From Glycomyces algeriensis (GTDB lineage Bacteria; Actinomycetota; Actinomycetes; Mycobacteriales; Micromonosporaceae), in contig NZ_JAPZVR010000003.1 in the NCBI RefSeq assembly GCF_027622855.1, positions 335,148-399,147 on the forward strand: a stretch of DNA of 64,000 nt, given 5' to 3'. The position numbers and the translations under genes are program-made. This document shows, piece by piece, positions 1 through 64,000 of this stretch. The stretch's first letter is position 1; every line of letters begins with the position of its first letter. The notes beneath the pieces were generated by a model. That model did not search any database, was not told the origin of the DNA, and saw nothing but the letters and a program-made list of their open reading frames with translations.

Positions 1-90
1 CCCCCCGCCCCCCCCCCCCCCCCGGCCCCCCCCCCCCCCCCGCGCGCCGGGCCCCCCCCCCCCCCGCCCCGCCCGCGCCCCCCCCCCGGG
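1..90. other. C-homopolymer-rich low-complexity end
   Basis: Almost every base is C, with a few G. Nothing else in the window looks like this. It cannot encode a plausible protein and is most simply a contig end, a poorly sequenced GC tract or an assembly artefact. The neighbouring DoxX gene begins to look normal about 25 bases later. Confidence 0.7.
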
Positions 91-114
91 ACAGCTCGCC
101 TGATGTGCGGCGGG

Positions 115-501
115 TCAGCCGGTGAAGGGCTCCAGAGCGAAGCGGCCGATCGCCACGAAAGCGGTCACGGCGAGGTAGGCCCCGTCCACCAGCGCGGCTT
201 TGGTTTCGCCGCGGCGGATCCGCACGATCACGGCGCCGGTCATGATCAGGGTCAGGCCGCTCGCCGCCACTGGGACGAGGATCGGAGCGATGTCGAGTAC
301 AGCGGGCAGGATCAGGCCCGTGGCGCCGAGGATCTCGAGCACGCCGATGGTCTTGAGCGTCCCGGGCTGGAAGTCGAGGACCCAGCGAGAGGCGTCGCCC
401 ATCGCGGCCATCTTCTCCCTTGGGACGAACAGCTTTCCGAAGCCGGAGAGCAGGTATACGGCCGCCATGAGGCCGGCGGTGATCCACAGTGCGAGGTTCA
501 T
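115..501 (-). CDS. DoxX family membrane protein
   Basis: This 128-residue protein has four predicted membrane helices and the DoxX-like pattern: an N-terminal helix ending in SGFGKLF, a loop, and GVLEILGATGLILP in the second helix. DoxX-like proteins are small quinone- or thiol-linked redox membrane proteins of mostly unknown substrate. It lies 82 bases downstream of the frameshifted carboxymuconolactone-decarboxylase gene on the same strand, so it is probably the last gene of the ECF41-controlled unit. The length is complete for the family. Confidence 0.8.
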   Translation of the reverse strand: MNLALWITAGLMAAVYLLSGFGKLFVPREKMAAMGDASRWVLDFQPGTLKTIGVLEILGATGLILPAVLDIAPILVPVAASGLTLIMTGAVIVRIRRGETKAALVDGAYLAVTAFVAIGRFALEPFTG

Positions 502-583
502 GAGTCTGCTCCTGTGCAGCGTGTCTGGGGCCCGCGGGCGGATCCGGGATGCGGTTCCGCCCGCGGGCTTGAACGGGAAATCG

Positions 584-1055
584 TCAGGCGTACTGGCCGG
601 GCTGGTACCCGCCGCCGGGCGTCCGGGTGATCACGTTCAGCCGGTTGAAGGCGTTGATCAGGCAGATCAGGGCGACCAGGGCCATCAGCTGGTCCTCGTC
701 GAAGTGCTTCGCCGCGTTCGCCCACGCCTCGTCGGTGACGCCGCTGGAGTCGGCCAGGCGGGTGCCCTGGTCGGTCAATTCCAGCGCCGCCCGCTCGGCC
801 TCGGTGTAGACGCTCGTCTCGCGCCAGGCGCCGACCAGGTTGACCCGCACCGCGCTCTCACCGGCGGCCGCGGCGTCCTTGGTGTGCATGGTCAAGGCAG
901 CCGCCGCAGCCGTTGATCTGGCTGGCGCGGATCTTCACCAGCTCCTGCACCGCCTTCGGCAGCGTCGAGTCGGCGATGACCTTGTTGGACGAGATGATGT
1001 GCTTCGCCCACTTGGCCCCGAGCTCGTTCCCCATGGGGTTCATCCGGTGTTCCAT
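584..1055 (-). pseudogene. Carboxymuconolactone decarboxylase/AhpD-like protein, frameshifted
   Basis: The start is the ATG at 1055, with GGAG about 8 bases upstream. The first reading frame runs MEHRMNPMGNE to the redox motif CGGCLD; the expected continuation MHTKDAAAAG is in the next frame. One extra base in the GG at 890-891 accounts for this: removing it restores a normal ~156-residue AhpD-like peroxidase or decarboxylase with the CxxC and following His. The C-terminal half (to 584) is intact and well conserved. ECF41 sigma factors are known to sit next to exactly this COE class of genes. Either a recent pseudogene or a single sequencing error. Confidence 0.8.
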
Positions 1056-1094
1056 TTTCGGGTCTCCTTCGTCTTCGGATGCTTGCACCACTAC

Positions 1095-1121
1095 GACGAA
1101 GCAGCTCACCGAGACGTAACA
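1095..1121 (-). promoter_or_regulatory. Candidate ECF41-dependent promoter
   Basis: Read on the minus strand, TGTTACG is followed after exactly 16 bases by CGTC, about 40 bases upstream of the ATG at 1055. The published ECF41 promoter motif is TGTCACA - 16 bases - CGTC, so five of seven -35 positions, the whole -10 and the spacing match. It lies between the sigma gene and the gene it should control. Confidence 0.7.
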
Positions 1122-1137
1122 GCCCCATGCGGCGGAC

Positions 1138-2019
1138 CTAGTCGGGTCGCGCGGGCAGCCCCATGGCGTCGAGGCGCTTGCGGTCGCTGACGGTCAGCAG
1201 CTCCACGATCCGGCCGTCGACGACGGTGCACGCCGCAACGCCGAGTACCTTGCCGTTCGCGCCCCAGGCCACGAATCCGGGCTCGCCGTTGACCATGACC
1301 GGCAGTGCCGTGGTCATCGCCTTCATGCCGCGCAGGACCGGGCCGGCCACCTCGGCCGCCCCGACCGTGGTCAGCAGGCCCTGCGGGTGCAAGGTCCTCC
1401 AGGTCACCTGAGGGTCCATGAGCCGCACGAGCGCTTCGAAGTCACCGTCGCGCGCCGCGGCGAGAAATGCGTCGACCACGGCGCGCTGCCGGCCCCGCTC
1501 CTCGGGAGGCAGCGAAGCGGCCCGCACCTTCCGCCGGGCCCGACTGGCGAGCATCTTGCTCGCGTCGGTCGACCGGCCGATGATCTCGCCGATCTCGGCG
1601 AACGACACCGCGAACATGTCGTGCAGGACGAACGCCAACCGCTCAGTGGGCGTGAGGGTCTCGAGCACGACCAGCAGTGCCAGGCCGACCGATTCGGCGA
1701 GCATCGCGTCGTCCTCGGGCGAAAGCGCGCCGTCCACGGCCACGACCAGCTCGGGCAGCCGATCCTCGTATGACTGCTCGGCCCGGGTCTTCCGCGAGCG
1801 AAGCACGTCGAGGCAGACCCGGCCGACCACGGTGGTCAGCCAGCCGGCCAGGTTGTCGATCGAGGCCTGGTCCTGTCGCGCCAGTCGGATCCACGCCTCC
1901 TGCACCGCGTCCTCGGCATCCGCCCGCGACCCCAGCATCCGGTGGGCGACCGCCACCAAGCGCTCGCGCTGCTGTTCGAAAGCCCCCGCCAGCGCTTCGG
2001 GCGTACCTGATTCGGTCAT
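1138..2019 (-). CDS. sigJ: ECF41-group RNA polymerase sigma factor (SigJ-like)
   Basis: The protein has 293 residues. Sigma region 2 spans about residues 15-85 (AHRMLGSRADAEDAVQEAW, WLTTVVGRVCLDVLRSRK) and region 4 about 115-170 (ALLVVLETLTPTERLAFVL, FAEIGEIIGRSTDASKMLASRARRK split across the helix-turn-helix). A SnoaL-like C-terminal domain fills about 180-290, the fused regulatory domain that defines ECF41 and replaces an anti-sigma factor. The linker RLPELV and the terminal GRIVELLTVSDRKRL correspond to the conserved ECF41 linker and NPDKL region. The adjacent AhpD-like gene supports the group assignment. The signal it senses is unknown. Confidence 0.88.
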   Translation of the reverse strand: MTESGTPEALAGAFEQQRERLVAVAHRMLGSRADAEDAVQEAWIRLARQDQASIDNLAGWLTTVVGRVCLDVLRSRKTRAEQSYEDRLPELVVAVDGALSPEDDAMLAESVGLALLVVLETLTPTERLAFVLHDMFAVSFAEIGEIIGRSTDASKMLASRARRKVRAASLPPEERGRQRAVVDAFLAAARDGDFEALVRLMDPQVTWRTLHPQGLLTTVGAAEVAGPVLRGMKAMTTALPVMVNGEPGFVAWGANGKVLGVAACTVVDGRIVELLTVSDRKRLDAMGLPARPD

Positions 2020-2172
2020 GTCGTTACCTTCCCTGTTCGAACTCCGTCAAAGGATTGACGGGCCCGAAGGCGCCAAGGTAACCGGCCGTCACCGAAGATG
2101 ACGAGCTCGACCGGTCCGAGACGCGACGCGGCAGTTTAACGCTAGGTGTAGCAACAAACTTCCGTCGAGCCG

Positions 2173-2201
2173 TTGACTACACATCGAGATCTCTCTATAG
2201 T
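2173..2201 (+). promoter_or_regulatory. Sigma70-type promoter of the GH62 gene
   Basis: TTGACT and TATAGT are separated by exactly 17 bases. The hexamers lie in a locally AT-rich stretch, about 135 bases upstream of the GH62 start codon, giving a long 5' untranslated region that ends with AAGGAGA just before the ATG. The 2020-2340 gap otherwise holds no gene that I can support. Confidence 0.65.
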
Positions 2202-2340
2202 TCGAATCGCCGGAAAAATCATCAGATGTTTCGGAGCTCGGTTGCGGCATGTGAGCGATAACAGCCATTCCTCGTGCCCGCCTTCGCTGAGAATCACCCG
2301 ATGACATCGGCCGCACTCGAAACCTCGATTAAGGAGACCC

Positions 2341-3834
2341 ATGGCCTGGATGGAAACCCCTAAGAGCCGCAGGCGGATGCTCATCGGCGGGGCCGGTGTG
2401 CTCGCCGGGGCCGCCGCCGCGACCGCGCTCAGCCCGTTCACCGCGGCGCAAGCCCAGCAGTCGACCGACCCCGCTGCCTGGTACGTGCTGGTGAACCGCA
2501 GCAGTGGCAAGGTCCTGGACGTCAGCGGCGTGTCCACCGCCGACGGCGCCCAACTCCACCAGTGGACCCGCACGAACGCCGCGAACCAGCAGTTCCAGTT
2601 CGTGGACGCCGGCGGCGGCTACTACCGGATCAAAGCCCGCCACTCGGGCAAGGTCCTCGACGTGTCCAGCTGGTCGACCGCCGACGGCGCCGCCATCCAC
2701 CAATGGACCGACCACAACGGCGCCAACCAGCAGTTCCGCCTCGCCGACTCCGGCAGCGGCTACACGCGCCTGATCAACCGCAACAGCAACAAGGCGATCG
2801 AGGTCCAGAACGCCGCGACCGACGACGGCGCCACCGTCGTCCAGTACAGCGACTGGAACGGCACCAACCAACAGTGGCAGCTCGTCCGTGTCGACAGCGG
2901 CGGCGTCGCCTGCGCGCTTCCGGCGACGTACAACTGGACCTCCACCGGCCCGCTGGCGCAACCGCAGAACGGGGAGGTCGCCCTCAAGGACTTCACCGCG
3001 GTCCGCCACAACGGCCAGTACCTCGTCTACGGGACCACGCACAATTCGGCTGCGCCTCCCGACGGCAGCTGGGCCTCGACGGTCTTCAGCCCCTTCACGA
3101 ACTGGTCCGACATGGCCACCGCCACCCAGACCAAGCTGCCCTTCAACGCCATCGCGCCGACGCTGCTCTACCTCGCCCCGAAGAACACCTGGGTGCTCGC
3201 CTACCAGTGGGGCTGGCCGTACAGCTTCTCCTACCGCACGTCGAGCGACCCCACCGACCCCAACGGCTGGGGCCCGCACCAGGAGCTCTTCACCGCGACC
3301 CTTCCCGTCGGGGCCCCCATCGACCAGACCCTCATCGCCGACGACAAGAACATGTACATGTTCTTCGCAGACGACGAAGGCAACATCTACCGGTCCAGCA
3401 TGCCCCTCGGGGACTTCCCGAGCAGCTTCGGCTCGAACTACACCAGGATCATGACCGACACGAGAGAGAACCTGTTCGAGGCGGTCGAGGTCTACAAGGT
3501 CCAGGGGCAGAACCAGTACCTCATGATCGTCGAGGCCATGGGGTCGAACGGTCGCTTCTTCCGCTCGTTCACGGCCACCAGCCTCGACGGCACGTGGACA
3601 CCGCAGCCCGGGGCCGAGACCCAGAGCAGCCCGTTCGCCGGCAAGGCCAACACTGGCGTCACCTGGACCAACGACATCAGCCACGGCGATCTGGTGCGCA
3701 CCAACCCCGACCAGACCAAGACCATCGACCCCTGCAATCTGCAGTTCCTCTACCAGGGGCGCGACCCCAGCTCTGACGGCATGGACTACGGCCGCCTGCC
3801 CTACCGGCCGGGTGTGCTGACCCTGCAGCGCTAG
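2341..3834 (+). CDS. Tat-exported GH62 alpha-L-arabinofuranosidase with N-terminal RICIN module
   Basis: The enzyme should release arabinose side chains from arabinoxylan outside the cell. Residues 1-40 are a twin-arginine signal (SRRRMLIGG, then an Ala-rich stretch ending AQAQQ). Residues about 43-183 are a RICIN-type beta-trefoil with three QxW repeats (ANQQFQF, ANQQFRL, TNQQWQL). Residues about 198-495 are the GH62 five-bladed propeller, with LKDFTAV carrying the likely general base, GAPIDQTLI the pKa-modulating Asp, and [10 protein letters not shown] the general acid. The ATG follows AAGGAGA. A strong hairpin terminator follows the gene. The RICIN module is nearly identical to the one ending the next gene. 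Confidence 0.9.
2467..2889 (+). repeat. RICIN module copy 1 (N-terminal in GH62 gene)
   Basis: This 423-base segment encodes a 141-residue beta-trefoil. It matches 6696-7118 almost base for base; only about four encoded residues differ, and no indel is needed. The similarity stops at the edges of the module. Confidence 0.9.
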
Positions 3835-3851
3835 CGGCACGACGCAGGTCC

Positions 3852-3922
3852 GGCTCGGGTGTTCCTGAGGCAGCGGGCGGGCTCGGTGCGAGACCGAGCC
3901 CGCCCGTAGCCGAACCCGAGCC
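3852..3922 (+). terminator. Nested hairpin terminator after the GH62 gene
   Basis: An inner perfect 13-bp stem (3875-3887 with 3893-3905, 5-base loop) sits inside an outer 9-bp stem (3852-3860 with 3914-3922). It separates the GH62 gene from the GH43 gene, which suggests that the two are transcribed separately. There is no clear U tract, as is common in high-GC actinobacteria. Confidence 0.7.
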
Positions 3923-3983
3923 ACTGAGTGTCCCGATCGTCCGAACGACCCGAAACCAGCTCTACTTGAAAGGCAAGACCACT

Positions 3984-6900
3984 ATGGCCTGGATGGAAAT
4001 CCCCAAGAGCCGCAGGCGAATGCTCATCGGCGGAGCCGGCGTGTTCGCCGGGGCCGCCGCCGCGACCGCACTCGACCCTTTCACCGCAGCCCAAGCCCAG
4101 CAGATGAGTGTCAGCGTGTTCGCGACGACGGGCGCCGCCCAGGCCGCCGAAGCATGGAATCCCGATTCGTCGTATACGACGACGGACAAAGGCGACGGCT
4201 CCTACACGGTTCCCATGCTGAACTCCGACGTGCCGGATGTCAGTGTCGAGCGCGTCCCCGCGTCGCAGAACGGCGAAGGGCGCGACATCTACTACATGGT
4301 CAGCACGACGATGCATCTCAGCCCGGGCGCGCCGATCATGAAGTCGTACGACCTCGTCAACTGGGAGATCGTGAACTACGCGTTCGACCGCCTCGACATC
4401 AGTGACGCCGCGTCCTTGCGGAACGCCTCGAACTCCTACGGCCAGGGGCAGTGGGCGTCGTCGATCCGCTTCCACGAAGGCACCTTCTACGTGCTCATCA
4501 ATTCGCTCAACCTCGGCGGCGCCTTCCTCTACCGCACCGACGACATCGAGAACGGAGCGTGGACGAAGACGGCGTTCGGTCGAGGGTTCCACGACCCGTC
4601 GCTCTTCTTCGACGACGCCAACGGCGGAACGCCGTACATCTTCTATGGTGGCGGCGGCGCCAGCGTGGTTCGACTGAACTCGACGCTGACGGCGGTCGAG
4701 CAGGACTATCCGGACGTCATCCGGCGCAGCGACTACGCGGACAAGCCGTACATCGGCACCGATACGATCTTCGAGGGCGCCCAGGTGTCCTTCATCGACG
4801 GTTACTACTACGTCGTGATGATCACCTGGCCCGGCGACGGTCGGCAGGTCGTCATGTTCCGCTCGACCGAACTGCTCGGGCGTCTCGCGGACACCGCTGC
4901 GCCCTACGAGTCCTATGGAGCGCTCAACTCGAACGGATTCGCCCAGGGCAGCCTCGTGCCCATCGCGAACGACGCGGGCGACGACGACTGGTACGGCTTC
5001 TTCTTCCGCGACTCGTATCCGGTCGGTCGCATTCCGGCGCTGATCCCGGCGACCTGGAGCGACGGGTGGCCGACCTTCGGCGACAACGGCGTCGTGCCGG
5101 TCGACGGCGTCTTCGAGAAGCCGATCATGCTCACCCCCGAGCAGGAGCGCTTCGAGCGGCTCAAGAGCGTCGTCGTGTCCGACGACTTCGACAACGATGC
5201 ACCGCACCGTCCCTACCAGGACGAGCAGTGGACGCTGCCGACACCGCCCGACATCGACGAGACGCTGGTCGGAGTCGAACTCTTCGGCAATCCCGGCGTC
5301 GAGTCGGGGAACACCGAGGGCTGGATCGCCAACGACGGCGCGACGCTCTCGGCGACGACGGACGCGCACGCCGGCTCGACGGCTCTCGCGGTCACCGGGA
5401 GGAGCACCACGGGATCGGGGCCGGCGCAGGACGTCACCGGCAAGGTGCAGCACAGCGTCACGTACGACGTCTCGGCATGGGTCAAGTACGACAACCCTGC
5501 GAGCCCGGCGACCAAGCAGTTCCTCATCACTGCCCGGTACGGCGGCGGCAGCACGACCTACACGAACCTCACCCCCGCTACGGCCGTGACCCGCGGGAGC
5601 TGGGGCAAGGTGTCCGGGTCGTTCACGATTCCTGCGACGCAGGCCCTCTCCGATGTCCGCATCTTCATCGAGACGCCCTGGGTGAGCGATCCGTCGACAG
5701 ACCCTGACACGCACCTCATGGACTACAAGGTCGACGACGTGTCACTCGTCGGACGGCGCTCCGTCGTCGAGCTGCCGCATCCCGATGAGATCGCCCCGAA
5801 CGGATCGAACCTCGACCTGGCCTGGGAGTGGAACCACACGCCCGACAACCGGTACTGGTCGCTCACCGACCGCGAGGGGTGGTTGCGGTTGACGGCCGGC
5901 AAGGTCGTGACCGGTGCGTACACGCACCGCGACTCCGGTGGCGAGCTCACCTGGCTCGAGGAAGCGCGCAACACGCTCTCGCAGCGCTCCTTCGGACCTC
6001 GGCAGTCGGCCGAGACGAAGCTCGACTTCTCAGCCATGAACGACGGCGACGTCGCCGGTCTCGCGGCGTTCGGCCAGGACTTCTCGTACATCGCGGTCCA
6101 GCGCGTGAACGGGGTGAACACGGTGGGAGTCGTCCATCGCGGCCGGCCCTTCCCTGCCCCGGTCGACCAGGCGGCGGTCGAGCGTTTCCTGCCCGGAGCC
6201 ACTGCGGAACTCGGGGACGCCACGGAGGTGCACCTCAAGGCGGACCTTGACTTCACCCGGAACGAGGGGCAGCTCTTCACCACCTTCTATTACAGTCTGG
6301 ACGGGATCGATTGGACCCGGCTCGGCAACGCCGTCGGACCGCTCGAGTTCGGCGGAACGATCCACTTCATGGGGCACCGGGTCGCACTGTTCAACTACGC
6401 GACCCAGCAGACCGGCGGCCACGCCGACTTCGACCACTTCCTGCTGAGCGACACTCTCACCTCGCAGAACCAGCCGCTCGACAAAGGCGATCTGGAAGCA
6501 GCGATCGCCTACGCCGAATCGCTGGACTCGGGCGACTATCCCGCCGAAGCGTGGGCGGCGATGCTCACCGCGCTCGCCGAAGCGCGAACAGTGGCAACAG
6601 GTGCGGTCGGCACGCAGAACCAGATCGACGCCCCCGAGCGAGCGCTCAGCTATCAGCTCGCTCACCTCGGAACGCTGAAAACACTGAAGGGGCCGGACCC
6701 CACCGCCTGGTATGTGCTGGTGAATCGCGGCAGTGGCAAGGTCCTGGACGTCAGCGGTGTTTCCACCGCCGACGGCGCCCAGCTGCATCAGTGGAGCCGT
6801 ACGAACGCGGCCAACCAGCAATTCCAGTTCGTGGACGCCGGCGGCGGCTACTACCGGATCAAAGCCCGCCACTCGGGCAAGGTCCTCGACGTGTCCAGCT

Positions 6901-7121
6901 GGTCCACCGCCGACGGCGCCGCGATCCACCAGTGGACCGACCACAACGGCGCCAACCAGCAGTTCCGCCTGGCCGACTCCGGCAGCGGCTACACGCGCCT
7001 GATCAACCGCAACAGCAACAAGGCGATCGAAGTCCAGAACGCCGCCACCGACGACGGCGCCACCGTCGTCCAGTACAGCGACTGGAACGGCACCAACCAA
7101 CAGTGGCAACTCATCCGCTGA
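3984..7121 (+). CDS. Large Tat-exported GH43 glycosidase with CBM, FIVAR-like and RICIN modules
   Basis: I chose the ATG at 3984 because the N-terminus then matches the GH62 protein ([14 protein letters not shown]) and GAAAGG lies upstream; the protein is 1045 residues. After the Tat signal (1-36) comes a GH43 propeller at about 60-400 (FHDPSLFFDD with a catalytic Asp, TIFEGAQVSF with the general-acid Glu). A CBM4/9-like sandwich occupies about 434-590, a GH43 C2-type sandwich about 615-825, a FIVAR-like helical segment about 830-900, and a RICIN beta-trefoil 905-1045. A beta-xylosidase or arabinofuranosidase is likely; the exact substrate cannot be read. The catalytic core has more TCG and TAT-type codons than the flanking signal and RICIN parts, which suggests a chimeric origin. 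Confidence 0.85.
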   Translation: MAWMEIPKSRRRMLIGGAGVFAGAAAATALDPFTAAQAQQMSVSVFATTGAAQAAEAWNPDSSYTTTDKGDGSYTVPMLNSDVPDVSVERVPASQNGEGRDIYYMVSTTMHLSPGAPIMKSYDLVNWEIVNYAFDRLDISDAASLRNASNSYGQGQWASSIRFHEGTFYVLINSLNLGGAFLYRTDDIENGAWTKTAFGRGFHDPSLFFDDANGGTPYIFYGGGGASVVRLNSTLTAVEQDYPDVIRRSDYADKPYIGTDTIFEGAQVSFIDGYYYVVMITWPGDGRQVVMFRSTELLGRLADTAAPYESYGALNSNGFAQGSLVPIANDAGDDDWYGFFFRDSYPVGRIPALIPATWSDGWPTFGDNGVVPVDGVFEKPIMLTPEQERFERLKSVVVSDDFDNDAPHRPYQDEQWTLPTPPDIDETLVGVELFGNPGVESGNTEGWIANDGATLSATTDAHAGSTALAVTGRSTTGSGPAQDVTGKVQHSVTYDVSAWVKYDNPASPATKQFLITARYGGGSTTYTNLTPATAVTRGSWGKVSGSFTIPATQALSDVRIFIETPWVSDPSTDPDTHLMDYKVDDVSLVGRRSVVELPHPDEIAPNGSNLDLAWEWNHTPDNRYWSLTDREGWLRLTAGKVVTGAYTHRDSGGELTWLEEARNTLSQRSFGPRQSAETKLDFSAMNDGDVAGLAAFGQDFSYIAVQRVNGVNTVGVVHRGRPFPAPVDQAAVERFLPGATAELGDATEVHLKADLDFTRNEGQLFTTFYYSLDGIDWTRLGNAVGPLEFGGTIHFMGHRVALFNYATQQTGGHADFDHFLLSDTLTSQNQPLDKGDLEAAIAYAESLDSGDYPAEAWAAMLTALAEARTVATGAVGTQNQIDAPERALSYQLAHLGTLKTLKGPDPTAWYVLVNRGSGKVLDVSGVSTADGAQLHQWSRTNAANQQFQFVDAGGGYYRIKARHSGKVLDVSSWSTADGAAIHQWTDHNGANQQFRLADSGSGYTRLINRNSNKAIEVQNAATDDGATVVQYSDWNGTNQQWQLIR
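6696..7118 (+). repeat. RICIN module copy 2 (C-terminal in GH43 gene)
   Basis: This is the partner of 2467-2889, the same 423-base length. Here the module ends the protein, whereas in the GH62 gene it follows the signal peptide, so the module has been moved or homogenised between different architectures. Confidence 0.9.
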
Positions 7122-7124
7122 CCT

Positions 7125-7163
7125 GAGCGACACGGACTCCGCCGACCCGGGTCCGTGTCGCTC
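7125..7163 (+). terminator. Intrinsic terminator after the GH43 gene
   Basis: A perfect 13-bp stem (GAGCGACACGGAC at 7125-7137 with its complement at 7151-7163, 13-base loop) starts four bases after the stop codon. Confidence 0.75.
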
Positions 7164-7181
7164 AACGCCCGGTCCCGAGGT

Positions 7182-7354
7182 GGAGTTAGCGGGCGTCGAA
7201 CCCGTGGCAGTTCCAAAGCGCGGCCCGGCGAGGAACGTGTTCCTCGCCGGGCCGTCCTCAAGCCCCGATCAATGAAATCCAGGCCTCCGTTGGAGGCGGT
7301 TTCGTGGCTCCGCAGCCACCTCGGCACCCCTGGCGGAGGCGTGCGCCGAACGCG
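7182..7354. repeat. Repeat A: T-arm-like segment plus remnant of an integrase 5' end
   Basis: This segment matches 51314-51484 with only about two bases of net indel and roughly three quarters identity by eye. On the minus strand its start (GGTTCGACGCCCGCTAACTCC) looks like the T arm and 3' acceptor strand of a tRNA or, more likely, tmRNA. Its right part on the plus strand corresponds to the upstream region and first codons of the integrase at 51434. Here the integrase frame is cut off at once. It is best read as a scar of an earlier integration; the tmRNA identity is a guess. Confidence 0.5.
7221..7254. terminator. Strong hairpin inside repeat A
   Basis: A perfect 16-bp stem (7221-7236 with 7239-7254) has only two unpaired bases at the tip. 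It lies between two convergent genes and could terminate the minus-strand coiled-coil gene. The corresponding part of repeat B is not a perfect hairpin. Confidence 0.5.
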
Positions 7355-8302
7355 TCAGCTCTCTACGAGCAGCGCTTCCCTGCGGGTCTGCATCCGGGCA
7401 AGACTGCGCTCGGCCTCCGCGTCCCGTTTCCGCAGCGACTGGATCGTCGTGTGGACCGCACCTCGAATCGCCCTGAAATGCTCGGTGGCATCGCGGATCT
7501 GCCCGTTGCGCACCGCGTCAGTGAAAATGTTGTCGAACAGCACATCGGTCAGCCAGTTGTTCGGGATCGCGGGGGCGCGGTAGTGCTGCTCGATGCCGAC
7601 GTCGACCAGCTGGCGGCTGAACGCGTCGAGCGCCCACTGCGCGTAGGCCACGGCGCGGCCCGCCGAGTCGAGTTTGTCGTACTTGAACTGGCTGACCAAC
7701 TCGCCGCCGCCGACCAGGTCCCAGCCGGAGGCGGTGCGGGCGCTGCCGAGCAGGCGCCCGATCTCGTCGATCCATCCCAGCGCCTGCAGGCCGGCATCGC
7801 ACGCCTCCTTGAGTTCGCGCCGCTCGGCGCGCACGTCAGCCGCCTGGTCCGCGATCTCCTCCAGCTCACCGCCTGCGGGCAGACCCAGCATGACCACGGT
7901 CCGTTCCTTTTCCGCCAGCAGTTCGCGGAACCGCTCCTCCGCGGTCTCGAATTCGGCTCCGGCGGTCTCGAGCGACGCTCGGTCCTGGACCAGCAAGCGG
8001 ACTCGGGCTCGCTCCTGCTGCACTCGAATCTGCGCGGCCGCCGCCTCCGCCCGCTCGATGTCGAGCCGCTCCTCCCGGGAGCCGATCACCATGGCCCACA
8101 ATGCTTTGAACGACACTCGCTCCAGCTGGTCGACATCTTTCTGCTCGACGGCCGCTCGCTCTTCGGCGAGCCGCAGCGCCGCTTCGGCGGACGCCACCTG
8201 CTGCTCGGTCCGGACCAGCACCTGCTCATGGTGCCGTTTGCGGTGCAGCAGCTCTCGCGCTTCAGCCAGTTCCTTGTTCAACTGCTCGATCGCCTGGGGC
8301 AT
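7355..8302 (-). CDS. Coiled-coil protein of unknown function
   Basis: The protein has 315 residues. Residues 1-175 are rich in Glu, Ala, Arg and Leu with heptad spacing (EQLNKELAEARELLHRKR, AEERAAVEQKDVDQLERV) and should form a long coiled coil. A globular stretch follows (GWIDEIGRLLGSARTASGWD, YDKLDSAGRAVAYAQWAL) and a final helix rich in Arg ends the protein. There is no signal peptide or membrane helix. It stands alone between repeat A and an HxlR regulator. I do not recognise a family. Confidence 0.65.
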   Translation of the reverse strand: MPQAIEQLNKELAEARELLHRKRHHEQVLVRTEQQVASAEAALRLAEERAAVEQKDVDQLERVSFKALWAMVIGSREERLDIERAEAAAAQIRVQQERARVRLLVQDRASLETAGAEFETAEERFRELLAEKERTVVMLGLPAGGELEEIADQAADVRAERRELKEACDAGLQALGWIDEIGRLLGSARTASGWDLVGGGELVSQFKYDKLDSAGRAVAYAQWALDAFSRQLVDVGIEQHYRAPAIPNNWLTDVLFDNIFTDAVRNGQIRDATEHFRAIRGAVHTTIQSLRKRDAEAERSLARMQTRREALLVES

Positions 8303-8476
8303 GGTTTCGATCGTATCGATGCGAAGGCCCCCATGGGGTCCGGCAAAAACCGGTCGAAATCGGCGGGCCGCTGCCGCTCACGGTCCGGATGCGGGGCTGG
8401 ACATCGGGGTCGTTCAGGTCGGTCGGTGCTCGGACCTGGCCATGCCGTCGTCACTCCCGCCGCGCGAGGCCGCTAC

Positions 8477-8920
8477 TCAGCTGTCGGGCATTTCGTGCGC
8501 CGAGCGATGCGCGAGGACCTCGTCCATGTGCGCCTCAGCCCAGGCGCGGAGGCCACGTGTCATGCGGTGCAAGGAAAGCCCGAGTTCGGTCAGCTCGTAG
8601 GTGACCGTGACCGGCACGGTCGGGGTCACCGTGCGGGTGAGGAGCCCGTCGCGTTCCAGTGACCGCAGCGTCTGGGTCAGCATCTTCTGGCTGACGCCGA
8701 CGATCATGCGAGCCAGCTCCGAGAAGCGCATCGGCCGCGGCCGGCCGGGCTCCTCCGTCTCGCTGCGCGGTGGGCCGTCGCCGCCGAGCGCGCACAGGAT
8801 CAACGTGACCCACTTGTCGGAGACGCGGTCGAGCAGCTGCCGGCTGGGACAGACGGCCAAGAACGCGTCGTATTGCGCCTTCTCCTCAGCCCGCCGCTGC
8901 GCCGCGGTCTTCGTCGCCAT
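8477..8920 (-). CDS. HxlR family transcriptional regulator
   Basis: This 147-residue winged helix-turn-helix protein has the HxlR signature: [19 protein letters not shown] around residue 24, then [20 protein letters not shown] as the recognition region and ELTELGLSL near the wing. The conserved Cys before the first helix is the redox- or electrophile-sensing residue in relatives such as YodB and HypR. It is divergent from an aldo/keto reductase gene, with a 128-base shared control region, so it most likely represses that gene and itself in response to quinones or aldehydes. Confidence 0.85.
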
Positions 8921-8945
8921 CGCCCACTCCTCGCTCCAGGTGACT

Positions 8946-8965
8946 TACGCACTTCAAGGTGCCTA
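8946..8965. promoter_or_regulatory. Imperfect palindrome, candidate HxlR operator
   Basis: TACGCACTT and AGGTGCCTA flank two bases and are complementary at seven of nine positions. The site lies in the divergent control region between the HxlR gene and the aldo/keto reductase gene. Confidence 0.4.
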
Positions 8966-9048
8966 CTTCCCAAGAGAAAGCTACCTCCCGATACTGGTGC
9001 AGGGCGCCACGGGGCGCCACCACGATCGAACGATGAGAGGCAGCGCGA

Positions 9049-9921
9049 ATGAACACCGCTTCAACCCCCCTTCCCGGCGGCACCTGGAACCTGGGAGACC
9101 TGCCGGTGACCCGCTTCGGCTACGGCGCGATGCAGCTGGCAGGACCGGGCGTGATGGGTCCGCCCGCCGACCAGGACGAGGCGCTCGCCGTGCTCCGCGA
9201 GGCCGTCGAGTTGGGCATCACCCACATCGACACCAGCGACGCCTACGGGCCCCGGATCACCAACCAGCTGATCCACAAGGCCCTGCACCCCTACCCCGAC
9301 GCGCTCCGCATCGTCACAAAAGTGGGCGCGACCCGCGACGCACAGGGCGCGTGGCCACCGGCTCGGCGCCCTGAGGACCTGCGTCGCGCCGTGCGGGACA
9401 ACCTCGAATCGCTCGGCGTGGACGCGCTCGACGTGGTGAACCTCCGCCTCGGCGATGCCACAGGACCGCAACCCGAGCCGCTGGCCGAAGCCTTCGGGAC
9501 GCTCGTCGAGCTCCAACGCGAGGGCCTCATCCGCCATCTCGGGGTGAGCAACGCGACGGCGCAGCAGGTGGCCGAGGCGCAGGCGATCGCGCCGATCGTG
9601 TGCGTGCAGAACATGTACAACCTCGCGCACCGCTACGACGACGACCTGATCGACAGGCTTGCGGCGCAAGGCATCGCCTATGTGCCGTTCTTCCCTCTGG
9701 GCGGTTTCAGCCCGCTCCAGTCGTCAGCGCTCTCCGCGGTGGCGGCCCGCCTGGAAGCCACGCCCATGGCGGTCGCGCTGGCCTGGCTGCTGCAGCGATC
9801 GGCGAACATCCTCTTGATCCCGGGCACCTCGTCGGTCGCGCACTTGCGGCAGAACGCCGCCGGGGCAGGGCTCGCGCTTTCCAGCGAGGATCTCGCCGAA
9901 CTGGATCAGATCGGCCGCTAG
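9049..9921 (+). CDS. Aldo/keto reductase
   Basis: This 290-residue NADPH-dependent oxidoreductase reduces aldehydes or ketones. The AKR barrel shows GYGAMQLAG at the first strand, HIDTSDAYG with the catalytic Asp and Tyr, and IVTKVG with the catalytic Lys; the usual His position reads VVNLRLGD, as in several actinobacterial AKRs. The C-terminal cofactor loop reads LLIPGTSSVAHLRQN. Divergent transcription from an HxlR regulator suggests induction by reactive electrophiles. The following FMN reductase gene is on the same strand. Confidence 0.9.
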   Translation: MNTASTPLPGGTWNLGDLPVTRFGYGAMQLAGPGVMGPPADQDEALAVLREAVELGITHIDTSDAYGPRITNQLIHKALHPYPDALRIVTKVGATRDAQGAWPPARRPEDLRRAVRDNLESLGVDALDVVNLRLGDATGPQPEPLAEAFGTLVELQREGLIRHLGVSNATAQQVAEAQAIAPIVCVQNMYNLAHRYDDDLIDRLAAQGIAYVPFFPLGGFSPLQSSALSAVAARLEATPMAVALAWLLQRSANILLIPGTSSVAHLRQNAAGAGLALSSEDLAELDQIGR

Positions 9922-10045
9922 ATGTCGCGGAGCCAGTAGCTGACGATGGCGGCATGGACGTGGCGTCGTAGCCGACGGCGAGTCTGTATCGGGTCGCGCC
10001 AGCGCGGTGCTGTTTGAGGCGGGCTCCGGCGCGATTCATGCCGCT
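9918..10045 (-). pseudogene. Remnant of an IS5-family transposase 3' end
   Basis: One minus-strand frame reads ARLKQHRAGATRYRLAVGYD and another continues to AAIVSYWLRDI and a stop. Together they resemble the last ~45 residues of IS5-family DDE transposases (RLKQxRxxATRYDKxAxxYxAxxxxAAxxxWL). At least one frameshift separates the parts and nothing upstream is recognisable. The remaining sequence to 10222 holds no gene that I can see. Confidence 0.4.
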
Positions 10046-10222
10046 TTCCGCTGGTCTCGAAGTACCCGGGCGCATCGCCGCCAAGGGTAGGTCTGCCATC
10101 GTCAGCGAACTGCGATTGACCGGCACTTTCACCAACCGCCGGTAATCGCAGCGGTTCTCCACGACAATCGATCTCGGCGTCGACGGGCCCGTCGACGCCC
10201 GGATCGAAGTACCGGAGACACC

Positions 10223-10822
10223 ATGACCTACCAGATCGGCTACCTCGTCGGCAGCCTCGCCACGGGCTCGATCAACCGCACGCTGTCGAAGGCGCTCATC
10301 GCTTCGGCGCCCGACGACCTCGAGTTCACCGAGATCCCCATCGGCAATCTTCCGCTCTACAGCTGGGACTACGACGCCGACTTCCCACCGGAGGGCAGGC
10401 AGTTCAAGGAGGGCATCGAGTCCTCGGACGGACTGCTGTTCGTCTCCCCGGAGTACAACCGGTCGATCCCCGGGGCGCTGAAGAACGCCATCGACTGGGG
10501 CTCGCGTCCGTGGGGTCAGAACTCCTTCGCCCGCAAACCCACCGGCATCATCGGCGCCTCGCCGGGCGGCGTCGGAACGGCGGTGATGCAGTCGTCGATG
10601 CGCAGTGTGCTGAGCTTCCTCGACGCGCCCCAGCTCAACGCCCCCGAGGCGTACATCACCTACACGCCAGAAGACTTCGGCGAGAACGGGTCGGTGACGA
10701 ACGAGAGCACCGCCAAATTCCTGCGCCACTACATGGAGGAGTACTGCGCCTTCGTCCAACGGGTCCTGGCCGCCAACGCCCCCGGCCACATCGGCGACAG
10801 CGACCCCGCCTCGACCAAATAG
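10223..10822 (+). CDS. NADPH-dependent FMN reductase / flavodoxin-like quinone reductase
   Basis: This 199-residue flavodoxin-fold enzyme carries the FMN phosphate loop VGSLATGSINRTL at residues 9-21, the second FMN contact SPEYNRSIPGALKNAIDW and GIIGASPGGVGTAVMQ. Relatives transfer electrons from NAD(P)H through FMN to quinones, chromate or azo compounds. It follows the aldo/keto reductase on the same strand after 300 bases, so a shared role in electrophile or quinone detoxification is possible, but co-transcription is not shown. Confidence 0.87.
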   Translation: MTYQIGYLVGSLATGSINRTLSKALIASAPDDLEFTEIPIGNLPLYSWDYDADFPPEGRQFKEGIESSDGLLFVSPEYNRSIPGALKNAIDWGSRPWGQNSFARKPTGIIGASPGGVGTAVMQSSMRSVLSFLDAPQLNAPEAYITYTPEDFGENGSVTNESTAKFLRHYMEEYCAFVQRVLAANAPGHIGDSDPASTK

Positions 10823-10864
10823 GCCCGTTCCCTGCAGTTCGGTTTCAGCGGCGAGGGCTTGGAG

Positions 10865-12550
10865 TCAGGTGACGAGTTCCTTGTAGGCCTTGGCGATGTC
10901 GAGGGCCTCGATCGTGGTCATCTCCGCTGTGCTCGGTGTGCCTGTGTCGCCGTAGTCGCCAAGGAGCCGGAGGTCGCGCTGAGCGGTGGCTTTATGGCAG
11001 AGCTCGCGGGCGAACCGGCCGTTGCCGAGCGCGTCGATCTGCCCCGAGTTCACGGCGGTCGCGCATTCGGCATGCAGAGCACGCTCGGCGTCGGCCGAGA
11101 GCGTCTCGCCTGCGGCGGTCAGGATCGAGGTGCCGATGGCGGTGAGTTCTTCGGCCGAGTACGACGGGAACTCGATCACTGTGGAGAAGCGCGATTTCAG
11201 ACCCGGGTTGGTGGCAAGCAGTTCGAGGATCTCGTCGGTGTAGCCGGCCAGGACGATGACGAGTCGGTCTCTCCGGTTCTCGGCCGCCGTCAGGATTTCC
11301 TGCATCGCCTCATCACCGAAGGCGTCAGCGTCGCCGTCGTAGCCCTGGTTGGCCAGCGAGTACGCCTCGTCGATGAACAGGACGCCGCCGGTGGCCTCCT
11401 CGATCGTCTCGCGGGTCTTCAGCGCGGTGGACCCCAGGTACTGGCCCACGAGGTCGCCGCGCTGGGTCTCCACGACTCTGCCGTGCTCGAGCAGACCCAA
11501 CCCTGCGAGGATCTCGCCCATGATGCGGGCGACCGTGGTCTTCCCGGTTCCGGGAGGTCCGGTGAACACGAAGTGCTGCGGCCGACTCGAGTGCTGCAGT
11601 CCGCGTTGCTGCTTCAGGGCCGCCATGCGGAACTGGGCTTTGAGGATGTTGATCTGGTCCTTGACCGGTTGGAGTCCGATCATGGCGTCCAGTTTCCGTC
11701 CGGCGTCGGCGAGCTGTTTCGCGCGGTCGTCCTCCCCCTGCTTGTTTCCGGAGAGCGTCCTCAGCGGCGACCTGGCGGTCGACTGCGTCGTCCCGGCCGG
11801 GCGAGCGGCCTTGGCGCGCTCGGCGAACACTTCGTGGTCGGGGGCGAGCCGGTAGGCGCGCTGGAATGCACGGGTCGCCTGGTCATCCTCCCCCAGGGCT
11901 TCCAGCGCCGCGCCCCGGATGAAGAAGACGTGGGCGTCGTAGACGGGATTGCTGATGGCCGTCGGCAGGTCCTTGGTGGCGTTCAGTGCCTCATGATGCG
12001 TCTTGAGCTGCACAAGGGACGCGGCGACGTAGAACTGGGCCTCGTCGTTGAGTGATGCGTCCTTGATGCCGTGCGGCTCGCTGAGCACGTCTTCCCACTC
12101 GCCTTTCTCGAAGGAGCAGCGGGTCCGCAGCAACCTGACCCTGTCGTCTCGGTCGTGGTCCTGGCTGTCGGCAGTGGCCAGCGCTTCGACGGCGCGTTCG
12201 AGCTTTCCGGAGTCGATCAGCCCGGCCACGTACGCCAGCCAGGCGTCGTAGGCATTGCTGAGGGGGTGGCTGACGAACATCCCGATCTTGAAGGACGACT
12301 TGAGGGTGAGTCCCGTGGCATTTCGCAACCTGCCCAGGCTGGCCCGGTGTTCGAGCATGCCGAGCACCGCTTCGTCCAGTTGCTCCTGCCCGCAGGCGTG
12401 GACGCCGAGCCAGGCGTCCGCGGCGCGGGGATCGTATTCGAGGACGTGCTCGAAGCAGTCCGACGCACGCACGAGATCGCCTCTGCCCAGGAGCGCTACC
12501 CCGCGTGACCAGACTTCCAGGACTGATGCGTCCGCCGTTGAAAGGGACAT
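10865..12550 (-). CDS. EccA-like CbxX/CfxQ-type AAA+ ATPase
   Basis: With the ATG at 12550 (GGAG five bases upstream) the protein has 561 residues. The first ~280 are TPR-like helices (WLGVHACGQEQLDEAV, AWLAYVAGLIDSGKLERAVEAL), as in the EccA component of ESX type VII secretion. The AAA+ domain has Walker A GPPGTGKTT near residue 328, a CbxX-type sensor region, Walker B GGVLFIDEAYSLA, and RFSTVIEFPSY. EccA proteins are cytosolic chaperone-like ATPases for ESX substrates. No eccB-E, esx or PE/PPE gene lies nearby, so its partner is elsewhere or it is an independent CbxX protein. Confidence 0.82.
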   Translation of the reverse strand: MSLSTADASVLEVWSRGVALLGRGDLVRASDCFEHVLEYDPRAADAWLGVHACGQEQLDEAVLGMLEHRASLGRLRNATGLTLKSSFKIGMFVSHPLSNAYDAWLAYVAGLIDSGKLERAVEALATADSQDHDRDDRVRLLRTRCSFEKGEWEDVLSEPHGIKDASLNDEAQFYVAASLVQLKTHHEALNATKDLPTAISNPVYDAHVFFIRGAALEALGEDDQATRAFQRAYRLAPDHEVFAERAKAARPAGTTQSTARSPLRTLSGNKQGEDDRAKQLADAGRKLDAMIGLQPVKDQINILKAQFRMAALKQQRGLQHSSRPQHFVFTGPPGTGKTTVARIMGEILAGLGLLEHGRVVETQRGDLVGQYLGSTALKTRETIEEATGGVLFIDEAYSLANQGYDGDADAFGDEAMQEILTAAENRRDRLVIVLAGYTDEILELLATNPGLKSRFSTVIEFPSYSAEELTAIGTSILTAAGETLSADAERALHAECATAVNSGQIDALGNGRFARELCHKATAQRDLRLLGDYGDTGTPSTAEMTTIEALDIAKAYKELVT

Positions 12551-12593
12551 GTCCACTCCGGATTGAGAAGGGGTGCAATCGGTCGGCTGGACC

Positions 12594-13103
12594 TTATCGA
12601 TCGCACCATCGTTTTGAGTCCTGTTGGGACAGGAAGACGGTGATGAGGATCGAGGGGACGATCCCGGGAAGGCTGACCATGAGGCTGGTGGGATCCAGCC
12701 CGTTCGACGTCGTCGTCTCCATGCCGGAGTCGGTGGCGACGGTCCTGGTGACTGGGCCGATGAGCGCGGTGGTCCAGAACCATGCCAGCACCGTGAAGGC
12801 CAGGCCGGTCGCTTCGAGGACGATGGCGCCGATCCTCGCGCTGCGGCGGCGGCGCTTGATCCTGACGGCGAACACGCCCCGCAGCGCACTCCAGAGGATC
12901 AATGCCGCTGCGATCACGCCGATCGCGGTGCCGAGCCCGGGCTGCAGGCCGTCGTCGGTCCACGCCTCCACCAGGTAGCCGAATACCGGGAAGGAGAGGC
13001 TGCCGCAGGCGCCGATGCCGAGCATGACCCACAGGAGCACCACGGCCGCAGTGGTCGTCTTGGGTGCGCGTTCCGGCATGAACGGGGGCGGCGGGTAGGT
13101 CAC
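12594..13103 (-). CDS. Four-helix membrane protein, unknown function
   Basis: I chose the GTG at 13103 because GGAG lies about six bases upstream; this gives 169 residues starting MTYPPPPFMPER. The Pro-rich N-terminus is followed by four membrane helices (AAVVLLWVMLGIGACGSL, LGTAIGVIAAALILWSAL, IGAIVLEATGLAFTVLAW, SLPGIVPSILITVFLS). Pro-rich cytosolic tails of this kind are common in actinobacterial DUF4190-like proteins. It ends 43 bases upstream of the EccA-like gene on the same strand, so the two may be an operon. Confidence 0.65.
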   Translation of the reverse strand: MTYPPPPFMPERAPKTTTAAVVLLWVMLGIGACGSLSFPVFGYLVEAWTDDGLQPGLGTAIGVIAAALILWSALRGVFAVRIKRRRRSARIGAIVLEATGLAFTVLAWFWTTALIGPVTRTVATDSGMETTTSNGLDPTSLMVSLPGIVPSILITVFLSQQDSKRWCDR

Positions 13104-13376
13104 GGGTCTCCAACGGGTCAAGGCAGTGTCATTCTGCGGCAAAGATGCTCGCGCTGCTGGCCCGCCGCTTGGGCCATTCTGCCAACAAGGAGCGCGATAT
13201 TCGAGGCGGAAGACCGGCGGGAGACCGGCAGGAAGACCTTGGGCGGTGGAGCCGACCGACTTCACCAGCCTCCTCCGCGCTGCAAGGCGCGACCGCGAAC
13301 CCGACTTCTCGACGGGCCTGGGCGTAGTACTCTCGGCCCGCATTCACTCCACCCCACAGCATCGAATGGAACCGAG

Positions 13377-13796
13377 ATGCATCCCGGCCCCCAGCAGTCC
13401 CGGATCGCGGTAAGACGGCGCCCGGTCTTCCCCTTGATCGTGGTCGGATGCGCCCTGCTCATGATGGCCGGGGGCGCCACCCTGACGTTCGTCCTGGACA
13501 ACGTGGGCGGGATAGGGTTCCTGTTCCTGGGGGCCTTCCAAATCGTCCTCGGCGCCCTCGAATTCGTGAAGCCGTACCTCGCCTACGACCCCGCGAACAA
13601 CGAACTCCGCATGCTCGACGTCTTCGGCGTCAAGGACCGCGTCTACGGCGGACCGGTCGGCGAACGCGTGTACTTCAACGGCCGCGACCTGGTCCGTGCC
13701 CTCCCCAACGGCGACCAGAAAGCGGTGAAGACCTGGCCGGGCCGCAAAGCCGACATGGCCCGCGTGATCGCGGCACTCCCCCAGTACCCGATCTGA
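13377..13796 (+). CDS. Small membrane protein, unknown function
   Basis: From the ATG at 13377 the protein has 139 residues. Two close membrane helices (PLIVVGCALLMMAGGATLTF and GIGFLFLGAFQIVLGALEF) are followed by a soluble tail of about 70 residues (LAYDPANNELRMLDVFGVKD) that resembles a small PH-like beta fold. The ribosome-binding site is weak. It is divergent from the Pro-rich membrane protein gene. I cannot name a family. Confidence 0.6.
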   Translation: MHPGPQQSRIAVRRRPVFPLIVVGCALLMMAGGATLTFVLDNVGGIGFLFLGAFQIVLGALEFVKPYLAYDPANNELRMLDVFGVKDRVYGGPVGERVYFNGRDLVRALPNGDQKAVKTWPGRKADMARVIAALPQYPI

Positions 13797-14220
13797 CCTG
13801 AGGTTCGACCTCAGCCTTCCCGCTGATCATCCGCCATCAAGCCGGAACAGCACGTCATGGAAGAAAGCGCCTTGCTCTCAGGCCGTGGCGCGCATCGTCG
13901 TCCGATGGGAACTCGAGCCGCCGAGACGTTCCCCCGCATGCGGGTGCTGCTGTGGCCCGGGTCCTCCAGGGGCCGGCGGCGCCCCGGTTGGCGACCGGAC
14001 ACCCCACTCCCTGATCGACGAGCGCAACGGATGACCACCGAATCCCGAGCACTCCGCTGCACCGGCGCTCTCCACCGCCGCTGGCGCAGCGGACGTCCGA
14101 CTTCCCCGTTGCGCTTCTCATGTGAGGTGCTTCACGTCAGCGAGCCGTCAGGAATCCGGGGCCTGTCCGGTTCAAGTTGCGAACAGCCCGATACCCACTG
14201 ATGCAGAAGGGAACACAGAC
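13797..14220. other. 424-base intergenic region without a recognisable gene
   Basis: Open frames here are short, have no ribosome-binding sites and no recognisable domains. The only signal is AGAAGGGAA just before 14221, which is the ribosome-binding site of the next gene. Confidence 0.6.
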
Positions 14221-15051
14221 ATGAGCAAGGTCTGGTTCATCACCGGTTCCTCCCGCGGCCTGGGCCGCCAGTTCGTGGAGGCCGCCCTGTCTCGCGGCGA
14301 CAAGGTCGCCGCCACGGCACGAAGCACCGTCGGCTTCGACGACCTCGTCGCGACCTACGGTGACGCTGTCCTGCCGCTCGTCATGGACGTGACCGACCGG
14401 TCCGCGGTGTTCGCGGCGGTCGAACACACCATCGGCCACTTCGGACGGATTGACGTCGTCGTCAACAACGCCGGCTACGCCCAGATCGGCGCCGTCGAGG
14501 AACTCACTGAAGCCGAACTGCGAAACCAGATGGAGACCAACCTCTTCGGCGCCGTCTGGGTCGTCCAAGCCGTTCTCCCGCACCTGCGGGAGCAGCGCGG
14601 AGGGCGCATCTTCCAGCTCTCCTCCGCCGCCGGGCTCATCGCGGTCCCGCTCGGCGGTGCCTACAGCGCCTCGAAATGGGCCTTGGAGGGTCTGAACGAG
14701 GCCCTCGCCGGAGAGGTCGCCGAGTTCGGCGTCAAGGTCACCATCATCGAGCCCGGCGGATTCGCCACCCGCAAGGGCGAGAACCCCGACCCGCTCAACA
14801 ACGGCTTCATGGCCGAGAAGCTCCCGGTCTATGACGGCCTTCGCGAACGCCTGGCCGGGTTCGCGGGCAAGCAGCCCGCCGGCGACCCGGCCGCCGCCGC
14901 CCGGGTCCTCCTCGAGCTCGCCGACCACGACGACCCGCCCGTGCGGATCCTGTTCGGCACCGGCTTCTACCCGATGATCCAGCAGGCCTACGACAACCGC
15001 CGCAAAAACTGGGACGAGTGGCAGGACCTCTCCACCGCCGCGCAGGGCTGA
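14221..15051 (+). CDS. Short-chain dehydrogenase/reductase
   Basis: The ATG at 14221 is preceded by AAGGGA and gives 276 residues. The Rossmann cofactor loop reads TGSSRGLGRQF (residues 8-18), followed by NNAGYAQIG, the catalytic Ser in QLSSAAGL, and YSASK with the catalytic Tyr and Lys. The absence of an acidic residue after strand two and the ARST sequence suggest NADP preference. The C-terminus VRILFGTGFYPMIQQAYDNR is typical of classical SDRs of the oxidoreductase group often found next to SnoaL-like genes, as here. The substrate is unknown. Confidence 0.9.
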   Translation: MSKVWFITGSSRGLGRQFVEAALSRGDKVAATARSTVGFDDLVATYGDAVLPLVMDVTDRSAVFAAVEHTIGHFGRIDVVVNNAGYAQIGAVEELTEAELRNQMETNLFGAVWVVQAVLPHLREQRGGRIFQLSSAAGLIAVPLGGAYSASKWALEGLNEALAGEVAEFGVKVTIIEPGGFATRKGENPDPLNNGFMAEKLPVYDGLRERLAGFAGKQPAGDPAAAARVLLELADHDDPPVRILFGTGFYPMIQQAYDNRRKNWDEWQDLSTAAQG

Positions 15052-15263
15052 GTGGCCGGCCGCCCCGGCGGCGAGGCGATAGCCGGCAGCACAGGGCCGG
15101 GGCACATCACCGCGGGCCTGGCCCTGTGCTTTATCAACCTCGGCAAGCGCATCACCGTTCAACAGCCGACAAATGCGACTGCAGCGCGACCCGCGCGCTG
15201 CGATCGAAATCCCGACGACCATCCGCGGAACCCGCGGCGAGAACTACGAAAGCAGTCACAACC

Positions 15264-15695
15264 ATGAACGCACCGAATGCAGCCGCGATCGCCGGGAAGA
15301 TCGATGCGATAGTCGAGGCACTCCGCGCCAAGGACCTCGACCGCCTGGCAGCGATCTACGCGCCGGACGTCGTCTCCTTCGACGTCGAGCCGCCCCTGCA
15401 ACACGTCGGCCTCCCCGCGAAACTGCAGAACTGGGAGAAGGTCTTCACCGTCTTCAAGGACCTGGACTACGAGATCCGCGACCTGCGGGTCACCGCCGGC
15501 GAGGACGTGGCGTTCGCCCACGGCTTCGGCAGACTCAGCGGCACCCTGGTGAACGGCACGGCGACGAGCGGCATGTGGGTCCGCGCCACCTTCTGCCTCG
15601 AGCAGACCGACGGCGACTGGCGCATCGTCCACGACCAGGTCTCCGTGCCGTTCGACGTCGCCAGCGGCAAGGGCGTGGCCGACCTGGAGCCATGA
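15264..15695 (+). CDS. SnoaL-like (NTF2 fold) protein
   Basis: The ATG at 15264 gives 143 residues with an NTF2-like cone fold: helix AIVEALRAKDLDRLAAIYAPDVVSFD, then WEKVFTVFKDLDYEIRD and strands ending DWRIVHDQVSVPFDV. This is the SnoaL-like/DUF4440 group, which includes small isomerases and ketosteroid-binding proteins. It follows the SDR by 212 bases on the same strand. No catalytic residue can be assigned with confidence. Confidence 0.82.
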   Translation: MNAPNAAAIAGKIDAIVEALRAKDLDRLAAIYAPDVVSFDVEPPLQHVGLPAKLQNWEKVFTVFKDLDYEIRDLRVTAGEDVAFAHGFGRLSGTLVNGTATSGMWVRATFCLEQTDGDWRIVHDQVSVPFDVASGKGVADLEP

Positions 15696-16163
15696 CGGGT
15701 CCGCGAGAATCTATTGTGGACGCAGCTGGATCGCGTCGCGCAAGTCCGGGGCTTGCCAGTGCGCCAAGGCTTTTCGCGATTCGGACCGTGCGCATCTGGA
15801 CACGGAGGGCAGGGGCTGGCGGCTGGACTGCGACCCGGACCAGGTGGGGCCGCCGCTCGCTGGTCGTGGTCGCGCACCTCGACGAAGGCGCGCTGGCAGT
15901 GGCTTGAACGGGGCGCTGACGTGCGATGCTGCCGCCAGCGGCATCCTTTCCTGCCGGAGTCCCGCCGGTGTCCCGCCTTGTATGTCATTCAACCCGCTGG
16001 AAAAATTGCCTAGTTGTCGGATCAAGTCGGCATCGCTTACGGCCGGCAGGCCGAGGCGAGGTACCGCCGCAAGCAGGACGCTCGCCGGGCTCGCCGTTTC
16101 TCCGGAAGGCGTCAAGCACGCCAGAAGACTGCAATCCTCACCCAGCGAATGAAAGGCCCCATT
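15696..16163. other. Region of about 470 bases without a supported gene
   Basis: Frames are open on both strands, as expected at this GC content, but none has a ribosome-binding site, a recognisable domain or a plausible amino acid composition. The AAAGG at 16152-16156 belongs to the next gene. Confidence 0.5.
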
Positions 16164-16811
16164 GTGCCCAGCCGAAAACTAGCGGCCCTGCCCTTTGTCC
16201 TCGCCCTCGTCGGACTCGCGGCGTGCACTGCCGAAGCCGGACCCACGGTTTCCGGCGGAGAACTCGCCGACCTGGCCGCGGACGCCCTGGAGGAGCAGAC
16301 CGGATCGCGTCCCGACCTCGACTGCGGCGACGACGACTCGATCATCGTCAGTGAAGGCAAGGAGGTCGACTGCGTGGCGACCTCCACTGAGACCGGCGCC
16401 GAATACGACGCCACCATCACCTTCACCAGCGTCGAAGGCAGGGACTACGAGATCAGCGTGGAAGTGGCCTCCGAGCCCAACAACGCCCCCAGCGAGGCCC
16501 CGACCTCTGATCCCGCCGAGGCCGAAACCTCGGCACCGGCCGCCGACGCGAACAGCATCGTGGTTCCCGCCCCAGACTTCGCCGCGGCGGTCGCGGACGC
16601 GGTGGCGGCCGAATGGGGGGAGGGCAACGACATCGACTGCGGCGACGCCGCCACGAGGACCCTGTATGAGGGTGCGATCCACTCCTGCGTGCTGATCGAC
16701 GTCTCAACAGACGCGGAGTACGCCATCACCATCACGGTCACCAGCATCGACGTCGAGGCCGGCACCTTCAACTTCGAAGCCGTGGTGGATGAGACCCCGT
16801 TGAACCGTTAG
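16164..16811 (+). CDS. Lipoprotein with two DUF4333-like domains
   Basis: I prefer the GTG at 16164 (AAAGG eight bases upstream) over the ATG at 16149, giving 215 residues. The N-terminus MPSRKLAALPFVLALVGLAAC is a lipoprotein signal with lipobox LAAC. Two similar domains follow, each with a helix and a DCG-D motif (LEEQTGSRPDLDCGDDDSI and AAEWGEGNDIDCGDAATRT) and a second Cys about 18 residues on (VDCVATS, HSCVLID), likely disulphide-bonded. A Ser/Ala/Pro/Glu linker joins them. DUF4333 domains occur in actinobacterial cell-surface proteins of unknown function. Confidence 0.82.
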   Translation: MPSRKLAALPFVLALVGLAACTAEAGPTVSGGELADLAADALEEQTGSRPDLDCGDDDSIIVSEGKEVDCVATSTETGAEYDATITFTSVEGRDYEISVEVASEPNNAPSEAPTSDPAEAETSAPAADANSIVVPAPDFAAAVADAVAAEWGEGNDIDCGDAATRTLYEGAIHSCVLIDVSTDAEYAITITVTSIDVEAGTFNFEAVVDETPLNR

Positions 16812-16928
16812 GACCGCGCGCCGCCGGGCCGCGGTCTTCCCCGACCAGTTCCGGGCCGTCATCGCCAAAGGCCTCCTCGACGAGCCCGAGGAGGACACCG
16901 AGTCCTAGCCCCGTCGAATAGCGCTGCA

Positions 16929-16960
16929 GCGGCCCCGGCGAAACCACCGCCGGGGGCCGC
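16929..16960. terminator. GC-rich hairpin terminator
   Basis: A 12-13 bp stem with one bulged C (16929-16940 with about 16947-16960, loop AAACCA) lies about 120 bases after the lipoprotein gene. The rest of the 16812-17173 gap shows no gene. Confidence 0.5.
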
Positions 16961-17173
16961 ACTCATCCCCCTTGGACTTTCGATAGCGTCGACCTAGTCT
17001 CGGTGAAAACGGGAGCCCATGGCGGCGAACGCCAGGGCTGCGTCTGTACGACCAAATCGAGATCCAATGCCAAGAACCGATCGAATGACGTTGTGCCAGA
17101 ACCGAAGCAGTGTCGATCTGCGGTTCGTTCCGCGACACGATGAGTGGTGGACACGCGTTGATACGATCGGCCG

Positions 17174-17986
17174 ATGTCCACCTATAAACCTCGTACCGGT
17201 CAACCGAAGACCATTCGAGCATGGATCGCAGAGAATTACAGTGTCCCAGCGAGAATCGTCGCTGTGCTCGGTACGATCGCCAGCGCCTGGGGGCTTGCCG
17301 TCGCGGTGGGCGACACGGAGGGCGAGAATCCGATCGCCTGGTTGATGTTCGCGGGCCCCGCCTTGGCGGGCGCGTTCCCGACGCTCGAGCTGGCTTGGCG
17401 CCGGGACCATGACCTTTCGATGTCGACGGTGAAGTCGCGCTGGTTCATCTTCCCGCTCTTCGGTGCGCTCGGTGCCATTGTCGCCATGGTCGTCACCGAG
17501 ATCGTCATGCGCGTCTCGGGCGCCGTCGCCGCCGCGCAGGCCCGGGACCCGTACCACTACTGGTTCGCCGAGGACGGCCCGCCGTTCCCGTCGTTCATGT
17601 TCGGCATCCTGGGTTATGTCGCCGGACTACTGCTCGCCCTGGCGTTCTTCGTCGTGGTCCTGTGGCCGCTGCAGATCCTCCTGCGTCCCCGCCAGGCGTT
17701 GGAGGAGAACATGATGGACGCCTCCGAGTCGAATTTCCGGCGCAACCGGGCGGCCCTGCTCATGATGCCGCTCATCGTGATCAACGCCTTCGTCATCGCC
17801 ATCGCGATCACGGCCGACATCGGCTGGCTCGCGCTGCTTTCCGTCCTGCTCGAGGTCGCGATGGTCGTCATCACGATGTTCCTCCAGCGGGCCGACAAGA
17901 AGCGCCGTGCGCAAGCCGGTCTCTCCACGGGCGTCGAGCTCGGCCACAAGAAGCCTGCTCGCCCTGAGCGGCGAAAACTGTACTGA
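17174..17986 (+). CDS. Polytopic membrane protein, unknown function
   Basis: This 270-residue protein has about six membrane helices (ARIVAVLGTIASAWGLAVAV, AWLMFAGPALAGAFPTLE, FPLFGALGAIVAMVVTEIV, MFGILGYVAGLLLALAFFVV, LLMMPLIVINAFVIAIAI, LALLSVLLEVAMVVITMFL) and a basic C-terminal tail (QRADKKRRAQ, KKPARPERRK). No catalytic motif or known family is visible. Its neighbours on the same strand are unrelated. Confidence 0.7.
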   Translation: MSTYKPRTGQPKTIRAWIAENYSVPARIVAVLGTIASAWGLAVAVGDTEGENPIAWLMFAGPALAGAFPTLELAWRRDHDLSMSTVKSRWFIFPLFGALGAIVAMVVTEIVMRVSGAVAAAQARDPYHYWFAEDGPPFPSFMFGILGYVAGLLLALAFFVVVLWPLQILLRPRQALEENMMDASESNFRRNRAALLMMPLIVINAFVIAIAITADIGWLALLSVLLEVAMVVITMFLQRADKKRRAQAGLSTGVELGHKKPARPERRKLY

Positions 17987-18126
17987 TGATGGAATTTGGT
18001 GCGGCTGGTCAGCACCTCGAGTTCGACACCGGCTTGAACGCGCTCATCAGGGGCGGCCTCTGTCCTTGAGCCGACCGAGATCGCCAGGTCACGCCGCACA
18101 CCGCCGCAGCGACCTAGGGTGGACGC

Positions 18127-19047
18127 ATGCGGCATGTCACCGACCGGACCGGACTCGTCCTCTTCACCGCCGCCTCGCTGCTCGCCGGCGCCAACTCGGT
18201 CGGCATCCGCTTCTCCAACCGCGAACTCGACCCGCTTTGGGGCGCGGGCCTGCGCTTCGGCGCCGCCGCCGTCCTCCTGCTGGCGATCATGGCCGCCCGC
18301 CGCCTCCCGATGCCCCGCGGCAAGGCCCTCGCCGGGGCCGCCGCGTTCGGCATGCTCAACTTCGGCATCCCGTTCGCGCTGGCCTACTACGCGCTGGTCC
18401 ACGTCCACGCCGGACTCGCACAGACGCTGCTGTCGCTGGTCCCCTTGGTGACACTGCTGCTCTCGGTATCGGAGCACCAAGAGCGGTTCCAGGCGCAACT
18501 GCTGATCGGCACCGTACTGGCGGTGACCGGTGTCGCCGTGATCGCGCAGGCCCCAATCCGCGGTGAGGTGCCGGTCCCGGCGCTGCTGGCCGTCCTGGGC
18601 GCGGTGCTGTCGTTCTCGCAGGCGAGCATCCTGGTGCACCGCCTGCCGACACTGCACCCGGTGACGGTGAACGCGGTCGGCATGGCGACGGCGGCGGCTG
18701 CACTGCTAGCGGGCTCGCTCGCTGCCGGCGACCAGTGGGTCCTACCCGAACGCGCCGAGACCTGGTGGGCGATCGCCTATCTCGTGCTGGCCGGGTCGGT
18801 CCTGCTGTTCATCCTGTACGTGCAGCTCATCGACCGGTGGGGACCGTCCCGGTCCTCGTATGCGTTCGTGGTGATCCCGGTCGTGACGATCATGCTCTCG
18901 GCCTGGCTCGACGACGAACCGCTCACCTGGTCGCTCCTCATCGGAGGCCCGCTGGTCCTCCTGGGCGTCTACCTGGGCGCCCTTCGCCGGCACGGGAACA
19001 CGCCCGCCGACCCCCCAGCGACTAGCGGCGTCGGTGGGTCGACCTGA
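18127..19047 (+). CDS. EamA/DMT-family transporter
   Basis: This 306-residue protein has ten predicted helices in two EamA repeats: the first from TGLVLFTAASLLAGANSVG to GVAVIAQ, the second from ALLAVLGAVLSFSQAS to LGVYLGAL. The internal duplication and length are normal for drug/metabolite exporters such as RhaT/YdcZ relatives. Substrates cannot be predicted from sequence. It is convergent with the following acetyltransferase gene. Confidence 0.88.
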   Translation: MRHVTDRTGLVLFTAASLLAGANSVGIRFSNRELDPLWGAGLRFGAAAVLLLAIMAARRLPMPRGKALAGAAAFGMLNFGIPFALAYYALVHVHAGLAQTLLSLVPLVTLLLSVSEHQERFQAQLLIGTVLAVTGVAVIAQAPIRGEVPVPALLAVLGAVLSFSQASILVHRLPTLHPVTVNAVGMATAAAALLAGSLAAGDQWVLPERAETWWAIAYLVLAGSVLLFILYVQLIDRWGPSRSSYAFVVIPVVTIMLSAWLDDEPLTWSLLIGGPLVLLGVYLGALRRHGNTPADPPATSGVGGST

Positions 19048-19089
19048 TGACTTCGCGTTTGCCGTACTGCTGCGGCGTGGACCGGTGTG

Positions 19090-19593
19090 TCAGGGCAGTG
19101 TTCGGGTGAGCCAGACGAGTTCGCCTCGGTCGTCGGTGGTGGTGTGGTCGCGCTCGAAACCAAGTTTGTCGAGGACCCGGAACGAGGCCGTATTCCAGGT
19201 GCGAACGGTCGACCACAGGCGCCTCCTGCCAGTCGCGGTCGCGGCGTCGAGGACTGCGCGGGCAGCTTCGGTCGCGTAGCCGTTGCCGTGGACGCGCTGG
19301 AACAGTTCATAGGCGATCTCGGGCTCGTCGATCGTGGCGCGGCCGACGATCAAGCCGCAGTAGCCGATGAAATCGTTCTCGACGCGGCGGCGTATGGGCA
19401 GCGTGGCGATCCCGGAGGCCGCGGTGAAAGCGAGACCGTCCGCGATGATTTTCCGGGCTTCTTCGACCGTCGGTTTCCCATCGCCGCGCTCGGCGTGCAA
19501 GGCGCACAGCGCCTCCGCGTCCGTCTCGGCCCACGGCTGGAGGATCAGCCGGTCGCTCGCCAGGTGGAAGGACATCGGTTCGTAGGCAGACAT
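19090..19593 (-). CDS. GNAT family N-acetyltransferase
   Basis: With the ATG at 19593 the protein has 167 residues; an in-frame GTG 15 bases upstream is possible. The RimJ/RimL-like pattern is clear: TDRL-type opening SDRLILQPWAETDAEAL, then GYCGLIVG, EPEIAYELFQRVHGNGYATEAARAVLD (split over motif A with the acetyl-CoA loop R-x-x-G-N-G), and NTASFRVLDKLGFERDH. Such enzymes acetylate N-terminal amines or small amines with acetyl-CoA. Confidence 0.87.
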   Translation of the reverse strand: MSAYEPMSFHLASDRLILQPWAETDAEALCALHAERGDGKPTVEEARKIIADGLAFTAASGIATLPIRRRVENDFIGYCGLIVGRATIDEPEIAYELFQRVHGNGYATEAARAVLDAATATGRRRLWSTVRTWNTASFRVLDKLGFERDHTTTDDRGELVWLTRTLP

Positions 19594-19730
19594 GCCCTTA
19601 CTTTCCACCAGGGACCACCGCGACCCTCTTCAGGGGTGCCGAGTCGTTGTCGATGCTGACAGTGGCGCCGAAGGCGAGCGCGCTCCAGATGGCCAGGGCG
19701 ACACGCAGCGTCCCGCACGCAGCCCGACGT

Positions 19731-20075
19731 GCGCTCCTCGACATCCAGATGCCGGGCAAGGACGGCCTCCGAGTCGCCGCCGAACTCCACCGCGCCCGCC
19801 CCGGCTGCCGGATCATCATCTGCACCACGTTCGGGCGGCCCGGCTACCTCGCCCGGGCGATGACGGCCGGAGCCGTCGGCTTCATCGTCAAGGACGCCCC
19901 GCCGGAACAGCTCGTCGAAGCCGTCCGCCGCGTCCACAGCGGACTACGGGTGGTCGACGCGGCGCTCGCCGCCGAGTCGCTCGCCACCAGGGAGGGCCCG
20001 CTCACCGCCCGCGAGCGCGAGGTCATACGCATCGCCCGCGTCGGCAGCACCGCCGCGGATATCGCCGCCTGTCCT
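19731..20075 (+). pseudogene. Decayed NarL/DesR-type response regulator
   Basis: The readable part starts inside the receiver domain (LLDIQMPGKDG, so the phosphorylated Asp is present), continues through TTFGRPGYLARAMTAGAVGF and IVKDAPPEQL, and ends at the beginning of the LuxR helix-turn-helix (LTAREREVIRIARVGSTAADIAA). The first ~45 residues and the last ~35, including the recognition helix, are missing. No histidine kinase is nearby. The TTFGRPGYL pattern resembles DesR-like regulators paired with DesK kinases. Confidence 0.75.
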
Positions 20076-20110
20076 CCGGAGCCACGGCTATATCCGACGG
20101 GTCGACCTGG

Positions 20111-21328
20111 CTACGCGGTCATGTTGAGGACGAGGTCCGCCGCAGTGTCGGCGCCGTCGGTGCGGATCTTCGGGCCGAGTTCAGCGGCGCGGCGGCCGGT
20201 CTCGGGATCGAGTGCGGTTGCCAGTGCGGCCGTGAGGGTCTCGGTTGTCGGCACGGGACCGTCGTGGCGGGCGCCGATGCCGAGTTCGGCGACACGGCCG
20301 GCCCAGTAGGGCTGGTCCACGATCTGCGGCACGACCACCTGCGGTGTGCCCGAACGGGTCGCCGTGTGCGTGGTCCCGGCGCCGCCGTGGTGGACGATCG
20401 CGGCCACCCGTGGGAACAGCGCCTGCTGGTTGACCTCGTCGATCACGAAGCAGTCGTCGCGGTCGTCGATCGGAGCGAGCCGAGCCCAGCCGCGCGAGAG
20501 CACTGCGCGGCGCCCGTGTGCGCGCACCGACTCAACGACCGCGCGGGCCGCGTCCTCGGCATCGCGGACCGGGATGCTGCCGAATCCGATGTAGACCGGC
20601 GGTTCGCCCGCATCGAGGAAGGCCTCCAGGTCGGCCGGGAGCGGGCGCTCGTCAGGGAGGATCCACGCGCCGGTCTGGACGACGTCGATGAGGTCGGTCG
20701 GCTCCCACGGGCTGAGCACCGGGTCGGTGGCGAGCCAGCGATGGTCGGTCAGGGTACGGGTGCGCACGTCCTCGGTCGGCGGCAGTCCGATCGATTCGCG
20801 GTAGGCGTTGACCGGCTCGCCGAAGATCGCCTGCATCTTCTGCTTGTCCCACTCCCAGAGCGCGCGATTGTCGAGGTCCTCGGGGAGGGGCCAGCCGGGC
20901 ATCGGGAACGGCCGCTGCGTATGCGAGGGCAGGGTCGTCGGTTGCAGAGCGGCGCTGGCGAACGGGATCCCGTACCGTTCGGCGACGGCCTGGGCGGTGG
21001 CGACCACTGGGAAGAGCCCGGTCGCGACGAACGCGTCGCAGCCCTCCTCGGCGACGGCGGTGAAGGCCGGGCCGTGGGAAGCGAGGATCTCGCGGATGTG
21101 CTGGTGCATGCTCGGGCCGGTCCCTTTGGCGATGGACTGGACCATCTGGCGGATCGGCGCGTCGACCGGCAGATGCCGTGCGTCGGCGCGGGCGGCCAGA
21201 TCGGTGAACTCCGGGTCCGGCGGCGCGGCGATCGTGACCTCCGCGTTCTTGGCGGTCAGGCGGGCGGCGAGCCCGGCGAGCGGTTCGATGTCCCCGCGGG
21301 ACCCGCGGGAGGCGAGCAGTACGCGCAT
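20111..21328 (-). CDS. GT1 (MGT/UGT-like) glycosyltransferase
   Basis: This 405-residue GT-B enzyme starts MRVLLASRGSRGDIEPLAGLA, the classic N-terminal acceptor-side pattern with the catalytic His position replaced by the RGDIEP type. The C-terminal donor motif is present: FVIDEVNQQALFPRVAAIVH, HHGGAGTTHTATRSGTPQ and PQIVDQPYWAGRVAELG. The family transfers sugars from nucleotide donors to lipids, sterols or macrolide-like products (actinobacterial self-resistance MGTs are relatives). No biosynthetic cluster adjoins it. The acceptor is unknown. Confidence 0.9.
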   Translation of the reverse strand: MRVLLASRGSRGDIEPLAGLAARLTAKNAEVTIAAPPDPEFTDLAARADARHLPVDAPIRQMVQSIAKGTGPSMHQHIREILASHGPAFTAVAEEGCDAFVATGLFPVVATAQAVAERYGIPFASAALQPTTLPSHTQRPFPMPGWPLPEDLDNRALWEWDKQKMQAIFGEPVNAYRESIGLPPTEDVRTRTLTDHRWLATDPVLSPWEPTDLIDVVQTGAWILPDERPLPADLEAFLDAGEPPVYIGFGSIPVRDAEDAARAVVESVRAHGRRAVLSRGWARLAPIDDRDDCFVIDEVNQQALFPRVAAIVHHGGAGTTHTATRSGTPQVVVPQIVDQPYWAGRVAELGIGARHDGPVPTTETLTAALATALDPETGRRAAELGPKIRTDGADTAADLVLNMTA

Positions 21329-21669
21329 TCCATGTCTCCTCGATTGGAGCGTTTTGGTTCCGGCCGCTCATTCTGCACCAGGTCAGCACCCATATCCGGT
21401 CCCCGGTGGCAGTGGTTTCGCACTCGGGGTGATAGACAATGAAAGGGGTGAGGAACAGCACGCCTGGTGGTCGAGTACCGGGGGAATCAGGTTTCTACAG
21501 CCGAATCCTGTCGAGTCGGACCCGGAGGAGCTTCGCGTCCGATCAGCGGCGTGGCCGGGCGTGATATGCCTGCAAGGCATCCTGTTCATCCTCGCCACGC
21601 CATCGCGTGGCGACACCTGCCGCCCGAGCTCGTCCTCGGATCGAGCCCTCGTCCCAAAGGTATTGCGGC
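21329..21669. other. Gap without a supported gene
   Basis: No frame here has both a ribosome-binding site and a recognisable product. The region should hold the promoter of the glycosyltransferase on the minus strand. Confidence 0.5.
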
Positions 21670-21712
21670 GCGGGCTGCTCCGCGTGATCAGCGATCATGC
21701 GAAGCAGCCCGC
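21670..21712 (-). terminator. Terminator of the levanase gene
   Basis: A 20-bp stem with two non-Watson-Crick positions (21670-21689 region with 21693-21712) lies 15 bases after the stop codon of the GH32 levanase. Confidence 0.65.
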
Positions 21713-21726
21713 TCGTGCCGCGCCGC

Positions 21727-23667
21727 TCAGGCGGCTTCGATGGTCCACTGCTGGTTGTTGCTACTGCTGAGGGCCCATTGACCGGCGCTCGAGCCGTTGG
21801 TGGTGCGGCCCATGCTGTCGAGGTACAGGCCGGTCGCGCGATTCTTGATCCGCACGTACGAGCCGGTGTTCTCCACGACCCACTGCTGGTTGTAGTTGAC
21901 GCTGCTGGCCCATTGGCCGGCGTTGGAGCCGTTGGTGGTGCGGCCCATGCCGTCGAGGTACAGGCCGGTCGCGCGATTCTTGATCCGCACGTACGAGCCG
22001 GTGTTCTCCACGACCCACTGCTGGTTGTTGCTGCCAGAGCTGGAGGCCCACTGCCCGGTGTCGGTGCCGTTGGTGGTGCGGCCCATGCCGTCGAGGTACA
22101 GGCCGGTCGCGCGGTTCTTGATCCGCGCATAAGCGGTCGCGACTGCCGGGTTGAACTCGGTGATCGTGACGTCGTGGAAGACCGCGGGGCCGCCGTCGGT
22201 GTACAGCGCGATCCGGTCGTCGGCGTTCTCGGGGTACGTCAGGCTGGAGTGGACGTACCGGCCGTCGTCGACGAACATCTCGACTGAGAGGTTGTCGACC
22301 AGGATCCGCAGGTTCACCTCGCGCCGCGCCGGGTCGAAGGGCGTGTGGCTCTCGAGCCAGCGGCTGTCAGGGTTGCCGGTGAACTCCCTGTTGACGTAGG
22401 CGAAGTCGTGGTAGACGCCGGCGTCGATGTGCCTGGAGTCGTCGTTCGACAGTCGCAGCTGCAGCCCAAGATTCTGGAGCTGGTTCCAGGTGACGCGGGT
22501 CTGGATCTGGTAGGCCCGTCCTCGGTAGTCGAGCACGGTCCTGCCGTCGACGGTGATGTCGCCGAGGTTGATTCGCCTCGAGGCGCGCGCTTCCAAGGTC
22601 CGGACCGGGGTGGAGACCAGCGCTGACTCTGACCCGTACCACTTGAGCGAGACTTCGCGGACGATCGAGTCGGTCCCGTTGAACCCGTCCGACCCCCAGG
22701 TGGGGGTGTTGTTCGCGTAGTCCCAGAAGTTCATCCAGCCGATGGCGTAGCGGGTCTTGGGGTCGATCTGACCGTTCACCCTGCGTTCCCAGGTGACGGC
22801 GGCGTACCAGTCCCAGCCGTAGTCGAGCCACTTCGGCTCCTGGTGGTCGGGGATGAAGTTGGAGCCGTTGAAGTTCCCGGTCCAGTACGCGTAGTTCGCC
22901 GGCAGTCCCAGGTGTTTGGCGTTGACGCTGACGCCCAGCACCCACTTGCCGGGGCCGGTGTCGGAGTCCATCCAGAACAGGTCGGGGCATTCGAAGACGC
23001 CCAGGCCGCCCCTGATGAACCCGTCGACGTACGTCCAGCTCTTGAGGTCGTTGGAGTGGTAGAACCCGACCTTGTCGTTCTCGGCGAGGGCCATCACCCA
23101 CCGGCTGCGGGCCTCGTCCCAGATGATCTTGGGGTCGCGGAAGTCCACGACGCCGGGGTTGGCCAGGGCGACCTGGTCGCGCCGGTTGAAGGTGCGACCA
23201 CCGTCGGTCGAGTAGAACAGGAATTGCGCCTGCTTATGGGGAGCCGGCGCGAATCGGTCCTCTTGCGTCGCGAGGGCGATGATGGCGCCCGCACCGTAGC
23301 CGGCCGTATTGCGCTCGTCGACGACGAGGCATCCGGACCAGATCGACCCGTTCGGATTGGTCTCCTTGGCAATGGCGTCGCCGAGGTCGCGGAATGCGAC
23401 ATTGTCGTCAGAGGCGACCAGTCGCCATGAGGTTCCGACCGCCGATGGGAAGTCCTTGTTGTACAGGTAGTAGTAGTACGTCTGTCCATTGACGTAGATC
23501 GGGCGCTGCGGGTCGTTCTTCCAGCCCTTGGGCACGGAATAGTGGTAGTAGGGGCGCCGCGACAGGGATTGTGCAGCCGCTGGGCTCGCCATTGGAACAC
23601 CGATCAGGCAGGCGGCACCGCCGACACCGGCGGCGCGGAACAGCGCCCGTCTCGAGGTTTGCAGCAT
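21727..23667 (-). CDS. Tat-exported GH32 levanase/fructanase with RICIN module
   Basis: Two adjacent ATGs (23670, 23667) follow TTTGGAG; the second has the better spacing and gives 646 residues. The signal peptide MLQTSRRALFRAAG is twin-arginine. The GH32 propeller (about 36-345) has the nucleophile motif GWKNDPQ, the stabiliser motif DFRDPK and the acid/base motif FECPDLF. A GH32C sandwich follows to about 500. The last ~135 residues are three 45-46 residue RICIN units, each with RIKNRATGLYLD and NNQQW or YNQQW. It should hydrolyse levan or inulin outside the cell. It has its own promoter region and terminator. Confidence 0.9.
   Translation of the reverse strand: MLQTSRRALFRAAGVGGAACLIGVPMASPAAAQSLSRRPYYHYSVPKGWKNDPQRPIYVNGQTYYYYLYNKDFPSAVGTSWRLVASDDNVAFRDLGDAIAKETNPNGSIWSGCLVVDERNTAGYGAGAIIALATQEDRFAPAPHKQAQFLFYSTDGGRTFNRRDQVALANPGVVDFRDPKIIWDEARSRWVMALAENDKVGFYHSNDLKSWTYVDGFIRGGLGVFECPDLFWMDSDTGPGKWVLGVSVNAKHLGLPANYAYWTGNFNGSNFIPDHQEPKWLDYGWDWYAAVTWERRVNGQIDPKTRYAIGWMNFWDYANNTPTWGSDGFNGTDSIVREVSLKWYGSESALVSTPVRTLEARASRRINLGDITVDGRTVLDYRGRAYQIQTRVTWNQLQNLGLQLRLSNDDSRHIDAGVYHDFAYVNREFTGNPDSRWLESHTPFDPARREVNLRILVDNLSVEMFVDDGRYVHSSLTYPENADDRIALYTDGGPAVFHDVTITEFNPAVATAYARIKNRATGLYLDGMGRTTNGTDTGQWASSSGSNNQQWVVENTGSYVRIKNRATGLYLDGMGRTTNGSNAGQWASSVNYNQQWVVENTGSYVRIKNRATGLYLDSMGRTTNGSSAGQWALSSSNNQQWTIEAA
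21733..22140 (-). repeat. Three tandem ~135-138 bp repeats inside the levanase RICIN module
   Basis: The three beta-trefoil units are very similar at the DNA level; for example CGGTCGCGCG recurs at 21831, 21966 and about 22104. This points to recent internal duplication or conversion rather than an old trefoil. Confidence 0.8.
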
Positions 23668-23720
23668 CATCGCTCCAAATCTGCATTGTGAGTGTGGAAT
23701 TGACATAGGCAAATGTATTT

Positions 23721-23770
23721 GGTTAAACGAGGTTAAATCAATGGCCGCCGACAGGTTAATTTCGGTTAAA
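23721..23770. promoter_or_regulatory. Four GGTTAA repeats upstream of the levanase
   Basis: GGTTAA occurs at 23721, 23731, 23754 and 23764, as two pairs with exact 10-bp spacing inside the pair. GGTTAAACGA resembles the left half of the LacI operator candidates at 29097-29152. The cluster lies 50-100 bases upstream of the levanase start, where its promoter must be. Confidence 0.55.
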
Positions 23771-23771
23771 C

Positions 23772-23814
23772 CTAAGGCAGGCCGTTCCGCGATCACGGAA
23801 TCGGCCTGCCTTAG
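23772..23814 (-). terminator. Terminator of the LacI-ABC-GH operon
   Basis: CTAAGGCAGGCCG at 23772-23784 pairs perfectly with 23802-23814, and an inner TTCCG/CGGAA extends the stem. It follows the GH32-like gene at 23845 and separates the operon from the levanase. Confidence 0.75.
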
Positions 23815-23844
23815 CGTTCTGATTGCGATAAGTGCGCTGATCTC

Positions 23845-24816
23845 TCAGTATCGATCGATTCGCACGAGCCGCTCTCCGTCCCACTGCACCGGAATGGGAT
23901 CAGTCAGTTCGCCGACGAACGCCCCGTTCTCGGTATTCCGGAATCCGATGAGGTGCGCCCTGCTTTCGAGATCGTGCAGGCGGGCGGCGTACAGGCTCTC
24001 GTGCTCGAACGGGCGGGCCTTCGCGATGTCGAAGAGCGCGCCGTCGAGTCCGCCGAGCGGGTCGTCGACGGGCACCACGTAGTTGTCGCCGGTCTCGCCA
24101 AGCGCGCGGCGGGCATCGGCGGCTTCCTTCTCACCGCAGCAGAACAGCAGCAGCCATTGACCGTCCACCTGGTGCAGTTGGCACACCTCGATCTGGCCGA
24201 AGCCGAGCGCGTCCGGGCGGCTCAGCGGCGGCAGCACCTCCCAGGTCTCCAGGTCCGTCGAGCGGGCGTGCCCGACGACGCCGCGTTCGCGGGCCGGCTC
24301 GGAGCCGGAGACGCGCGCGGTGAACAGCATCCGCCAGCCCTCGCCGCCGGGGTCGGGGAAGACCCAGGGGTCGCGGCAGGCCTCGTCGAACCAGCCGGAG
24401 TCGGGCCCGAACTTCTCGTAGAACCTCGGATCGGCCTCGACCTGCGGTCCGGGTAGCCGCGTCCAGGTGATCAGGTCATCGGAGACGGCGGAGCCGATTC
24501 GCTGGATCAGGCCGTTCTCGGCGCGGGAGACGCCGGTGTAGAACATTCGCCACCGGCCCTGACCGTCGCGTACGACCGATCCGGTCCACGTCGCTTGGTC
24601 GTCCCAGGCCGGCGCGTCGGCGCACACCAGCGCGTCCGGCAGCAGCGTCCAGTCCTTCAGGTCCGCGGAGACGGCGTGGCCGATGGACGCCCGCTGGTGG
24701 CGGCGGCCCTCCTCCTGGAGCGCGCGGGACGCCCGCAGGAAGAACGCGTGGTGGCGGCCGTCGTCGTCGGTGGCGTACCACGAGTCCCAGACCCAGTGGT
24801 CGGCGAGTTTCAGCAT
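23845..24816 (-). CDS. Cytoplasmic GH32/GH68-like five-bladed propeller glycosidase
   Basis: This 323-residue protein lacks a signal peptide. The propeller pattern reads WVWDSWYATDDDGRHHAFFL, SADLKDWTLLPDAL, WTGSVVRDGQGRWRMFYTG, DEACRDPWVFPD with the conserved RDP, and IEVCQLHQVDGQWLLL with a likely acid Glu. This corresponds to the W-D, RDP and E-C sites of clan GH-J, though the N-terminal NDP nucleophile motif is replaced by WDSW. It is the last gene after the ABC permeases, so it probably cleaves imported fructo-oligosaccharides. Function by family is moderately sure. Confidence 0.72.
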   Translation of the reverse strand: MLKLADHWVWDSWYATDDDGRHHAFFLRASRALQEEGRRHQRASIGHAVSADLKDWTLLPDALVCADAPAWDDQATWTGSVVRDGQGRWRMFYTGVSRAENGLIQRIGSAVSDDLITWTRLPGPQVEADPRFYEKFGPDSGWFDEACRDPWVFPDPGGEGWRMLFTARVSGSEPARERGVVGHARSTDLETWEVLPPLSRPDALGFGQIEVCQLHQVDGQWLLLFCCGEKEAADARRALGETGDNYVVPVDDPLGGLDGALFDIAKARPFEHESLYAARLHDLESRAHLIGFRNTENGAFVGELTDPIPVQWDGERLVRIDRY

Positions 24817-24865
24817 CGGTTTCCTTCATTGATTGCAGTTCAGGGGTGCTGGGGGGAGGGGCCGT

Positions 24866-25759
24866 TCAGTCCTTCATGCCCGCGCTGGCGATGGACTGGA
24901 TGAAGGCACGCTGGAACGCGATGAAGACGGCGACCATCGGGATGGTGATCATCGAGATGTAGGCCATGACCTCGCCCCAGGACGTGTCGAGCTGGAAGAA
25001 GTACTGGACGCCGACCATGACGGGGCGCAGCTCCTCGCTCTGCACGGTCATGAGCGGCCACAGGTACGCGTTCCAGGTGGCCGGTGAGGTGACCACGGTC
25101 AGGATGGTGACGGTGGCGAACACCGGCTTCGACAGCGGGACGATGATCCGCCAGTAGGTGTGCAGCCAGCCGGCCCCGTCCATCGCGGCGGCCTCTTCGA
25201 GGCCTTTGGGGAGGCTCTTGAAGTACTGGGCGAACAGGAAGATCGAGAAGGCGTTCACGATGAACGGGACGATCTGCACGTGATAGGTGTTCAGCCAGCC
25301 GATCTCCATGACCGGCCGGAGGCCCTCGAAGCCGATCCAGGGCAGGTTCGCGACCAGGTAGACCATCGGCACGATCGTGGTGTCGAACGGCAGGATGAGG
25401 GTCGCGATGATGAAGCCGAAGACCACCGCCCGGCCCTTCCAGCGCATCCGGGCGAGGGCGTAGCCGCACATGGAGTTCACGACGAGACCGAGGGCCGTGA
25501 CCATGAACGTGATGAACAGCGTGTTGCCCAGGAAGCGCCAGAACGGGACCCGGTCGAACACGGCCGAGTAGTTCGCGAAGGAGACCTCCCCGACCGGTAG
25601 GAAGGCCCGGAAGGAGTCCATGTCGGCGAAGATCTGGTGGTCGCTCTTGAAGCTGGCGGCCAGCATGAACATGATCGGGAACAGGAAGAACACGGCCAGG
25701 AGCGCCATGGGCAGGTACACCCACCGGCGGCGGCGCGGCCGCAGCGTCATTGCGGTCAT
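24866..25759 (-). CDS. Sugar ABC transporter permease (MalG type)
   Basis: This 297-residue permease has six helices and the MalG-class EAA loop EEAAAMDGAGWLHTYWRIIVP near residue 195, which docks on the ATPase. It overlaps no gene but lies seven bases from the MalF-type gene, and 50 bases before the GH32-like gene. No ATPase gene is present in the locus, so a shared MsiK-like ATPase elsewhere is expected, as in other actinobacterial CUT1 systems. Confidence 0.92.
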   Translation of the reverse strand: MTAMTLRPRRRRWVYLPMALLAVFFLFPIMFMLAASFKSDHQIFADMDSFRAFLPVGEVSFANYSAVFDRVPFWRFLGNTLFITFMVTALGLVVNSMCGYALARMRWKGRAVVFGFIIATLILPFDTTIVPMVYLVANLPWIGFEGLRPVMEIGWLNTYHVQIVPFIVNAFSIFLFAQYFKSLPKGLEEAAAMDGAGWLHTYWRIIVPLSKPVFATVTILTVVTSPATWNAYLWPLMTVQSEELRPVMVGVQYFFQLDTSWGEVMAYISMITIPMVAVFIAFQRAFIQSIASAGMKD

Positions 25760-25765
25760 GGCGAT

Positions 25766-26734
25766 TCAGTCCTTGTCGCGGGTCAGGCGGCGCTGGATGA
25801 GCGCCAGGGTGAGCACGATGCAGAAGAACACCAGTGACAGGGATGCGGCGTAACCGATCTGCTGCTGCTGGAATCCCTTCTGGACGATCTGATAGACGAT
25901 GGAGCTGGTCGAGTTCAGCGGTCCGCCGCCGGTCATGATGTCGACCTGGATGAACAGGCTCATCGCGGCGATCGTGATGGTGATGAGCACGAACACGAAG
26001 GTGGGCTTGAGGAGCGGCAGCGTGATGTGCCGGAACTGCTCCCATCTCGTGGTGCCGTCGAGTGCGGCCGCCTCGTAGATCTCTTCGGGGATGGTCTGCA
26101 GGCCCGCGAGCCAGATGATCATGTGGAAGCCCACCCCCTGCCAGACGCTCATCACGACGATGGCGCCCATGGCCGTCGATGGGTCCGACAGCCAGGCCTG
26201 GCCGGCCCAGACGCCCCCGGTGAGCATCGACAGCGTCGAGTTGATGAGACCGTCTTCCTGGTAGAGGAAGCGCCACAGGAGGCTGATGACCACCATGGAG
26301 GTGATCACCGGCAGGAAGTAGACGGTGCGGAAGAAGTTCCGCCCCGCGATCTTCTGGTTGACCAGGAGCGCCAGCACCAGACCGAGTCCCCCCTGCAGCG
26401 GCACGACGAGCGCCGCGAACACGAACGTGTTCAGCATGGAGCGGGTGAACACCGGGTCCTCGGTGAAAGCGCGCCGAAAGTTGTCCAGGCCCACGAACTC
26501 CGGCGCGACCGGCGAGATGAGCCGGGCGTTGGTGAAGCTCATGGCCAGTGACACCACTGCCGGACCGATTACGAACAGCAGCAGCAGCACTATGGCCGGA
26601 ATGGCGAAGACGGTCCCGGCTCGCTGCTCGGAGCGGCTGAAGTTGCCGCGGCGACGGTTGTGCCGCTGCGGTGTCGGTACGCGGTCGGCGGCTGCTGCTG
26701 CGGCGGCGACTCGGTCGGTGCTGGCGATGGTCAT
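25766..26734 (-). CDS. Sugar ABC transporter permease (MalF type)
   Basis: From the ATG at 26734 (AAAGG upstream) the protein has 322 residues. After a basic, Ala-rich N-terminus come six helices (VFAIPAIVLLLLFVIGPAVV first) and the EAA loop EEIYEAAALDGTTRWEQFRH. It pairs with the MalG-type permease and the binding protein encoded 14 bases upstream. Together they form a CUT1 importer. Confidence 0.92.
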   Translation of the reverse strand: MTIASTDRVAAAAAAADRVPTPQRHNRRRGNFSRSEQRAGTVFAIPAIVLLLLFVIGPAVVSLAMSFTNARLISPVAPEFVGLDNFRRAFTEDPVFTRSMLNTFVFAALVVPLQGGLGLVLALLVNQKIAGRNFFRTVYFLPVITSMVVISLLWRFLYQEDGLINSTLSMLTGGVWAGQAWLSDPSTAMGAIVVMSVWQGVGFHMIIWLAGLQTIPEEIYEAAALDGTTRWEQFRHITLPLLKPTFVFVLITITIAAMSLFIQVDIMTGGGPLNSTSSIVYQIVQKGFQQQQIGYAASLSLVFFCIVLTLALIQRRLTRDKD

Positions 26735-26747
26735 ATGATCGCCTTTC

Positions 26748-28028
26748 TTAGAACCCGTAACCGGAGTTCGACTCGATGTCGGCATCGATTTCGGCCACCG
26801 CCGAGTCGAGGGCCTCCTGGACATCGCCGCCGTGGATGATGTCGCCGGTGTACTGGGTGAAGACGCTCGCGATGACGGTGTAGGCCGGCGTCTCCGGACG
26901 CAGGACCGCGAAGTTGCGCGAGTAGTCGACCATCATCCGGAGGGCGCCGTCCGGCGCGTAGTTCTCGGTGAGCGCCGCGGCCGCTTCGGTGGCGGGGATG
27001 AGGCCGGTGGCGTTGGCGAACTCGGCCACGAACTCGTCTGACACCGCCGCCTGCAGGAAGGTGTTGGCCCCGGCCGGGTCGGCGGCGCTGGTGACCGCCC
27101 ACTGCCAGGAGCCGCCGCCGATCTTGGGGCCGTTGCCGAAGTCGGGCGGCGGCAGGAACAGCACGTCGTCGTAGAGGTCCATGGCGGCCAGGGCGTTCCA
27201 GTTGCCGTTGAACGACATGGCGGCCTTGCCCTGGTTGAAGTCCTCGCCGCCGATCGGCGACTCGATGTTCGCGAGTTCCCCGGTGAACAGGCTCTGGAAC
27301 CACTGCCCCCACGCGAGGGCTTCGGGCCCGTTGAGGGCGCCCCCGGCGGTCAGGTAGGTGGAGCGGTCGATTAGGTCGCCGCCGAAGCTCTGCAGGAACG
27401 GCGAGTACGCGTAGGGGTACCACTCGCCGATGTCGGCGGTGGCGAAGTCGATCGCCCACTGGTAGTCGGTGTCGGCGGCGATGCGCTGGAGTGCTTCGTC
27501 GAACTCCTCCCCCGTCCACGGCGCGTCGAGGGTCGGGATGCGGATCTTCGCGGCCTCGAGGACCGATTCGCGGGCGAAGATCGAGCAGGCCGCCTCCCAG
27601 TGGCCGATCGAGTACAGCTGGTCCTGGAAGATCCCGAGCGTGGACGGCAGGAACTTGTCGGTCACCTCGGCAGGCAGGTCGAGGGGTTGGAGGTGCCCGG
27701 CCCAGGCCCAGTTGGGCACGTTGGGGCCGTCAACGGTGAGCAGGTCGGGCAGGTCGCCCGAGAGTGCGGCCGCGCTGACGGTGTCGTTGTAGGCGTCCTG
27801 CGGGAACGACTCGCGTTCGACGGTGTAGTCGTCCTGGTCGCCGTTGAAGGAGTCGAGGATCTGGTCGGTGACTGCCAGCTCGGTGTCGTTGCCGGCGCTG
27901 TGGGTCCACAGCAGCAGCGTGCCGTCGGCGGCGTTGCCGCCGCCCGAGGAGCAGGCGGTCAGTGCACTGCCCGCCAGGGCGGCGCCGCCTGAGGCGGCGG
28001 CAAGTTTCATCAGATCGCGGCGTTGCAT
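26748..28028 (-). CDS. Sugar-binding lipoprotein of the ABC importer
   Basis: This 426-residue extracellular solute-binding protein (family 1) starts MQRRDLMKLAAASGGAALAG and has the lipobox LTAC, so it is a lipoprotein possibly exported by Tat. The mature protein shows LLLWTHSAGNDTELAVTDQI and the usual WTGEEFDEALQRIAAD and GKAAMSFNGNWN segments. The context (LacI, two permeases, two GH32-type genes) suggests fructo-oligosaccharides as ligand. Confidence 0.9.
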   Translation of the reverse strand: MQRRDLMKLAAASGGAALAGSALTACSSGGGNAADGTLLLWTHSAGNDTELAVTDQILDSFNGDQDDYTVERESFPQDAYNDTVSAAALSGDLPDLLTVDGPNVPNWAWAGHLQPLDLPAEVTDKFLPSTLGIFQDQLYSIGHWEAACSIFARESVLEAAKIRIPTLDAPWTGEEFDEALQRIAADTDYQWAIDFATADIGEWYPYAYSPFLQSFGGDLIDRSTYLTAGGALNGPEALAWGQWFQSLFTGELANIESPIGGEDFNQGKAAMSFNGNWNALAAMDLYDDVLFLPPPDFGNGPKIGGGSWQWAVTSAADPAGANTFLQAAVSDEFVAEFANATGLIPATEAAAALTENYAPDGALRMMVDYSRNFAVLRPETPAYTVIASVFTQYTGDIIHGGDVQEALDSAVAEIDADIESNSGYGF

Positions 28029-28060
28029 CGCGGTTCACTCCATTGGGATCGGTCGAAGGG

Positions 28061-29080
28061 TTACGCCGGGGCGACGGAGTCGCGCCGGGCGATCGGGCAG
28101 GGCATGAGGTGCTGTACGGGTTCGGCGTCGGGTTCGTCGAGCCTGCGCAGCAGCTCTTTGGCGGCCCAGCTGCCCATTTCGTAGTGGGGCAGGGCTGCCG
28201 AGGTCAGCCCGGGAGCGAGCTCCGGGGCGATGAGTTCCTGGTCGTCGTAGGAGACGACGGAGAGGTCGCCGGGAATGGACAGTCCGAGCTCGGCGGCGGC
28301 GCGGTAGACGCCCATGGCCATCCGGTCGTTGAAGCAGAAGATCGCCGTGGGCCGCTCGGGACGGCGGAGCAGTCGCATGGCCGCGTCGTAGCCGCCGTGG
28401 GTCCGCCCTTCCGGGGACTCGGCGAACAGCTCGTCGGCATCGAGACCGTAGGCGGTGACGTGTTCGCGCCAGGTGGTCAGGCGGATGTGGCGCGCTTCGA
28501 CGTCTTCGGCGGTGGTGACGTGGCCGATCCGTCGGTGGCCGGCAGCGGCGAGTTCGGCGAGGACGCCGAGCGCGCCGCCGCGCTCGTCGGGTACCACTGA
28601 CGTGACGGAGCCGTCGGCGGTGCGCGAATCCAAGAGGACGACCGGCGTCGACTTGATCTCGGCCGGCACGTCGATCACCTGGTGGTACATGGTCGCCAGG
28701 AGGATGCCGTCGATCTGGCGCTCCTGTAGGGCGGCGATTGCCTCACCGGTCTCGTCGGGATCGCCCGTGGTGTCGACCATGAGCAGCAGGAACCCGGCCT
28801 CACGGGCCGCGTCGTGGGCTCCACGGATCATCTGGCCGGCGAACGGAGTGGTCGCCACGTTGTCCCCGACGAATCCGAGCATGTGGGTGCGCCGGGTACG
28901 CAGGCCCCTGGCGACCGTGTTCGGACGATAGCCGAGCTCGGCGGCGGCGGCGAGGACCCGGTCGCGGGTTTCCGAACCGATGCGGTTGCCGCCGGTCCCA
29001 TTGAGCGCCATAGAGGCCGTAGCCGTAGAAACGCCGGCGGCCCTGGCCACGTCGGTCAGGCGGGGAGGTCTGGTCGCCAT
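28061..29080 (-). CDS. LacI family regulator of the fructan locus
   Basis: I chose the ATG at 29080 (GGAG eight bases upstream), giving 339 residues. The N-terminal helix-turn-helix reads RLTDVARAAGVSTATASMAL, followed by GYRPNTVARGLRTRRT at the hinge helix. The periplasmic-binding fold has GFVGDNVATTPFAGQMI and a C-terminal VVSYDDQELIAPELAPGLTS. It is the first gene of the operon, 32 bases before the binding protein, so it should autoregulate and be induced by an imported sugar. Confidence 0.9.
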   Translation of the reverse strand: MATRPPRLTDVARAAGVSTATASMALNGTGGNRIGSETRDRVLAAAAELGYRPNTVARGLRTRRTHMLGFVGDNVATTPFAGQMIRGAHDAAREAGFLLLMVDTTGDPDETGEAIAALQERQIDGILLATMYHQVIDVPAEIKSTPVVLLDSRTADGSVTSVVPDERGGALGVLAELAAAGHRRIGHVTTAEDVEARHIRLTTWREHVTAYGLDADELFAESPEGRTHGGYDAAMRLLRRPERPTAIFCFNDRMAMGVYRAAAELGLSIPGDLSVVSYDDQELIAPELAPGLTSAALPHYEMGSWAAKELLRRLDEPDAEPVQHLMPCPIARRDSVAPA

Positions 29081-29096
29081 CGACAAGCTCCAATCG

Positions 29097-29152
29097 GTCA
29101 ATCGATTAACTAGAACCGTTACAGACTATGCGACGGCCGTTAAACGATTAAC
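29097..29152. promoter_or_regulatory. Two LacI-type operator candidates upstream of the LacI gene
   Basis: GTCAATCGATTAAC (29097-29110) and GTTAAACGATTAAC (29139-29152) are near-palindromes centred on CG, the hallmark of LacI operators. Their centres are 42 bp apart, four helical turns, which would allow looping or cooperative binding. The second lies in a position to cover the operon promoter. Confidence 0.65.
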
Positions 29153-29467
29153 TGAACCTACAGCCCGACGGATGCGATACGAACTCGAGAAGGTAACGAA
29201 TCAATAACGTCGAAGCTTGCGTCACAGCGCCTGTTTGGCTCGGATGGATCGGCGTCACCACGGGGCCTTCCTCCTGCAACACTCCTGGGCCCGCCCCGAT
29301 CACTCCCGCCGTGGCCCGAATATGTACCTTTTCGTCCATTCGAATCGAAGGTTGCGAATGTATTGACTTAATGGTTCGACGTTGGTTACCGTGAACATCA
29401 CCTGGTGGCCACCAAGTACCTCCTGCCGTGCGCAAGCGCGGTCCCTCACACCACACCAGGAGATGCC

Positions 29468-30934
29468 ATGTCCACAGTCCGTTTGCGGACCGTTTGCAGC
29501 AAGGCCGCGGCGTTCATCGCCGCAGCGGTTCTCGCCATGTCCGTCCTGCTCTTCGCCGACGCCGACCGTGCCGAGGCGGCACCCGGCTCCTCGTTCACCA
29601 ACCCGGTGGTGGACGTTCCCAACAGCGCCGACCCGACCCTCGTCCAGCACAACGGCTTCTACTACTACGTGGCGACCACCTGGTCCTCCCAGGTCGTCAT
29701 GCGCAAGTCCGCGACCATCGCCGGGCTCAAGACCGCACCGGAGCAGGTGGTGGTGGAGACCGGCGGCGACACCATGTGGGCGCCGCACCTCGAGTTGATC
29801 GACGGCCGGTGGTACCTGTACTACTCGGTCGAGCAGTGCTGCGCCGCCCGCCGCACCCACGTCGCCCAGAGCGCGGGCGCCGATCCCATGGGGCCCTATA
29901 CGAAGCTCGGCATCCTCGACCTCATGCCGAACAGCGGCTGGGCGATCGACGCCGCACCGATGCACCTGGGCGGCAAGCTCTACATGACCTTCTCGGCCTT
30001 CGCGCCCGGCGACGGCCTGCAGTCGCTCTACATCGCGCCGATGTCGAACCCCTGGACCGCCTCCGCGCACGGCACCCGCATCTCGGCGCCGACCCTGTCC
30101 TGGGAGACCCAGAACGGCGCCGTCAACGAGGGCTCCTTCGCCATCCAGCGGGGCGGGCGCACCTTCCTGACCTACGCGGCCAGCCACTGCTCCGGGCCGA
30201 ACTACAAGATCGGAATGCTCGAGTACACCGGGAGCGACCCGCTCCAGATGAGCTCGTGGACGAAGTACTCGAACCCGATCTTCCAGCGCAATGACGCCGC
30301 CGGCGTCTACGGGCCGGCCCACCACTCGTTCTTCACCTCGCCGGACGGCACGGAGACCTGGATCGCCTACCACGCCAACGACTCCGCCTCGGACGGCTGC
30401 GGCACGACGCGGACGACCCGGGTGCAGAAGATCTCCTGGAACGCCGACGGCACCCCGAACCTCGGCGTCCCGGTGGCCACGACGACTGTTCTCCAGGGCC
30501 CTTCTGGGGAGCAGAACATCGCCCCTGTGGCGATCCGCAACCGGCACAGCAACCTCTGCCTCGACGACTACAACTGGGGCACCGAACCCGGCGCCGAGGT
30601 GCGGCAGTGGACCTGCAACGACTACCCGGTCCAGGACTGGTACGTGAACGACCTCGGCAACGGCTACGTCGCGATCCTCAACCTCTACAGCGGCATGTGC
30701 CTCGACGACTACGAGTTCGGGACGCAACCAGGAGCCGAAGTCCGCCAGTGGACCTGCAACGACCAGAACGTGCAGCAATGGCGGATCGTCGACGCCGGCG
30801 GCGGCTACGTCAACCTCGTCAACCGCCACAGCGGCCTGTGCCTCGACAACTACAACTTCGGCACCGCAGCCGGGGCCGAAGTCAGCCAGTGGACCTGCCT
30901 GAACAACGCCGCCCAGCAATGGCGGGTCGCCTGA
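29468..30934 (+). CDS. Secreted GH43 glycosidase with C-terminal RICIN module
   Basis: The ATG at 29468 follows AGGAGA and gives 488 residues. A Sec signal (KAAAFIAAAVLAMSVLLFA, cleaved after RAEAA) precedes a GH43 propeller at about 40-350: NSADPTLVQHNGFYYYVAT with the base Asp, AIDAAPMHLGGKLYMTFSA, and GAVNEGSFAIQRGGRTFLTY with the acid Glu. This looks like the arabinosidase group of GH43. The RICIN module (about 365-488) has three units with SNLCLDDYNWGT-type starts and Q-x-W ends. It is of a different RICIN type from the 2.3-7.1 kb genes. Confidence 0.87.
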   Translation: MSTVRLRTVCSKAAAFIAAAVLAMSVLLFADADRAEAAPGSSFTNPVVDVPNSADPTLVQHNGFYYYVATTWSSQVVMRKSATIAGLKTAPEQVVVETGGDTMWAPHLELIDGRWYLYYSVEQCCAARRTHVAQSAGADPMGPYTKLGILDLMPNSGWAIDAAPMHLGGKLYMTFSAFAPGDGLQSLYIAPMSNPWTASAHGTRISAPTLSWETQNGAVNEGSFAIQRGGRTFLTYAASHCSGPNYKIGMLEYTGSDPLQMSSWTKYSNPIFQRNDAAGVYGPAHHSFFTSPDGTETWIAYHANDSASDGCGTTRTTRVQKISWNADGTPNLGVPVATTTVLQGPSGEQNIAPVAIRNRHSNLCLDDYNWGTEPGAEVRQWTCNDYPVQDWYVNDLGNGYVAILNLYSGMCLDDYEFGTQPGAEVRQWTCNDQNVQQWRIVDAGGGYVNLVNRHSGLCLDNYNFGTAAGAEVSQWTCLNNAAQQWRVA

Positions 30935-31076
30935 GCCGCCCTTCGATCGCGTGATGATCCGGCAGCGGCGGCGCGTGCACGAGATTCGGTCCTGGATCGG
31001 GCCCTGATCGGCCAGCGCCGCCGACAGCCGCAAGAAGACGCACCGCTCCGCCTCTGCCTGGCAAAGGAGCCTGAGA

Positions 31077-33527
31077 ATGCAGGTACGAAGAAGGAAAGGA
31101 ATCCTCGCCGCGGGCCTCGCCGTCCTCACCGCGGCGACACTGTCGACCATCCACATGACCGAAGCGGGGGCCGCCGAGGTCGCCTTGCGGTCCGGCGGCT
31201 ACGAACTCGTCCTCACCGACGGGAACGTCTCCCGCCCTGTAGCAGTGCGCGATATCGCAAGCGGCGCCACCGTGCTCGCAGAGGCGCAGCCGCTGCAGCT
31301 GATCCTCAAGAACGGCAGCAGCCCGGTCGACGCCGGAGCGAAGTACAGCGCGGTCCGCTCCGAAAGCGGTGCGCTCATTGCCACCGGGGAAGTGCGCAGT
31401 CCCGCAGGGAGTGTCTTCCGGTTCGAAGACCGGTACGAGGCCGCCCCTGAAGGCGGCTTTGCCGTCGACCGGTCCGTGACCGTCATCAGCGCCAATCCAG
31501 CCGACCAGGGCTTCAACTCCCGCTTCACCATCGGACCGACCAACCCGCGCCCACTCGCCGACTACCAGTTCCTCGCCCCCGGCGTCTGGTACGACCGCAA
31601 CGCAAACGTTCCGCCCGGCGCCCTCGCGAGCGACTACGGCGACGACTACTTCTACTTCCGCGAGATGCGGATGCCGCTGCCGTTCGTGATGATGCACGAC
31701 ACCGCCTCGGGCCTGGACGTCAGCATCGCGCACGAGCACCCGCAGACCGATTCCGATGTGGATGAGAGCTCGAGCGCATGGCTGGTCGACGGCGACACCA
31801 CCCACGCCGCCCTCGGTGCCCAGAAGATCCCTTCGACCAAGGTCGCGATCGTCTACCCCGCTATGGAAGGGGAGAAGAACTACGTCAACCGCGGCGCCGA
31901 CTGGGTGCGCCGCTCCAGCCCGGTGACACCGGGCTACACCCAGCACTACGAGTTCCGGATCAACGTCGACAGCACCGGCTCCTTCGCCGCCGCAGTGCAC
32001 GAGTCGTGGCGCTACCACTGGAACATGGCGGCCCCCCAAGTCCAGAAGGTGCCCGTCCAGACGGTCTACGACGCCTCGATCGCGGTGCTCGCCTCGTATG
32101 TCCAGGACTACAACGGCGTCCCCGGACTGCCGTTCAGCGTCTGGCTGCCGAACGGCGAGGTCAACGAGGTCAGCTTCCAGATGGGCTTCGTCGGCCAGCA
32201 GATCCCGGCCGGGTACCTGCTCCTGCGCGAAGGCTACGACAGCGGCAACACCGACTACATCGACAAGGGCCGGAGGATCCTCGACTTCTGGGCCCAGAAC
32301 TCGGCCGCACCCTCAGGACTGCCGCGGACCTGGTGGGACGTGACCCCCGGGCAGTGGCGCTCGTTCTACCCGACCTATCTGCGCATCGCGACGGACGGCA
32401 TGGAGGGCATGCTCCGCGCCGCCGACCTGATGCGCGACCGCGGCACGCCCGTCGCCCAATGGGACACCTACACCAAGCGCTTCGGCGACTGGCTCGTCGC
32501 CAACCAGAACTCGGACGGCTCCTATTACCGCGCCTACAACCTCGAAGGCACCGCCCCGCAGCACCAAGGCAAGTACAACACCCACAACGCCGTCCCGTTC
32601 CTGCTCGAGCTGGCCGAGTACACCGGCGACACCCGCTACCGGGACACCGCACTGCGAGCGGGCGAGTACGCCTTCCAGAATGTCCACCTCCCCGCCGCCT
32701 ACGTCGGCGGCACGCCCGACAACGACAACGTCACCGACAAGGAAGCCGCCCTGCTCGCACTGCGCTCCTTCATGGCTCTGTACGACCACACCGGTGAACA
32801 GCGCTGGCTCGACGCCGCCCAGCAGGCCGCCGACTTCGGCGAGACCTGGTCCTACGCCTGGAACTATCCGGTGGAATCCACCCGTCCCGCCTACGCGCAG
32901 TACGGGGTGCGGGGCCAGAGCCTCATCGCCACCGGCCACTCGGCGATCGACACCTGGCAGTCGGGTTCCCTGTACGACTACTACCGCCTCTACGAGGCCA
33001 CCGGCGACGACCACTACCTCGAGCACGCCCGACTCATCGCGAACGAGTCCAAGCTGACTACCCAGTGGCCGGGCAACCCGCTCGGCTACGCCCGCGACGG
33101 CCTCCTAGAGGAGGCCATCGGCTTGGCGGACCTGCGCTACGGCGGCGTGAACCTCTGGCTGCCATGGAACTCCGTCGCCCACGCCGAACCGCTCGCACAT
33201 CTGGAGGACGCCTACGGAACCATGGACATCGACCAGATCGGCGCCGAACCGGCCGGAGGCCGGCAGATCCGCAACCGACACAGCAACCTCTGTCTGGACG
33301 ACTTCAACTGGATCACGACTCCAGGTGCCGAAGTACGCCAGTGGACCTGCAACGGGCAGGCCAACCAGGACTGGCACCTGACCGATCTGGGCAACGGCTA
33401 CCACTCGATCAGCAACGGCCACAGTGGCCTCTGTCTGGACGACTACAACTGGGCCACCACTCCCGGTGCCGAGGTACGCCAATGGACCTGCACTAACAGC
33501 GCCGCTCAACAATGGCGGACGACATAG
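31077..33527 (+). CDS. Secreted six-hairpin-type glycoside hydrolase with RICIN module
   Basis: This 816-residue protein starts with a Sec signal (GILAAGLAVLTAATLSTI). Residues about 35-310 are beta-rich (VALRSGGYELVLTDGNVSRPV onward), and about 330-715 are helical repeats of an (alpha/alpha)6 barrel (WAQNSAAPSGLPRTWWDVTP, SDGSYYRAYNLEGTAPQ, ALLALRSFMALYDHTGEQRW). This layout is seen in several polysaccharide hydrolase and lyase families, but I cannot assign the exact one. The last ~90 residues are two RICIN units closely related to those of the preceding GH43 gene (HSNLCLDDFNW, HSGLCLDDYNW). AAAGGAG precedes the ATG. Confidence 0.75.
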   Translation: MQVRRRKGILAAGLAVLTAATLSTIHMTEAGAAEVALRSGGYELVLTDGNVSRPVAVRDIASGATVLAEAQPLQLILKNGSSPVDAGAKYSAVRSESGALIATGEVRSPAGSVFRFEDRYEAAPEGGFAVDRSVTVISANPADQGFNSRFTIGPTNPRPLADYQFLAPGVWYDRNANVPPGALASDYGDDYFYFREMRMPLPFVMMHDTASGLDVSIAHEHPQTDSDVDESSSAWLVDGDTTHAALGAQKIPSTKVAIVYPAMEGEKNYVNRGADWVRRSSPVTPGYTQHYEFRINVDSTGSFAAAVHESWRYHWNMAAPQVQKVPVQTVYDASIAVLASYVQDYNGVPGLPFSVWLPNGEVNEVSFQMGFVGQQIPAGYLLLREGYDSGNTDYIDKGRRILDFWAQNSAAPSGLPRTWWDVTPGQWRSFYPTYLRIATDGMEGMLRAADLMRDRGTPVAQWDTYTKRFGDWLVANQNSDGSYYRAYNLEGTAPQHQGKYNTHNAVPFLLELAEYTGDTRYRDTALRAGEYAFQNVHLPAAYVGGTPDNDNVTDKEAALLALRSFMALYDHTGEQRWLDAAQQAADFGETWSYAWNYPVESTRPAYAQYGVRGQSLIATGHSAIDTWQSGSLYDYYRLYEATGDDHYLEHARLIANESKLTTQWPGNPLGYARDGLLEEAIGLADLRYGGVNLWLPWNSVAHAEPLAHLEDAYGTMDIDQIGAEPAGGRQIRNRHSNLCLDDFNWITTPGAEVRQWTCNGQANQDWHLTDLGNGYHSISNGHSGLCLDDYNWATTPGAEVRQWTCTNSAAQQWRTT

Positions 33528-33566
33528 TCACATAGCGGCGGAGGCCCGACATCAGGGCGTCGAAGG

Positions 33567-34028
33567 CTATTGAAGCTGTGAAGTGTCCTGCGGGCTCGGC
33601 CATCGGGTTGGTGCATCGGCTGGTTGCGGCCAGTGCTCTGCCGTCCACTCCTGCAACCGGGTCCATTGGCGCTGCCCGGTCCAGATGGGGTTCGCCCGGA
33701 GATCCTCGTAGTAGCCTTCACGCCGCCAGATGAATACGTTCTCGTGAGTGGCGACGATCTGGTCACCCGGGCGCAGCGTGAACTTTTCCCAGCCCCGATT
33801 GTTGCGGAAGATGGCGACCGATTCGGAGGAAACGCGCATGTAGCTCAGAACGCCGACGGCCAGGAGTGTGTTCAAAGTGAGCCAGCTACTGAGGAAGAGC
33901 AGGTCGAATAGCTCGGGCCCTCTCATGAAAGTGCCCGCGGAGCCGAAGATGATGCCCGCTGCGCAGAATATGCCGATCCACCAGGGGTTAAAGCGGATGC
34001 GTCTCGCGGCAGGGGCCGAGGGGTTCAT
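33567..34028 (-). CDS. Two-helix membrane protein with PH-like tail
   Basis: This 153-residue protein has two membrane helices (NPWWIGIFCAAGIIFGSAGTF and LFLSSWLTLNTLLAVGVLSY) followed by a soluble part (VAIFRNNRGWEKFTLRPGD, NVFIWRREGYYEDLR) and a polar tail. The topology resembles small bacterial PH-domain proteins. It is convergent with the glycosidase gene, with no clear terminator between. Confidence 0.6.
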   Translation of the reverse strand: MNPSAPAARRIRFNPWWIGIFCAAGIIFGSAGTFMRGPELFDLLFLSSWLTLNTLLAVGVLSYMRVSSESVAIFRNNRGWEKFTLRPGDQIVATHENVFIWRREGYYEDLRANPIWTGQRQWTRLQEWTAEHWPQPADAPTRWPSPQDTSQLQ

Positions 34029-34079
34029 GCCGTCGAGTATCGCAGAAGTCGCCGCTCTGGTGGGTTCAGCGATGCGAAC

Positions 34080-34242
34080 ACCGGAAGCAGAGGCGTCCCC
34101 GCCGCGCGCTTCGGGGAGTCAGGGGTGGTCACGGACAAGCCCGGTGCCGACCGCAGGCAAGCGAGCGGCATCGGCTGGGCCGTGCTCGCCGACCCCGAAG
34201 GCAACGAGTTCTGCCCCCGGTGGCCGTTTACGCCGGCGCATC
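34080..34242 (+). pseudogene. C-terminal remnant of a VOC/glyoxalase-fold protein
   Basis: The frame encodes GIGWAVLADPEGNEFCPRWP, the typical final strand of VOC proteins (LxDPEGNEFCx). The rest of the domain is missing and the frame then runs into unrelated sequence. The 34243-34489 stretch holds no other gene. Confidence 0.55.
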
Positions 34243-34489
34243 GACTCATGAGCCAGCTCGACTGGGACCGGTTCACCGGGAGTGCGCACCTAAGGTCCAG
34301 CCCAAGTGGCACAGTGCGAACCGGCGTTCCCCCCGGACAGAAGGACACCGCTCCCCCGCGCGAGGGAGGCCGCGACGCGCATCCCTGGATAGAGTTGATA
34401 CATCACCGTTTCAAGAGGACAGACCTCATCATTCTGACAAGTGATGGAATCCGGACGAGGATTCTTGCTCATCACCAGGAGGACATGCA

Positions 34490-34885
34490 GTGAAACCCTT
34501 CACCAGCAAGCTCGCAGGAGTCGCCGGGACCGCGATGATGGTCATCGCCATGCTCGGCTTCTCCGCCGTGCAGGCCAACGCTCAAGAGGCCAGTGCCGCC
34601 GGTGACGTCAGCATCCAGAGCAGCTGCGAGCATTTTTGGCACTTCGCCGACGGCCGCACCGGTTCCACCACGGCCACCGACGTGAACATCCGCAGCGGCC
34701 CTCACAACGCCAGCCCCTCCTGCACGATCGTCGGCCAGGCCCAGCCGTCTCACTCGCTTCGATTCGACTGCTATACGGGCGGCACTGGCGGCACCTGGTC
34801 GCACGTCTTCAACTACACCACCGGTGTCAGCGGCTGGATCAAGGACGAGTTCCTCACTGGGTACGGCGCTTTGAAATCCTGCTAG
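34490..34885 (+). CDS. Small secreted protein with SH3b-like domain
   Basis: The start is the GTG at 34490, with AGGAGG eight bases upstream; the protein has 131 residues. A Sec signal (AGVAGTAMMVIAMLGFSAVQANA) is followed by an SH3b-like segment: TDVNIRSGPHNASPSCTIVG is the classic VNIRSGPS start, and GWIKDEFL the classic end. Four Cys (SSCEHF, SPSCTIV, RFDCYTG, LKSC) probably form disulphides. Such proteins bind cell wall or act as extracellular signals; function is not known. Confidence 0.82.
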   Translation: MKPFTSKLAGVAGTAMMVIAMLGFSAVQANAQEASAAGDVSIQSSCEHFWHFADGRTGSTTATDVNIRSGPHNASPSCTIVGQAQPSHSLRFDCYTGGTGGTWSHVFNYTTGVSGWIKDEFLTGYGALKSC

Positions 34886-34970
34886 GCGCAATCGCGATCC
34901 CCTACCTGCCCGGGCCTCTCAAGGCCCGGTCACCGCTCGCCAGATCATGGGATTCCGGTAGGCGGTGGGA

Positions 34971-35720
34971 TCAGGAAGCCGCGGATACGAGCACTTCGAT
35001 GACGGCGTCGCCGCCGTCATCGAAGTTGGCAGGGCACTGGTCGGTCGCCGCGGCGGTCGCGGCCGAGTGCGCGTTTGCGACCGCCCACGAACGCCCTGCC
35101 CACGCGAGCATCGGCACGTCCGTGGGGGCGTCGCCGAACGCGACCACATGCTCGGCGTCGATGCCGCGACTGCTGCACCACGCGGCCAGGCTCGAGCCTT
35201 TGTCAACGCCGTCCGGGCCGAGTTCGATCTGGTCGCGGCTGCCAGCCTCCCACAGGCGCACGCCCGCAAGCTCGAGTGCGGCTGCTGCTGCAACGAGCTC
35301 ATAACGCGGCCGCCGGGCACATGCGCACACAGTTTCAGGGGCGGCCCGTCAGCGGCGAAGACGTCCTCAAGCGGACTGCAGATGCGGCGCCGGTCAAGCA
35401 CCGAGTCTTTCTTCGTGTACCCGAGTTCAGCCACTATGTCGTGACCGGTCTCGATAGCGAACCGGAAGTGCGGCACGGCGGCTCGCAACCGGGCTGCCGC
35501 GGGCGCGGCCGCAGCCCGGTCGATAGTGTGCTCGACGGTGACGGCCCCGGTCGCTGGCTCCCATACGGTCGTCCCACCGGCGCAGATGACGGCGTCGAAC
35601 ACGTCAGCGGCCCACGTCCACACTTCGAAAGCCCGATGCGGGCGCGGGGTGACCGCGATCGTGGCCACGCCGTGCACGCGGGCCGCGGTGAGCGCCGATC
35701 ACCTTGAGCATGCTCGTGTA
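34971..35720 (-). pseudogene. Broken HAD-superfamily (Cof-like) phosphatase
   Basis: One frame (about 35720-35330) reads HGVATIAVTPRPHRAFEVW, FDAVICAGGTTVWEPATG and LGYTKKDSV; another (35330-34971) continues with RDQIELGPDGVDKGSSLAAW, HVVAFGDAPTDVPMLAWAG and SWAVANAHSAA, the Mg-binding GDxxTD-like end of Cof hydrolases. A frameshift lies near 35315. The N-terminal DxDGT nucleophile region is absent, so the gene is dead. A homologous C-terminal piece lies inverted at 49980-50298. Confidence 0.75.
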
Positions 35721-35739
35721 GCGACGATGTCCGCGGCCG

Positions 35740-36020
35740 AGAGCCCATCGCTGACTGCAGTGGTCGCGAACAGCTCCCGGACCGCTTCGCGCAGGCCGAC
35801 GTCAGCGGCAAGGTCAGCGTGGGTGATGGCTCGGCCGCGACGAGCTCAAAGCGCTCGGTCCCCGCCGGCGGGGACCGCGATGCCGTCAGCGCCCCCGATG
35901 AGGCCGTGCCGGGAGCAGTACAGGTCAATACCACCGAGCGCTTCGCCGTCCTCCAGGCGTACCCAGGGCATCAGGCCAACCAGACCCTCAGGGAACTTGA
36001 TCAAGTCCTGGCACTCATCC
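35740..36020 (-). other. Degenerate coding remnants, possibly Nudix-like
   Basis: Two minus-strand frames read LIKFPEGLVGLMPWVRLEDG and ADLAADVGLREAVRELF, the second resembling the helix of a Nudix box. The pieces are in different frames and no complete motif exists. They lie directly upstream of the HAD remnant. The identity is weak. Confidence 0.25.
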
Positions 36021-36129
36021 CGCTACCCCACGAAAAAGACACGACCGCCCCGTCCGATTGGCTCACCAACCAGCAACCCCGGAACGAGCGAACTCCCAGA
36101 TCAGAGCCTCGATGCCAACAACCACCTGC

Positions 36130-36260
36130 CATCATTGGCTAACAACCGGCAATGACCAACAACTGTCGAACAGCAACGGCGCCTTCGCGAACGGCTCCGA
36201 AAAAGGCGCCAATGGCTCCCCGAGGCCCTCTACAAAGGCGTCACTCGGGGCCGCGGGACC
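36130..36260 (+). other. Possible integrase 3'-tail remnant
   Basis: The end of this stretch (GGCGCCAATGGCTCCCCGAG) and an upstream QQLSNSNG-coding part resemble the 3' end of the integrase at 51434-52019 (RQPSNMQL, then AATGGCTCCCAGG). Both copies are followed by a terminator-like hairpin and tRNA-Leu sequence. The similarity is short and may be chance. Confidence 0.3.
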
Positions 36261-36277
36261 GCGCGAAAGACACGAAA

Positions 36278-36357
36278 AAGGCCCTGTTACCAGTGCCTTT
36301 AATCTGTGCGCGAGGGACTTGAACCCCCCACGTCCATAATAGGGCACTAGCACCTCA
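36278..36357 (-). repeat. Displaced tRNA-Leu 3' half with terminator (distal attachment site)
   Basis: Positions 36305-36357 match the 3' part of the intact tRNA-Leu at 52092-52176, from the anticodon loop to the acceptor, in the same orientation; a few bases are lost in the T arm. The adjacent 36278-36300 hairpin (AAGGC...GCCTT with a T tract on the minus strand) matches the tRNA terminator. The 5' half of the tRNA is absent. This is the expected product of integration into the tRNA 3' end. Confidence 0.75.
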
Positions 36358-36551
36358 AGACTATTTCACGCCCCGAATTGTCCGATTTCCAGGACATCTC
36401 CGCAGATAGCTGCGGCAAAGGTGATAAGCCTTGCGTACCTTTGGTCATCGCTGGGCTTGATTCTCCGAGCAGAACGGCTCGTAAAACGGCTCTAAAATTC
36501 GTCCACAATTGACTCAGTGGGTCAGCCAAAGCGCCGGCATGCGCGTCAGCC

Positions 36552-36850
36552 TCAGTTAGGCGCAACAGGAACACAGCATCGGGCGGGGTGGCCGTCGGGG
36601 CCGCGGCGGACTTCGATGACGCGGATGCGGTCGAGTTCGCGCAGGACCAGGACGAGGGTGGTGCCGACGCTGACCGCCGCGAGGAGCCCCGCGGTGAGAC
36701 CGACTGCGGCGGTGGTGGCGGCGAGCCAGAACTCGACCTTGTCGAGGCGGGCCAGGCGTGTGAACTCGCGCGGGGAGATCAGGCCGAAGACCGCAGTGAC
36801 GACCATGGCCGCGAGGGCGGCCTTTGGGAGCAGGTCGAGGATCGAGTGTG
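36552..36850 (-). pseudogene. Fragment of a SulP-family anion transporter
   Basis: About 85 residues match the last membrane helices of SulP carriers: LPKAALAAMVVTAVFGLIS, RLDKVEFWLAATTAAVGL, LLAAVSVGTTLVLVLRELDR. The upstream helices and the STAS domain are missing. The fragment lies immediately after the response-regulator gene on the same strand. The 36358-36551 stretch holds nothing recognisable. Confidence 0.65.
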
Positions 36851-36858
36851 GGCGCTTC

Positions 36859-37506
36859 TCAGTCTCCGGCGTCCCGTACCAGTAGGGCGACCTGCACGCG
36901 GTTCTCGAGTCCAAGCTTGGTGAGGATGCGGCTGACGTGGGCTTTGACGCTGGTCTCGGTGATGCCCAGCGCGCGTGCGATCTGCGCGTTGGAGCGGCCT
37001 CGGGCCACTTCGGCGGCGACGGTCCGCTCGCGTGCGGTTAGCGCCGACAGGCGGCCGGTCGCCGCGCGCGCGGCCGCGGGCGGCTGCCGGATGTAGGCGT
37101 CGACGAGGCGGCGGGTGACGGCGGGGCTGAGCATGGCCTCGCCCGCGGCGGCGGCCCGCACCGCGTCGGCGAGTTTCCGGGGCGGGGTGTCCTTGAGCAG
37201 GAAGCCTACGGCGCCTTCGGCGAGCGCGGTGTGGAGGTAGTCGTCGAGGTCGAACGTGGTCAGCATGACCGCGGCGACGGCCAGGTTGCGCCGCTTGAGC
37301 TCGCGGAGGACGCCTAGGCCGTCCATGCAGGGCATGCGGATGTCGATCAGGGCGACGTCGGGGCGGTACGCCGCGACGGCGTCGAGCGCTTCACGTCCGT
37401 CTCCGGCCTCGGCGACCACCTCTATGTCGGCGGCCGGGCGTAGCACCATGCGCAGGCCCGCGCGGACCAGCGGCTCGTCGTCGGCCACGACCACTCGGAT
37501 CGTCAC
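36859..37506 (-). CDS. NarL/FixJ-type response regulator
   Basis: The GTG at 37506 overlaps the kinase stop as GTGA and gives 215 residues. The receiver domain has VVVADDEPLVRAGL, the phospho-acceptor in ALIDIRMPCMDG and LLKDTPPRKL with the conserved Lys. The LuxR helix-turn-helix reads LTARERTVAAEVARGRSNAQ, ARALGITETSVKAHVSRI. It is translationally coupled to the kinase. A perfect inverted repeat upstream of the pair is a candidate binding site. Confidence 0.92.
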   Translation of the reverse strand: MTIRVVVADDEPLVRAGLRMVLRPAADIEVVAEAGDGREALDAVAAYRPDVALIDIRMPCMDGLGVLRELKRRNLAVAAVMLTTFDLDDYLHTALAEGAVGFLLKDTPPRKLADAVRAAAAGEAMLSPAVTRRLVDAYIRQPPAAARAATGRLSALTARERTVAAEVARGRSNAQIARALGITETSVKAHVSRILTKLGLENRVQVALLVRDAGD

Positions 37507-38675
37507 GGCGGCCCGTCCGATCCGCCGAGCGGGAGCGCGATGCGCAGTTCGTAGCCGCCGTCCGGCGTGGGCCCGGCGTCCATGGTGCCCTCCAGCACTG
37601 TCACCGACTCGCGGATGGCGACCAGTCCGAGGCCGCTGCCCGCGATCGCGCGGATCGGCTCCGGCGGCGCGGTGTTGCGGACGCGCAGGACGGCCCGCCT
37701 TGGGGTGCAGTCGAGATCGACGACGGTCGGCACCGTACCCGCGTGCTTGTGGACGTTCGTGAGCGCTTCGCGGGCGGCCCGCCACAGGGTGCGGGCTGCA
37801 GGGGAAGGCAGGCGCTCCGAATCGCCGCTGCGGCGCAGCGACACCGGGACCCCGGCGCGGATCGAGTCGGCGACGAGGCCGTCCAGGTCGGCGACGGCGG
37901 CCGGTGCGGGGTCACGGGCAGAGGTTCGCAGGACCCCGAGCACCTCCCGCAGCTGCTCGAGCGCTTCGACCCCGGTGGCGCGGATCAGCTCCGCAGCATC
38001 GGCGGTCTCCGGGTCGGCCGCGTTGACCTCCAGCGCCCCCGCGTGCAGGACCATCAGTGAGACGCGGTGGGCGATGACATCGTGCATGTCGTGCGCGATG
38101 CGGGCCCGTTCGCGGTCCCGGGCGAGGACGGCGGCGTCGTGCTGCTCGCGTTCGAGCCGCTCGGCGCGCTCGCGGGCCTGGTCGAGCACCGCGCGGCGGG
38201 CGGCCGTCCACAGGCCCAGCGCGAACGGCGCCCACACGAACAGCGCCGCCGCACCGAACCAGCCCCGCAGTGCCGACTCGACCGTCCCCGTGTCGTCGGC
38301 AGCCGTACCGACTCCCACCAGTAGTGCCGTCCACGCCGTCGCCGCCAGCGCAAACCCGGCCCGGGTCGCCGTGCGCCGCAGGTGCCGGCCCGCGACGAAT
38401 GAGGCCAGCAGCAGGCACGCGTCCGCGCCCGTGGGATCGACCAACGCCGCCGTGACGGCGACTGCCGGCAGGGGCCAGAAGACGGCCGGAGACCACCAGA
38501 GGGCGAGCCCCGCGGCGATCGCGAGGAAGGGCGCCGCCCAGTCCGTCCGGGCCGCGCCCGTCAGTTCCGCGAGGTGCCCGGCGGGACCGGGCTCACCGGG
38601 CAGGATGGACGCGCCCAGCACCAGCACCCCGGCCGCCGCGGCCAGTACCGCACGCCGCGCCCGAACCGTCGTCAT
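37503..38675 (-). CDS. HisKA_3-type sensor histidine kinase
   Basis: This 390-residue kinase has about five N-terminal membrane helices (residues 10-165) with no large extracellular loop, so it probably senses membrane state. The H-box is ARIAHDMHDVIAH at about residue 205, and the ATPase domain has REALTNVHKHAG and GSGLGLVAIRESV. Together with the regulator it resembles DesK-DesR and LiaSR-type systems. The divergent membrane protein gene is a likely target. Confidence 0.92.
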   Translation of the reverse strand: MTTVRARRAVLAAAAGVLVLGASILPGEPGPAGHLAELTGAARTDWAAPFLAIAAGLALWWSPAVFWPLPAVAVTAALVDPTGADACLLLASFVAGRHLRRTATRAGFALAATAWTALLVGVGTAADDTGTVESALRGWFGAAALFVWAPFALGLWTAARRAVLDQARERAERLEREQHDAAVLARDRERARIAHDMHDVIAHRVSLMVLHAGALEVNAADPETADAAELIRATGVEALEQLREVLGVLRTSARDPAPAAVADLDGLVADSIRAGVPVSLRRSGDSERLPSPAARTLWRAAREALTNVHKHAGTVPTVVDLDCTPRRAVLRVRNTAPPEPIRAIAGSGLGLVAIRESVTVLEGTMDAGPTPDGGYELRIALPLGGSDGPP

Positions 38676-38704
38676 GCGGCGAGCCTAGCCGCGGCCGTAC
38701 CCGA

Positions 38705-38730
38705 CGAACTCGGCCCAAAGGACGAGTTCG
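38705..38730. promoter_or_regulatory. Perfect inverted repeat, candidate response-regulator site
   Basis: CGAACTCG and CGAGTTCG are separated by 10 bases, in the 73-base gap between the divergent kinase and membrane protein genes. NarL/LuxR-type regulators bind such inverted repeats as dimers. Confidence 0.5.
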
Positions 38731-38748
38731 ACCCCCTACGAAAGCGAC

Positions 38749-39588
38749 ATGTCTCCGGTTCGATCGGCCGACGCCCCCGCGGCCCGGGGCGCCGATCCTG
38801 GTCCCGTGACAAGATTCCAACGCCTGCAAACCTGGTCGACTCCTACCCGCCGCCACACCGACGCCTGGTTCCCCGGGCCGCTGATCGGCGGCGCCGCGCT
38901 CATCGCCGGCCCGGCCCTGTGGTGTCTGGGGCTGCTGCTGCGCTACCTCCCGGCCCACTCCGACCTCCTCGCACCCGACCAGTGGGAGGACCTGCGCGAC
39001 CGCCCGTTCGCCGCGCCGATGGAACTGGCGATGTACGAGGCGGGCCCCGGATTCGTGCTCGCCGGCTTCGCGGTGTTCATGCTCGGCGCGCTCGCCCTGG
39101 CCTTCGCCTACCCGGCCCTGGCCCGGCTCGCAGCGGCCGCGTCCCCGCGGCTGGCCTGGTGGGGCGCCTCGCTGGTCGTCCTGGGACTGTTCGCCCGGCT
39201 GTACTGGGGCGGCGTCGAGCAAGCCGCCTTCGCAATGGCGGAACGGGACGGCGCCGAAGCCGCCGCCGACTTCGTCTTGGGCGCCTACCCCGAACTGTCG
39301 TACGGGCCTTGGCGGATCGTGGTCTGGTGCTCGGCGCTCCACTATCCTGGGATCGTCATGCTGGTCCTCGCCGCCTACCGCTCGCAGGTCCTCGGGATCG
39401 CCCGTTGCGCGGTGCTGCTCTGGGCCGGATCGATGTGGGTCGGCGTCCTCAAGGAGTCGCACCTGCTCGACGTGCTCTCCGCCGCAGCCGCCTGCGCTGT
39501 GCTCGCACCCCTCGGCATCCGGCTGCTTCGCGCCGAGGCCGCACCTGTCATGCCCGAACGGCTTGCCGCAGGGATCCGCAGGTGGTGA
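38749..39588 (+). CDS. Polytopic membrane protein next to the two-component system
   Basis: From the ATG at 38749 the protein has 279 residues; a GTG at 38806 is an alternative. About six to seven helices are visible (LIGGAALIAGPALWCLGLLL, FVLAGFAVFMLGALALAFAY, WWGASLVVLGLFARLYWGG, IVMLVLAAYRSQVL, LSAAAACAVLAPLGIRLL). No known domain is apparent. The divergent arrangement and the shared inverted repeat suggest control by the kinase-regulator pair. Confidence 0.7.
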   Translation: MSPVRSADAPAARGADPGPVTRFQRLQTWSTPTRRHTDAWFPGPLIGGAALIAGPALWCLGLLLRYLPAHSDLLAPDQWEDLRDRPFAAPMELAMYEAGPGFVLAGFAVFMLGALALAFAYPALARLAAAASPRLAWWGASLVVLGLFARLYWGGVEQAAFAMAERDGAEAAADFVLGAYPELSYGPWRIVVWCSALHYPGIVMLVLAAYRSQVLGIARCAVLLWAGSMWVGVLKESHLLDVLSAAAACAVLAPLGIRLLRAEAAPVMPERLAAGIRRW

Positions 39589-39685
39589 GGTGGTCCGGCG
39601 CGTCGTTCCGGTCGTACCCCGGCGTTCTCCGCCAGCGCAGCACGAGTCCCGAGAGGCCTTGCAGAGCGGGTCATGGCCGGGTCCT

Positions 39686-40258
39686 TCAGCCGGCGAGTTG
39701 TTCGCACATTGCCCAGATGGTGTCTCGGGTGTGTTCGTCGAGCACGGCGTCAGGCCATGTAGGGGGCTGGGACCGGGTGTTGAAGTAGGTCTGGTTGACG
39801 CCCTCGAGTTGTGGAGTGGCGGCGAGGTGGACGCTGGAACGGGATGCCTTGACGAGGGCCCGGTGTCCGTATAGGACGGGCATGGCGAGTCGCAGGAACG
39901 GCACGATCGGCCGTGCCGCCACCGGGTAGGTGTCGGTGGTCAGGTTCTGGTTCATCGCGGTGTACGCGTGGCCGGGGTAGGCGACGTTCAGGGTCACACC
40001 GGTCCCGGTCAGGCGCTCGGCAAAGGTGAAACTCATGGTCATGAGCGCCAGTTTGGTTGGTTGTAGTGCGATAGGCCTACGAAGGACCGCTCGCCTTGGA
40101 GGTTGTCCAGGTCGATCCGCCCGCGCGGCACGCCGCCGGTGATGTTGACGACCCGGGCCGCTCTCGCGCGGGTGAGCGCCGGTTGCAGGAGCCGGGTCAA
40201 GGTGTACGGGGCGATGACGTTAGCGGCGAAGGTGGTCTCGATGCCGTCCTCGGCTCAA
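39686..40258 (-). pseudogene. Broken short-chain dehydrogenase (retinol dehydrogenase-like)
   Basis: Downstream of a missing N-terminus the frame reads TFAANVIAPYTLTRLLQPAL, ARVVNITGGVPRGRIDLDNL and SFVGLSHYNQ with the catalytic Tyr region; a frameshift near 40045 leads into MTMSFTFAERLTGTG, VTLNVAYPGHAYTAMN and a normal C-terminus. The cofactor-binding start is lost where the MarR gene now ends, which suggests deletion at that junction. A late ATG at 40042 could still express 118 residues, but without a cofactor site. Confidence 0.75.
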
Positions 40259-40833
40259 TCGTTCTTTCTGCTGCTCGTGGCCGTGTTGTTGACCGGGCAG
40301 TTGCCTTCACTTCGGCCGCACGCTTCGAAGTCGCAGAGGCGGCACAGCCAAGGGCTCGGGCGGCCAGCAGTGAGGGCGGCACGCTCCTCGACCCTGGCGC
40401 GGGTCACCGTGGTCAGCATCGTGTCCAGCGCCGCTGCAAGATACTCGACCTGGCCCGGGGGCAATTCGGCAAGTGCGCTCGCCAGCGTCCGCTCGCGCGC
40501 CGCGAGCACCTGCGCAGCCATGTCCCGGCCGCGTTCGGTCAGCACCACCGAGACCGCCCGTCCGTCCTCGGCCCCCACGCGCTCGACCAGGCCTTCGGCG
40601 GCGAGACGGTCGACGAGCCGGACGGTACCCGAATGCGTCAGGCCCAGAACGGAGCTCAGCTGCGTCACCGATCCCCCATCGGCGAATTCGTGCATGGCCG
40701 CGAGCGCGGCCGGGGCCGAAGGGCCGAGCCCGGCGATCGCTTCGACAGCGGTGTTCATCCGGTCGGCGACCACGAGGCTCAGCGCGCCGAGGACGTTGGC
40801 CGCGTGCCGGCGGCTTGACGGAGTTGATGTCAC
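40255..40833 (-). CDS. MarR family regulator with C-terminal Cys cluster
   Basis: With the GTG at 40833 the protein has 192 residues. The winged helix reads GGSVTQLSSVLGLTHSGTVR and LVDRLAAEGLVERVGAEDGR. The tail carries four Cys as WLCRLCDFEACGRSEGNCPV, a pattern shared by a subgroup of MarR proteins and suited to metal or redox sensing. A sigma70-type promoter with a perfect 15-bp palindrome in its spacer lies directly upstream, so transcription would start at or next to the GTG (leaderless) and be autorepressed. Confidence 0.87.
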   Translation of the reverse strand: MTSTPSSRRHAANVLGALSLVVADRMNTAVEAIAGLGPSAPAALAAMHEFADGGSVTQLSSVLGLTHSGTVRLVDRLAAEGLVERVGAEDGRAVSVVLTERGRDMAAQVLAARERTLASALAELPPGQVEYLAAALDTMLTTVTRARVEERAALTAGRPSPWLCRLCDFEACGRSEGNCPVNNTATSSRKND

Positions 40834-40841
40834 CGCCCTAA

Positions 40842-40869
40842 GATATATGTATGAGTCATACACAGTCAA
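40842..40869 (-). promoter_or_regulatory. marR-type promoter with operator in the spacer
   Basis: On the minus strand TTGACT (40864-40869) and TATATC (40842-40847) are 16 bases apart. The perfect palindrome TGTATGACTCATACA fills positions 40848-40862 of the spacer. The -10 ends eight bases before the MarR GTG. Confidence 0.75.
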
Positions 40870-41251
40870 GCACGAGCAAGACTTCCGCAGCACTGTCCAT
40901 GGTCACATCGACAGCGCCGACCCGGCCCGCCTCGCGCGCTTCTACGCGGACGCACTCGGCTGGGAAGTCACCTACAGCGACGACAACTACGGGATGATCG
41001 AAGGCGACGGCGGGAAGATCGGCTTCGGCAGGATCGAGGCATTCCGCCCCACGCAGTGGCCCGACAAGACCGGCACTAAACGCTTCCACCTCGACCTGCA
41101 AGTACACGACCTCGACGAAGCAACCGCGAGCCTATGCGCGATCGGCGCCAGCCGACCGGACTTCCAACCCGGCGCCGACCGCTGGCGCGTGCTGCTCGAC
41201 CCCGACGGGCAACCGTTCTGCCTGAGCCCCCGCCCCGCGGACGCACCATAG
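40847..41251 (+). CDS. VOC/glyoxalase-fold protein
   Basis: The domain is clear: VHGHIDSADPARLARFYADA, then WEVTYSDDNYGMIEGDGGKI, KRFHLDLQVHDLDEATASL and RVLLDPDGQPFCLSP. It is a one-domain VOC protein of the glyoxalase-like DUF group with unknown substrate. The start is uncertain: the only in-frame ATG (40847) overlaps the MarR operator and -10, so either the mRNA is leaderless or translation begins at a later non-standard codon. Up to 134 residues. Derepression with MarR is likely. Confidence 0.78.
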   Translation: MYESYTVKHEQDFRSTVHGHIDSADPARLARFYADALGWEVTYSDDNYGMIEGDGGKIGFGRIEAFRPTQWPDKTGTKRFHLDLQVHDLDEATASLCAIGASRPDFQPGADRWRVLLDPDGQPFCLSPRPADAP

Positions 41252-41255
41252 CGCC

Positions 41256-41852
41256 GTGACCGAACTCGAGGAACTGCTCGTCCCCGACTCCGAAGCGTGG
41301 CGGGCCTGGCTCAACAGCCACCATGCCGACCACCCCGGAGTCTGGCTGGTACTGCACAAGAAAGGCGGGCACACCACGACCCTGACCTACGCCCAAGCGC
41401 TCGACGAAGCGCTGTGCTTCGGCTGGATCGACGGGCAGATCGCCCGACGCGACGACGACAGCTACCGCCAGCGCTTCACCCCCCGCCGACCGAACAGCCC
41501 CTGGTCGGCCAGGAACGTCGAGTACGTCGCACGCCTCACCGAGACTGGACGGATGCAGCCGGCCGGGATCGCCGCCGTCGACGCCGCAAAAGCCCAGGGA
41601 AGATGGCAAGCGGCCTATCGCGGGCAGGCCGACATGCAGATCCCACCCGATCTCGCCGAGGCGCTGGCGGCCAATGCAGCTGCGGCCGCGACGTTCGAAG
41701 GGTTGGACGCCGCCAACCGGTACTCGATCGTCTACCGGCTCAACGCCGTCAAACGCCAGGCCACCCGGGACCGCAAACTGACCGAGTATATCGGCATGCT
41801 CGCCCGCGGCGAATCCCTCCACGCCCGCAAACCACCGAAGGACCATCAGTAA
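41256..41852 (+). CDS. YdeI/OmpD-associated family protein
   Basis: The GTG at 41256 is four bases after the VOC stop codon, so the genes are co-transcribed. The 198-residue protein has the YdeI pattern: AWLNSHHADHPGVWLVLHKK, TYAQALDEALCFGWIDGQ, RFTPRRPNSPWSARNVEYV and ANRYSIVYRLNAVKRQATRDRK split over the last helices. Family members are cytosolic and have been linked to stress or peptide resistance, without a known reaction. Confidence 0.87.
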   Translation: MTELEELLVPDSEAWRAWLNSHHADHPGVWLVLHKKGGHTTTLTYAQALDEALCFGWIDGQIARRDDDSYRQRFTPRRPNSPWSARNVEYVARLTETGRMQPAGIAAVDAAKAQGRWQAAYRGQADMQIPPDLAEALAANAAAAATFEGLDAANRYSIVYRLNAVKRQATRDRKLTEYIGMLARGESLHARKPPKDHQ

Positions 41853-42216
41853 CCCTCCCGCCCAACGCGGAAGGCAAAACGCGACCGGACGAGGTGGCGG
41901 GCAGCTCCAGCCGCCCGCCCACCAACATTGAACGGAACGAATGGCGAAGGCGTCCTTGAGGAATCGACAGAGTTGAGGATGACAGCGACCCGACAGAGGT
42001 CCTGTTTCAGACTTGAAGGACAAAGAAATAGAGACCATCAACTTGATGATCTCTCAGGTGTCGTATGTCCGTTTGTGAATTAAGCCTGAACTTGTTTCAT
42101 CTGGTCAGAGAGGGTGTGACTCAAAATGGTGGGCTTGCTTCCTAGCTTCCGGTATGAGTGGCTAGGTAGGGCTCAGGACCAGGAGGTCTCCGCATGCCTG
42201 GACGATTGACATGTTC
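41853..42216. other. Lower-GC gap without a gene
   Basis: About 360 bases have visibly lower GC than the surroundings (for example 42000-42170) and no supported frame. The composition fits foreign or decayed sequence of the island. Confidence 0.5.
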
Positions 42217-42663
42217 TTATGGCTGCTGCCGCTTCGCGGACTGGGACATCGGTGTAGTTGCGGTCCCGTTGTCGCCAGTTACGGGTCGATCGTCTGCATC
42301 TTCGACTTCGTGCTGCATACGAACGGCGGCGATGGCCTGCCGCACGGCGACACCGAGGAACAGCAGTATCGTCATGCCCGCCGCGACGATGCCGACGATC
42401 TTGGTCGGTGAATCCGGCAATGCGGGGAACACGGCCAGCAAACCGATCACCAAACTCACCATTGCCACCGACAGGGCGATGGTGGCGAGGTACGCGCTCA
42501 TCCGTTCCGAACCGTCCGCCGATCGGCGCTGACGCTCGAACTCGCGCCGCTGCTGCTCGATGAGTACAGCGAGGAGCCTGTTCGTTTGCTGCTGCTCGCG
42601 CGCCAGGGCACGAAGCTCATCCTGCAGTGACCGCACCTGACCGCGTGTGACGAACGGGTTCAT
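42217..42663 (-). CDS. Small membrane protein with coiled-coil N-terminus
   Basis: The ATG at 42663 follows GGAGGG and gives 148 residues. The N-terminal 45 residues are a helix rich in Gln, Arg and Leu (SLQDELRALAREQQQTNRLL), followed by two membrane helices (YLATIALSVAMVSLVIGLLA and IVGIVAAGMTILLFLGVAV) and a polar tail. It may belong with the next upstream gene (42698), 34 bases away on the same strand. Confidence 0.65.
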   Translation of the reverse strand: MNPFVTRGQVRSLQDELRALAREQQQTNRLLAVLIEQQRREFERQRRSADGSERMSAYLATIALSVAMVSLVIGLLAVFPALPDSPTKIVGIVAAGMTILLFLGVAVRQAIAAVRMQHEVEDADDRPVTGDNGTATTPMSQSAKRQQP

Positions 42664-42697
42664 GACTGCCCTCCGAGGCAACCGATGGTCGAACTGC

Positions 42698-43603
42698 TCA
42701 ATCCAGGTACTCGCATCTCATCGCCATCGGTATCTCGACATACCCCGGGTCTCCCTCCCCCACCATCTCGCCGCTTGACTGCCCGAAGAACCGGTCCTGG
42801 TCGCACGACAACTCGCTCATACGAAACGGCGCGCCGGCGTGGTCGATAGTGACCGATCCCAAGACGCCGTCCACCTCGTAATCGACCACCAGCCGGTATT
42901 CATATGCGCCTCCGACGATTTGCGGATCCAGGTAGACCTTGACCATGACGCTCTGCTTGTCTCCGGGCGCGACATTGATGACCTGATCCTGGAAGAACTC
43001 GTGGTCGGTTCGTTCCCCGGTCTCCTCCTCGACCGCGTACGGTCCGGGATTCGGAGCGTTGAGCAGCAGGTGCATCTGGTCGATCGGATGGGCTCCGCAC
43101 GGCATCGGTTCGATGAACGTGCCGTCGTCGATCGCCTCGATCTCGGTGACGATCTCGGCCCGGATGCCGGTGACGGTCACTTGCTGTGGGAGGTCGGTCT
43201 GCAGTGTGAAGTAGATGCTCACGGAGCCGACGAGATACGCACCCGCCGTCAGCAGGCTCGAGACGAATTCCGGGTCGCTGGCGTAGTAGGAGAGGTCTTC
43301 CAGGATCGCGTCGGCGGCGTCGGCGGAGCTGTCGTCGAACACGAAGTTCCGACAATCATCGCCGTTCCCCAGTTGGGTGACCGTCGCGAGCAGCACATCC
43401 TCTTCCGTGGTGGGCGACTCGGCTCCGGTCGAGGTGTTGGCGAGGCTGGAGCCCGACGCTTCGGGGCGGTCGTCCTCCTGTCCGATCGCGCCGATGACGG
43501 CGGTTACCACGACGATGAGGACGAGCACGACTGCGATCGCTAAGAACAGGGTGGTTCTGCCTGAACGCCGCGGGCGTGACGGGGTGAGGTCTGGGGTGCG
43601 CAT
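42698..43603 (-). CDS. Membrane-anchored extracytoplasmic protein, unknown function
   Basis: From the ATG at 43603 the protein has 301 residues: a basic start, one membrane anchor (TTLFLAIAVVLVLIVVVTAV), an acidic linker, then an extracellular beta-rich domain (LPQQVTVTGIRAEIVTEIEA, VAPGDKQSVMVKVYLDPQ, AYEYRLVVDYEVDGVLGSVT). Three to four Cys may form disulphides (DDCRNFVF, MPCGAH, LSCDQD, MRCEYLD). No family is recognised. Confidence 0.7.
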   Translation of the reverse strand: MRTPDLTPSRPRRSGRTTLFLAIAVVLVLIVVVTAVIGAIGQEDDRPEASGSSLANTSTGAESPTTEEDVLLATVTQLGNGDDCRNFVFDDSSADAADAILEDLSYYASDPEFVSSLLTAGAYLVGSVSIYFTLQTDLPQQVTVTGIRAEIVTEIEAIDDGTFIEPMPCGAHPIDQMHLLLNAPNPGPYAVEEETGERTDHEFFQDQVINVAPGDKQSVMVKVYLDPQIVGGAYEYRLVVDYEVDGVLGSVTIDHAGAPFRMSELSCDQDRFFGQSSGEMVGEGDPGYVEIPMAMRCEYLD

Positions 43604-43684
43604 CCTGCTCACTCTCGAAGCGAAGGGAGCACCCATCGTATTACGCGCCATCCAAACCGGCGGTCCCCGCGTCGCACCTTCTCA

Positions 43685-44197
43685 TCATTCCGCTGCTCGA
43701 TGCTGGGTGCACCAGTGCCGCATGGCCTCAGTGCTCACGGCCACGAGCACGCACAGGTGCAGAACGATCCCAAGGAGGCCATGGACCACGCCCAGGACCG
43801 GGACCTCCGGGACGGCGGTGAACGGGCTAACGACCACATACGCGCAGAAAATGATCGCCCCGGCCTCGACGGCCATCACTCCTCTTCGCGCCCAGCCCTT
43901 CCCCCACCGAAGCTGCACTGCGAGCACGACATGGAGGACCGTGAGCGCGCCGAGCACGGCACAGTACGCCGCTTCGCGGGTGACCTGAGCCGTCGGGACT
44001 CCCGCGGCGGCGAGGTCGAAGAGCAGGAAGAGCGCGGAGATGAAGAATCCGGTGCAGAGCGCGGTGCCGATGAGCCACATCGCGGCGGTGGTGAGGTTCC
44101 CCTCGGGCGGCATCGGCGAAGACGCGGGTTCGTTCGTCTCCACGGCTGCGGACTCCTCGGCGAGACCGGGGTCGCCGGGGGGTGTGGGTTCGGACAT
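43685..44197 (-). CDS. Small four-helix membrane protein
   Basis: This 170-residue protein has an acidic, Pro-rich N-terminal tail and about four membrane helices (LTTAAMWLIGTALCTGFFIS, EAAYCAVLGALTVLHVVLAV, RRGVMAVEAGAIIFCAYVVV, VHGLLGIVLHLCVLVAVST). GAGGAG precedes the ATG. No known domain is visible. Confidence 0.65.
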   Translation of the reverse strand: MSEPTPPGDPGLAEESAAVETNEPASSPMPPEGNLTTAAMWLIGTALCTGFFISALFLLFDLAAAGVPTAQVTREAAYCAVLGALTVLHVVLAVQLRWGKGWARRGVMAVEAGAIIFCAYVVVSPFTAVPEVPVLGVVHGLLGIVLHLCVLVAVSTEAMRHWCTQHRAAE

Positions 44198-44288
44198 CGA
44201 GGACTCCTCGGGGGATGGGGGTCCGCCCAGAATATCGGCGCGGGCGGCGGACGCCGGTCCTCAGCCGCACAAGATTTGACCTGTGCTC

Positions 44289-44459
44289 GGCTGCGGCGGC
44301 GCTGCATCCGGACGCAACGTCGTCGAGCGGTGTTTCAACCGACTCAAGCAGCGGCGGTAGATGCCCGCCCGTCACGCGAGACGGGCGGCCATCTACCGCG
44401 CGAGCTTGGTCATCGCCGCGAGCATGATCTGGCTCAACGATTCACAGGACAAGCCCTAG
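44289..44459 (+). pseudogene. C-terminal remnant of an IS5-family transposase
   Basis: The frame reads SGRNVVERCFNRLKQRR, a stop codon, then ARRAAIYRASLVIAASMIWL, the typical end of IS5-family DDE transposases including the conserved Glu of VERCFNRLK. The N-terminal two thirds and the inverted repeats are missing, and the internal stop kills what remains. Confidence 0.8.
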
Positions 44460-44872
44460 CACGCGCCGCCCCAATGTTGGCTGCCCAGCTTGAGGGAGCT
44501 GCTGCCCGTGGTGATTTTTTGCCACGCGCCTGAATCGACCGGAGGGGCTCCGCGGTGGTAGGTGATGCAGTAGCTGCCGACTTTGACGTCGTTCCTGTAC
44601 GTCGAGAAGTAGTAATGGTCGGCGTAGGCTTCGAAGTTGCCGTTGTTCACGACGTAGAACGTGCTGTTCTTGGGCAGAACAAAGTTAGGGAGCAGGCCAG
44701 GCGTACCGTACTGGAAATTCGCGTCGGCCAGCGACCCTCTGTAGAGGCACACATATCCGGACTTGCATTTCTCCAGGTCGTCTCCGGCGGACGCGGGGGA
44801 CGCAGGGAAGACGACCAGACCGACGAAGACGGCAGCCACGGCGGCCAGAGCGGTGAGGCGTTTCTTGAGCAT
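44456..44872 (-). CDS. Small secreted protein, peptidase-inhibitor I36-like
   Basis: The ATG at 44872 follows GAGAGG and gives 138 residues. The Sec signal LTALAAVAAVFVGLVVFPASPASA is followed by KCKSGYVCLYRGSLADANFQ, the short Cys-x5-Cys start seen in I36-like and beta/gamma-crystallin-like exported actinobacterial proteins. Further Cys lie in GSYCITYH and at the C-terminus (HWGGAC). The gene faces a SARP regulator across a 460-base gap that holds a SARP-type heptamer array, so it is a likely target. Confidence 0.72.
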   Translation of the reverse strand: MLKKRLTALAAVAAVFVGLVVFPASPASAGDDLEKCKSGYVCLYRGSLADANFQYGTPGLLPNFVLPKNSTFYVVNNGNFEAYADHYYFSTYRNDVKVGSYCITYHRGAPPVDSGAWQKITTGSSSLKLGSQHWGGAC

Positions 44873-44984
44873 CACGTTCCTCTCAGTTCGAGGGTTTCTA
44901 CGCTTGCGGTGCATGGAATCTCCAGTTCGTGTCCGATGCTGATGTCGCCGAAGCCGGCGATCTGCACCAACCATGTCGCCCGGA

Positions 44985-45013
44985 TGCACGGAACCTGCAC
45001 GGATCGTGCACGG
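44985..45013. promoter_or_regulatory. Three TGCACGG heptamers at 11-bp spacing: candidate SARP binding site
   Basis: TGCACGG is found at 44985, 44996 and 45007, separated by exactly four bases each time. SARP regulators are known to bind direct heptamer repeats with 11-bp periodicity. The array is in the shared control region of the SARP gene and the I36-like gene, about 110 bases from the latter's start. No strong -10 hexamer is visible at the usual 8-bp distance on either side. Confidence 0.7.
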
Positions 45014-45332
45014 CCTTCTTTCAGCGGCAACAGCGCACGTGGGGACGTCCGGTCGTGCGAAGAGCGCCGGGACTGGTAGCCGTCGATCTGACTCAGGTTC
45101 GCAAAGGGCGGCTGGTCAGACGATCAGCTCGGGCATGGTGAACAGCGATGCTTCCGCGCCCGCTAGAGCGATGACCGAACCGGCTGTCAAGTCGTTGTCG
45201 GTTATGAGTCAGCATCCGTTGGCTGAGATCGAAGGCGAAGCAACCTGAGGCTGCGGGTGCGCGGACTGTGGATGGAAGCGGTTCTCGATACCCTGGAGTC
45301 TCTTGAGCAGCAGTACTTCTGGAGGTAATCCC

Positions 45333-48095
45333 GTGGAATTTCGGATCCTGGGTCCGCTCGAAGTACTGCATGACGACGTAGCGGTGCCTGTGCGAAGCCC
45401 GCTGCAATGCAGGGCGCTGGCGGTGCTGCTTCTCGACGCTGAGTCGCCTGTGCCGATGCATCGGATGATCGCGGCCATGTGGGACGACGAACCTCCGACC
45501 ACTGCGCGTCGTCAGGTGCAGAACACCATCGCGGCACTGCGACGACTGCTCGCGGCGGCAGACCCGATCGAGCATGCAGGTGATGGCTACCGGCTCCGCC
45601 AGCACCGATCCGACCTGGCAGCGTTCACCACCGAAGTCGCACAGGCGAAACGCGAAAGCGATCCGGCTGCGACGGAACGGCTGCTCGCTGCCGCATTGCG
45701 CCGCTGGCGCGGGCCGGTCCTCGGCGGGCACGGCGGCAACCTGATCAAGTCCATAAGCGCCGGACTCGAGGAACGCCGGCTGGACGCGCTCGAAGCGCGG
45801 TTCGCGGCGCTACTTGAACTCGGCCGTCATGGCGAGTCGGTCGATGAGCTTCGCACGGCCGTCGTATCCCATCCCGACCGTCAACGTCTCACGGGTCAGC
45901 TCATGCTCGCTTTGTACCGCTGCGGTGACCGGGCAGCGGCGTTGCGGGCCTTTGAAACGCTGCGGGGCCGGCTCGCTGAGGAGCTCGGCATCGACCCCGA
46001 CCGGACGGTGCGCGATCTGCACACCGCGATCCTCCGTGAAGATCCCGCGCTCACACTCGCCCCCGACCCCGTCCCGTCGTCGATGCGGCATGACGCGTCA
46101 AGCGCGCCATCGCTGCTTCCTGGCGCGATACCTGGCTTCACCGGCCGGGAGAGCGAACTCGACCGCCTCAGTGCACTCGTCGACGACGGTGCACGCCTGG
46201 CGATCGTGGCCGGGTCCGGCGGGGTCGGCAAGACCACGCTGGCGCTCCACTGGGCGAGGGCGATCGCCCACCGGTTCCCTGACGGGCAGCTGTACGCCGA
46301 CCTTCACGGCTTCGACCCCGCCGGAACCGCGGACCGCCCAGAAAGCGTGATCCGCCGTTTCCTCGAAGCGCTCGGCATCCCCGCCGAACGCATCCCTGAC
46401 GCATGCGACGCCCGAACCGACCTCTACCGCAGCACACTCGCCAATCGGCAAGTCCTGGTCATTCTCGACAACGCCAAGGACGCGGCGCAAGTGCGCCCGC
46501 TCCTGCCCGGCGGCACCGGCACATTCACGCTCGCCACGAGCCGCAACCGCATGACGGGCCTGATCACCACCGAGGGAGCCGACCTCGTACAGGTCGAAGC
46601 GCTCGATCGTCAGCAGGCGAAGGAGATACTGGAACGACGACTCGGCGCGCGACGGGTCAACGCCGAACCCATTGCAGTCGAGTCGATCATCGACATGTGC
46701 GGGGGACTGCCACTGGCCCTGGCAGTCCTCGCCACCCGCGCGGCGGTCCAATCGGAGTTCCCGCTCGCGCATTTCGTCGAACAGCTGCGCGGTGTCGAGA
46801 GCGGCTTGAGTGCGTTCGCCGAAGACGATCCGCTCACGGACGTCACGACGGTCTTCTCATGGTCGATCGGCGCCCTCAGCGACGAGGCCGCAAGGCTGTT
46901 CCGACTGCTCGGGCTTCACCCGGGCCCGTACTGCACGCCTGCTGCGGCTGCCAGCCTCGCAGGGCGTCCGCTCAGCGCTGTTCGCGCGCTGTTCGCGGAA
47001 CTACACGGTGCGAGCTTGATCAGCGAGCCGCTTCCCAACGAATTCCACATCCACGACCTGCTGCGCGCATATGCAAGAGAGCTCGCCGCCGAAGCTCCTG
47101 CCGTATCGGCGGAAGCGACCGCGCGGTTGATCGACCACTACCTCTATCACGGTTGCACCGCAGCAGAACTGATCGCGCCGCGACCACGCGTTCCCGTCGC
47201 CGGTGATCCACGGCCAGGCGTGCACTGCCAGCCGATCGCCGACCGCTCCGCCGCGCTCGCATGGTTCGCCGCCGAGTACCCGGTGCTGCTCAACCTCATC
47301 GACCAGACCACCGACCCCGAAACCGCCTGGAACCTCGCATGGGTCCCGGTCACATGGCTCAACGACCTCGGACGGCGCAGCGAGATCATCCGTACTCAGA
47401 TCGCCGCGCTCGCCGCGGCTGAACAGCTCTCCGACGTCACGAAGCAGCTCTACTCGCACCGGATCATCGCCAACCAGTCGATCTTCACCGACAACGCGCA
47501 CGTCTCCGAGAAGCACCTGCAGCGAGCGCTGCAGCTCTGCGAAGCTGCCGATGTCCTCGACCGGGGGTTCGTACACCACCACTTCGCACTGTTCCTCGCC
47601 ACCGTCAAAGACGACGCTTCGAGAGCACTGGCATACGAACGTACCGCGTTCACGGCATTCCAGGAGGCCGGCAGCGAATTCGGGCAGGCTGAGGCGCTCA
47701 GCTCCATCGGACGGCTCCTGGCTCACCTCGGCGTGCCCGGACGCCTCGACGAAGCGCTCACCAGTTGCCAAGAGGCCCTTGCACTCCTGGAGAAGCTCGA
47801 CAACCTGTGCGCTCAGATCCCGGTCTGGGACAACATCGCGTTCATCCACCACCGGTCCGGACGCACCGCCGAAGCGTTCGCCTCCTTCGGCAAGGCCATT
47901 GCGATCGCCCGCTCTCTGAACGCCGTCATGAACGAAGCCGAGACCTCAGTGGGCCTCGGGCGCGTCCACGCCGAACTCGGTCAGGCCGCCGAAGCGAGAG
48001 CCGCCTGGGAGCGGGCCATCGAAATCCTGGAGCCCAGCGAGCCCTTCAGCGCAGCCAGAATCCGGTCGATGATCAACGGACTCTCCCACCCGTAA
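45333..48095 (+). CDS. AfsR/SARP family regulator with NB-ARC and TPR domains
   Basis: I chose the GTG at 45333 because TGGAGG lies seven bases upstream; the protein has 920 residues. Residues 1-95 are the OmpR-like DNA-binding domain (FRILGPLEVLHDD, TARRQVQNTIAALRRLL), about 100-240 the BTAD domain (AFTTEVAQAKRES, LMLALYRCGDRAAALRAFE). The NB-ARC ATPase follows, with Walker A GSGGVGKTTLA near 290, a Walker B-like QVLVILDNAKD and GLPLALAV. TPR helices occupy about 680-920. It is AfsR-like in layout and size. Activation of secreted or secondary-metabolite genes is the family role; no cluster is adjacent. Confidence 0.93.
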   Translation: MEFRILGPLEVLHDDVAVPVRSPLQCRALAVLLLDAESPVPMHRMIAAMWDDEPPTTARRQVQNTIAALRRLLAAADPIEHAGDGYRLRQHRSDLAAFTTEVAQAKRESDPAATERLLAAALRRWRGPVLGGHGGNLIKSISAGLEERRLDALEARFAALLELGRHGESVDELRTAVVSHPDRQRLTGQLMLALYRCGDRAAALRAFETLRGRLAEELGIDPDRTVRDLHTAILREDPALTLAPDPVPSSMRHDASSAPSLLPGAIPGFTGRESELDRLSALVDDGARLAIVAGSGGVGKTTLALHWARAIAHRFPDGQLYADLHGFDPAGTADRPESVIRRFLEALGIPAERIPDACDARTDLYRSTLANRQVLVILDNAKDAAQVRPLLPGGTGTFTLATSRNRMTGLITTEGADLVQVEALDRQQAKEILERRLGARRVNAEPIAVESIIDMCGGLPLALAVLATRAAVQSEFPLAHFVEQLRGVESGLSAFAEDDPLTDVTTVFSWSIGALSDEAARLFRLLGLHPGPYCTPAAAASLAGRPLSAVRALFAELHGASLISEPLPNEFHIHDLLRAYARELAAEAPAVSAEATARLIDHYLYHGCTAAELIAPRPRVPVAGDPRPGVHCQPIADRSAALAWFAAEYPVLLNLIDQTTDPETAWNLAWVPVTWLNDLGRRSEIIRTQIAALAAAEQLSDVTKQLYSHRIIANQSIFTDNAHVSEKHLQRALQLCEAADVLDRGFVHHHFALFLATVKDDASRALAYERTAFTAFQEAGSEFGQAEALSSIGRLLAHLGVPGRLDEALTSCQEALALLEKLDNLCAQIPVWDNIAFIHHRSGRTAEAFASFGKAIAIARSLNAVMNEAETSVGLGRVHAELGQAAEARAAWERAIEILEPSEPFSAARIRSMINGLSHP

Positions 48096-48117
48096 TGCGG
48101 CCACAGACCGCGCGGCT

Positions 48118-48144
48118 CAGCCGCCCGTTGCCAACGGGCGGCTG
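48118..48144 (+). terminator. Terminator of the SARP gene
   Basis: CAGCCGCCCGTTG (48118-48130) and CAACGGGCGGCTG (48132-48144) form a perfect hairpin starting 22 bases after the stop codon. Confidence 0.75.
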
Positions 48145-48440
48145 CTCACGAGCTCAGCACTTGCCGTCGCGGTAGGCCCGCTGAAGCCCGACGGTTGTGG
48201 AACGAGGCGGCGACCTTCTCACGCGACATCGGACTGCTCGACGACGCCGAGTACGAGCAGCGCCGAACCAGCGAGACTCCCACTTGCCCGGCGCTGTACA
48301 TGCCGACCGGAAGAAAGTGGCCAAGCGACGTAAGGTGTTTGCGCCCTCTTGTGGTCGCCGGGCGTCTCGCGTGCAAATTCCATGCCGAATTCATGCCGCG
48401 CTCGCCCATCCTTCTTGCAGATCGTCAACTAGGAGGTTCC

Positions 48441-48881
48441 ATGCGATCACTCACTCACGGCCGCAACCGGGCCCGGCTCATCGCGGTGCTCGTCGCGATT
48501 GTTGCCATGATCGGGCTCTCGGGCGCGATCGCAGCACCGGCGCAGGCCGCGACCCCTTGCGTCGCTTCAACCGGGGCGAAGGTCTGCTTCAACCCGGACG
48601 GCGAGCACCTGTACGTCTACGACACCGCCGCTGACGGCATGGCCGCGACGGCGTTCTACACCTTCAACGACTGGGACGACGACGACTGGGTCCGTGCTGA
48701 GAACAACGGCGGCGCCGGATCGGTGCTCGACTGGGACCTGTCGCTCGCCGAAAACGTCCTGATCTGTTTCGTGGCCACAGCGACCGAGCGCGACGTGATC
48801 ATCACTCAAAGCGAGTCCAGCGGGTACAGAAGCGCCGGCGACGGTTCCCACCGCGGCGAATGCCCCTTGCTCGTCTGGTAG
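48441..48881 (+). CDS. Small secreted protein, unknown function
   Basis: The ATG at 48441 has AGGAGG seven bases upstream and gives 146 residues. A Sec signal (ARLIAVLVAIVAMIGLSGAI, ending APAQA) is followed by ~105 residues with four Cys (ATPCVAST, AKVCFNP, VLICFVA, RGECPLL) and an acidic YTFNDWDDDDWVRAENNGG stretch. The Cys pattern resembles the I36-like protein at 44456 loosely. The 48145-48440 stretch shows no gene of its own. Confidence 0.7.
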   Translation: MRSLTHGRNRARLIAVLVAIVAMIGLSGAIAAPAQAATPCVASTGAKVCFNPDGEHLYVYDTAADGMAATAFYTFNDWDDDDWVRAENNGGAGSVLDWDLSLAENVLICFVATATERDVIITQSESSGYRSAGDGSHRGECPLLVW

Positions 48882-49087
48882 CCCACTCCGAGCCGGAGTC
48901 CGAACCACCGGGCTCCGGCCTGATCCCATCCGGACCATCCCTACAGTTCGCGGGAAGGGAAGCACTCCTCGATCTTCCATCGGGCCCCGGCTATCCAGGC
49001 CAGGTCAGTCAGTCTGATCGCCGCGACCCGCGCCTGGAGTTTCCGAATCCTGTTCGGGAGTTACGCGGAGGTGGGCGAGGTTGTTGT

Positions 49088-49729
49088 TCAAACCCGCACG
49101 TCGGTCCCGGTGTAGCGTCGCAACGCGGCCAGGAACGCGGCTTCGGTGGGCTCGGCTCCCTTCATCTCGCACATGATGTACCCGCCGACCTGTGTGGAGT
49201 AGAAGTCCCCTGGCATCCCGGGGGCGAAGCCGCCGCCCTTCGGTAGCCGGACGACCACCTGGCGGTGGCCCTCCGGTGAGGTGACGACGGCTATGTGGTC
49301 GACATTCGCCCAGGGCACTGCGACGAAATGGGTGTTCGGGAACCGTCGACGCACAGTGAACTCCCGCTCGGTGAGCTCGATCCTGAAGGGTGCCTTGTCT
49401 CCTTCGAGCAGTCCGACCGCTGCCAGCACGAAACCGAGCCCGAGCAAGATCCAGAAGTAGAATTCCGGAGTGCCGTCGAGATCGCGGTCGAAGACTGCCA
49501 ACAACGCTATGCCGCAACCGAACGCCCCCATGAGGTACCCGAAGACCACGTCGCCGACCTGCGGGTAAGGGAGGCATGCGAAGTGCTCGACATCGCCGTC
49601 CTCCCCGACCGTTCCTCTGACCGGCCTGGCGTGTCGCGAGAGGCGGTACTGCCGGTAGGCGAAATAGGTCCCGGCCACGGCCGCGGCAACACCGATCACT
49701 TGCAAGCCCGTGTCGAGATTTGCTTCCAT
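49088..49729 (-). CDS. Membrane protein with PH-like cytosolic domain
   Basis: This 213-residue protein has one N-terminal helix (TGLQVIGVAAAVAGTYFAYR), two central helices (VGDVVFGYLMGAFGCGIALL and FYFWILLGLGFVLAAVGLLE) and a beta-rich tail (PFRIELTEREFTVRRRFP, VAVPWANVDHIAVVTSPEG) like bacterial PH domains. An inverted repeat (GTGTCGCAG/CTGTGACAC at 49746-49768) lies just upstream and might be a regulator site. Confidence 0.65.
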   Translation of the reverse strand: MEANLDTGLQVIGVAAAVAGTYFAYRQYRLSRHARPVRGTVGEDGDVEHFACLPYPQVGDVVFGYLMGAFGCGIALLAVFDRDLDGTPEFYFWILLGLGFVLAAVGLLEGDKAPFRIELTEREFTVRRRFPNTHFVAVPWANVDHIAVVTSPEGHRQVVVRLPKGGGFAPGMPGDFYSTQVGGYIMCEMKGAEPTEAAFLAALRRYTGTDVRV

Positions 49730-49790
49730 GGATTGACTTTAGAGCGTGTCGCAGTCATCCTGTGACACAGGAGATTCGCCTTCGGCGAGG

Positions 49791-49990
49791 TCAGCCCATG
49801 CCGTCGTCGGTTCCGCGCCCGGCTTCGTCGGCCGCCGTCGATTCGGTCGTTAGGTCGAGGGCGACCTCGTATTCACGTTCGATTGTCCATCCACCATGGA
49901 CGTCTGCCGCCGAGATCGTGACCGCGGGGAGCGAGATGGTCTGATACTGCTCGGGTTCGAGGGTCGGGTCGCAGGCCGGCAGCCCGGACC
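49791..49990 (-). other. Possible C-terminal gene fragment
   Basis: The minus frame reads YQTISLPAVTISAADVHGGW and TIEREYEVALDLTTES, which has a regular beta-strand pattern, and ends with a stop at 49791. Upstream the frame is antisense to the HAD fragment, so the rest was probably lost at a junction near 49990. No family is recognised. Confidence 0.3.
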
Positions 49991-50298
49991 AGATCGAGTT
50001 CGGGCCTTCCCGGGTGGACAAGGCGACGGGACTCGCCGCATGGCGCCGGTCCCACGGGATCGAACCTGCAGCTGTGGTTGCATTCGGTGACGCACCTGCG
50101 GACGCTCCGAAGCTCGCTTGGACTGGCCGCTCATACTCCGTCGCCAACGCCCACCCGATTGCTGCCGAGGCCGCGGCGCACCGGTGCGCCGCCAACACGG
50201 ATGGCGGCGTCGCCGAAGTCGTCGAAACGATCCTAAGCGACAGCGTGACGGTTCCCGTGCCGGACGCTGCAGGGGGCCACCTTGATGGCGATCCGTAG
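49980..50298 (+). pseudogene. C-terminal fragment of a HAD-superfamily (Cof-like) phosphatase
   Basis: The frame reads SPDQIEFGPSRVDKATGLAA, VVAFGDAPADAPKLAWTGRS and SVANAHPIAAEAAAH. This is the same C-terminal part as the broken HAD gene at 34971-35330, in the opposite orientation. The nucleophile region is missing. Confidence 0.7.
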
Positions 50299-50413
50299 CT
50301 CAGCCTCGGTGGGCCTGTCGCATTACACTCAGGTCGACCTGCCGGCCCGCAGCGCTACTCACCTTCCCTTTCGCCCACTTGGAATGAGCGCGTGACATGA
50401 AGGAACTGCCCCC

Positions 50414-51013
50414 GTGAAGACCCTCGCCATCGGATTCGCCTGGCTCGTTTCGCTCCTGTCCGGCATCGTGACCATCTTCGCCCTCTTCGGAGGCCAGCAG
50501 TGGCTGGAAGCGAACGGCTGGACGCTCAACCCGAACGTCCAAGCTGTCCAGCAGACCACCGAGACCCCTTCCGCTGAAGCTGACGAAGCGACCGGAGGCG
50601 AGGAAACTGCGACCAGCGACCCAACGGCCGCCGTCACCACCTCCGGGCCAACCGACGATCCTGCCGCCGGGGCCGACCATCAGGAGAACGCACTTGACCG
50701 CATCGCCGCCATCAGCGATTGGCTGATCGACACTGGTGAAGGCTTCTTCGACACCTGGCTACTCGCGTTCATCAGTGTTGTCATCCTGACGACGTTCGCC
50801 CTGACCTCTGGCGTACTCGTCGCCGACGCCTACTGGAATTTCGGTACGCGACGCTTCTTCGACGCGGTAGGAGTCGTGCTGCTGGCTACGATCGCCGTGT
50901 ACTTCGGCTTCATCGTCGGCGCCGTCGATCCGGGGTGGGTCACCTGGTACGTCATTGCCTCCGCCCTCGCGGCCGTGGTTGGATGGCTGGTCGCCGACGA
51001 AGCGAACTACTAG
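50414..51013 (+). CDS. Membrane protein with long acidic loop
   Basis: The GTG at 50414 follows GAAGGAA and gives 199 residues. One N-terminal helix (GFAWLVSLLSGIVTIFALFG) is followed by a ~65-residue Thr/Glu/Ala-rich low-complexity stretch and three C-terminal helices (LLAFISVVILTTFALTSGVL, VGVVLLATIAVYFGFIVG, WYVIASALAAVVGWLVA). No family is recognised. Confidence 0.65.
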   Translation: MKTLAIGFAWLVSLLSGIVTIFALFGGQQWLEANGWTLNPNVQAVQQTTETPSAEADEATGGEETATSDPTAAVTTSGPTDDPAAGADHQENALDRIAAISDWLIDTGEGFFDTWLLAFISVVILTTFALTSGVLVADAYWNFGTRRFFDAVGVVLLATIAVYFGFIVGAVDPGWVTWYVIASALAAVVGWLVADEANY

Positions 51014-51020
51014 CGGCGCT

Positions 51021-51047
51021 GAACGATGACACTGCGGTGTCACGTTC
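51021..51047 (+). terminator. Hairpin after the membrane protein gene
   Basis: GAACGATGACAC and GTGTCACGTTC pair with a single bulged A around a four-base loop, eight bases after the stop codon at 51013. Confidence 0.6.
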
Positions 51048-51313
51048 GGTCCAGCCGAGGCCGATCGCGGCGTACACGTCAGGCGTGCGATCCGGCGTAG
51101 CTCCGTGACTGGGATGCTTTCGGGCGGGTCGAGGTCGACCACGATCCGGTCGGGAAAGTCGATGCGGTCGATGGTCGTCGGTCGAATGTGGAACTCGATC
51201 GCGGCATGGCTCACCAGGTAGATCAGGGAGGCTTCGTCCTCGCACAGGATCGCTGCTGACTGGCCGCCGGCGCTGTTGGGGAAGTCGACGATGCGGATCC
51301 AGTCCGGGAAGTA
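51040..51313 (-). pseudogene. Fragment of a LigD-type polymerase/primase domain
   Basis: The minus frame reads YFPDWIRIVDFPNSAGG, AILCEDEASLIYLVSHAAIE and DRIVVDLDPPES, the central part of the LigD polymerase domain (DLDP carries one of the metal-binding Asp pairs). The N-terminal part is cut off exactly where repeat B starts (51314), and the C-terminal part shifts frame near 51090. Intact relatives add nucleotides at double-strand breaks with Ku. Confidence 0.7.
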
Positions 51314-51484
51314 GGAGTTAGCGGGAGTCGAACCCGTGGCTGTTCCGAAGCCCGGCTCAACGAGGAACGCATTTTCGTCGGACCATCCTCAAGCCCGTAC
51401 GACGGGGGTAGGGCCTCCGTTGGAGGCGGTTTCGTGGCTGCGCAGCAATCCCGGCAGGCCCAACGGAGGCGTGCGCTGAACGGG
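51314..51484. repeat. Repeat B: T-arm-like segment plus integrase 5' end
   Basis: Partner of 7182-7354. On the minus strand it contains GGTTCGACTCCCGCTAACTCC, a T-arm and acceptor-like end; on the plus strand GGCCTCCGTTGGAGGCGG and the first codons of the integrase. It truncates the LigD fragment on one side and opens the integrase gene on the other. Confidence 0.5.
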
Positions 51485-52019
51485 TCGGGTTCGATCTTCT
51501 GGGATAACTCGACGGGCCGATTTGTCGGGCTGCTCTCGCTCGGCCGAGAACCGGACAACCGCAGGATCCGCCCTAAGGCCACCGGGCACAGCATCGACGA
51601 GGTGCGGGCGAGGCTGGATGTCCTGCGCGAGGACTTCGACCGTGGAACCGATCTGGGGAGCGACTACGCCGTCGCTGACGCCTGCGAAGACTTCCTCGTG
51701 CACGGCATGCATCACCTGACCAAAGGCACCGCGGACGAGCCCCGCAGGATCGTAGGGAAGTGGATCTTCCCCCAATTGGGCCACGCAAAACTGAGAGAAC
51801 TCAAGGCTGACGAGGGTGGATGCCTGGCTTGATGCCATGGCCCGGGCTCGGGATCGGTCAAGCGCGAGCCGGAATGTCGCCGCGCTCGTCGACGCCCCGC
51901 GCGGCCAACTCGGCAGGCCACGGGAGCTGAACTCCTGGACAAGGCAACCGAGCAACATGCAACTGACCATAAAGGAGAGACAAGGAGCCGACTTGGCTCC
52001 AAGAATGGCTCCCAGGTAG
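51434..52019 (+). pseudogene. Frameshifted and truncated tyrosine recombinase (phage-type integrase)
   Basis: The first frame starts at a GTG and encodes an integrase N-terminus (ALNGSGSIFWDNSTGRFVG, the AP2-like arm-binding part) and the SAM-like core-binding domain (AVADACEDFLVHGMHHLTKG, RIVGKWIFPQLGHAKLREL). One extra base near 51812 shifts the frame; MDAWLDAMARARDRSSASRN continues the domain. The whole catalytic domain (R-H-R-Y residues) is missing, and a short tail (RQPSNMQL to a stop at 52019) follows. It sits 70 bases from the tRNA-Leu 3' end, the usual place of an integrase. Confidence 0.78.
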
Positions 52020-52059
52020 CAAGCGACAAGGGCAAAAGCCCAGCCTGACGATGAAAAAG

Positions 52060-52083
52060 AAGGCCCTGGTTTCCCAGGGCCTT
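52060..52083 (-). terminator. Terminator of tRNA-Leu
   Basis: AAGGCCCTGG and CCAGGGCCTT pair around a four-base loop, and the minus strand continues with CTTTTTC. It starts nine bases after the tRNA 3' end. A diverged copy is found next to the displaced tRNA half at 36278-36300. Confidence 0.8.
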
Positions 52084-52091
52084 CGATTCTG

Positions 52092-52176
52092 TGCGCGAGG
52101 GGGGACTTGAACCCCCACGTCCATAATAGGACACTAGCACCTCAAGCTAGCGCGTCTGCCATTCCGCCACTCGCGC
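52092..52176 (-). tRNA. tRNA-Leu (anticodon GAG)
   Basis: On the minus strand the acceptor stem GCGCGAG/CTCGCGC is perfect, the D arm reads TGGCGGAATGGCAGACGC, and the anticodon arm is CTAGC TTGAGGT GCTAG with GAG at the centre. A long variable arm (TCCTATTATGGA) marks a class II tRNA, and the T arm is GGGGGTTCAAGTCCCCC. CCA is not encoded, as is common in actinobacteria. Confidence 0.95.
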
Positions 52177-52333
52177 GTGCACAGAGAATTGTATATGTAG
52201 TTTGTTTTGCCTGCCAGGGGGGGCTTTCCCGCCCTCCGTGGCACGAGACGAAACTTTACACGATGGTTCGGCGGTGGGCGCAAGGGGGGTTCGCGGTAGG
52301 CCGGGCGGGCCGGCGGCGGCTAGGCTTGGGGGC

Positions 52334-53347
52334 ATGACCGTGACCGCGCCTCGACTGCCTGACGCGGCGTTGACGCATTGGGATCTGGGACAGATCTTCC
52401 AGATGCAGCGGGTCCAGACCGGGCTGATGAACCGGTCGTGGCGGGTCGACACCTCGTCCGGGTCGTATCTGCTCAAGTTGTTCCGTGACGTCACCGGACC
52501 TGAGCTGCAGTTCCAGTTCCACGTGCTCCAGACCCTGGGTGGCTCGGGAGTGCCAGTGGTGCTGCCGGTGCTCAGCCGCGACGGGCGGACCACGATCTTC
52601 CTGGAAGGCGAGGAGTTCGGGGTCTTTCCGTGGGTCGGGGGGCGCCACCGGTCGGGGCTGTCGATGTCGCGTGACGCCTGCCGCGACCTCGGGTCGGTCA
52701 TCGGGCGGCTGCACCGGACACTGCATGCCTCGATCCCCGCGGACCGGGCGCCGAAGCCCGAGAATCCGCCGACTACTGAAGCGGCGCTGCAGAAGGTCGA
52801 CCGGCTGCTGGAGCTCGTCGCCGCCGGACGGGGCGACAAGACCGGGTTCGAGGCCATCGCCGAGCAGACGCTGCGGTTGAAGCGGGGCCTGCTGGTTCGG
52901 CTCGGGGACCGCAGGCCGCCGGACCTGCTGCCGCAGTACACGGGTTACACGCACGGGGACCTGCACCCGCACAACGTCCTGCACGGGCCCGACGACCGGA
53001 TCTCGGCGATTCTCGACTGGGACCGATTGGTGGTCTCGTCGTATGCGCGGGAGATGGCCAGGGCCGCGGTGTTCTACTTCACGTACGGCGACGAGCGCGG
53101 GTTGGACTGCGACCGGATCCGGGCGTTCGCCGGCGGGTACCGGTCGGTCTTCGATGTCGGGGAGCCCGAGATCGGGCTGGCCACGCACCAGTTGTGGTGG
53201 GACCGGCTGACCGACAACTGGGTCATCGAGTGGCACTACGTACGGCACAACTCCGCGTGCGACCACCTGCTGCCGGGCCAGACCGGGCTGGTGAAGTGGT
53301 GGACCATCCACTACTCGCAGGTGGAGCAGGCCCTGATGGGCCGCTGA
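52334..53347 (+). CDS. Aminoglycoside phosphotransferase-fold kinase
   Basis: The ATG at 52334 gives 337 residues. The APH/choline-kinase fold shows TGLMNRSWRVDTSSGSYLLK with the ATP-binding Lys, the catalytic loop YTHGDLHPHNVL near residue 205, and AILDWDRL with the metal-binding Asp. Members phosphorylate antibiotics, choline, homoserine or other small alcohols; the real substrate cannot be told. It is the first backbone gene after the tRNA-Leu and lies 44 bases before the C45 gene on the same strand. Confidence 0.87.
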   Translation: MTVTAPRLPDAALTHWDLGQIFQMQRVQTGLMNRSWRVDTSSGSYLLKLFRDVTGPELQFQFHVLQTLGGSGVPVVLPVLSRDGRTTIFLEGEEFGVFPWVGGRHRSGLSMSRDACRDLGSVIGRLHRTLHASIPADRAPKPENPPTTEAALQKVDRLLELVAAGRGDKTGFEAIAEQTLRLKRGLLVRLGDRRPPDLLPQYTGYTHGDLHPHNVLHGPDDRISAILDWDRLVVSSYAREMARAAVFYFTYGDERGLDCDRIRAFAGGYRSVFDVGEPEIGLATHQLWWDRLTDNWVIEWHYVRHNSACDHLLPGQTGLVKWWTIHYSQVEQALMGR

Positions 53348-53391
53348 GAAGTCACTGGCTTAACGCTATCGCCTTTGTCACAATGGGTTTC

Positions 53392-54489
53392 ATGACTTCA
53401 CTTCCGCTTCTGCACCTTCAGGGCAGCCCGCACCACCGGGGTCTGCAGCACGGCGAGGAACTGCGGGAGGCGATCGCCGCCAACGTCGCGGTCTACCGCT
53501 CCCGGATGCTGACATCGGGAGTCCCGGAGAACGAGCTCGCCTCGCGATCGCAGCGGTTCCTGGAGCAGTTCACCCGGTACGACGCGTCGTACCGCGAGAC
53601 CATGGACGGCATCGCGGAGGGCTCGGGGCAGGACCTCCTGGACATCACGCTCTTGAACGCCCGGTACGAGCTGCTGTACAGCGCCTGGAGCGAGTTCGGG
53701 CGCCCCACGGCCGACGGGATCCGGTCCGAGTGCACCTCGTTCGGCGGCGCCGACGGTGCGTTCGTCGCATCGGGGACGCAGATCGGGCAGAACTGGGACT
53801 GGTTCACCGGTGTTGAAGGGGCCCTGCTGCAGTGGGAGCACGGCGACACGACGGTGATCGGGTTCACCGAGGCCGGCGTCGCCGGGGCGAAGATCGGGCT
53901 CAACAGCGCCGGGATCGGCTTGTGCATCAACGGGCTCGGCGCTTCTATCGACGACTGGCGCCTCGACACGGTGCCGTTCCACCTCCGGACGATGCGGGTC
54001 CTGCAGTCCACGAGTCTCGCTGAGGCCGTTGGCCATGCGGTGGCACCGCGGCCGGCCTGCTCGTCCAACTTCTTCATCGGCAGCGCCGCAGAGGGGGTGC
54101 TCACGGTGGAGGCGTCTCCGGTGGGTTCGCGGGTCATCTACCAGGAGGGCACTGCTCCCTTGGTGCACGCCAACCACTTCCGGGATCCTGAAGCGCTCGG
54201 GGTCCACCAGAGCTGGCTCGAGACCGGCCGGGTCTCCACGTATCACCGGTGCGACCGGATGGAGACGCTGCTCGCCAAAGAGTCGCCGGTGTCGGCGGAG
54301 CGGCTGCACGCCGCGATGCGGGACCACGAGGGCGGGCCGCTGGGCCTGTGCCGGCATCCCGTTGCGACCGATCCCGTTGAGCTGCAGACGCACACGGCGC
54401 TCGCCGCGCACCTGGAGCTCGACGCGAAGCGGTTCTCCTACACGTGGGGCCCGCCCTGCGAATCGGAGTTCGCGACGGTGAGTCTCTAG
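53392..54489 (+). CDS. C45 family (acyl-CoA:6-APA acyltransferase-like) Ntn hydrolase
   Basis: The ATG at 53392 gives 365 residues; an ATG nine bases upstream is also possible. The protein has HLQGSPHHRGLQHGEELREA at the start and the autoproteolytic nucleophile in GIRSECTSFGGADGAFVASG split around Cys, then GQNWDWF, GLNSAGIGLCINGL and HANHF, as in C45 peptidases. Relatives hydrolyse or transfer acyl groups after self-cleavage before the Cys. The stop codon lies in the CTAG next to a MITE-like insertion. Confidence 0.85.
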   Translation: MTSLPLLHLQGSPHHRGLQHGEELREAIAANVAVYRSRMLTSGVPENELASRSQRFLEQFTRYDASYRETMDGIAEGSGQDLLDITLLNARYELLYSAWSEFGRPTADGIRSECTSFGGADGAFVASGTQIGQNWDWFTGVEGALLQWEHGDTTVIGFTEAGVAGAKIGLNSAGIGLCINGLGASIDDWRLDTVPFHLRTMRVLQSTSLAEAVGHAVAPRPACSSNFFIGSAAEGVLTVEASPVGSRVIYQEGTAPLVHANHFRDPEALGVHQSWLETGRVSTYHRCDRMETLLAKESPVSAERLHAAMRDHEGGPLGLCRHPVATDPVELQTHTALAAHLELDAKRFSYTWGPPCESEFATVSL

Positions 54490-54653
54490 GGGGTGTTTGA
54501 GAAGTCCCGGCGAGTCGGTATCCGAGTCCATTCGTTCGCTCGCAAGGCGGAGGGGCCTTCGCATACCGGTGTTGTATGCGAAGACCCCGACAACGCAGCG
54601 AGCGGGCGCATGGGCCGGATAGCGGCCGGCAGGGCTACTCGAACACCCCCTAG
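54486..54653. mobile_element. MITE-like element with CTAG flanks
   Basis: A 160-base element (54490-54649) has inverted ends GGGGTGTTTGAGAAGTC and GGGGTGTTCGAGTAGCC (14 of 17 bases equal) and is flanked by CTAG on both sides (54486-54489, 54650-54653), a 4-bp duplication of the YTAR type used by IS5. Inside is a 10-bp hairpin (54557-54566 with 54574-54583). It encodes nothing. The CTAG copies provide the stop codons of both convergent neighbours. Confidence 0.75.
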
Positions 54654-55459
54654 CGAGGCGTCGCCTGGGACAGCTCCCAGCAGGCCACCGCCGTCGCAGC
54701 GGCGACGTTGAGCGAGTCGACGCCCGCGTGCATGGGGATGACGACCGTGCGGTCGCACGCGTCGAGCGCGGCGGCCGTCAGGCCGGGGCCTTCGGCGCCG
54801 AACATCAGGGCCGGGCGCTTGCGCTCCTCGGCGCTGACCTGGCCGATGTCGATCGCACCGCGCGAGGGGCTCAGGCCGTGGAGCGTGAACCCGGCGTCGC
54901 GGACCTGGGCGAGGCCGCTGGGCCAGGGCTCGAGGTAGGCGTACGGCACCGCGAACACCTCCCCCATGCTCACGCGCACGCTCCGGCGGTACAGCGGGTC
55001 GGCGCAGTCGGGGGCGAGCAGGACGCCGTCGAAGCCGAGACCTGCGGCGACTCTGAAGATGGCGCCGATATTCGTATGGTTGTTGAGGCCTTCGAGGACG
55101 ACGAGGCGGTTGACGCCCTGCAGGAGCTCGGCCGGCGCGGGGAGCTCCTTGCGGTGGAACGAGGCCAGCGCGCCGCGGTGGACGTGGAAGCCCGTGACCG
55201 ATTCGAGGAGGTCGGGCCCGGCGGTGTAGCAGGGGGCGTCCTCGGCGAGGTGCGCGAGCTGGTCGGCGCGTTTGGCGTCGATGAGCATCGAGCGCATCCG
55301 GTAGCCGGCGCGCAGGGCCCGGCCGATGACCTGGTGGCCTTCGGCGATGAACAGGCCGTGGGGCTGCTCGAAGCGGGTCCGGAGGGCGAGGTCGGTGAGG
55401 GCGCGGTAGTCGCTGAGGCGCTCGTCCTCGGGGTCGTGGATGTGGATGGCGTCGGGCAC
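54650..55459 (-). CDS. TrmH/SpoU-family RNA methyltransferase
   Basis: This 269-residue SPOUT enzyme starts at a GTG. An N-terminal RNA-binding part (HGLFIAEGHQVIGRALRAGY) is followed by the knot: LVVLEGLNNHTNIGAIFRVA (motif 1 with the Asn and Arg), ALMFGAEGPGLTAAAL (motif 2) and VVIPMHAGVDSLNVAAATAV (motif 3). It uses S-adenosylmethionine to make 2'-O-methyl ribose in rRNA or tRNA; some relatives give thiostrepton-type resistance. The stop codon lies in the MITE flank. Confidence 0.92.
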   Translation of the reverse strand: MPDAIHIHDPEDERLSDYRALTDLALRTRFEQPHGLFIAEGHQVIGRALRAGYRMRSMLIDAKRADQLAHLAEDAPCYTAGPDLLESVTGFHVHRGALASFHRKELPAPAELLQGVNRLVVLEGLNNHTNIGAIFRVAAGLGFDGVLLAPDCADPLYRRSVRVSMGEVFAVPYAYLEPWPSGLAQVRDAGFTLHGLSPSRGAIDIGQVSAEERKRPALMFGAEGPGLTAAALDACDRTVVIPMHAGVDSLNVAAATAVACWELSQATPR

Positions 55460-55487
55460 CCGGTGATTCTGCCTTATCGCACGTGAA

Positions 55488-55523
55488 ACGCCCCCGGGCG
55501 GCCGTCAGGCCTCCCGGGGGCGT
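55488..55523 (-). terminator. Terminator of the SPFH gene
   Basis: ACGCCCCCGGG (55488-55498) and CCCGGGGGCGT (55513-55523) form a perfect 11-bp stem 22 bases after the SPFH stop codon. Confidence 0.75.
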
Positions 55524-55544
55524 CACGTCGTACTGGGCCGGACC

Positions 55545-56576
55545 CTAAGCCGGCGCGGGCGGGAGCTCGTCTCGCTTCTTGCCTTCGCCGATGTCCTGGA
55601 CCTCGCGGGCGGCCTGCTGTGCCGCCTCAAGGGCCTGGGCGGCGGAGTCGTCGAGCTCGAGCGCGCTGGCGTCGATCTCGACCTCTTCGTCCGAGTCCGT
55701 GCTCTCGGTGATGCCGCCGAGCGCGTTGCCGATCCCGCCGAGGGCCTTGGTGAGTTCGGCCGGGACGACCCAGACCTTGTTGGCGTCGCCCTGGGCGATC
55801 TTGGGGAGGGTCTGGAGGTACTGGTAGGCCAGGAGCCGGTCGGTGGGCTTGGCCTTGTGGATGGCCGCGAACACGGTCTGGATGGCCTTGGCCTGGCCGT
55901 CGGCGCGCAGGACCTCGGCGTCGCGGGCGCCCTTGGCGCGCAGGACCTGGGACTGCTGCTCGCCTTCGGCGTTGAGGATCGCGGCGCGCTTGGTGCCTTC
56001 GGCGTTGAGGATCGCGGCGCGGCGGTCGCGCTCGGCGCGCATCTGCTTCTCCATGGCGTCGCGGATGCTCAGCGGCGGTTCGATGGAGCGCAGTTCGACG
56101 CGGGTGACCTTGAGGCCCCACTTGTCGGTGGCCTTGTCGAGCTCGGCGGCGAGGCGGGCGTTGATCTCCTCGCGGCTGGTGAGCGCCTTCTCGAGGTCGA
56201 GGGAGCCGACGACGTTGCGGAGGGTGGTGGTGGTGAGCTGCTCGACGCCCGCGAGGTAGTCGTCGATGTTGTACACGGCCGCGGTGGGCTGCGTGATGAT
56301 GTAGTACAGGACCGTGTCGATCTGGACGCCGAGGTTGTCGGCGGTGATCACGCTGGAGGGCGGGAAGTTGACGACGCGCTCGCGGAGGTCCACTTTGGCG
56401 CGGACATTGTCGACGAACGGCACCAGGAGCCGGGGCCCGGGTTCCAGGGTGCGACGGTACTTGCCGAGGCGTTCGATGATGTAGTTCCACTGCTGGGGAA
56501 CGATCTTGATCGATCGGAAGAGCACGATGATGAAGAAGAACGCGACTATCAGCAGCAGTACGCCAACGGGATCCAT
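55545..56576 (-). CDS. SPFH/Band 7 membrane scaffold protein
   Basis: This 343-residue protein has one N-terminal membrane helix (GVLLLIVAFFFIIVLFRSI), a Band 7 domain at about 25-200 (VPQQWNYIIERLGKYRRTLE, EINARLAAELDKATDKWGL) and a coiled coil with NAEG repeats (AAILNAEGTKRAAILNAEGE). The acidic tail carries SDEEVEIDASALELD. It is QmcA/stomatin-like and probably organises membrane microdomains. The upstream gene encodes the usual partner NfeD. Confidence 0.92.
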   Translation of the reverse strand: MDPVGVLLLIVAFFFIIVLFRSIKIVPQQWNYIIERLGKYRRTLEPGPRLLVPFVDNVRAKVDLRERVVNFPPSSVITADNLGVQIDTVLYYIITQPTAAVYNIDDYLAGVEQLTTTTLRNVVGSLDLEKALTSREEINARLAAELDKATDKWGLKVTRVELRSIEPPLSIRDAMEKQMRAERDRRAAILNAEGTKRAAILNAEGEQQSQVLRAKGARDAEVLRADGQAKAIQTVFAAIHKAKPTDRLLAYQYLQTLPKIAQGDANKVWVVPAELTKALGGIGNALGGITESTDSDEEVEIDASALELDDSAAQALEAAQQAAREVQDIGEGKKRDELPPAPA

Positions 56577-56633
56577 GGTGTTTCAGCCTCCAGTGGTGTG
56601 GGATCGGCGGGCATTCACTTGGCTCGGTGCTCG

Positions 56634-56711
56634 TCTGCTTCCAGACGATGCGGCAAGGCTATACGGGCACGTCCAGTGGGCTCTGCCGGTCAGCTCTGCT
56701 TCCAGACGATG
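56634..56711. repeat. 17-bp direct repeat at the 3' end of the NfeD gene
   Basis: TCTGCTTCCAGACGATG occurs at 56634-56650 and again at 56695-56711. The right copy is the last coding part of the NfeD gene, the left copy lies in the gap to the SPFH gene. It suggests a tandem micro-duplication of the gene end. Confidence 0.7.
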
Positions 56712-57136
56712 ACGGTGGCTCCCTTGATTTCTACCACTGTCACGCGGTCGCCGGGTTCCAGCAGCTGGTCGGGCTCGAGGGGGTAGGCGGTCCAGTTGTC
56801 GCCGGCGATCTCGACGAGGCCGCCGGAGTGGTCGACCTTCTCGATGACGCGTGCTTCGGCGCCTTCGATGGCGCGGGTGCCGAACGAGCGGGGGGTCTTG
56901 TCGGCGCCGGTGTCGCTTTCGAGGGCCTGCTTGAGGAAGGGGCGCAGGCCGAAGATGGAGGCGACGGAGCCGGCCCCGAAGAGCACGGCCTGGAGCCAGA
57001 AGGGGGCGCCGAGGGAGGCGCCGATGCCGGCGAGCACGGCGCCGACGCCGACCATGGCCAGGACCAGGGTGCCGGTGAAGAGTTCGATGGCGCCGAGGAC
57101 CACAGCGGCGATGATCCAATAGAAGACGGGTTCCAC
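56690..57136 (-). CDS. NfeD-like membrane protein
   Basis: This 148-residue short NfeD protein (GTG start) has three membrane helices (FYWIIAAVVLGAIELFTGTL, LVLAMVGVGAVLAGIGASLG, WLQAVLFGAGSVASIFGLR) and an OB-fold domain ending (ARVIEKVDHSGGLVEIAGDN, LLEPGDRVTVVEIKG). NfeD and SPFH proteins are functionally linked, and their genes are adjacent here. Confidence 0.92.
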   Translation of the reverse strand: MEPVFYWIIAAVVLGAIELFTGTLVLAMVGVGAVLAGIGASLGAPFWLQAVLFGAGSVASIFGLRPFLKQALESDTGADKTPRSFGTRAIEGAEARVIEKVDHSGGLVEIAGDNWTAYPLEPDQLLEPGDRVTVVEIKGATVIVWKQS

Positions 57137-57180
57137 AGCTCAAGCATGTCATGCGGAGGCGTCTCGCGGTGATTACGGGC

Positions 57181-57212
57181 CGGGCCCGCGTCCTGGTGGG
57201 GACGCGGGCCCG
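57181..57212 (-). terminator. Terminator of the ferrochelatase gene
   Basis: CGGGCCCGCGTCC (57181-57193) pairs perfectly with 57200-57212 around a six-base loop, eight bases after the ferrochelatase stop codon. Confidence 0.8.
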
Positions 57213-57220
57213 GTGCGTGT

Positions 57221-58264
57221 TCAGCGGCTCCGGTGCTTCTCCGGGGCCGGGGGCCTGCGGGCGGGGCAGCAGCCCTCGACCGTGGGGTCCCAGACCGGGA
57301 GCTTGCCGAGGCGCTGCAGGGGCGCGCCCTGGACGCGTTCGGCGACGAGGTCGCGGAACATGCCGACGATGTCGGCGACCTCGGGCGTGCCCGCCCGGAG
57401 GTAGCGCAGGCCCAGCTCGGCGGCGGTGTCCTTGGCCTCGTTGTCGAGGTCCCACAGCACTTCGATGTGGTCGGAGAGGAAGCCGACGGGGCTGACCACG
57501 ACGGTGTCGACGCCTTCGCCGGCGAGGACCTTGAGGTGGTCGTTGATGTCGGGCGCGAGCCAGGGCATCGACGGCGGGCCCGAGCGGGACTGCCAGACGA
57601 CGTCGATCGGCCCGGCCCAGCCCGCCTGCCCGGCGACGAGCGCGGCGGCCTCGTTGACCTGGTCGGAGTAGCGGGCGCCTTCGGGGCCCGAGCACTCTTC
57701 GGCGACGCTGGGGATCGAGTGGGCGGTGAAGACCACGCGGGTCCTCGACTGGTCCTCGATCTGGCCGAGGCTCCGCTTGAGCTGCTCGGCGAAGCCGCCG
57801 ACGAAGCCCGGGTGGTCGAAGAAGTGCCGGACCTTGTCGATCGCCGGCGCGGTGTCGCCGACGGCGGCGCGGGCGGCGTTGATGTCCTCCACGTACTGGC
57901 GGCACGAGGAGTACGAGCCATAGGCGCTGGTGCACAGGGCGAGGGCGCGCTTGACGCCGTCGCCGGTCATCTGGGTGACCGCGTCGACGAGCATCGGCGG
58001 CCAGTTCCGGTTGCCCCAGTAGATCGGCAGGTCGATGCCGCTGATGCGGAACTCCTTGCGGATCGCCTCGAGGACTTCGCGGCACCACTGGTTGATCGGC
58101 GAGATCCCGCCGAAGTGGTAGTAGTGCTCGGCGACCTCGGCGAGGCGCTCGTCGGGGATGCCGCGGCCGCGGGTGACGTTGCGCAGGAACGGCAGCACGT
58201 CTCCGGGGCCCTCGGGGCCGCCGAACGAGACGAGCAGGACGGCGTCGTAACCGTTCATTGTCAT
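57221..58264 (-). CDS. cpfC: Coproporphyrin ferrochelatase
   Basis: This 347-residue enzyme inserts iron into coproporphyrin III in the actinobacterial haem pathway. It shows AVLLVSFGGPEGPGDVLPFL at the start, IYWGNRNWPPML, CTSAYGSYSSCRQY, VFTAHSIPS with the catalytic His, and PVGFLSDHIEVLWDLDNEA with the catalytic Glu. Cys residues in the CTSAYGSYSSC segment and the C-terminal GCCPAR fit the [2Fe-2S] cluster known in actinobacterial enzymes. It begins 10 bases after inhA, so the genes are one operon. Confidence 0.93.
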   Translation of the reverse strand: MTMNGYDAVLLVSFGGPEGPGDVLPFLRNVTRGRGIPDERLAEVAEHYYHFGGISPINQWCREVLEAIRKEFRISGIDLPIYWGNRNWPPMLVDAVTQMTGDGVKRALALCTSAYGSYSSCRQYVEDINAARAAVGDTAPAIDKVRHFFDHPGFVGGFAEQLKRSLGQIEDQSRTRVVFTAHSIPSVAEECSGPEGARYSDQVNEAAALVAGQAGWAGPIDVVWQSRSGPPSMPWLAPDINDHLKVLAGEGVDTVVVSPVGFLSDHIEVLWDLDNEAKDTAAELGLRYLRAGTPEVADIVGMFRDLVAERVQGAPLQRLGKLPVWDPTVEGCCPARRPPAPEKHRSR

Positions 58265-58274
58265 GGCGGCTCCG

Positions 58275-59057
58275 CTACTGTTCGGTGCGCTCGACCCCGA
58301 CGGCGTGGAAGCCGCCGTCGACGTGCAGGATCTCGCCGCTGGTGGCCGGGAAGAGGTCGGACAGGAGCGCCGCGCAGGCCTTGGCGACCGGCTCGGAGTC
58401 CGTCAGGGACCAGCCGAGCGGGGCGCGCTTGGTCCAGGCCTCTTCGAAGGCCTCGAAGCCGGGGATGGACTTGGCGGCCATGGTGCGCTGCGGGCCCGCG
58501 GACACGAGGTTGACGCGGATGCCCTTGGGGCCCAGGTCGCGCGCGAGGTAGCGGTTGGCGGACTCGAGGCCGGCCTTGGCGACGCCCATCCAGTCGTAGA
58601 CGGGCCAGGCCTGGCTGGCGTCGAAGGTGAGGCCGACGATGGAGCCTCCGTTCCCCATCAGCGGCAGGCAGGCCGTGGCGAGGGCCTTGTACGAGAAGGT
58701 CGAGACCTGCAGCGCGGTCGCGACGTCCTCCCACGGGGTGTTGAGGAAGTTCCCGCCGAGCGCCGACGGCGGGGCGTAGGCGATGGCGTGCAGGACGCCG
58801 TCGATGCCGTCCACGTGCTCGCGGACCTTCGCCTCGAGCCCGGCGAGCTGCTCGGGGTCGGTGGCGTCGAGTTCGATGACGGGGGCGGGGGTGGGGAGCT
58901 TCTTGGCGATCCGCTCGACCAGGGACATGCGCCCGAAGCCGGTGAGGATCACTTCGGCGCCCTGCTCCTGCGCGTACTTGGCCACGCCGAAGCCGAGGGA
59001 CTGCTCGGTGATCACCCCGGTGATGAGCAGTCGTTTGCCGTCCAAGAATCCAGACAT
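58275..59057 (-). CDS. inhA: Enoyl-ACP reductase InhA/FabI
   Basis: From the ATG at 59057 (GGAGG upstream) the protein has 260 residues. It reduces the trans-2-enoyl chain in fatty acid synthesis II with NADH. Visible are LLITGVITEQSLGFGVAKYA (the FabI-type cofactor site), LDATDPEQLAGL, AIAYAPPSALGG, LTFDASQAWPVYDWMGVAKA with the catalytic Tyr and Lys six apart, and RVNLVSAGPQRTMAAKSIPG. The order fabG-inhA-ferrochelatase is the one known from mycobacteria. Confidence 0.95.
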   Translation of the reverse strand: MSGFLDGKRLLITGVITEQSLGFGVAKYAQEQGAEVILTGFGRMSLVERIAKKLPTPAPVIELDATDPEQLAGLEAKVREHVDGIDGVLHAIAYAPPSALGGNFLNTPWEDVATALQVSTFSYKALATACLPLMGNGGSIVGLTFDASQAWPVYDWMGVAKAGLESANRYLARDLGPKGIRVNLVSAGPQRTMAAKSIPGFEAFEEAWTKRAPLGWSLTDSEPVAKACAALLSDLFPATSGEILHVDGGFHAVGVERTEQ

Positions 59058-59108
59058 CTGTTCCTCCGTCGTTATTCGTGCTTGCAAATACTGGGGCCCG
59101 TGTGGGGG

Positions 59109-59825
<717 letters not shown>

Positions 59826-59920
59826 TCAAGTTTCTTTGTACGAAGCCACCGACGATCGTAGCGACGGACCCCTACTGGTGCGAAGGGGCCTTCACACACC
59901 GTGTGGCACTCGCCTCAGGG

Positions 59921-60871
59921 TCAGGTGAGGCGGGAGGTCCAGGCGAGGCTCAGGCCGGCGGCTGCGAACAGCAGGATCATGGCGGTGCCGATGAACCACT
60001 GGGAGATGTCGCGGGCGATGGTCTGGTGGGCGAGCGAGGACTCCATGTCTTCGTAGACCGACCGGAGCTGCTCGGCGCTGAACGCCTCGTAGAAGGTGCC
60101 GCCGGTGCCTTCGGCGAGCTGGGCGAGGGCCTCGCGGTCGACGGGGACCGAGACGAGCTCCTGGTCGAGTTCGATCACGCCCTCGTCGGTGCCGAACGCG
60201 ACCGTGGAGACGGGGATATTCGCGGCGGCGGCGGCCTCGGTGGCCTCCTCGACGGTGCGCCCGGCCGTGCGGTAGCCGTCGGACATGAGCAGGACGCGGG
60301 CGGGCGGGAGCGTGCCGGACTCGTCGGCGGGCACCTGCTGCACGGCCTGCAGCGAGGCGAAGACCGCCTCGCCGGTCGCGGTGGCCTCAGCGAGGGTGAG
60401 GCCGAGGATCGCGGAGGCGACACTCGCGTGGTCCTTGGTCGGCGGCACGTTGACCGAGGCGAACCCGGCGAAGGAGACGAGGCCGACGTTGTACTCCTCG
60501 GGGAGGTCGTTCACGAACCCGGCGGCGGCCTCCTTCGCGGCCTCGATCCGGGTCGGCGACACGTCTTCGGCCATCATGGACAGTGAGACGTCGATGGCGA
60601 GGATGATCGTGGCCCGCTCCTGCGGCTCGTCGACGTCGACCGCGGGGCGGGTCATGCCGCCCACGAGCACGGCCAGCGCGATGACGAGGAGCCCGGCCGG
60701 GAAGTGGCGGCGCCAGCCGGGGACCTTCGGTACGAGCTTGGCCAGGAGCGAGGCGTTGGCGAACCTGACGGCGACCCGCTTGCGGGCGAACTGGGCCCAG
60801 ACGTAGACCGCGGCGAGCGCGGCGACGGGGATGAGCGCCAGGAGCCACATCGGTTCGAGCAGGCGGATCAA
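59921..60871 (-). CDS. VWA-domain membrane protein (BatA-like)
   Basis: This 316-residue protein has two N-terminal helices and one C-terminal helix around a von Willebrand A domain with an intact metal site (AIDVSLSMMAEDVSPTRIEA, LLMSDGYRTAGRT). It is the third gene of the MoxR-DUF58-VWA operon. In other bacteria such MoxR-VWA pairs act as chaperones for membrane or periplasmic complexes and in stress resistance. Confidence 0.92.
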   Translation of the reverse strand: MIRLLEPMWLLALIPVAALAAVYVWAQFARKRVAVRFANASLLAKLVPKVPGWRRHFPAGLLVIALAVLVGGMTRPAVDVDEPQERATIILAIDVSLSMMAEDVSPTRIEAAKEAAAGFVNDLPEEYNVGLVSFAGFASVNVPPTKDHASVASAILGLTLAEATATGEAVFASLQAVQQVPADESGTLPPARVLLMSDGYRTAGRTVEEATEAAAAANIPVSTVAFGTDEGVIELDQELVSVPVDREALAQLAEGTGGTFYEAFSAEQLRSVYEDMESSLAHQTIARDISQWFIGTAMILLFAAAGLSLAWTSRLT

Positions 60872-60922
60872 CGGTTCTCCTTGGTGTCGTTGGAAAGCGC
60901 AGTGTTCGGCAGCTCGGGAGTG

Positions 60923-61834
60923 CTAGCGGTAGGCGGCGAGGTGGCGGCGCTGGGCGATGAACGCGGCGATGTCGCGCAGCCAGTCCGAGCCGGTCGAGAG
61001 GCGCAGGTGGGACGCGCCGCCGGAGCGGATGCCCGCGGCGATGCGGCGGCGTTGCTCGGCGGCGGCCTCGGCGTAGCGGGCGCGGAAGCGGGCGTTGCCG
61101 GTCTGGACCTCGACCGTGGCGCCGGTCTCGGGGTCCATCAGGTCGAGGACGCCGACGTCGGGGAGGGCGAGCTCGGCGGGGTCGAGGACTTCGACGCAGA
61201 GGACCTGCTGGCGGACGGCGAGGCGGCGCAGTTCGCGGGGCCAGTCGCTCGGATCGTCTTCGTCCTCCAGGAAATCGGAGATGACGATGGCGAGGCCGCG
61301 GCGGCGGGCGTGGCGGCGGGTCTTGTCGATGAGTTCGGCCAGGTCGCCGGCGCCTTCGCCGCGCGGGAGGGCGGTGACGGTGCGCAGGAGCGAGCGGGCG
61401 CCGCCGCGGCCGGGGCGCGGCGGGATGGCCTTCGCGGGGCCGCCTTCGGTGACGACGGCGCCGATGCGGTTGCCGCCGCGTCCGGCGAGGTAGGCGAAGG
61501 CGGCGACGGCGCCTTCGGCGAGTTCGCGCTTGAGCATGCCGACGGTGCCGAAGTCGAGGCTGGGCGAGAGGTCGACGGCGAGCCAGGTCTCGAGTTCGCG
61601 GTCGGCGATGGTGGTGCGCACGTGCGGGACGGTGGTGCGGGCGGTGACGGGCCAGTCCATGCGGCGCACGTCGTCCCCGGCGCGGTACTCGCGGGCCTCG
61701 CCGGGTTCGGAGCCGGCGCCGGGCAGCAGGCCCAGGTAGTCGCCGTGCAGGAGGCCGTCGAGGCGGCGGGTGACGTTGAGCTGCAGCCGGTCGAGGGCGC
61801 GCAGGTCGTGTTCCGCGGGTGCCGTGGGGATCAC
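60923..61834 (-). CDS. DUF58 domain protein
   Basis: This 303-residue protein starts at a GTG that overlaps the moxR stop as GTGA. The DUF58 signature is YRAGDDVRRMDWPVTARTT, followed by a degenerate VWA-like fold (LAVDLSPSLDFGTVGMLKRE, GLAIVISDFLEDEDDP). DUF58 proteins are almost always coded between a MoxR ATPase and a VWA protein, as here. It has no membrane helix. Confidence 0.92.
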   Translation of the reverse strand: MIPTAPAEHDLRALDRLQLNVTRRLDGLLHGDYLGLLPGAGSEPGEAREYRAGDDVRRMDWPVTARTTVPHVRTTIADRELETWLAVDLSPSLDFGTVGMLKRELAEGAVAAFAYLAGRGGNRIGAVVTEGGPAKAIPPRPGRGGARSLLRTVTALPRGEGAGDLAELIDKTRRHARRRGLAIVISDFLEDEDDPSDWPRELRRLAVRQQVLCVEVLDPAELALPDVGVLDLMDPETGATVEVQTGNARFRARYAEAAAEQRRRIAAGIRSGGASHLRLSTGSDWLRDIAAFIAQRRHLAAYR

Positions 61835-62925
61835 CAGGCGCCCGGCTGCTGCGGCTGGTACGACTCGCCCGGCCGGTACGGCTCCGCGGTCCGCGGCGCG
61901 GCGTCCTGGCGGGGGCTCACCGTGGGGGCGGGGACGGCCGCGAGGAGCTGGGCCACGAGCTGGTCGGTGACCACGCCGTCGGCCATGGCGTCGTACGAGA
62001 GGACGAGGCGGTGGCGCAGCACGTCCGGTGCGATGTCGTCGAGGTCCTGCGGCAGGGCGTAGTCGCGGCCGCGCAGGAGCGCGATGGCGCGGGTGGCGCG
62101 GATGAGGCCGAGGGAGGCGCGGGGGCTGGCCCCGTACTGGATGTGGCGGGCGATGCCGCCGAGTCCGGCCGCGGCGGGATTGCGGGTGGCCATGACGATG
62201 CGCACCGCGTAGTCGACGAGGGCGTTGTGGATGAACACGCCGTCGGAGGCCTGCTGGAGGCGCAGGAGGTCGTCGGTGTCGAGGATGCGCTCGGGCACGG
62301 GCGAGTCGACGCCCATGCGGAAGACGATCTCGCGCTCCTCGGCGTCCGTGGGGTAGCCGACGTTGACCTTGAAGAGGAAGCGGTCGCGCTGCGCCTCGGG
62401 CAGCGGGTAGACGCCTTCCTGCTCGATCGGGTTCTGGGTGGCCATGACCAGGAACGGCTTGGGCAGCACGTGGGTCTGGCCGCCGATGGAGATGCGGCCC
62501 TCGGCCATGACCTCGAGCATCGCGGACTGGACCTTCGCGGGGGCGCGGTTGATCTCGTCGGCGAGCACGAAGTTGGTGTAGACCGGACCGAGCTCGACGT
62601 CGAACGTCTCGCTGGACTGGCGGTAGATGCGGGTGCCCACGATGTCGGCGGGGACGAGGTCGGGCGTGAACTGGATGCGCTGGAAGTCCGCTCCCACGAC
62701 GCGGGCCATGGTCTCGACCGCGAGGGTCTTGGCGACCCCGGGCACGCCTTCGATGAGGCAGTGGCCGCGGGCCAGCAGCGCGGCGAACATGCGCTCGACG
62801 AGGGCGTCCTGGCCGACGATGACCTTCTTGATCTCGAACAGCGCCTTCTCGAGGAGGGCGGCGTTCTCCGCCGGGGTGGAGTTCCCGGCGGCGCGGTCTG
62901 AGCGGTCGGCCTCGGCTGAACCCAT
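61831..62925 (-). CDS. MoxR family AAA+ ATPase
   Basis: This 364-residue ATPase has Walker A IEGVPGVAKTLAVET near residue 60, the MoxR insert RIQFTPDLVPADIVGTRIYR, Walker B FVLADEINRAPAKVQSAML, sensor 1 MATQNPIEQEGVYPLPEAQ and the lid domain. The C-terminal tail is Pro/Gln-rich. It is the first gene of the operon with DUF58 and VWA proteins and probably remodels complexes together with them. Confidence 0.95.
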   Translation of the reverse strand: MGSAEADRSDRAAGNSTPAENAALLEKALFEIKKVIVGQDALVERMFAALLARGHCLIEGVPGVAKTLAVETMARVVGADFQRIQFTPDLVPADIVGTRIYRQSSETFDVELGPVYTNFVLADEINRAPAKVQSAMLEVMAEGRISIGGQTHVLPKPFLVMATQNPIEQEGVYPLPEAQRDRFLFKVNVGYPTDAEEREIVFRMGVDSPVPERILDTDDLLRLQQASDGVFIHNALVDYAVRIVMATRNPAAAGLGGIARHIQYGASPRASLGLIRATRAIALLRGRDYALPQDLDDIAPDVLRHRLVLSYDAMADGVVTDQLVAQLLAAVPAPTVSPRQDAAPRTAEPYRPGESYQPQQPGAW

Positions 62926-63227
62926 GTCGGCTCCTTCACGTGAGTGCGATCTGGTCCTGTCGATACTAATTCGCCCGTTCGAGGATGGCAGGGGGCCGCA
63001 CAGACTCGTCCGGCAGCCCGGCGAAGCTTGCGAGCCGGCACTGAGTACGGCTGCACCGCAATTTGTCGGGAACCCGACAGTTCGCGCCGAACCCCTTGCG
63101 GCGCAGGGGGTCTACACTGCCGCAACGCTGGAGCGGCAAACGGTAAGGCGGTATTTGCCCAGGAGCGTGACACGCCGCGCGTATTCAATCCGTTGCTGCG
63201 AAATGTCGGAGCGCTATGCTTTCACCA

Positions 63228-63264
63228 ACCCGCACGACTTCCCCCGTGGTCGTGCGGGTCTTTT
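63228..63264 (+). terminator. Intrinsic terminator in a leader region
   Basis: ACCCGCACGAC (63228-63238) pairs perfectly with GTCGTGCGGGT (63249-63259), followed by CTTTT. No gene is visible upstream on the plus strand (62926-63227), so the transcript that ends here may be a small RNA or an attenuated leader of the hydrolase gene at 63350. Confidence 0.65.
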
Positions 63265-63349
63265 GCTGCCCTCGTCCGCGGGCCGGGGGAACGCCGCGCG
63301 GGCTTTCCGGGGGAGGCGCACAGGCCCCGCCGGCACTAGAATTCCCCTC

Positions 63350-63913
63350 ATGCCCCGCCGCCGCCAGGCCCTGCTGCTCCCCGGACGCAACTACAGCGTG
63401 CAAGGGCCGCTGCTGATGTACACGCACGTGGCCCTGCAGTCCCGTGGCGCCCATACCTATCCGCTCGTGTGGCGCGGCGTCGACCGGCTCGCCGCCGACG
63501 AGCAGGCCATGATCGACGGCGTGTGCGAGCAGACCGAGGTCGTGCTCGACCGGGTGCACAACGACGACCCGCCGCTCCTGGTCGGCAAGTCCCTCGGCAC
63601 CGCCGCCGCGATCCTCGCCGCCCACCACGGGCTCCCCGCGATCTGGTTCACGCCGTTCCTCCAGCATTACCCGATCGTGCAGGCCCTGCGCCGCTCGACG
63701 GCGCCGTACCTGCTCGTGGGCGGCACCGCCGACCCGGCGTGGAACACCGCGCTGGCCCGCGAGCTGCCCGGGGAGGTCTGCGAGGTGCACGGGGCCGACC
63801 ACGGCATGTTCATCCGGGGCCGGCCGCTGGTCGAATCGGCGCACGCGATGGCCGACGTGATCGAGGCCGTGGAGGCGTTCATCGACACAGCGGTGTGGCC
63901 CCGCACCGGATGA
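63350..63913 (+). CDS. Alpha/beta hydrolase-fold protein
   Basis: The ATG at 63350 gives 187 residues. The small hydrolase pattern shows LLLPGRNYSVQGPLLMYTH, the nucleophile elbow LVGKSLGTAAAILAAHH with Ser in G-K-S-L-G, LLVGGTADPAWN with a likely acid Asp, and GADHGMFIRG with the catalytic His. The substrate is unknown. It is divergent from the moxR operon. Confidence 0.85.
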   Translation: MPRRRQALLLPGRNYSVQGPLLMYTHVALQSRGAHTYPLVWRGVDRLAADEQAMIDGVCEQTEVVLDRVHNDDPPLLVGKSLGTAAAILAAHHGLPAIWFTPFLQHYPIVQALRRSTAPYLLVGGTADPAWNTALARELPGEVCEVHGADHGMFIRGRPLVESAHAMADVIEAVEAFIDTAVWPRTG

Positions 63914-63975
63914 ATCTGTGCACATTTAACGGCTCGCAAGCTTCGCCGTTGCGGCACTTGGCGGACAATCGCGGT

Positions 63976-64000
63976 GTGACTCCAGATCCAGAAGCGCCCT
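63976..64000 (+). CDS. Possible start of a further gene, cut by the window end
   Basis: A GTG at 63976 opens a frame MTPDPEAP that runs off the end. There is no strong ribosome-binding site, so this is only a possibility. Confidence 0.2.

Follow-up and report, generated by a model that had tools for sequence, protein, structure and literature searches.

Triple heptamer arrays flanking a large SARP gene of Glycomyces algeriensis are predicted promoters of small secreted-protein genes

Three exact copies of the heptamer TGCACGG follow each other at an 11-bp period (plus-strand starts 44985, 44996 and 45007) in the gap between the start of a gene for a large SARP regulator (45333) and the ATG of a divergent, minus-strand ORF for a small secreted protein (44872), raising the question of which gene this array serves and which protein binds it. 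SARPs are known mainly as activators of antibiotic clusters; EmbR is a SARP outside such clusters, and its targets are cell-wall arabinosyltransferases. A sequence-only reading of the window, that is, of the whole 64,000-nucleotide stretch of DNA analysed here, had taken the array to be the operator of the SARP regulator and the small secreted protein to be a direct target. Inspection of its polarity revealed that array 1, together with a -10-like hexamer on its far side, points toward the divergent secreted gene and away from the SARP gene. A second array of this kind precedes another secreted-protein gene on the other side of the SARP gene (Table 1). Based on the comparisons below, array 1 very probably serves the secreted gene as promoter and operator, at which the neighbouring AfsR-like SARP would bind and activate transcription, and the same applies to array 2.

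Table 1 Features of the locus, with positions in the window
Feature	Sequence or content	Position	Strand	Proposed role	Basis
Small secreted protein, 138 aa	signal-peptide-like N-terminus, weakly I36-like	44456..44872	-	proposed target 1	ORF and homologues
-10-like hexamer, 9 bp past array 1	CATGGT	44970..44975	-		hexamer A and T at that offset in 23/30 matches picked without the hexamer
Array 1	CCGTGCA-4-CCGTGCA-4-CCGTGCA	44985..45013	-	proposed SARP operator of secreted gene 44456-44872	same layout before homologous secreted genes in G012, G017 and G016
Large SARP, 920 aa	wHTH, BTAD, NB-ARC, TPR	45333..48095	+	proposed activator	Pfam
Array 2	GCGTGCA-4-CCATGCC-4-TCATGCC	48369..48397	+	proposed second operator of the same SARP	orthologous gene beside the G012 orthologous SARP also has an array (L039)
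-10-like hexamer, 9 bp past array 2	CATCCT	48407..48412	+		motif search
Second small secreted protein, 146 aa	family V-x-D-x(4)-G (mostly V-[YC]-D-T-x-x-D-G)	48441..48881	+	proposed target 2	G012 orthologue 67% identical

In order to judge how exceptional array 1 is, exact heptamer triples with a period of 8-15 were counted in the window. Three were found, namely array 1 and two poly-C registers (starts 8 and 17), compared to a mean of 0.017 in 60 first-order Markov simulations, of which one contained a single triple. The poly-C registers belong to a C run with two G near the window start (8-41), a source of false repeat matches. Because its spacers differ, array 1 is not a simple tandem duplication. 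A genome-wide search for TGCACGG pairs at 11-bp spacing, as the sequence-only reading had proposed, returned array 1 as the only exact TGCACGG-N4-TGCACGG in 5,593,330 bases on 34 contigs (two overlapping matches; reversed control 1). With two mismatches, the pair pattern matched twice in the window against 1.33 expected, which is not unusual, and the weight therefore rests on the exact triple and on comparative evidence. An ordinary sigma-70 promoter scan of 44850-45400 detected none, a weakly telling result with 0.1 expected, and between 45013 and 45333 no array match with up to two mismatches points toward the SARP gene. The distance from array 1 to the ATG of the secreted gene is 112 bp, farther than the 39-54 bp seen in three homologues.

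The exact 11-bp triple of the earlier reading was thus confirmed, while array 2, the hexamer 9 bp after each array and a second target, the secreted gene after the SARP gene, had been overlooked. Array 2 lies 43 bp from the ATG of this second gene. Searching for two heptamers followed by the hexamer yielded two matches in the window (0.02 expected), and the exact form with the -10 matched twice in the entire 5.6-Mb genome, at arrays 1 and 2, both of which flank the SARP gene (controls 0). Likewise, the triple without the -10 and with up to one mismatch found arrays 1 and 2 in this genome (control 1). At exact match, the two flanking secreted genes are predicted to be the whole regulon of the SARP in its own genome. 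A third match in this genome, at C12:500048 (three heptamers and hexamer, one mismatch; control 1), was treated as chance.

To place the arrays in a wider context, we searched related genomes for the motif. The triple without the -10, at up to one mismatch, gave 30 matches in the 22 genomes of the genus and 13 for the reversed control, so some of the 30 are chance. Within these 30 matches, which were picked by heptamers alone and represent 28 distinct arrays (three matches being registers of one array), an N-A-N-N-N-T hexamer was present 9 bp past the array in 23, as opposed to 0-4 of 30 at the 24 other offsets. With the -10 added to the triple, 354 genomes of the family contained 34 exact matches, of which 30 fell within the 22-genome genus, and the reversed control had none; allowing one mismatch in the genus gave 54 matches compared to one in the control. 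A sample of 397 genomes drawn from the order contributed one match outside the family. The spacers show a preference too, with a full repeat of about YCRTGCMGNAT in a set that mixes in arrays picked with the hexamer. The layout fits a SARP promoter, with heptameric direct repeats at 11 bp and about 8 bp between the 3' repeat and the -10 (9 bp as framed here, 8 if the frame is shifted by one base). One array, L097 (G021:C46:5036-5100), has five heptamers at an 11-bp period and precedes a gene for an NlpC/P60 secreted hydrolase. The genome carrying it, G021, holds 15 distinct arrays on 12 contigs at up to one mismatch.

The arrays are linked to genes for signal-peptide-like proteins. Such an ORF followed 18 of the 30 exact genus arrays, compared with 6% of random positions (179 of 3000) and 18% of the gene models at these loci (107 of 599), signal peptides being called by a crude in-house rule, not SignalP; at up to one mismatch, 28 of 51 arrays preceded one. 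This comparison supports the earlier proposal that the divergent secreted gene is a likely direct target and that the output is extracellular. At least one of the 18 ORFs, at L098, encodes a membrane protein with several spans; L098 also holds an EspC-like type VII protein (PF10824, 41.9 bits), which the rule does not count. The target families comprise an I36-like group, the V-x-D-x(4)-G group, secreted peptides of 45-48 aa and the NlpC/P60 hydrolase of L097, which L231 resembles by eye. Among the targets that do not look secreted are two proteins of G008 that resemble an NAD-binding protein and a membrane protease, and a transporter of G016 (names by eye). At L105 (G008:C1), three arrays (8792, 10553 and 12840) beside one SARP gene precede genes not secreted-looking, so the regulon is not purely extracellular. 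Near-identical exact arrays occur in another genus at L243 (G372) and L242 (G025); the G372 array lies about 3 kb from a SARP gene and is followed by a 111-aa ORF in which the crude rule finds no signal peptide.

Domain searches identified the regulator between the two arrays as a large SARP. Its N-terminus aligns from residue 2 with AfsR and EmbR and shows the order of an OmpR-type wHTH followed by a BTAD (PF03704, 121.4 bits, cut-off 22.1; Trans_reg_C 19 bits, under its cut-off of 26.2), and NB-ARC (PF00931, 38.8 bits, cut-off 23.5) and TPR (TPR_2, 46.5 bits, cut-off 27) regions are present as well. Its best solved relatives are the AfsR structures 8k60 and 8jke, and with 438.8 bits against a cut-off of 1430 it does not score as an AfsR orthologue in the NCBIfam equivalog model. 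Relatives in named genomes were five distant loci with 28-37% identity, none of the same genus, in a search that may omit own or very near records. Target 1 had no match in Pfam or NCBIfam, and among three of its homologues PF03995 (cut-off 21.1) reached 19.6 bits in G012 and 18.5 bits in G009 and gave no match in G017; with homologues at best sub-threshold, the I36-like label of the earlier reading is weak. The structure model of target 1 was likewise weak (mean pLDDT 69, five sequences; best fold match E 0.12). The model of the target 2 family (mean pLDDT 82) returned no fold match at E <= 0.001, with assorted loose matches of which the best had E 0.021.

Comparing array positions with SARP genes across the genus revealed a link to one SARP subgroup. 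Of the 30 exact arrays, 12 had a listed SARP DNA-binding domain no more than 4 kb away (0.46 expected), as did 7 of 20 array clusters (0.35 expected); these counts use 150 listed of 265 SARP matches and 52 of the 54 array matches, the five-heptamer array in G021:C46 entering without two of its overlapping registers. Array-adjacent SARPs (within 4 kb, exact or one mismatch) occupied ranks 1-5, 11, 12, 15, 16 and 26 among the 150 listed by similarity to the window SARP. These are mainly its close relatives, and the comparison supports the SARP-operator architecture put forward by the sequence-only reading. For the remaining 18 of the 30 exact arrays the nearest listed SARP is over 4 kb away, so in most cases a given SARP would have to act in trans, and its assignment is tentative.

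A tree built from 86 DNA-binding domains, 84 of the genus and two of other genera, places the window SARP in a clade of nine members (clade A, support 99/94), six of which have an array, exact or with one mismatch, no more than 4 kb away. In a second clade of five members (clade B, support 100/100), four are within 4 kb of an array, one from another genus (G351). Two or more arrays were present in 8 of 9 genomes with a clade A or B SARP and in 0 of 13 others (p 2.8e-5, with the cut picked after data inspection), and at least one array in 8 of 9 versus 5 of 13. The single arrays found despite the lack of a clade A or B SARP in the tree are exact in G004 and G005 and have one mismatch in G003, G010 and G014; G020, with a clade-A SARP, lacks arrays. 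At heptamer position 7, arrays of clade A more often carry A and those of clade B more often C or G, and with 12 and 6 arrays no difference is claimed. In all six divergent SARP/array pairs compared (window, G017:C1, G012:C17, G013:C1, G008:C1 and G006:C67), the array points away from the SARP gene.

Orthologous loci indicated what the array travels with. The closest orthologue of the window SARP, in G012:C26, is 73% identical in the DNA-binding domain and 70% overall. Its own upstream gap contains no good array (the best has two mismatches, lacks the hexamer and also points away), and the surroundings examined hold no divergent I36-like gene; the second secreted gene is kept there, with an array before it (L039). 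The test set by the sequence-only reading, an array upstream of orthologous SARP genes, therefore fails literally in G012, while the link to the target stands through the array before the downstream secreted gene. The I36-like homologues in G012:C17, G017 and G016 have arrays 39-54 bp before their starts. An I36-like homologue was found in 6 of 61 genomes searched, and the four with a clade-A SARP have an array before it (0, 0, 0 and 1 mismatches of 23). In G009 and G010, which have no clade A or B SARP in the tree, the homologues lack an array (8 and 10 mismatches, random stretches having mostly 8-9); G010 has a single array with one mismatch at another site, where it precedes a different secreted gene. 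In these genomes the array thus tracks the target gene and, for the most part, the SARP clade rather than the gap upstream of the SARP gene.

The arrays fit published SARP sites in the length and spacing of the repeats, the kind of -10 and the kind of regulator; their heptamer differs from those quoted in the passages cited here. Such sites are direct repeats at 11 or 22 bp with 8 bp between the 3' repeat and the -10, as at afsS with its -10 CACTGT (PMC10936776), and three heptamers are reported for PimR, DnrI and others (PMC5930380, PMC10972967). AfsR/afsS of Streptomyces coelicolor (PDB 8hvr, 8jke, 8k60) offers the closest parallel: AfsR is a large SARP with nucleotide-binding and TPR domains that binds as a side-by-side dimer meeting sigma region 4, and the afsS promoter has 11-bp direct repeats, the upstream one overlapping the -35, a poor CANNNT -10 and the 3' repeat 8 bp from it (PMC10936776). 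Unlike afsS, with two CGTT(T/C)ATCGNN repeats (PMC10972967), the site here has three CCGTGCA, the window SARP scores far under the NCBIfam AfsR cut-off, and its predicted targets are secreted proteins flanking its gene. The operator of the SARP-LAL PimR in Streptomyces natalensis shares three heptameric direct repeats with 4-nt spacers, but its consensus is CGGCAAG, its target is pimM, a regulator gene of an antifungal cluster, and its site does not overlap the -35 (PMC5930380). EmbR of Mycobacterium (PDB 2fez) has the same SARP-type DNA-binding and BTAD parts, with a C-terminal FHA domain (PMC10936776) instead of NB-ARC/TPR.

Three other explanations were weighed. The arrays could be bound by another regulator that uses 11-bp repeats, for example an OmpR/PhoP-type response regulator, or by several different SARPs, in which case the neighbouring SARP would be the true partner of some arrays only. 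PhoP and AfsR sites do overlap at afsS (PMC10972967), more than half of the exact arrays lack a listed SARP within 4 kb, G021 carries its many arrays on 12 contigs, and array-adjacent SARPs fall into more than one clade. We nevertheless consider this rather unlikely, as both exact sites in the own genome flank one SARP gene, the array-adjacent SARPs are among the nearest relatives of the window SARP (150 listed), and the -10 spacing obeys the SARP rule. That the repeats arose by chance or are non-regulatory, such as an iteron or the relic of a tandem repeat, is barely credible: the two-mismatch pair is not rare in the window and the genus scan without the -10 gave 13 control matches against 30, but the heptamer positions are conserved, the -10 spacing is fixed, the motif with the -10 recurs genus-wide with 0 controls, and the spacers differ.

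The third explanation is autoregulation, in which array 1 would be the SARP gene's own operator in a shared divergent gap. Array 1 does lie inside the intergenic gap of the SARP gene, where a bidirectional effect is possible, and a 1-mismatch array elsewhere (L239, G021:C113) points at an ORF that is SARP-like by eye. Against this, array and -10 face away from the SARP gene as in all six divergent pairs, the gap offers no SARP-facing match even at two mismatches, and the G012 orthologue lacks a good array in its gap, while array 2 sits downstream of the SARP gene. Autoregulation is thus very improbable, and the earlier description of array 1 as the operator of the regulator is amended accordingly.

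The most likely reading is that the window SARP switches on the secreted gene on either side of it; that it binds the arrays, that its effect is activating and not repressing, that it responds to a signal, and what the secreted proteins do, are inferred. Copies of the SARP would bind the CCGTGCA repeats side by side on one helix face at the -35 position, and the bound SARP would recruit RNA polymerase to the poor -10 CATGGT, 9 bp downstream, so that the divergent gene for the small secreted protein is turned on. Acting on array 2, this SARP would also turn on the second secreted gene, downstream of its own gene, giving a local three-gene module of secreted gene, regulator and secreted gene. 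The NB-ARC and TPR parts would presumably sense a signal. On a broader scale, the layout suggests that a SARP branch controls what the cell exports rather than antibiotics. More tentatively, and with the odds somewhat against it, this branch of large NB-ARC/TPR SARPs might have turned, within this actinobacterial lineage, into a dedicated 'secretome switch' that sits among, and acts in trans on, dispersed genes for small secreted proteins, NlpC/P60 cell-wall hydrolases and EspC-like type VII substrates via a single CCGTGCAGNAT-like triple-repeat promoter code, its NLR-like part sensing an envelope or competitor cue and thereby releasing extracellular factors.

Among the titles and abstract openings listed in a literature search, with subscription journals and preprints outside its scope, none reports a CGTGCA SARP site, a SARP with a secreted regulon or a Glycomyces equivalent; in the main text of the SARP review PMC10972967 the word 'secreted' has 0 occurrences. 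An exact-match regulon made up of the secreted genes on either side, for a SARP whose relatives lie next to larger groups of secreted-protein genes, would constitute a minimal, directly testable SARP module with a readable promoter code, and a handle on the function of small secreted proteins and on the cues for the NB-ARC/TPR sensors of large SARPs.

Further observations were made around individual arrays. At L239, the 1-mismatch array (near 6782, minus strand) with its -10 precedes the SARP-like ORF mentioned above, which tblastn with the window SARP domain did not flag, and a SARP cascade is possible there. In G012, arrays are kept before apparently shortened or decayed secreted-protein genes (L096 near 8168 and L094 near 8763). 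Downstream of the I36-like gene in the window, a minus-strand gene (43685-44197) encodes a membrane protein that by eye is like small array-bearing membrane proteins in G021, G006 and G008 (L098:8338-8727, L236:6292-6693 and L231). Finally, two secreted peptides of 45 aa that carry CPPE[KW]C close to their C-terminus (L041:8409-8543, minus strand; L043:9249-9383, plus strand) are each encoded directly downstream of an I36-like gene and have their own array.
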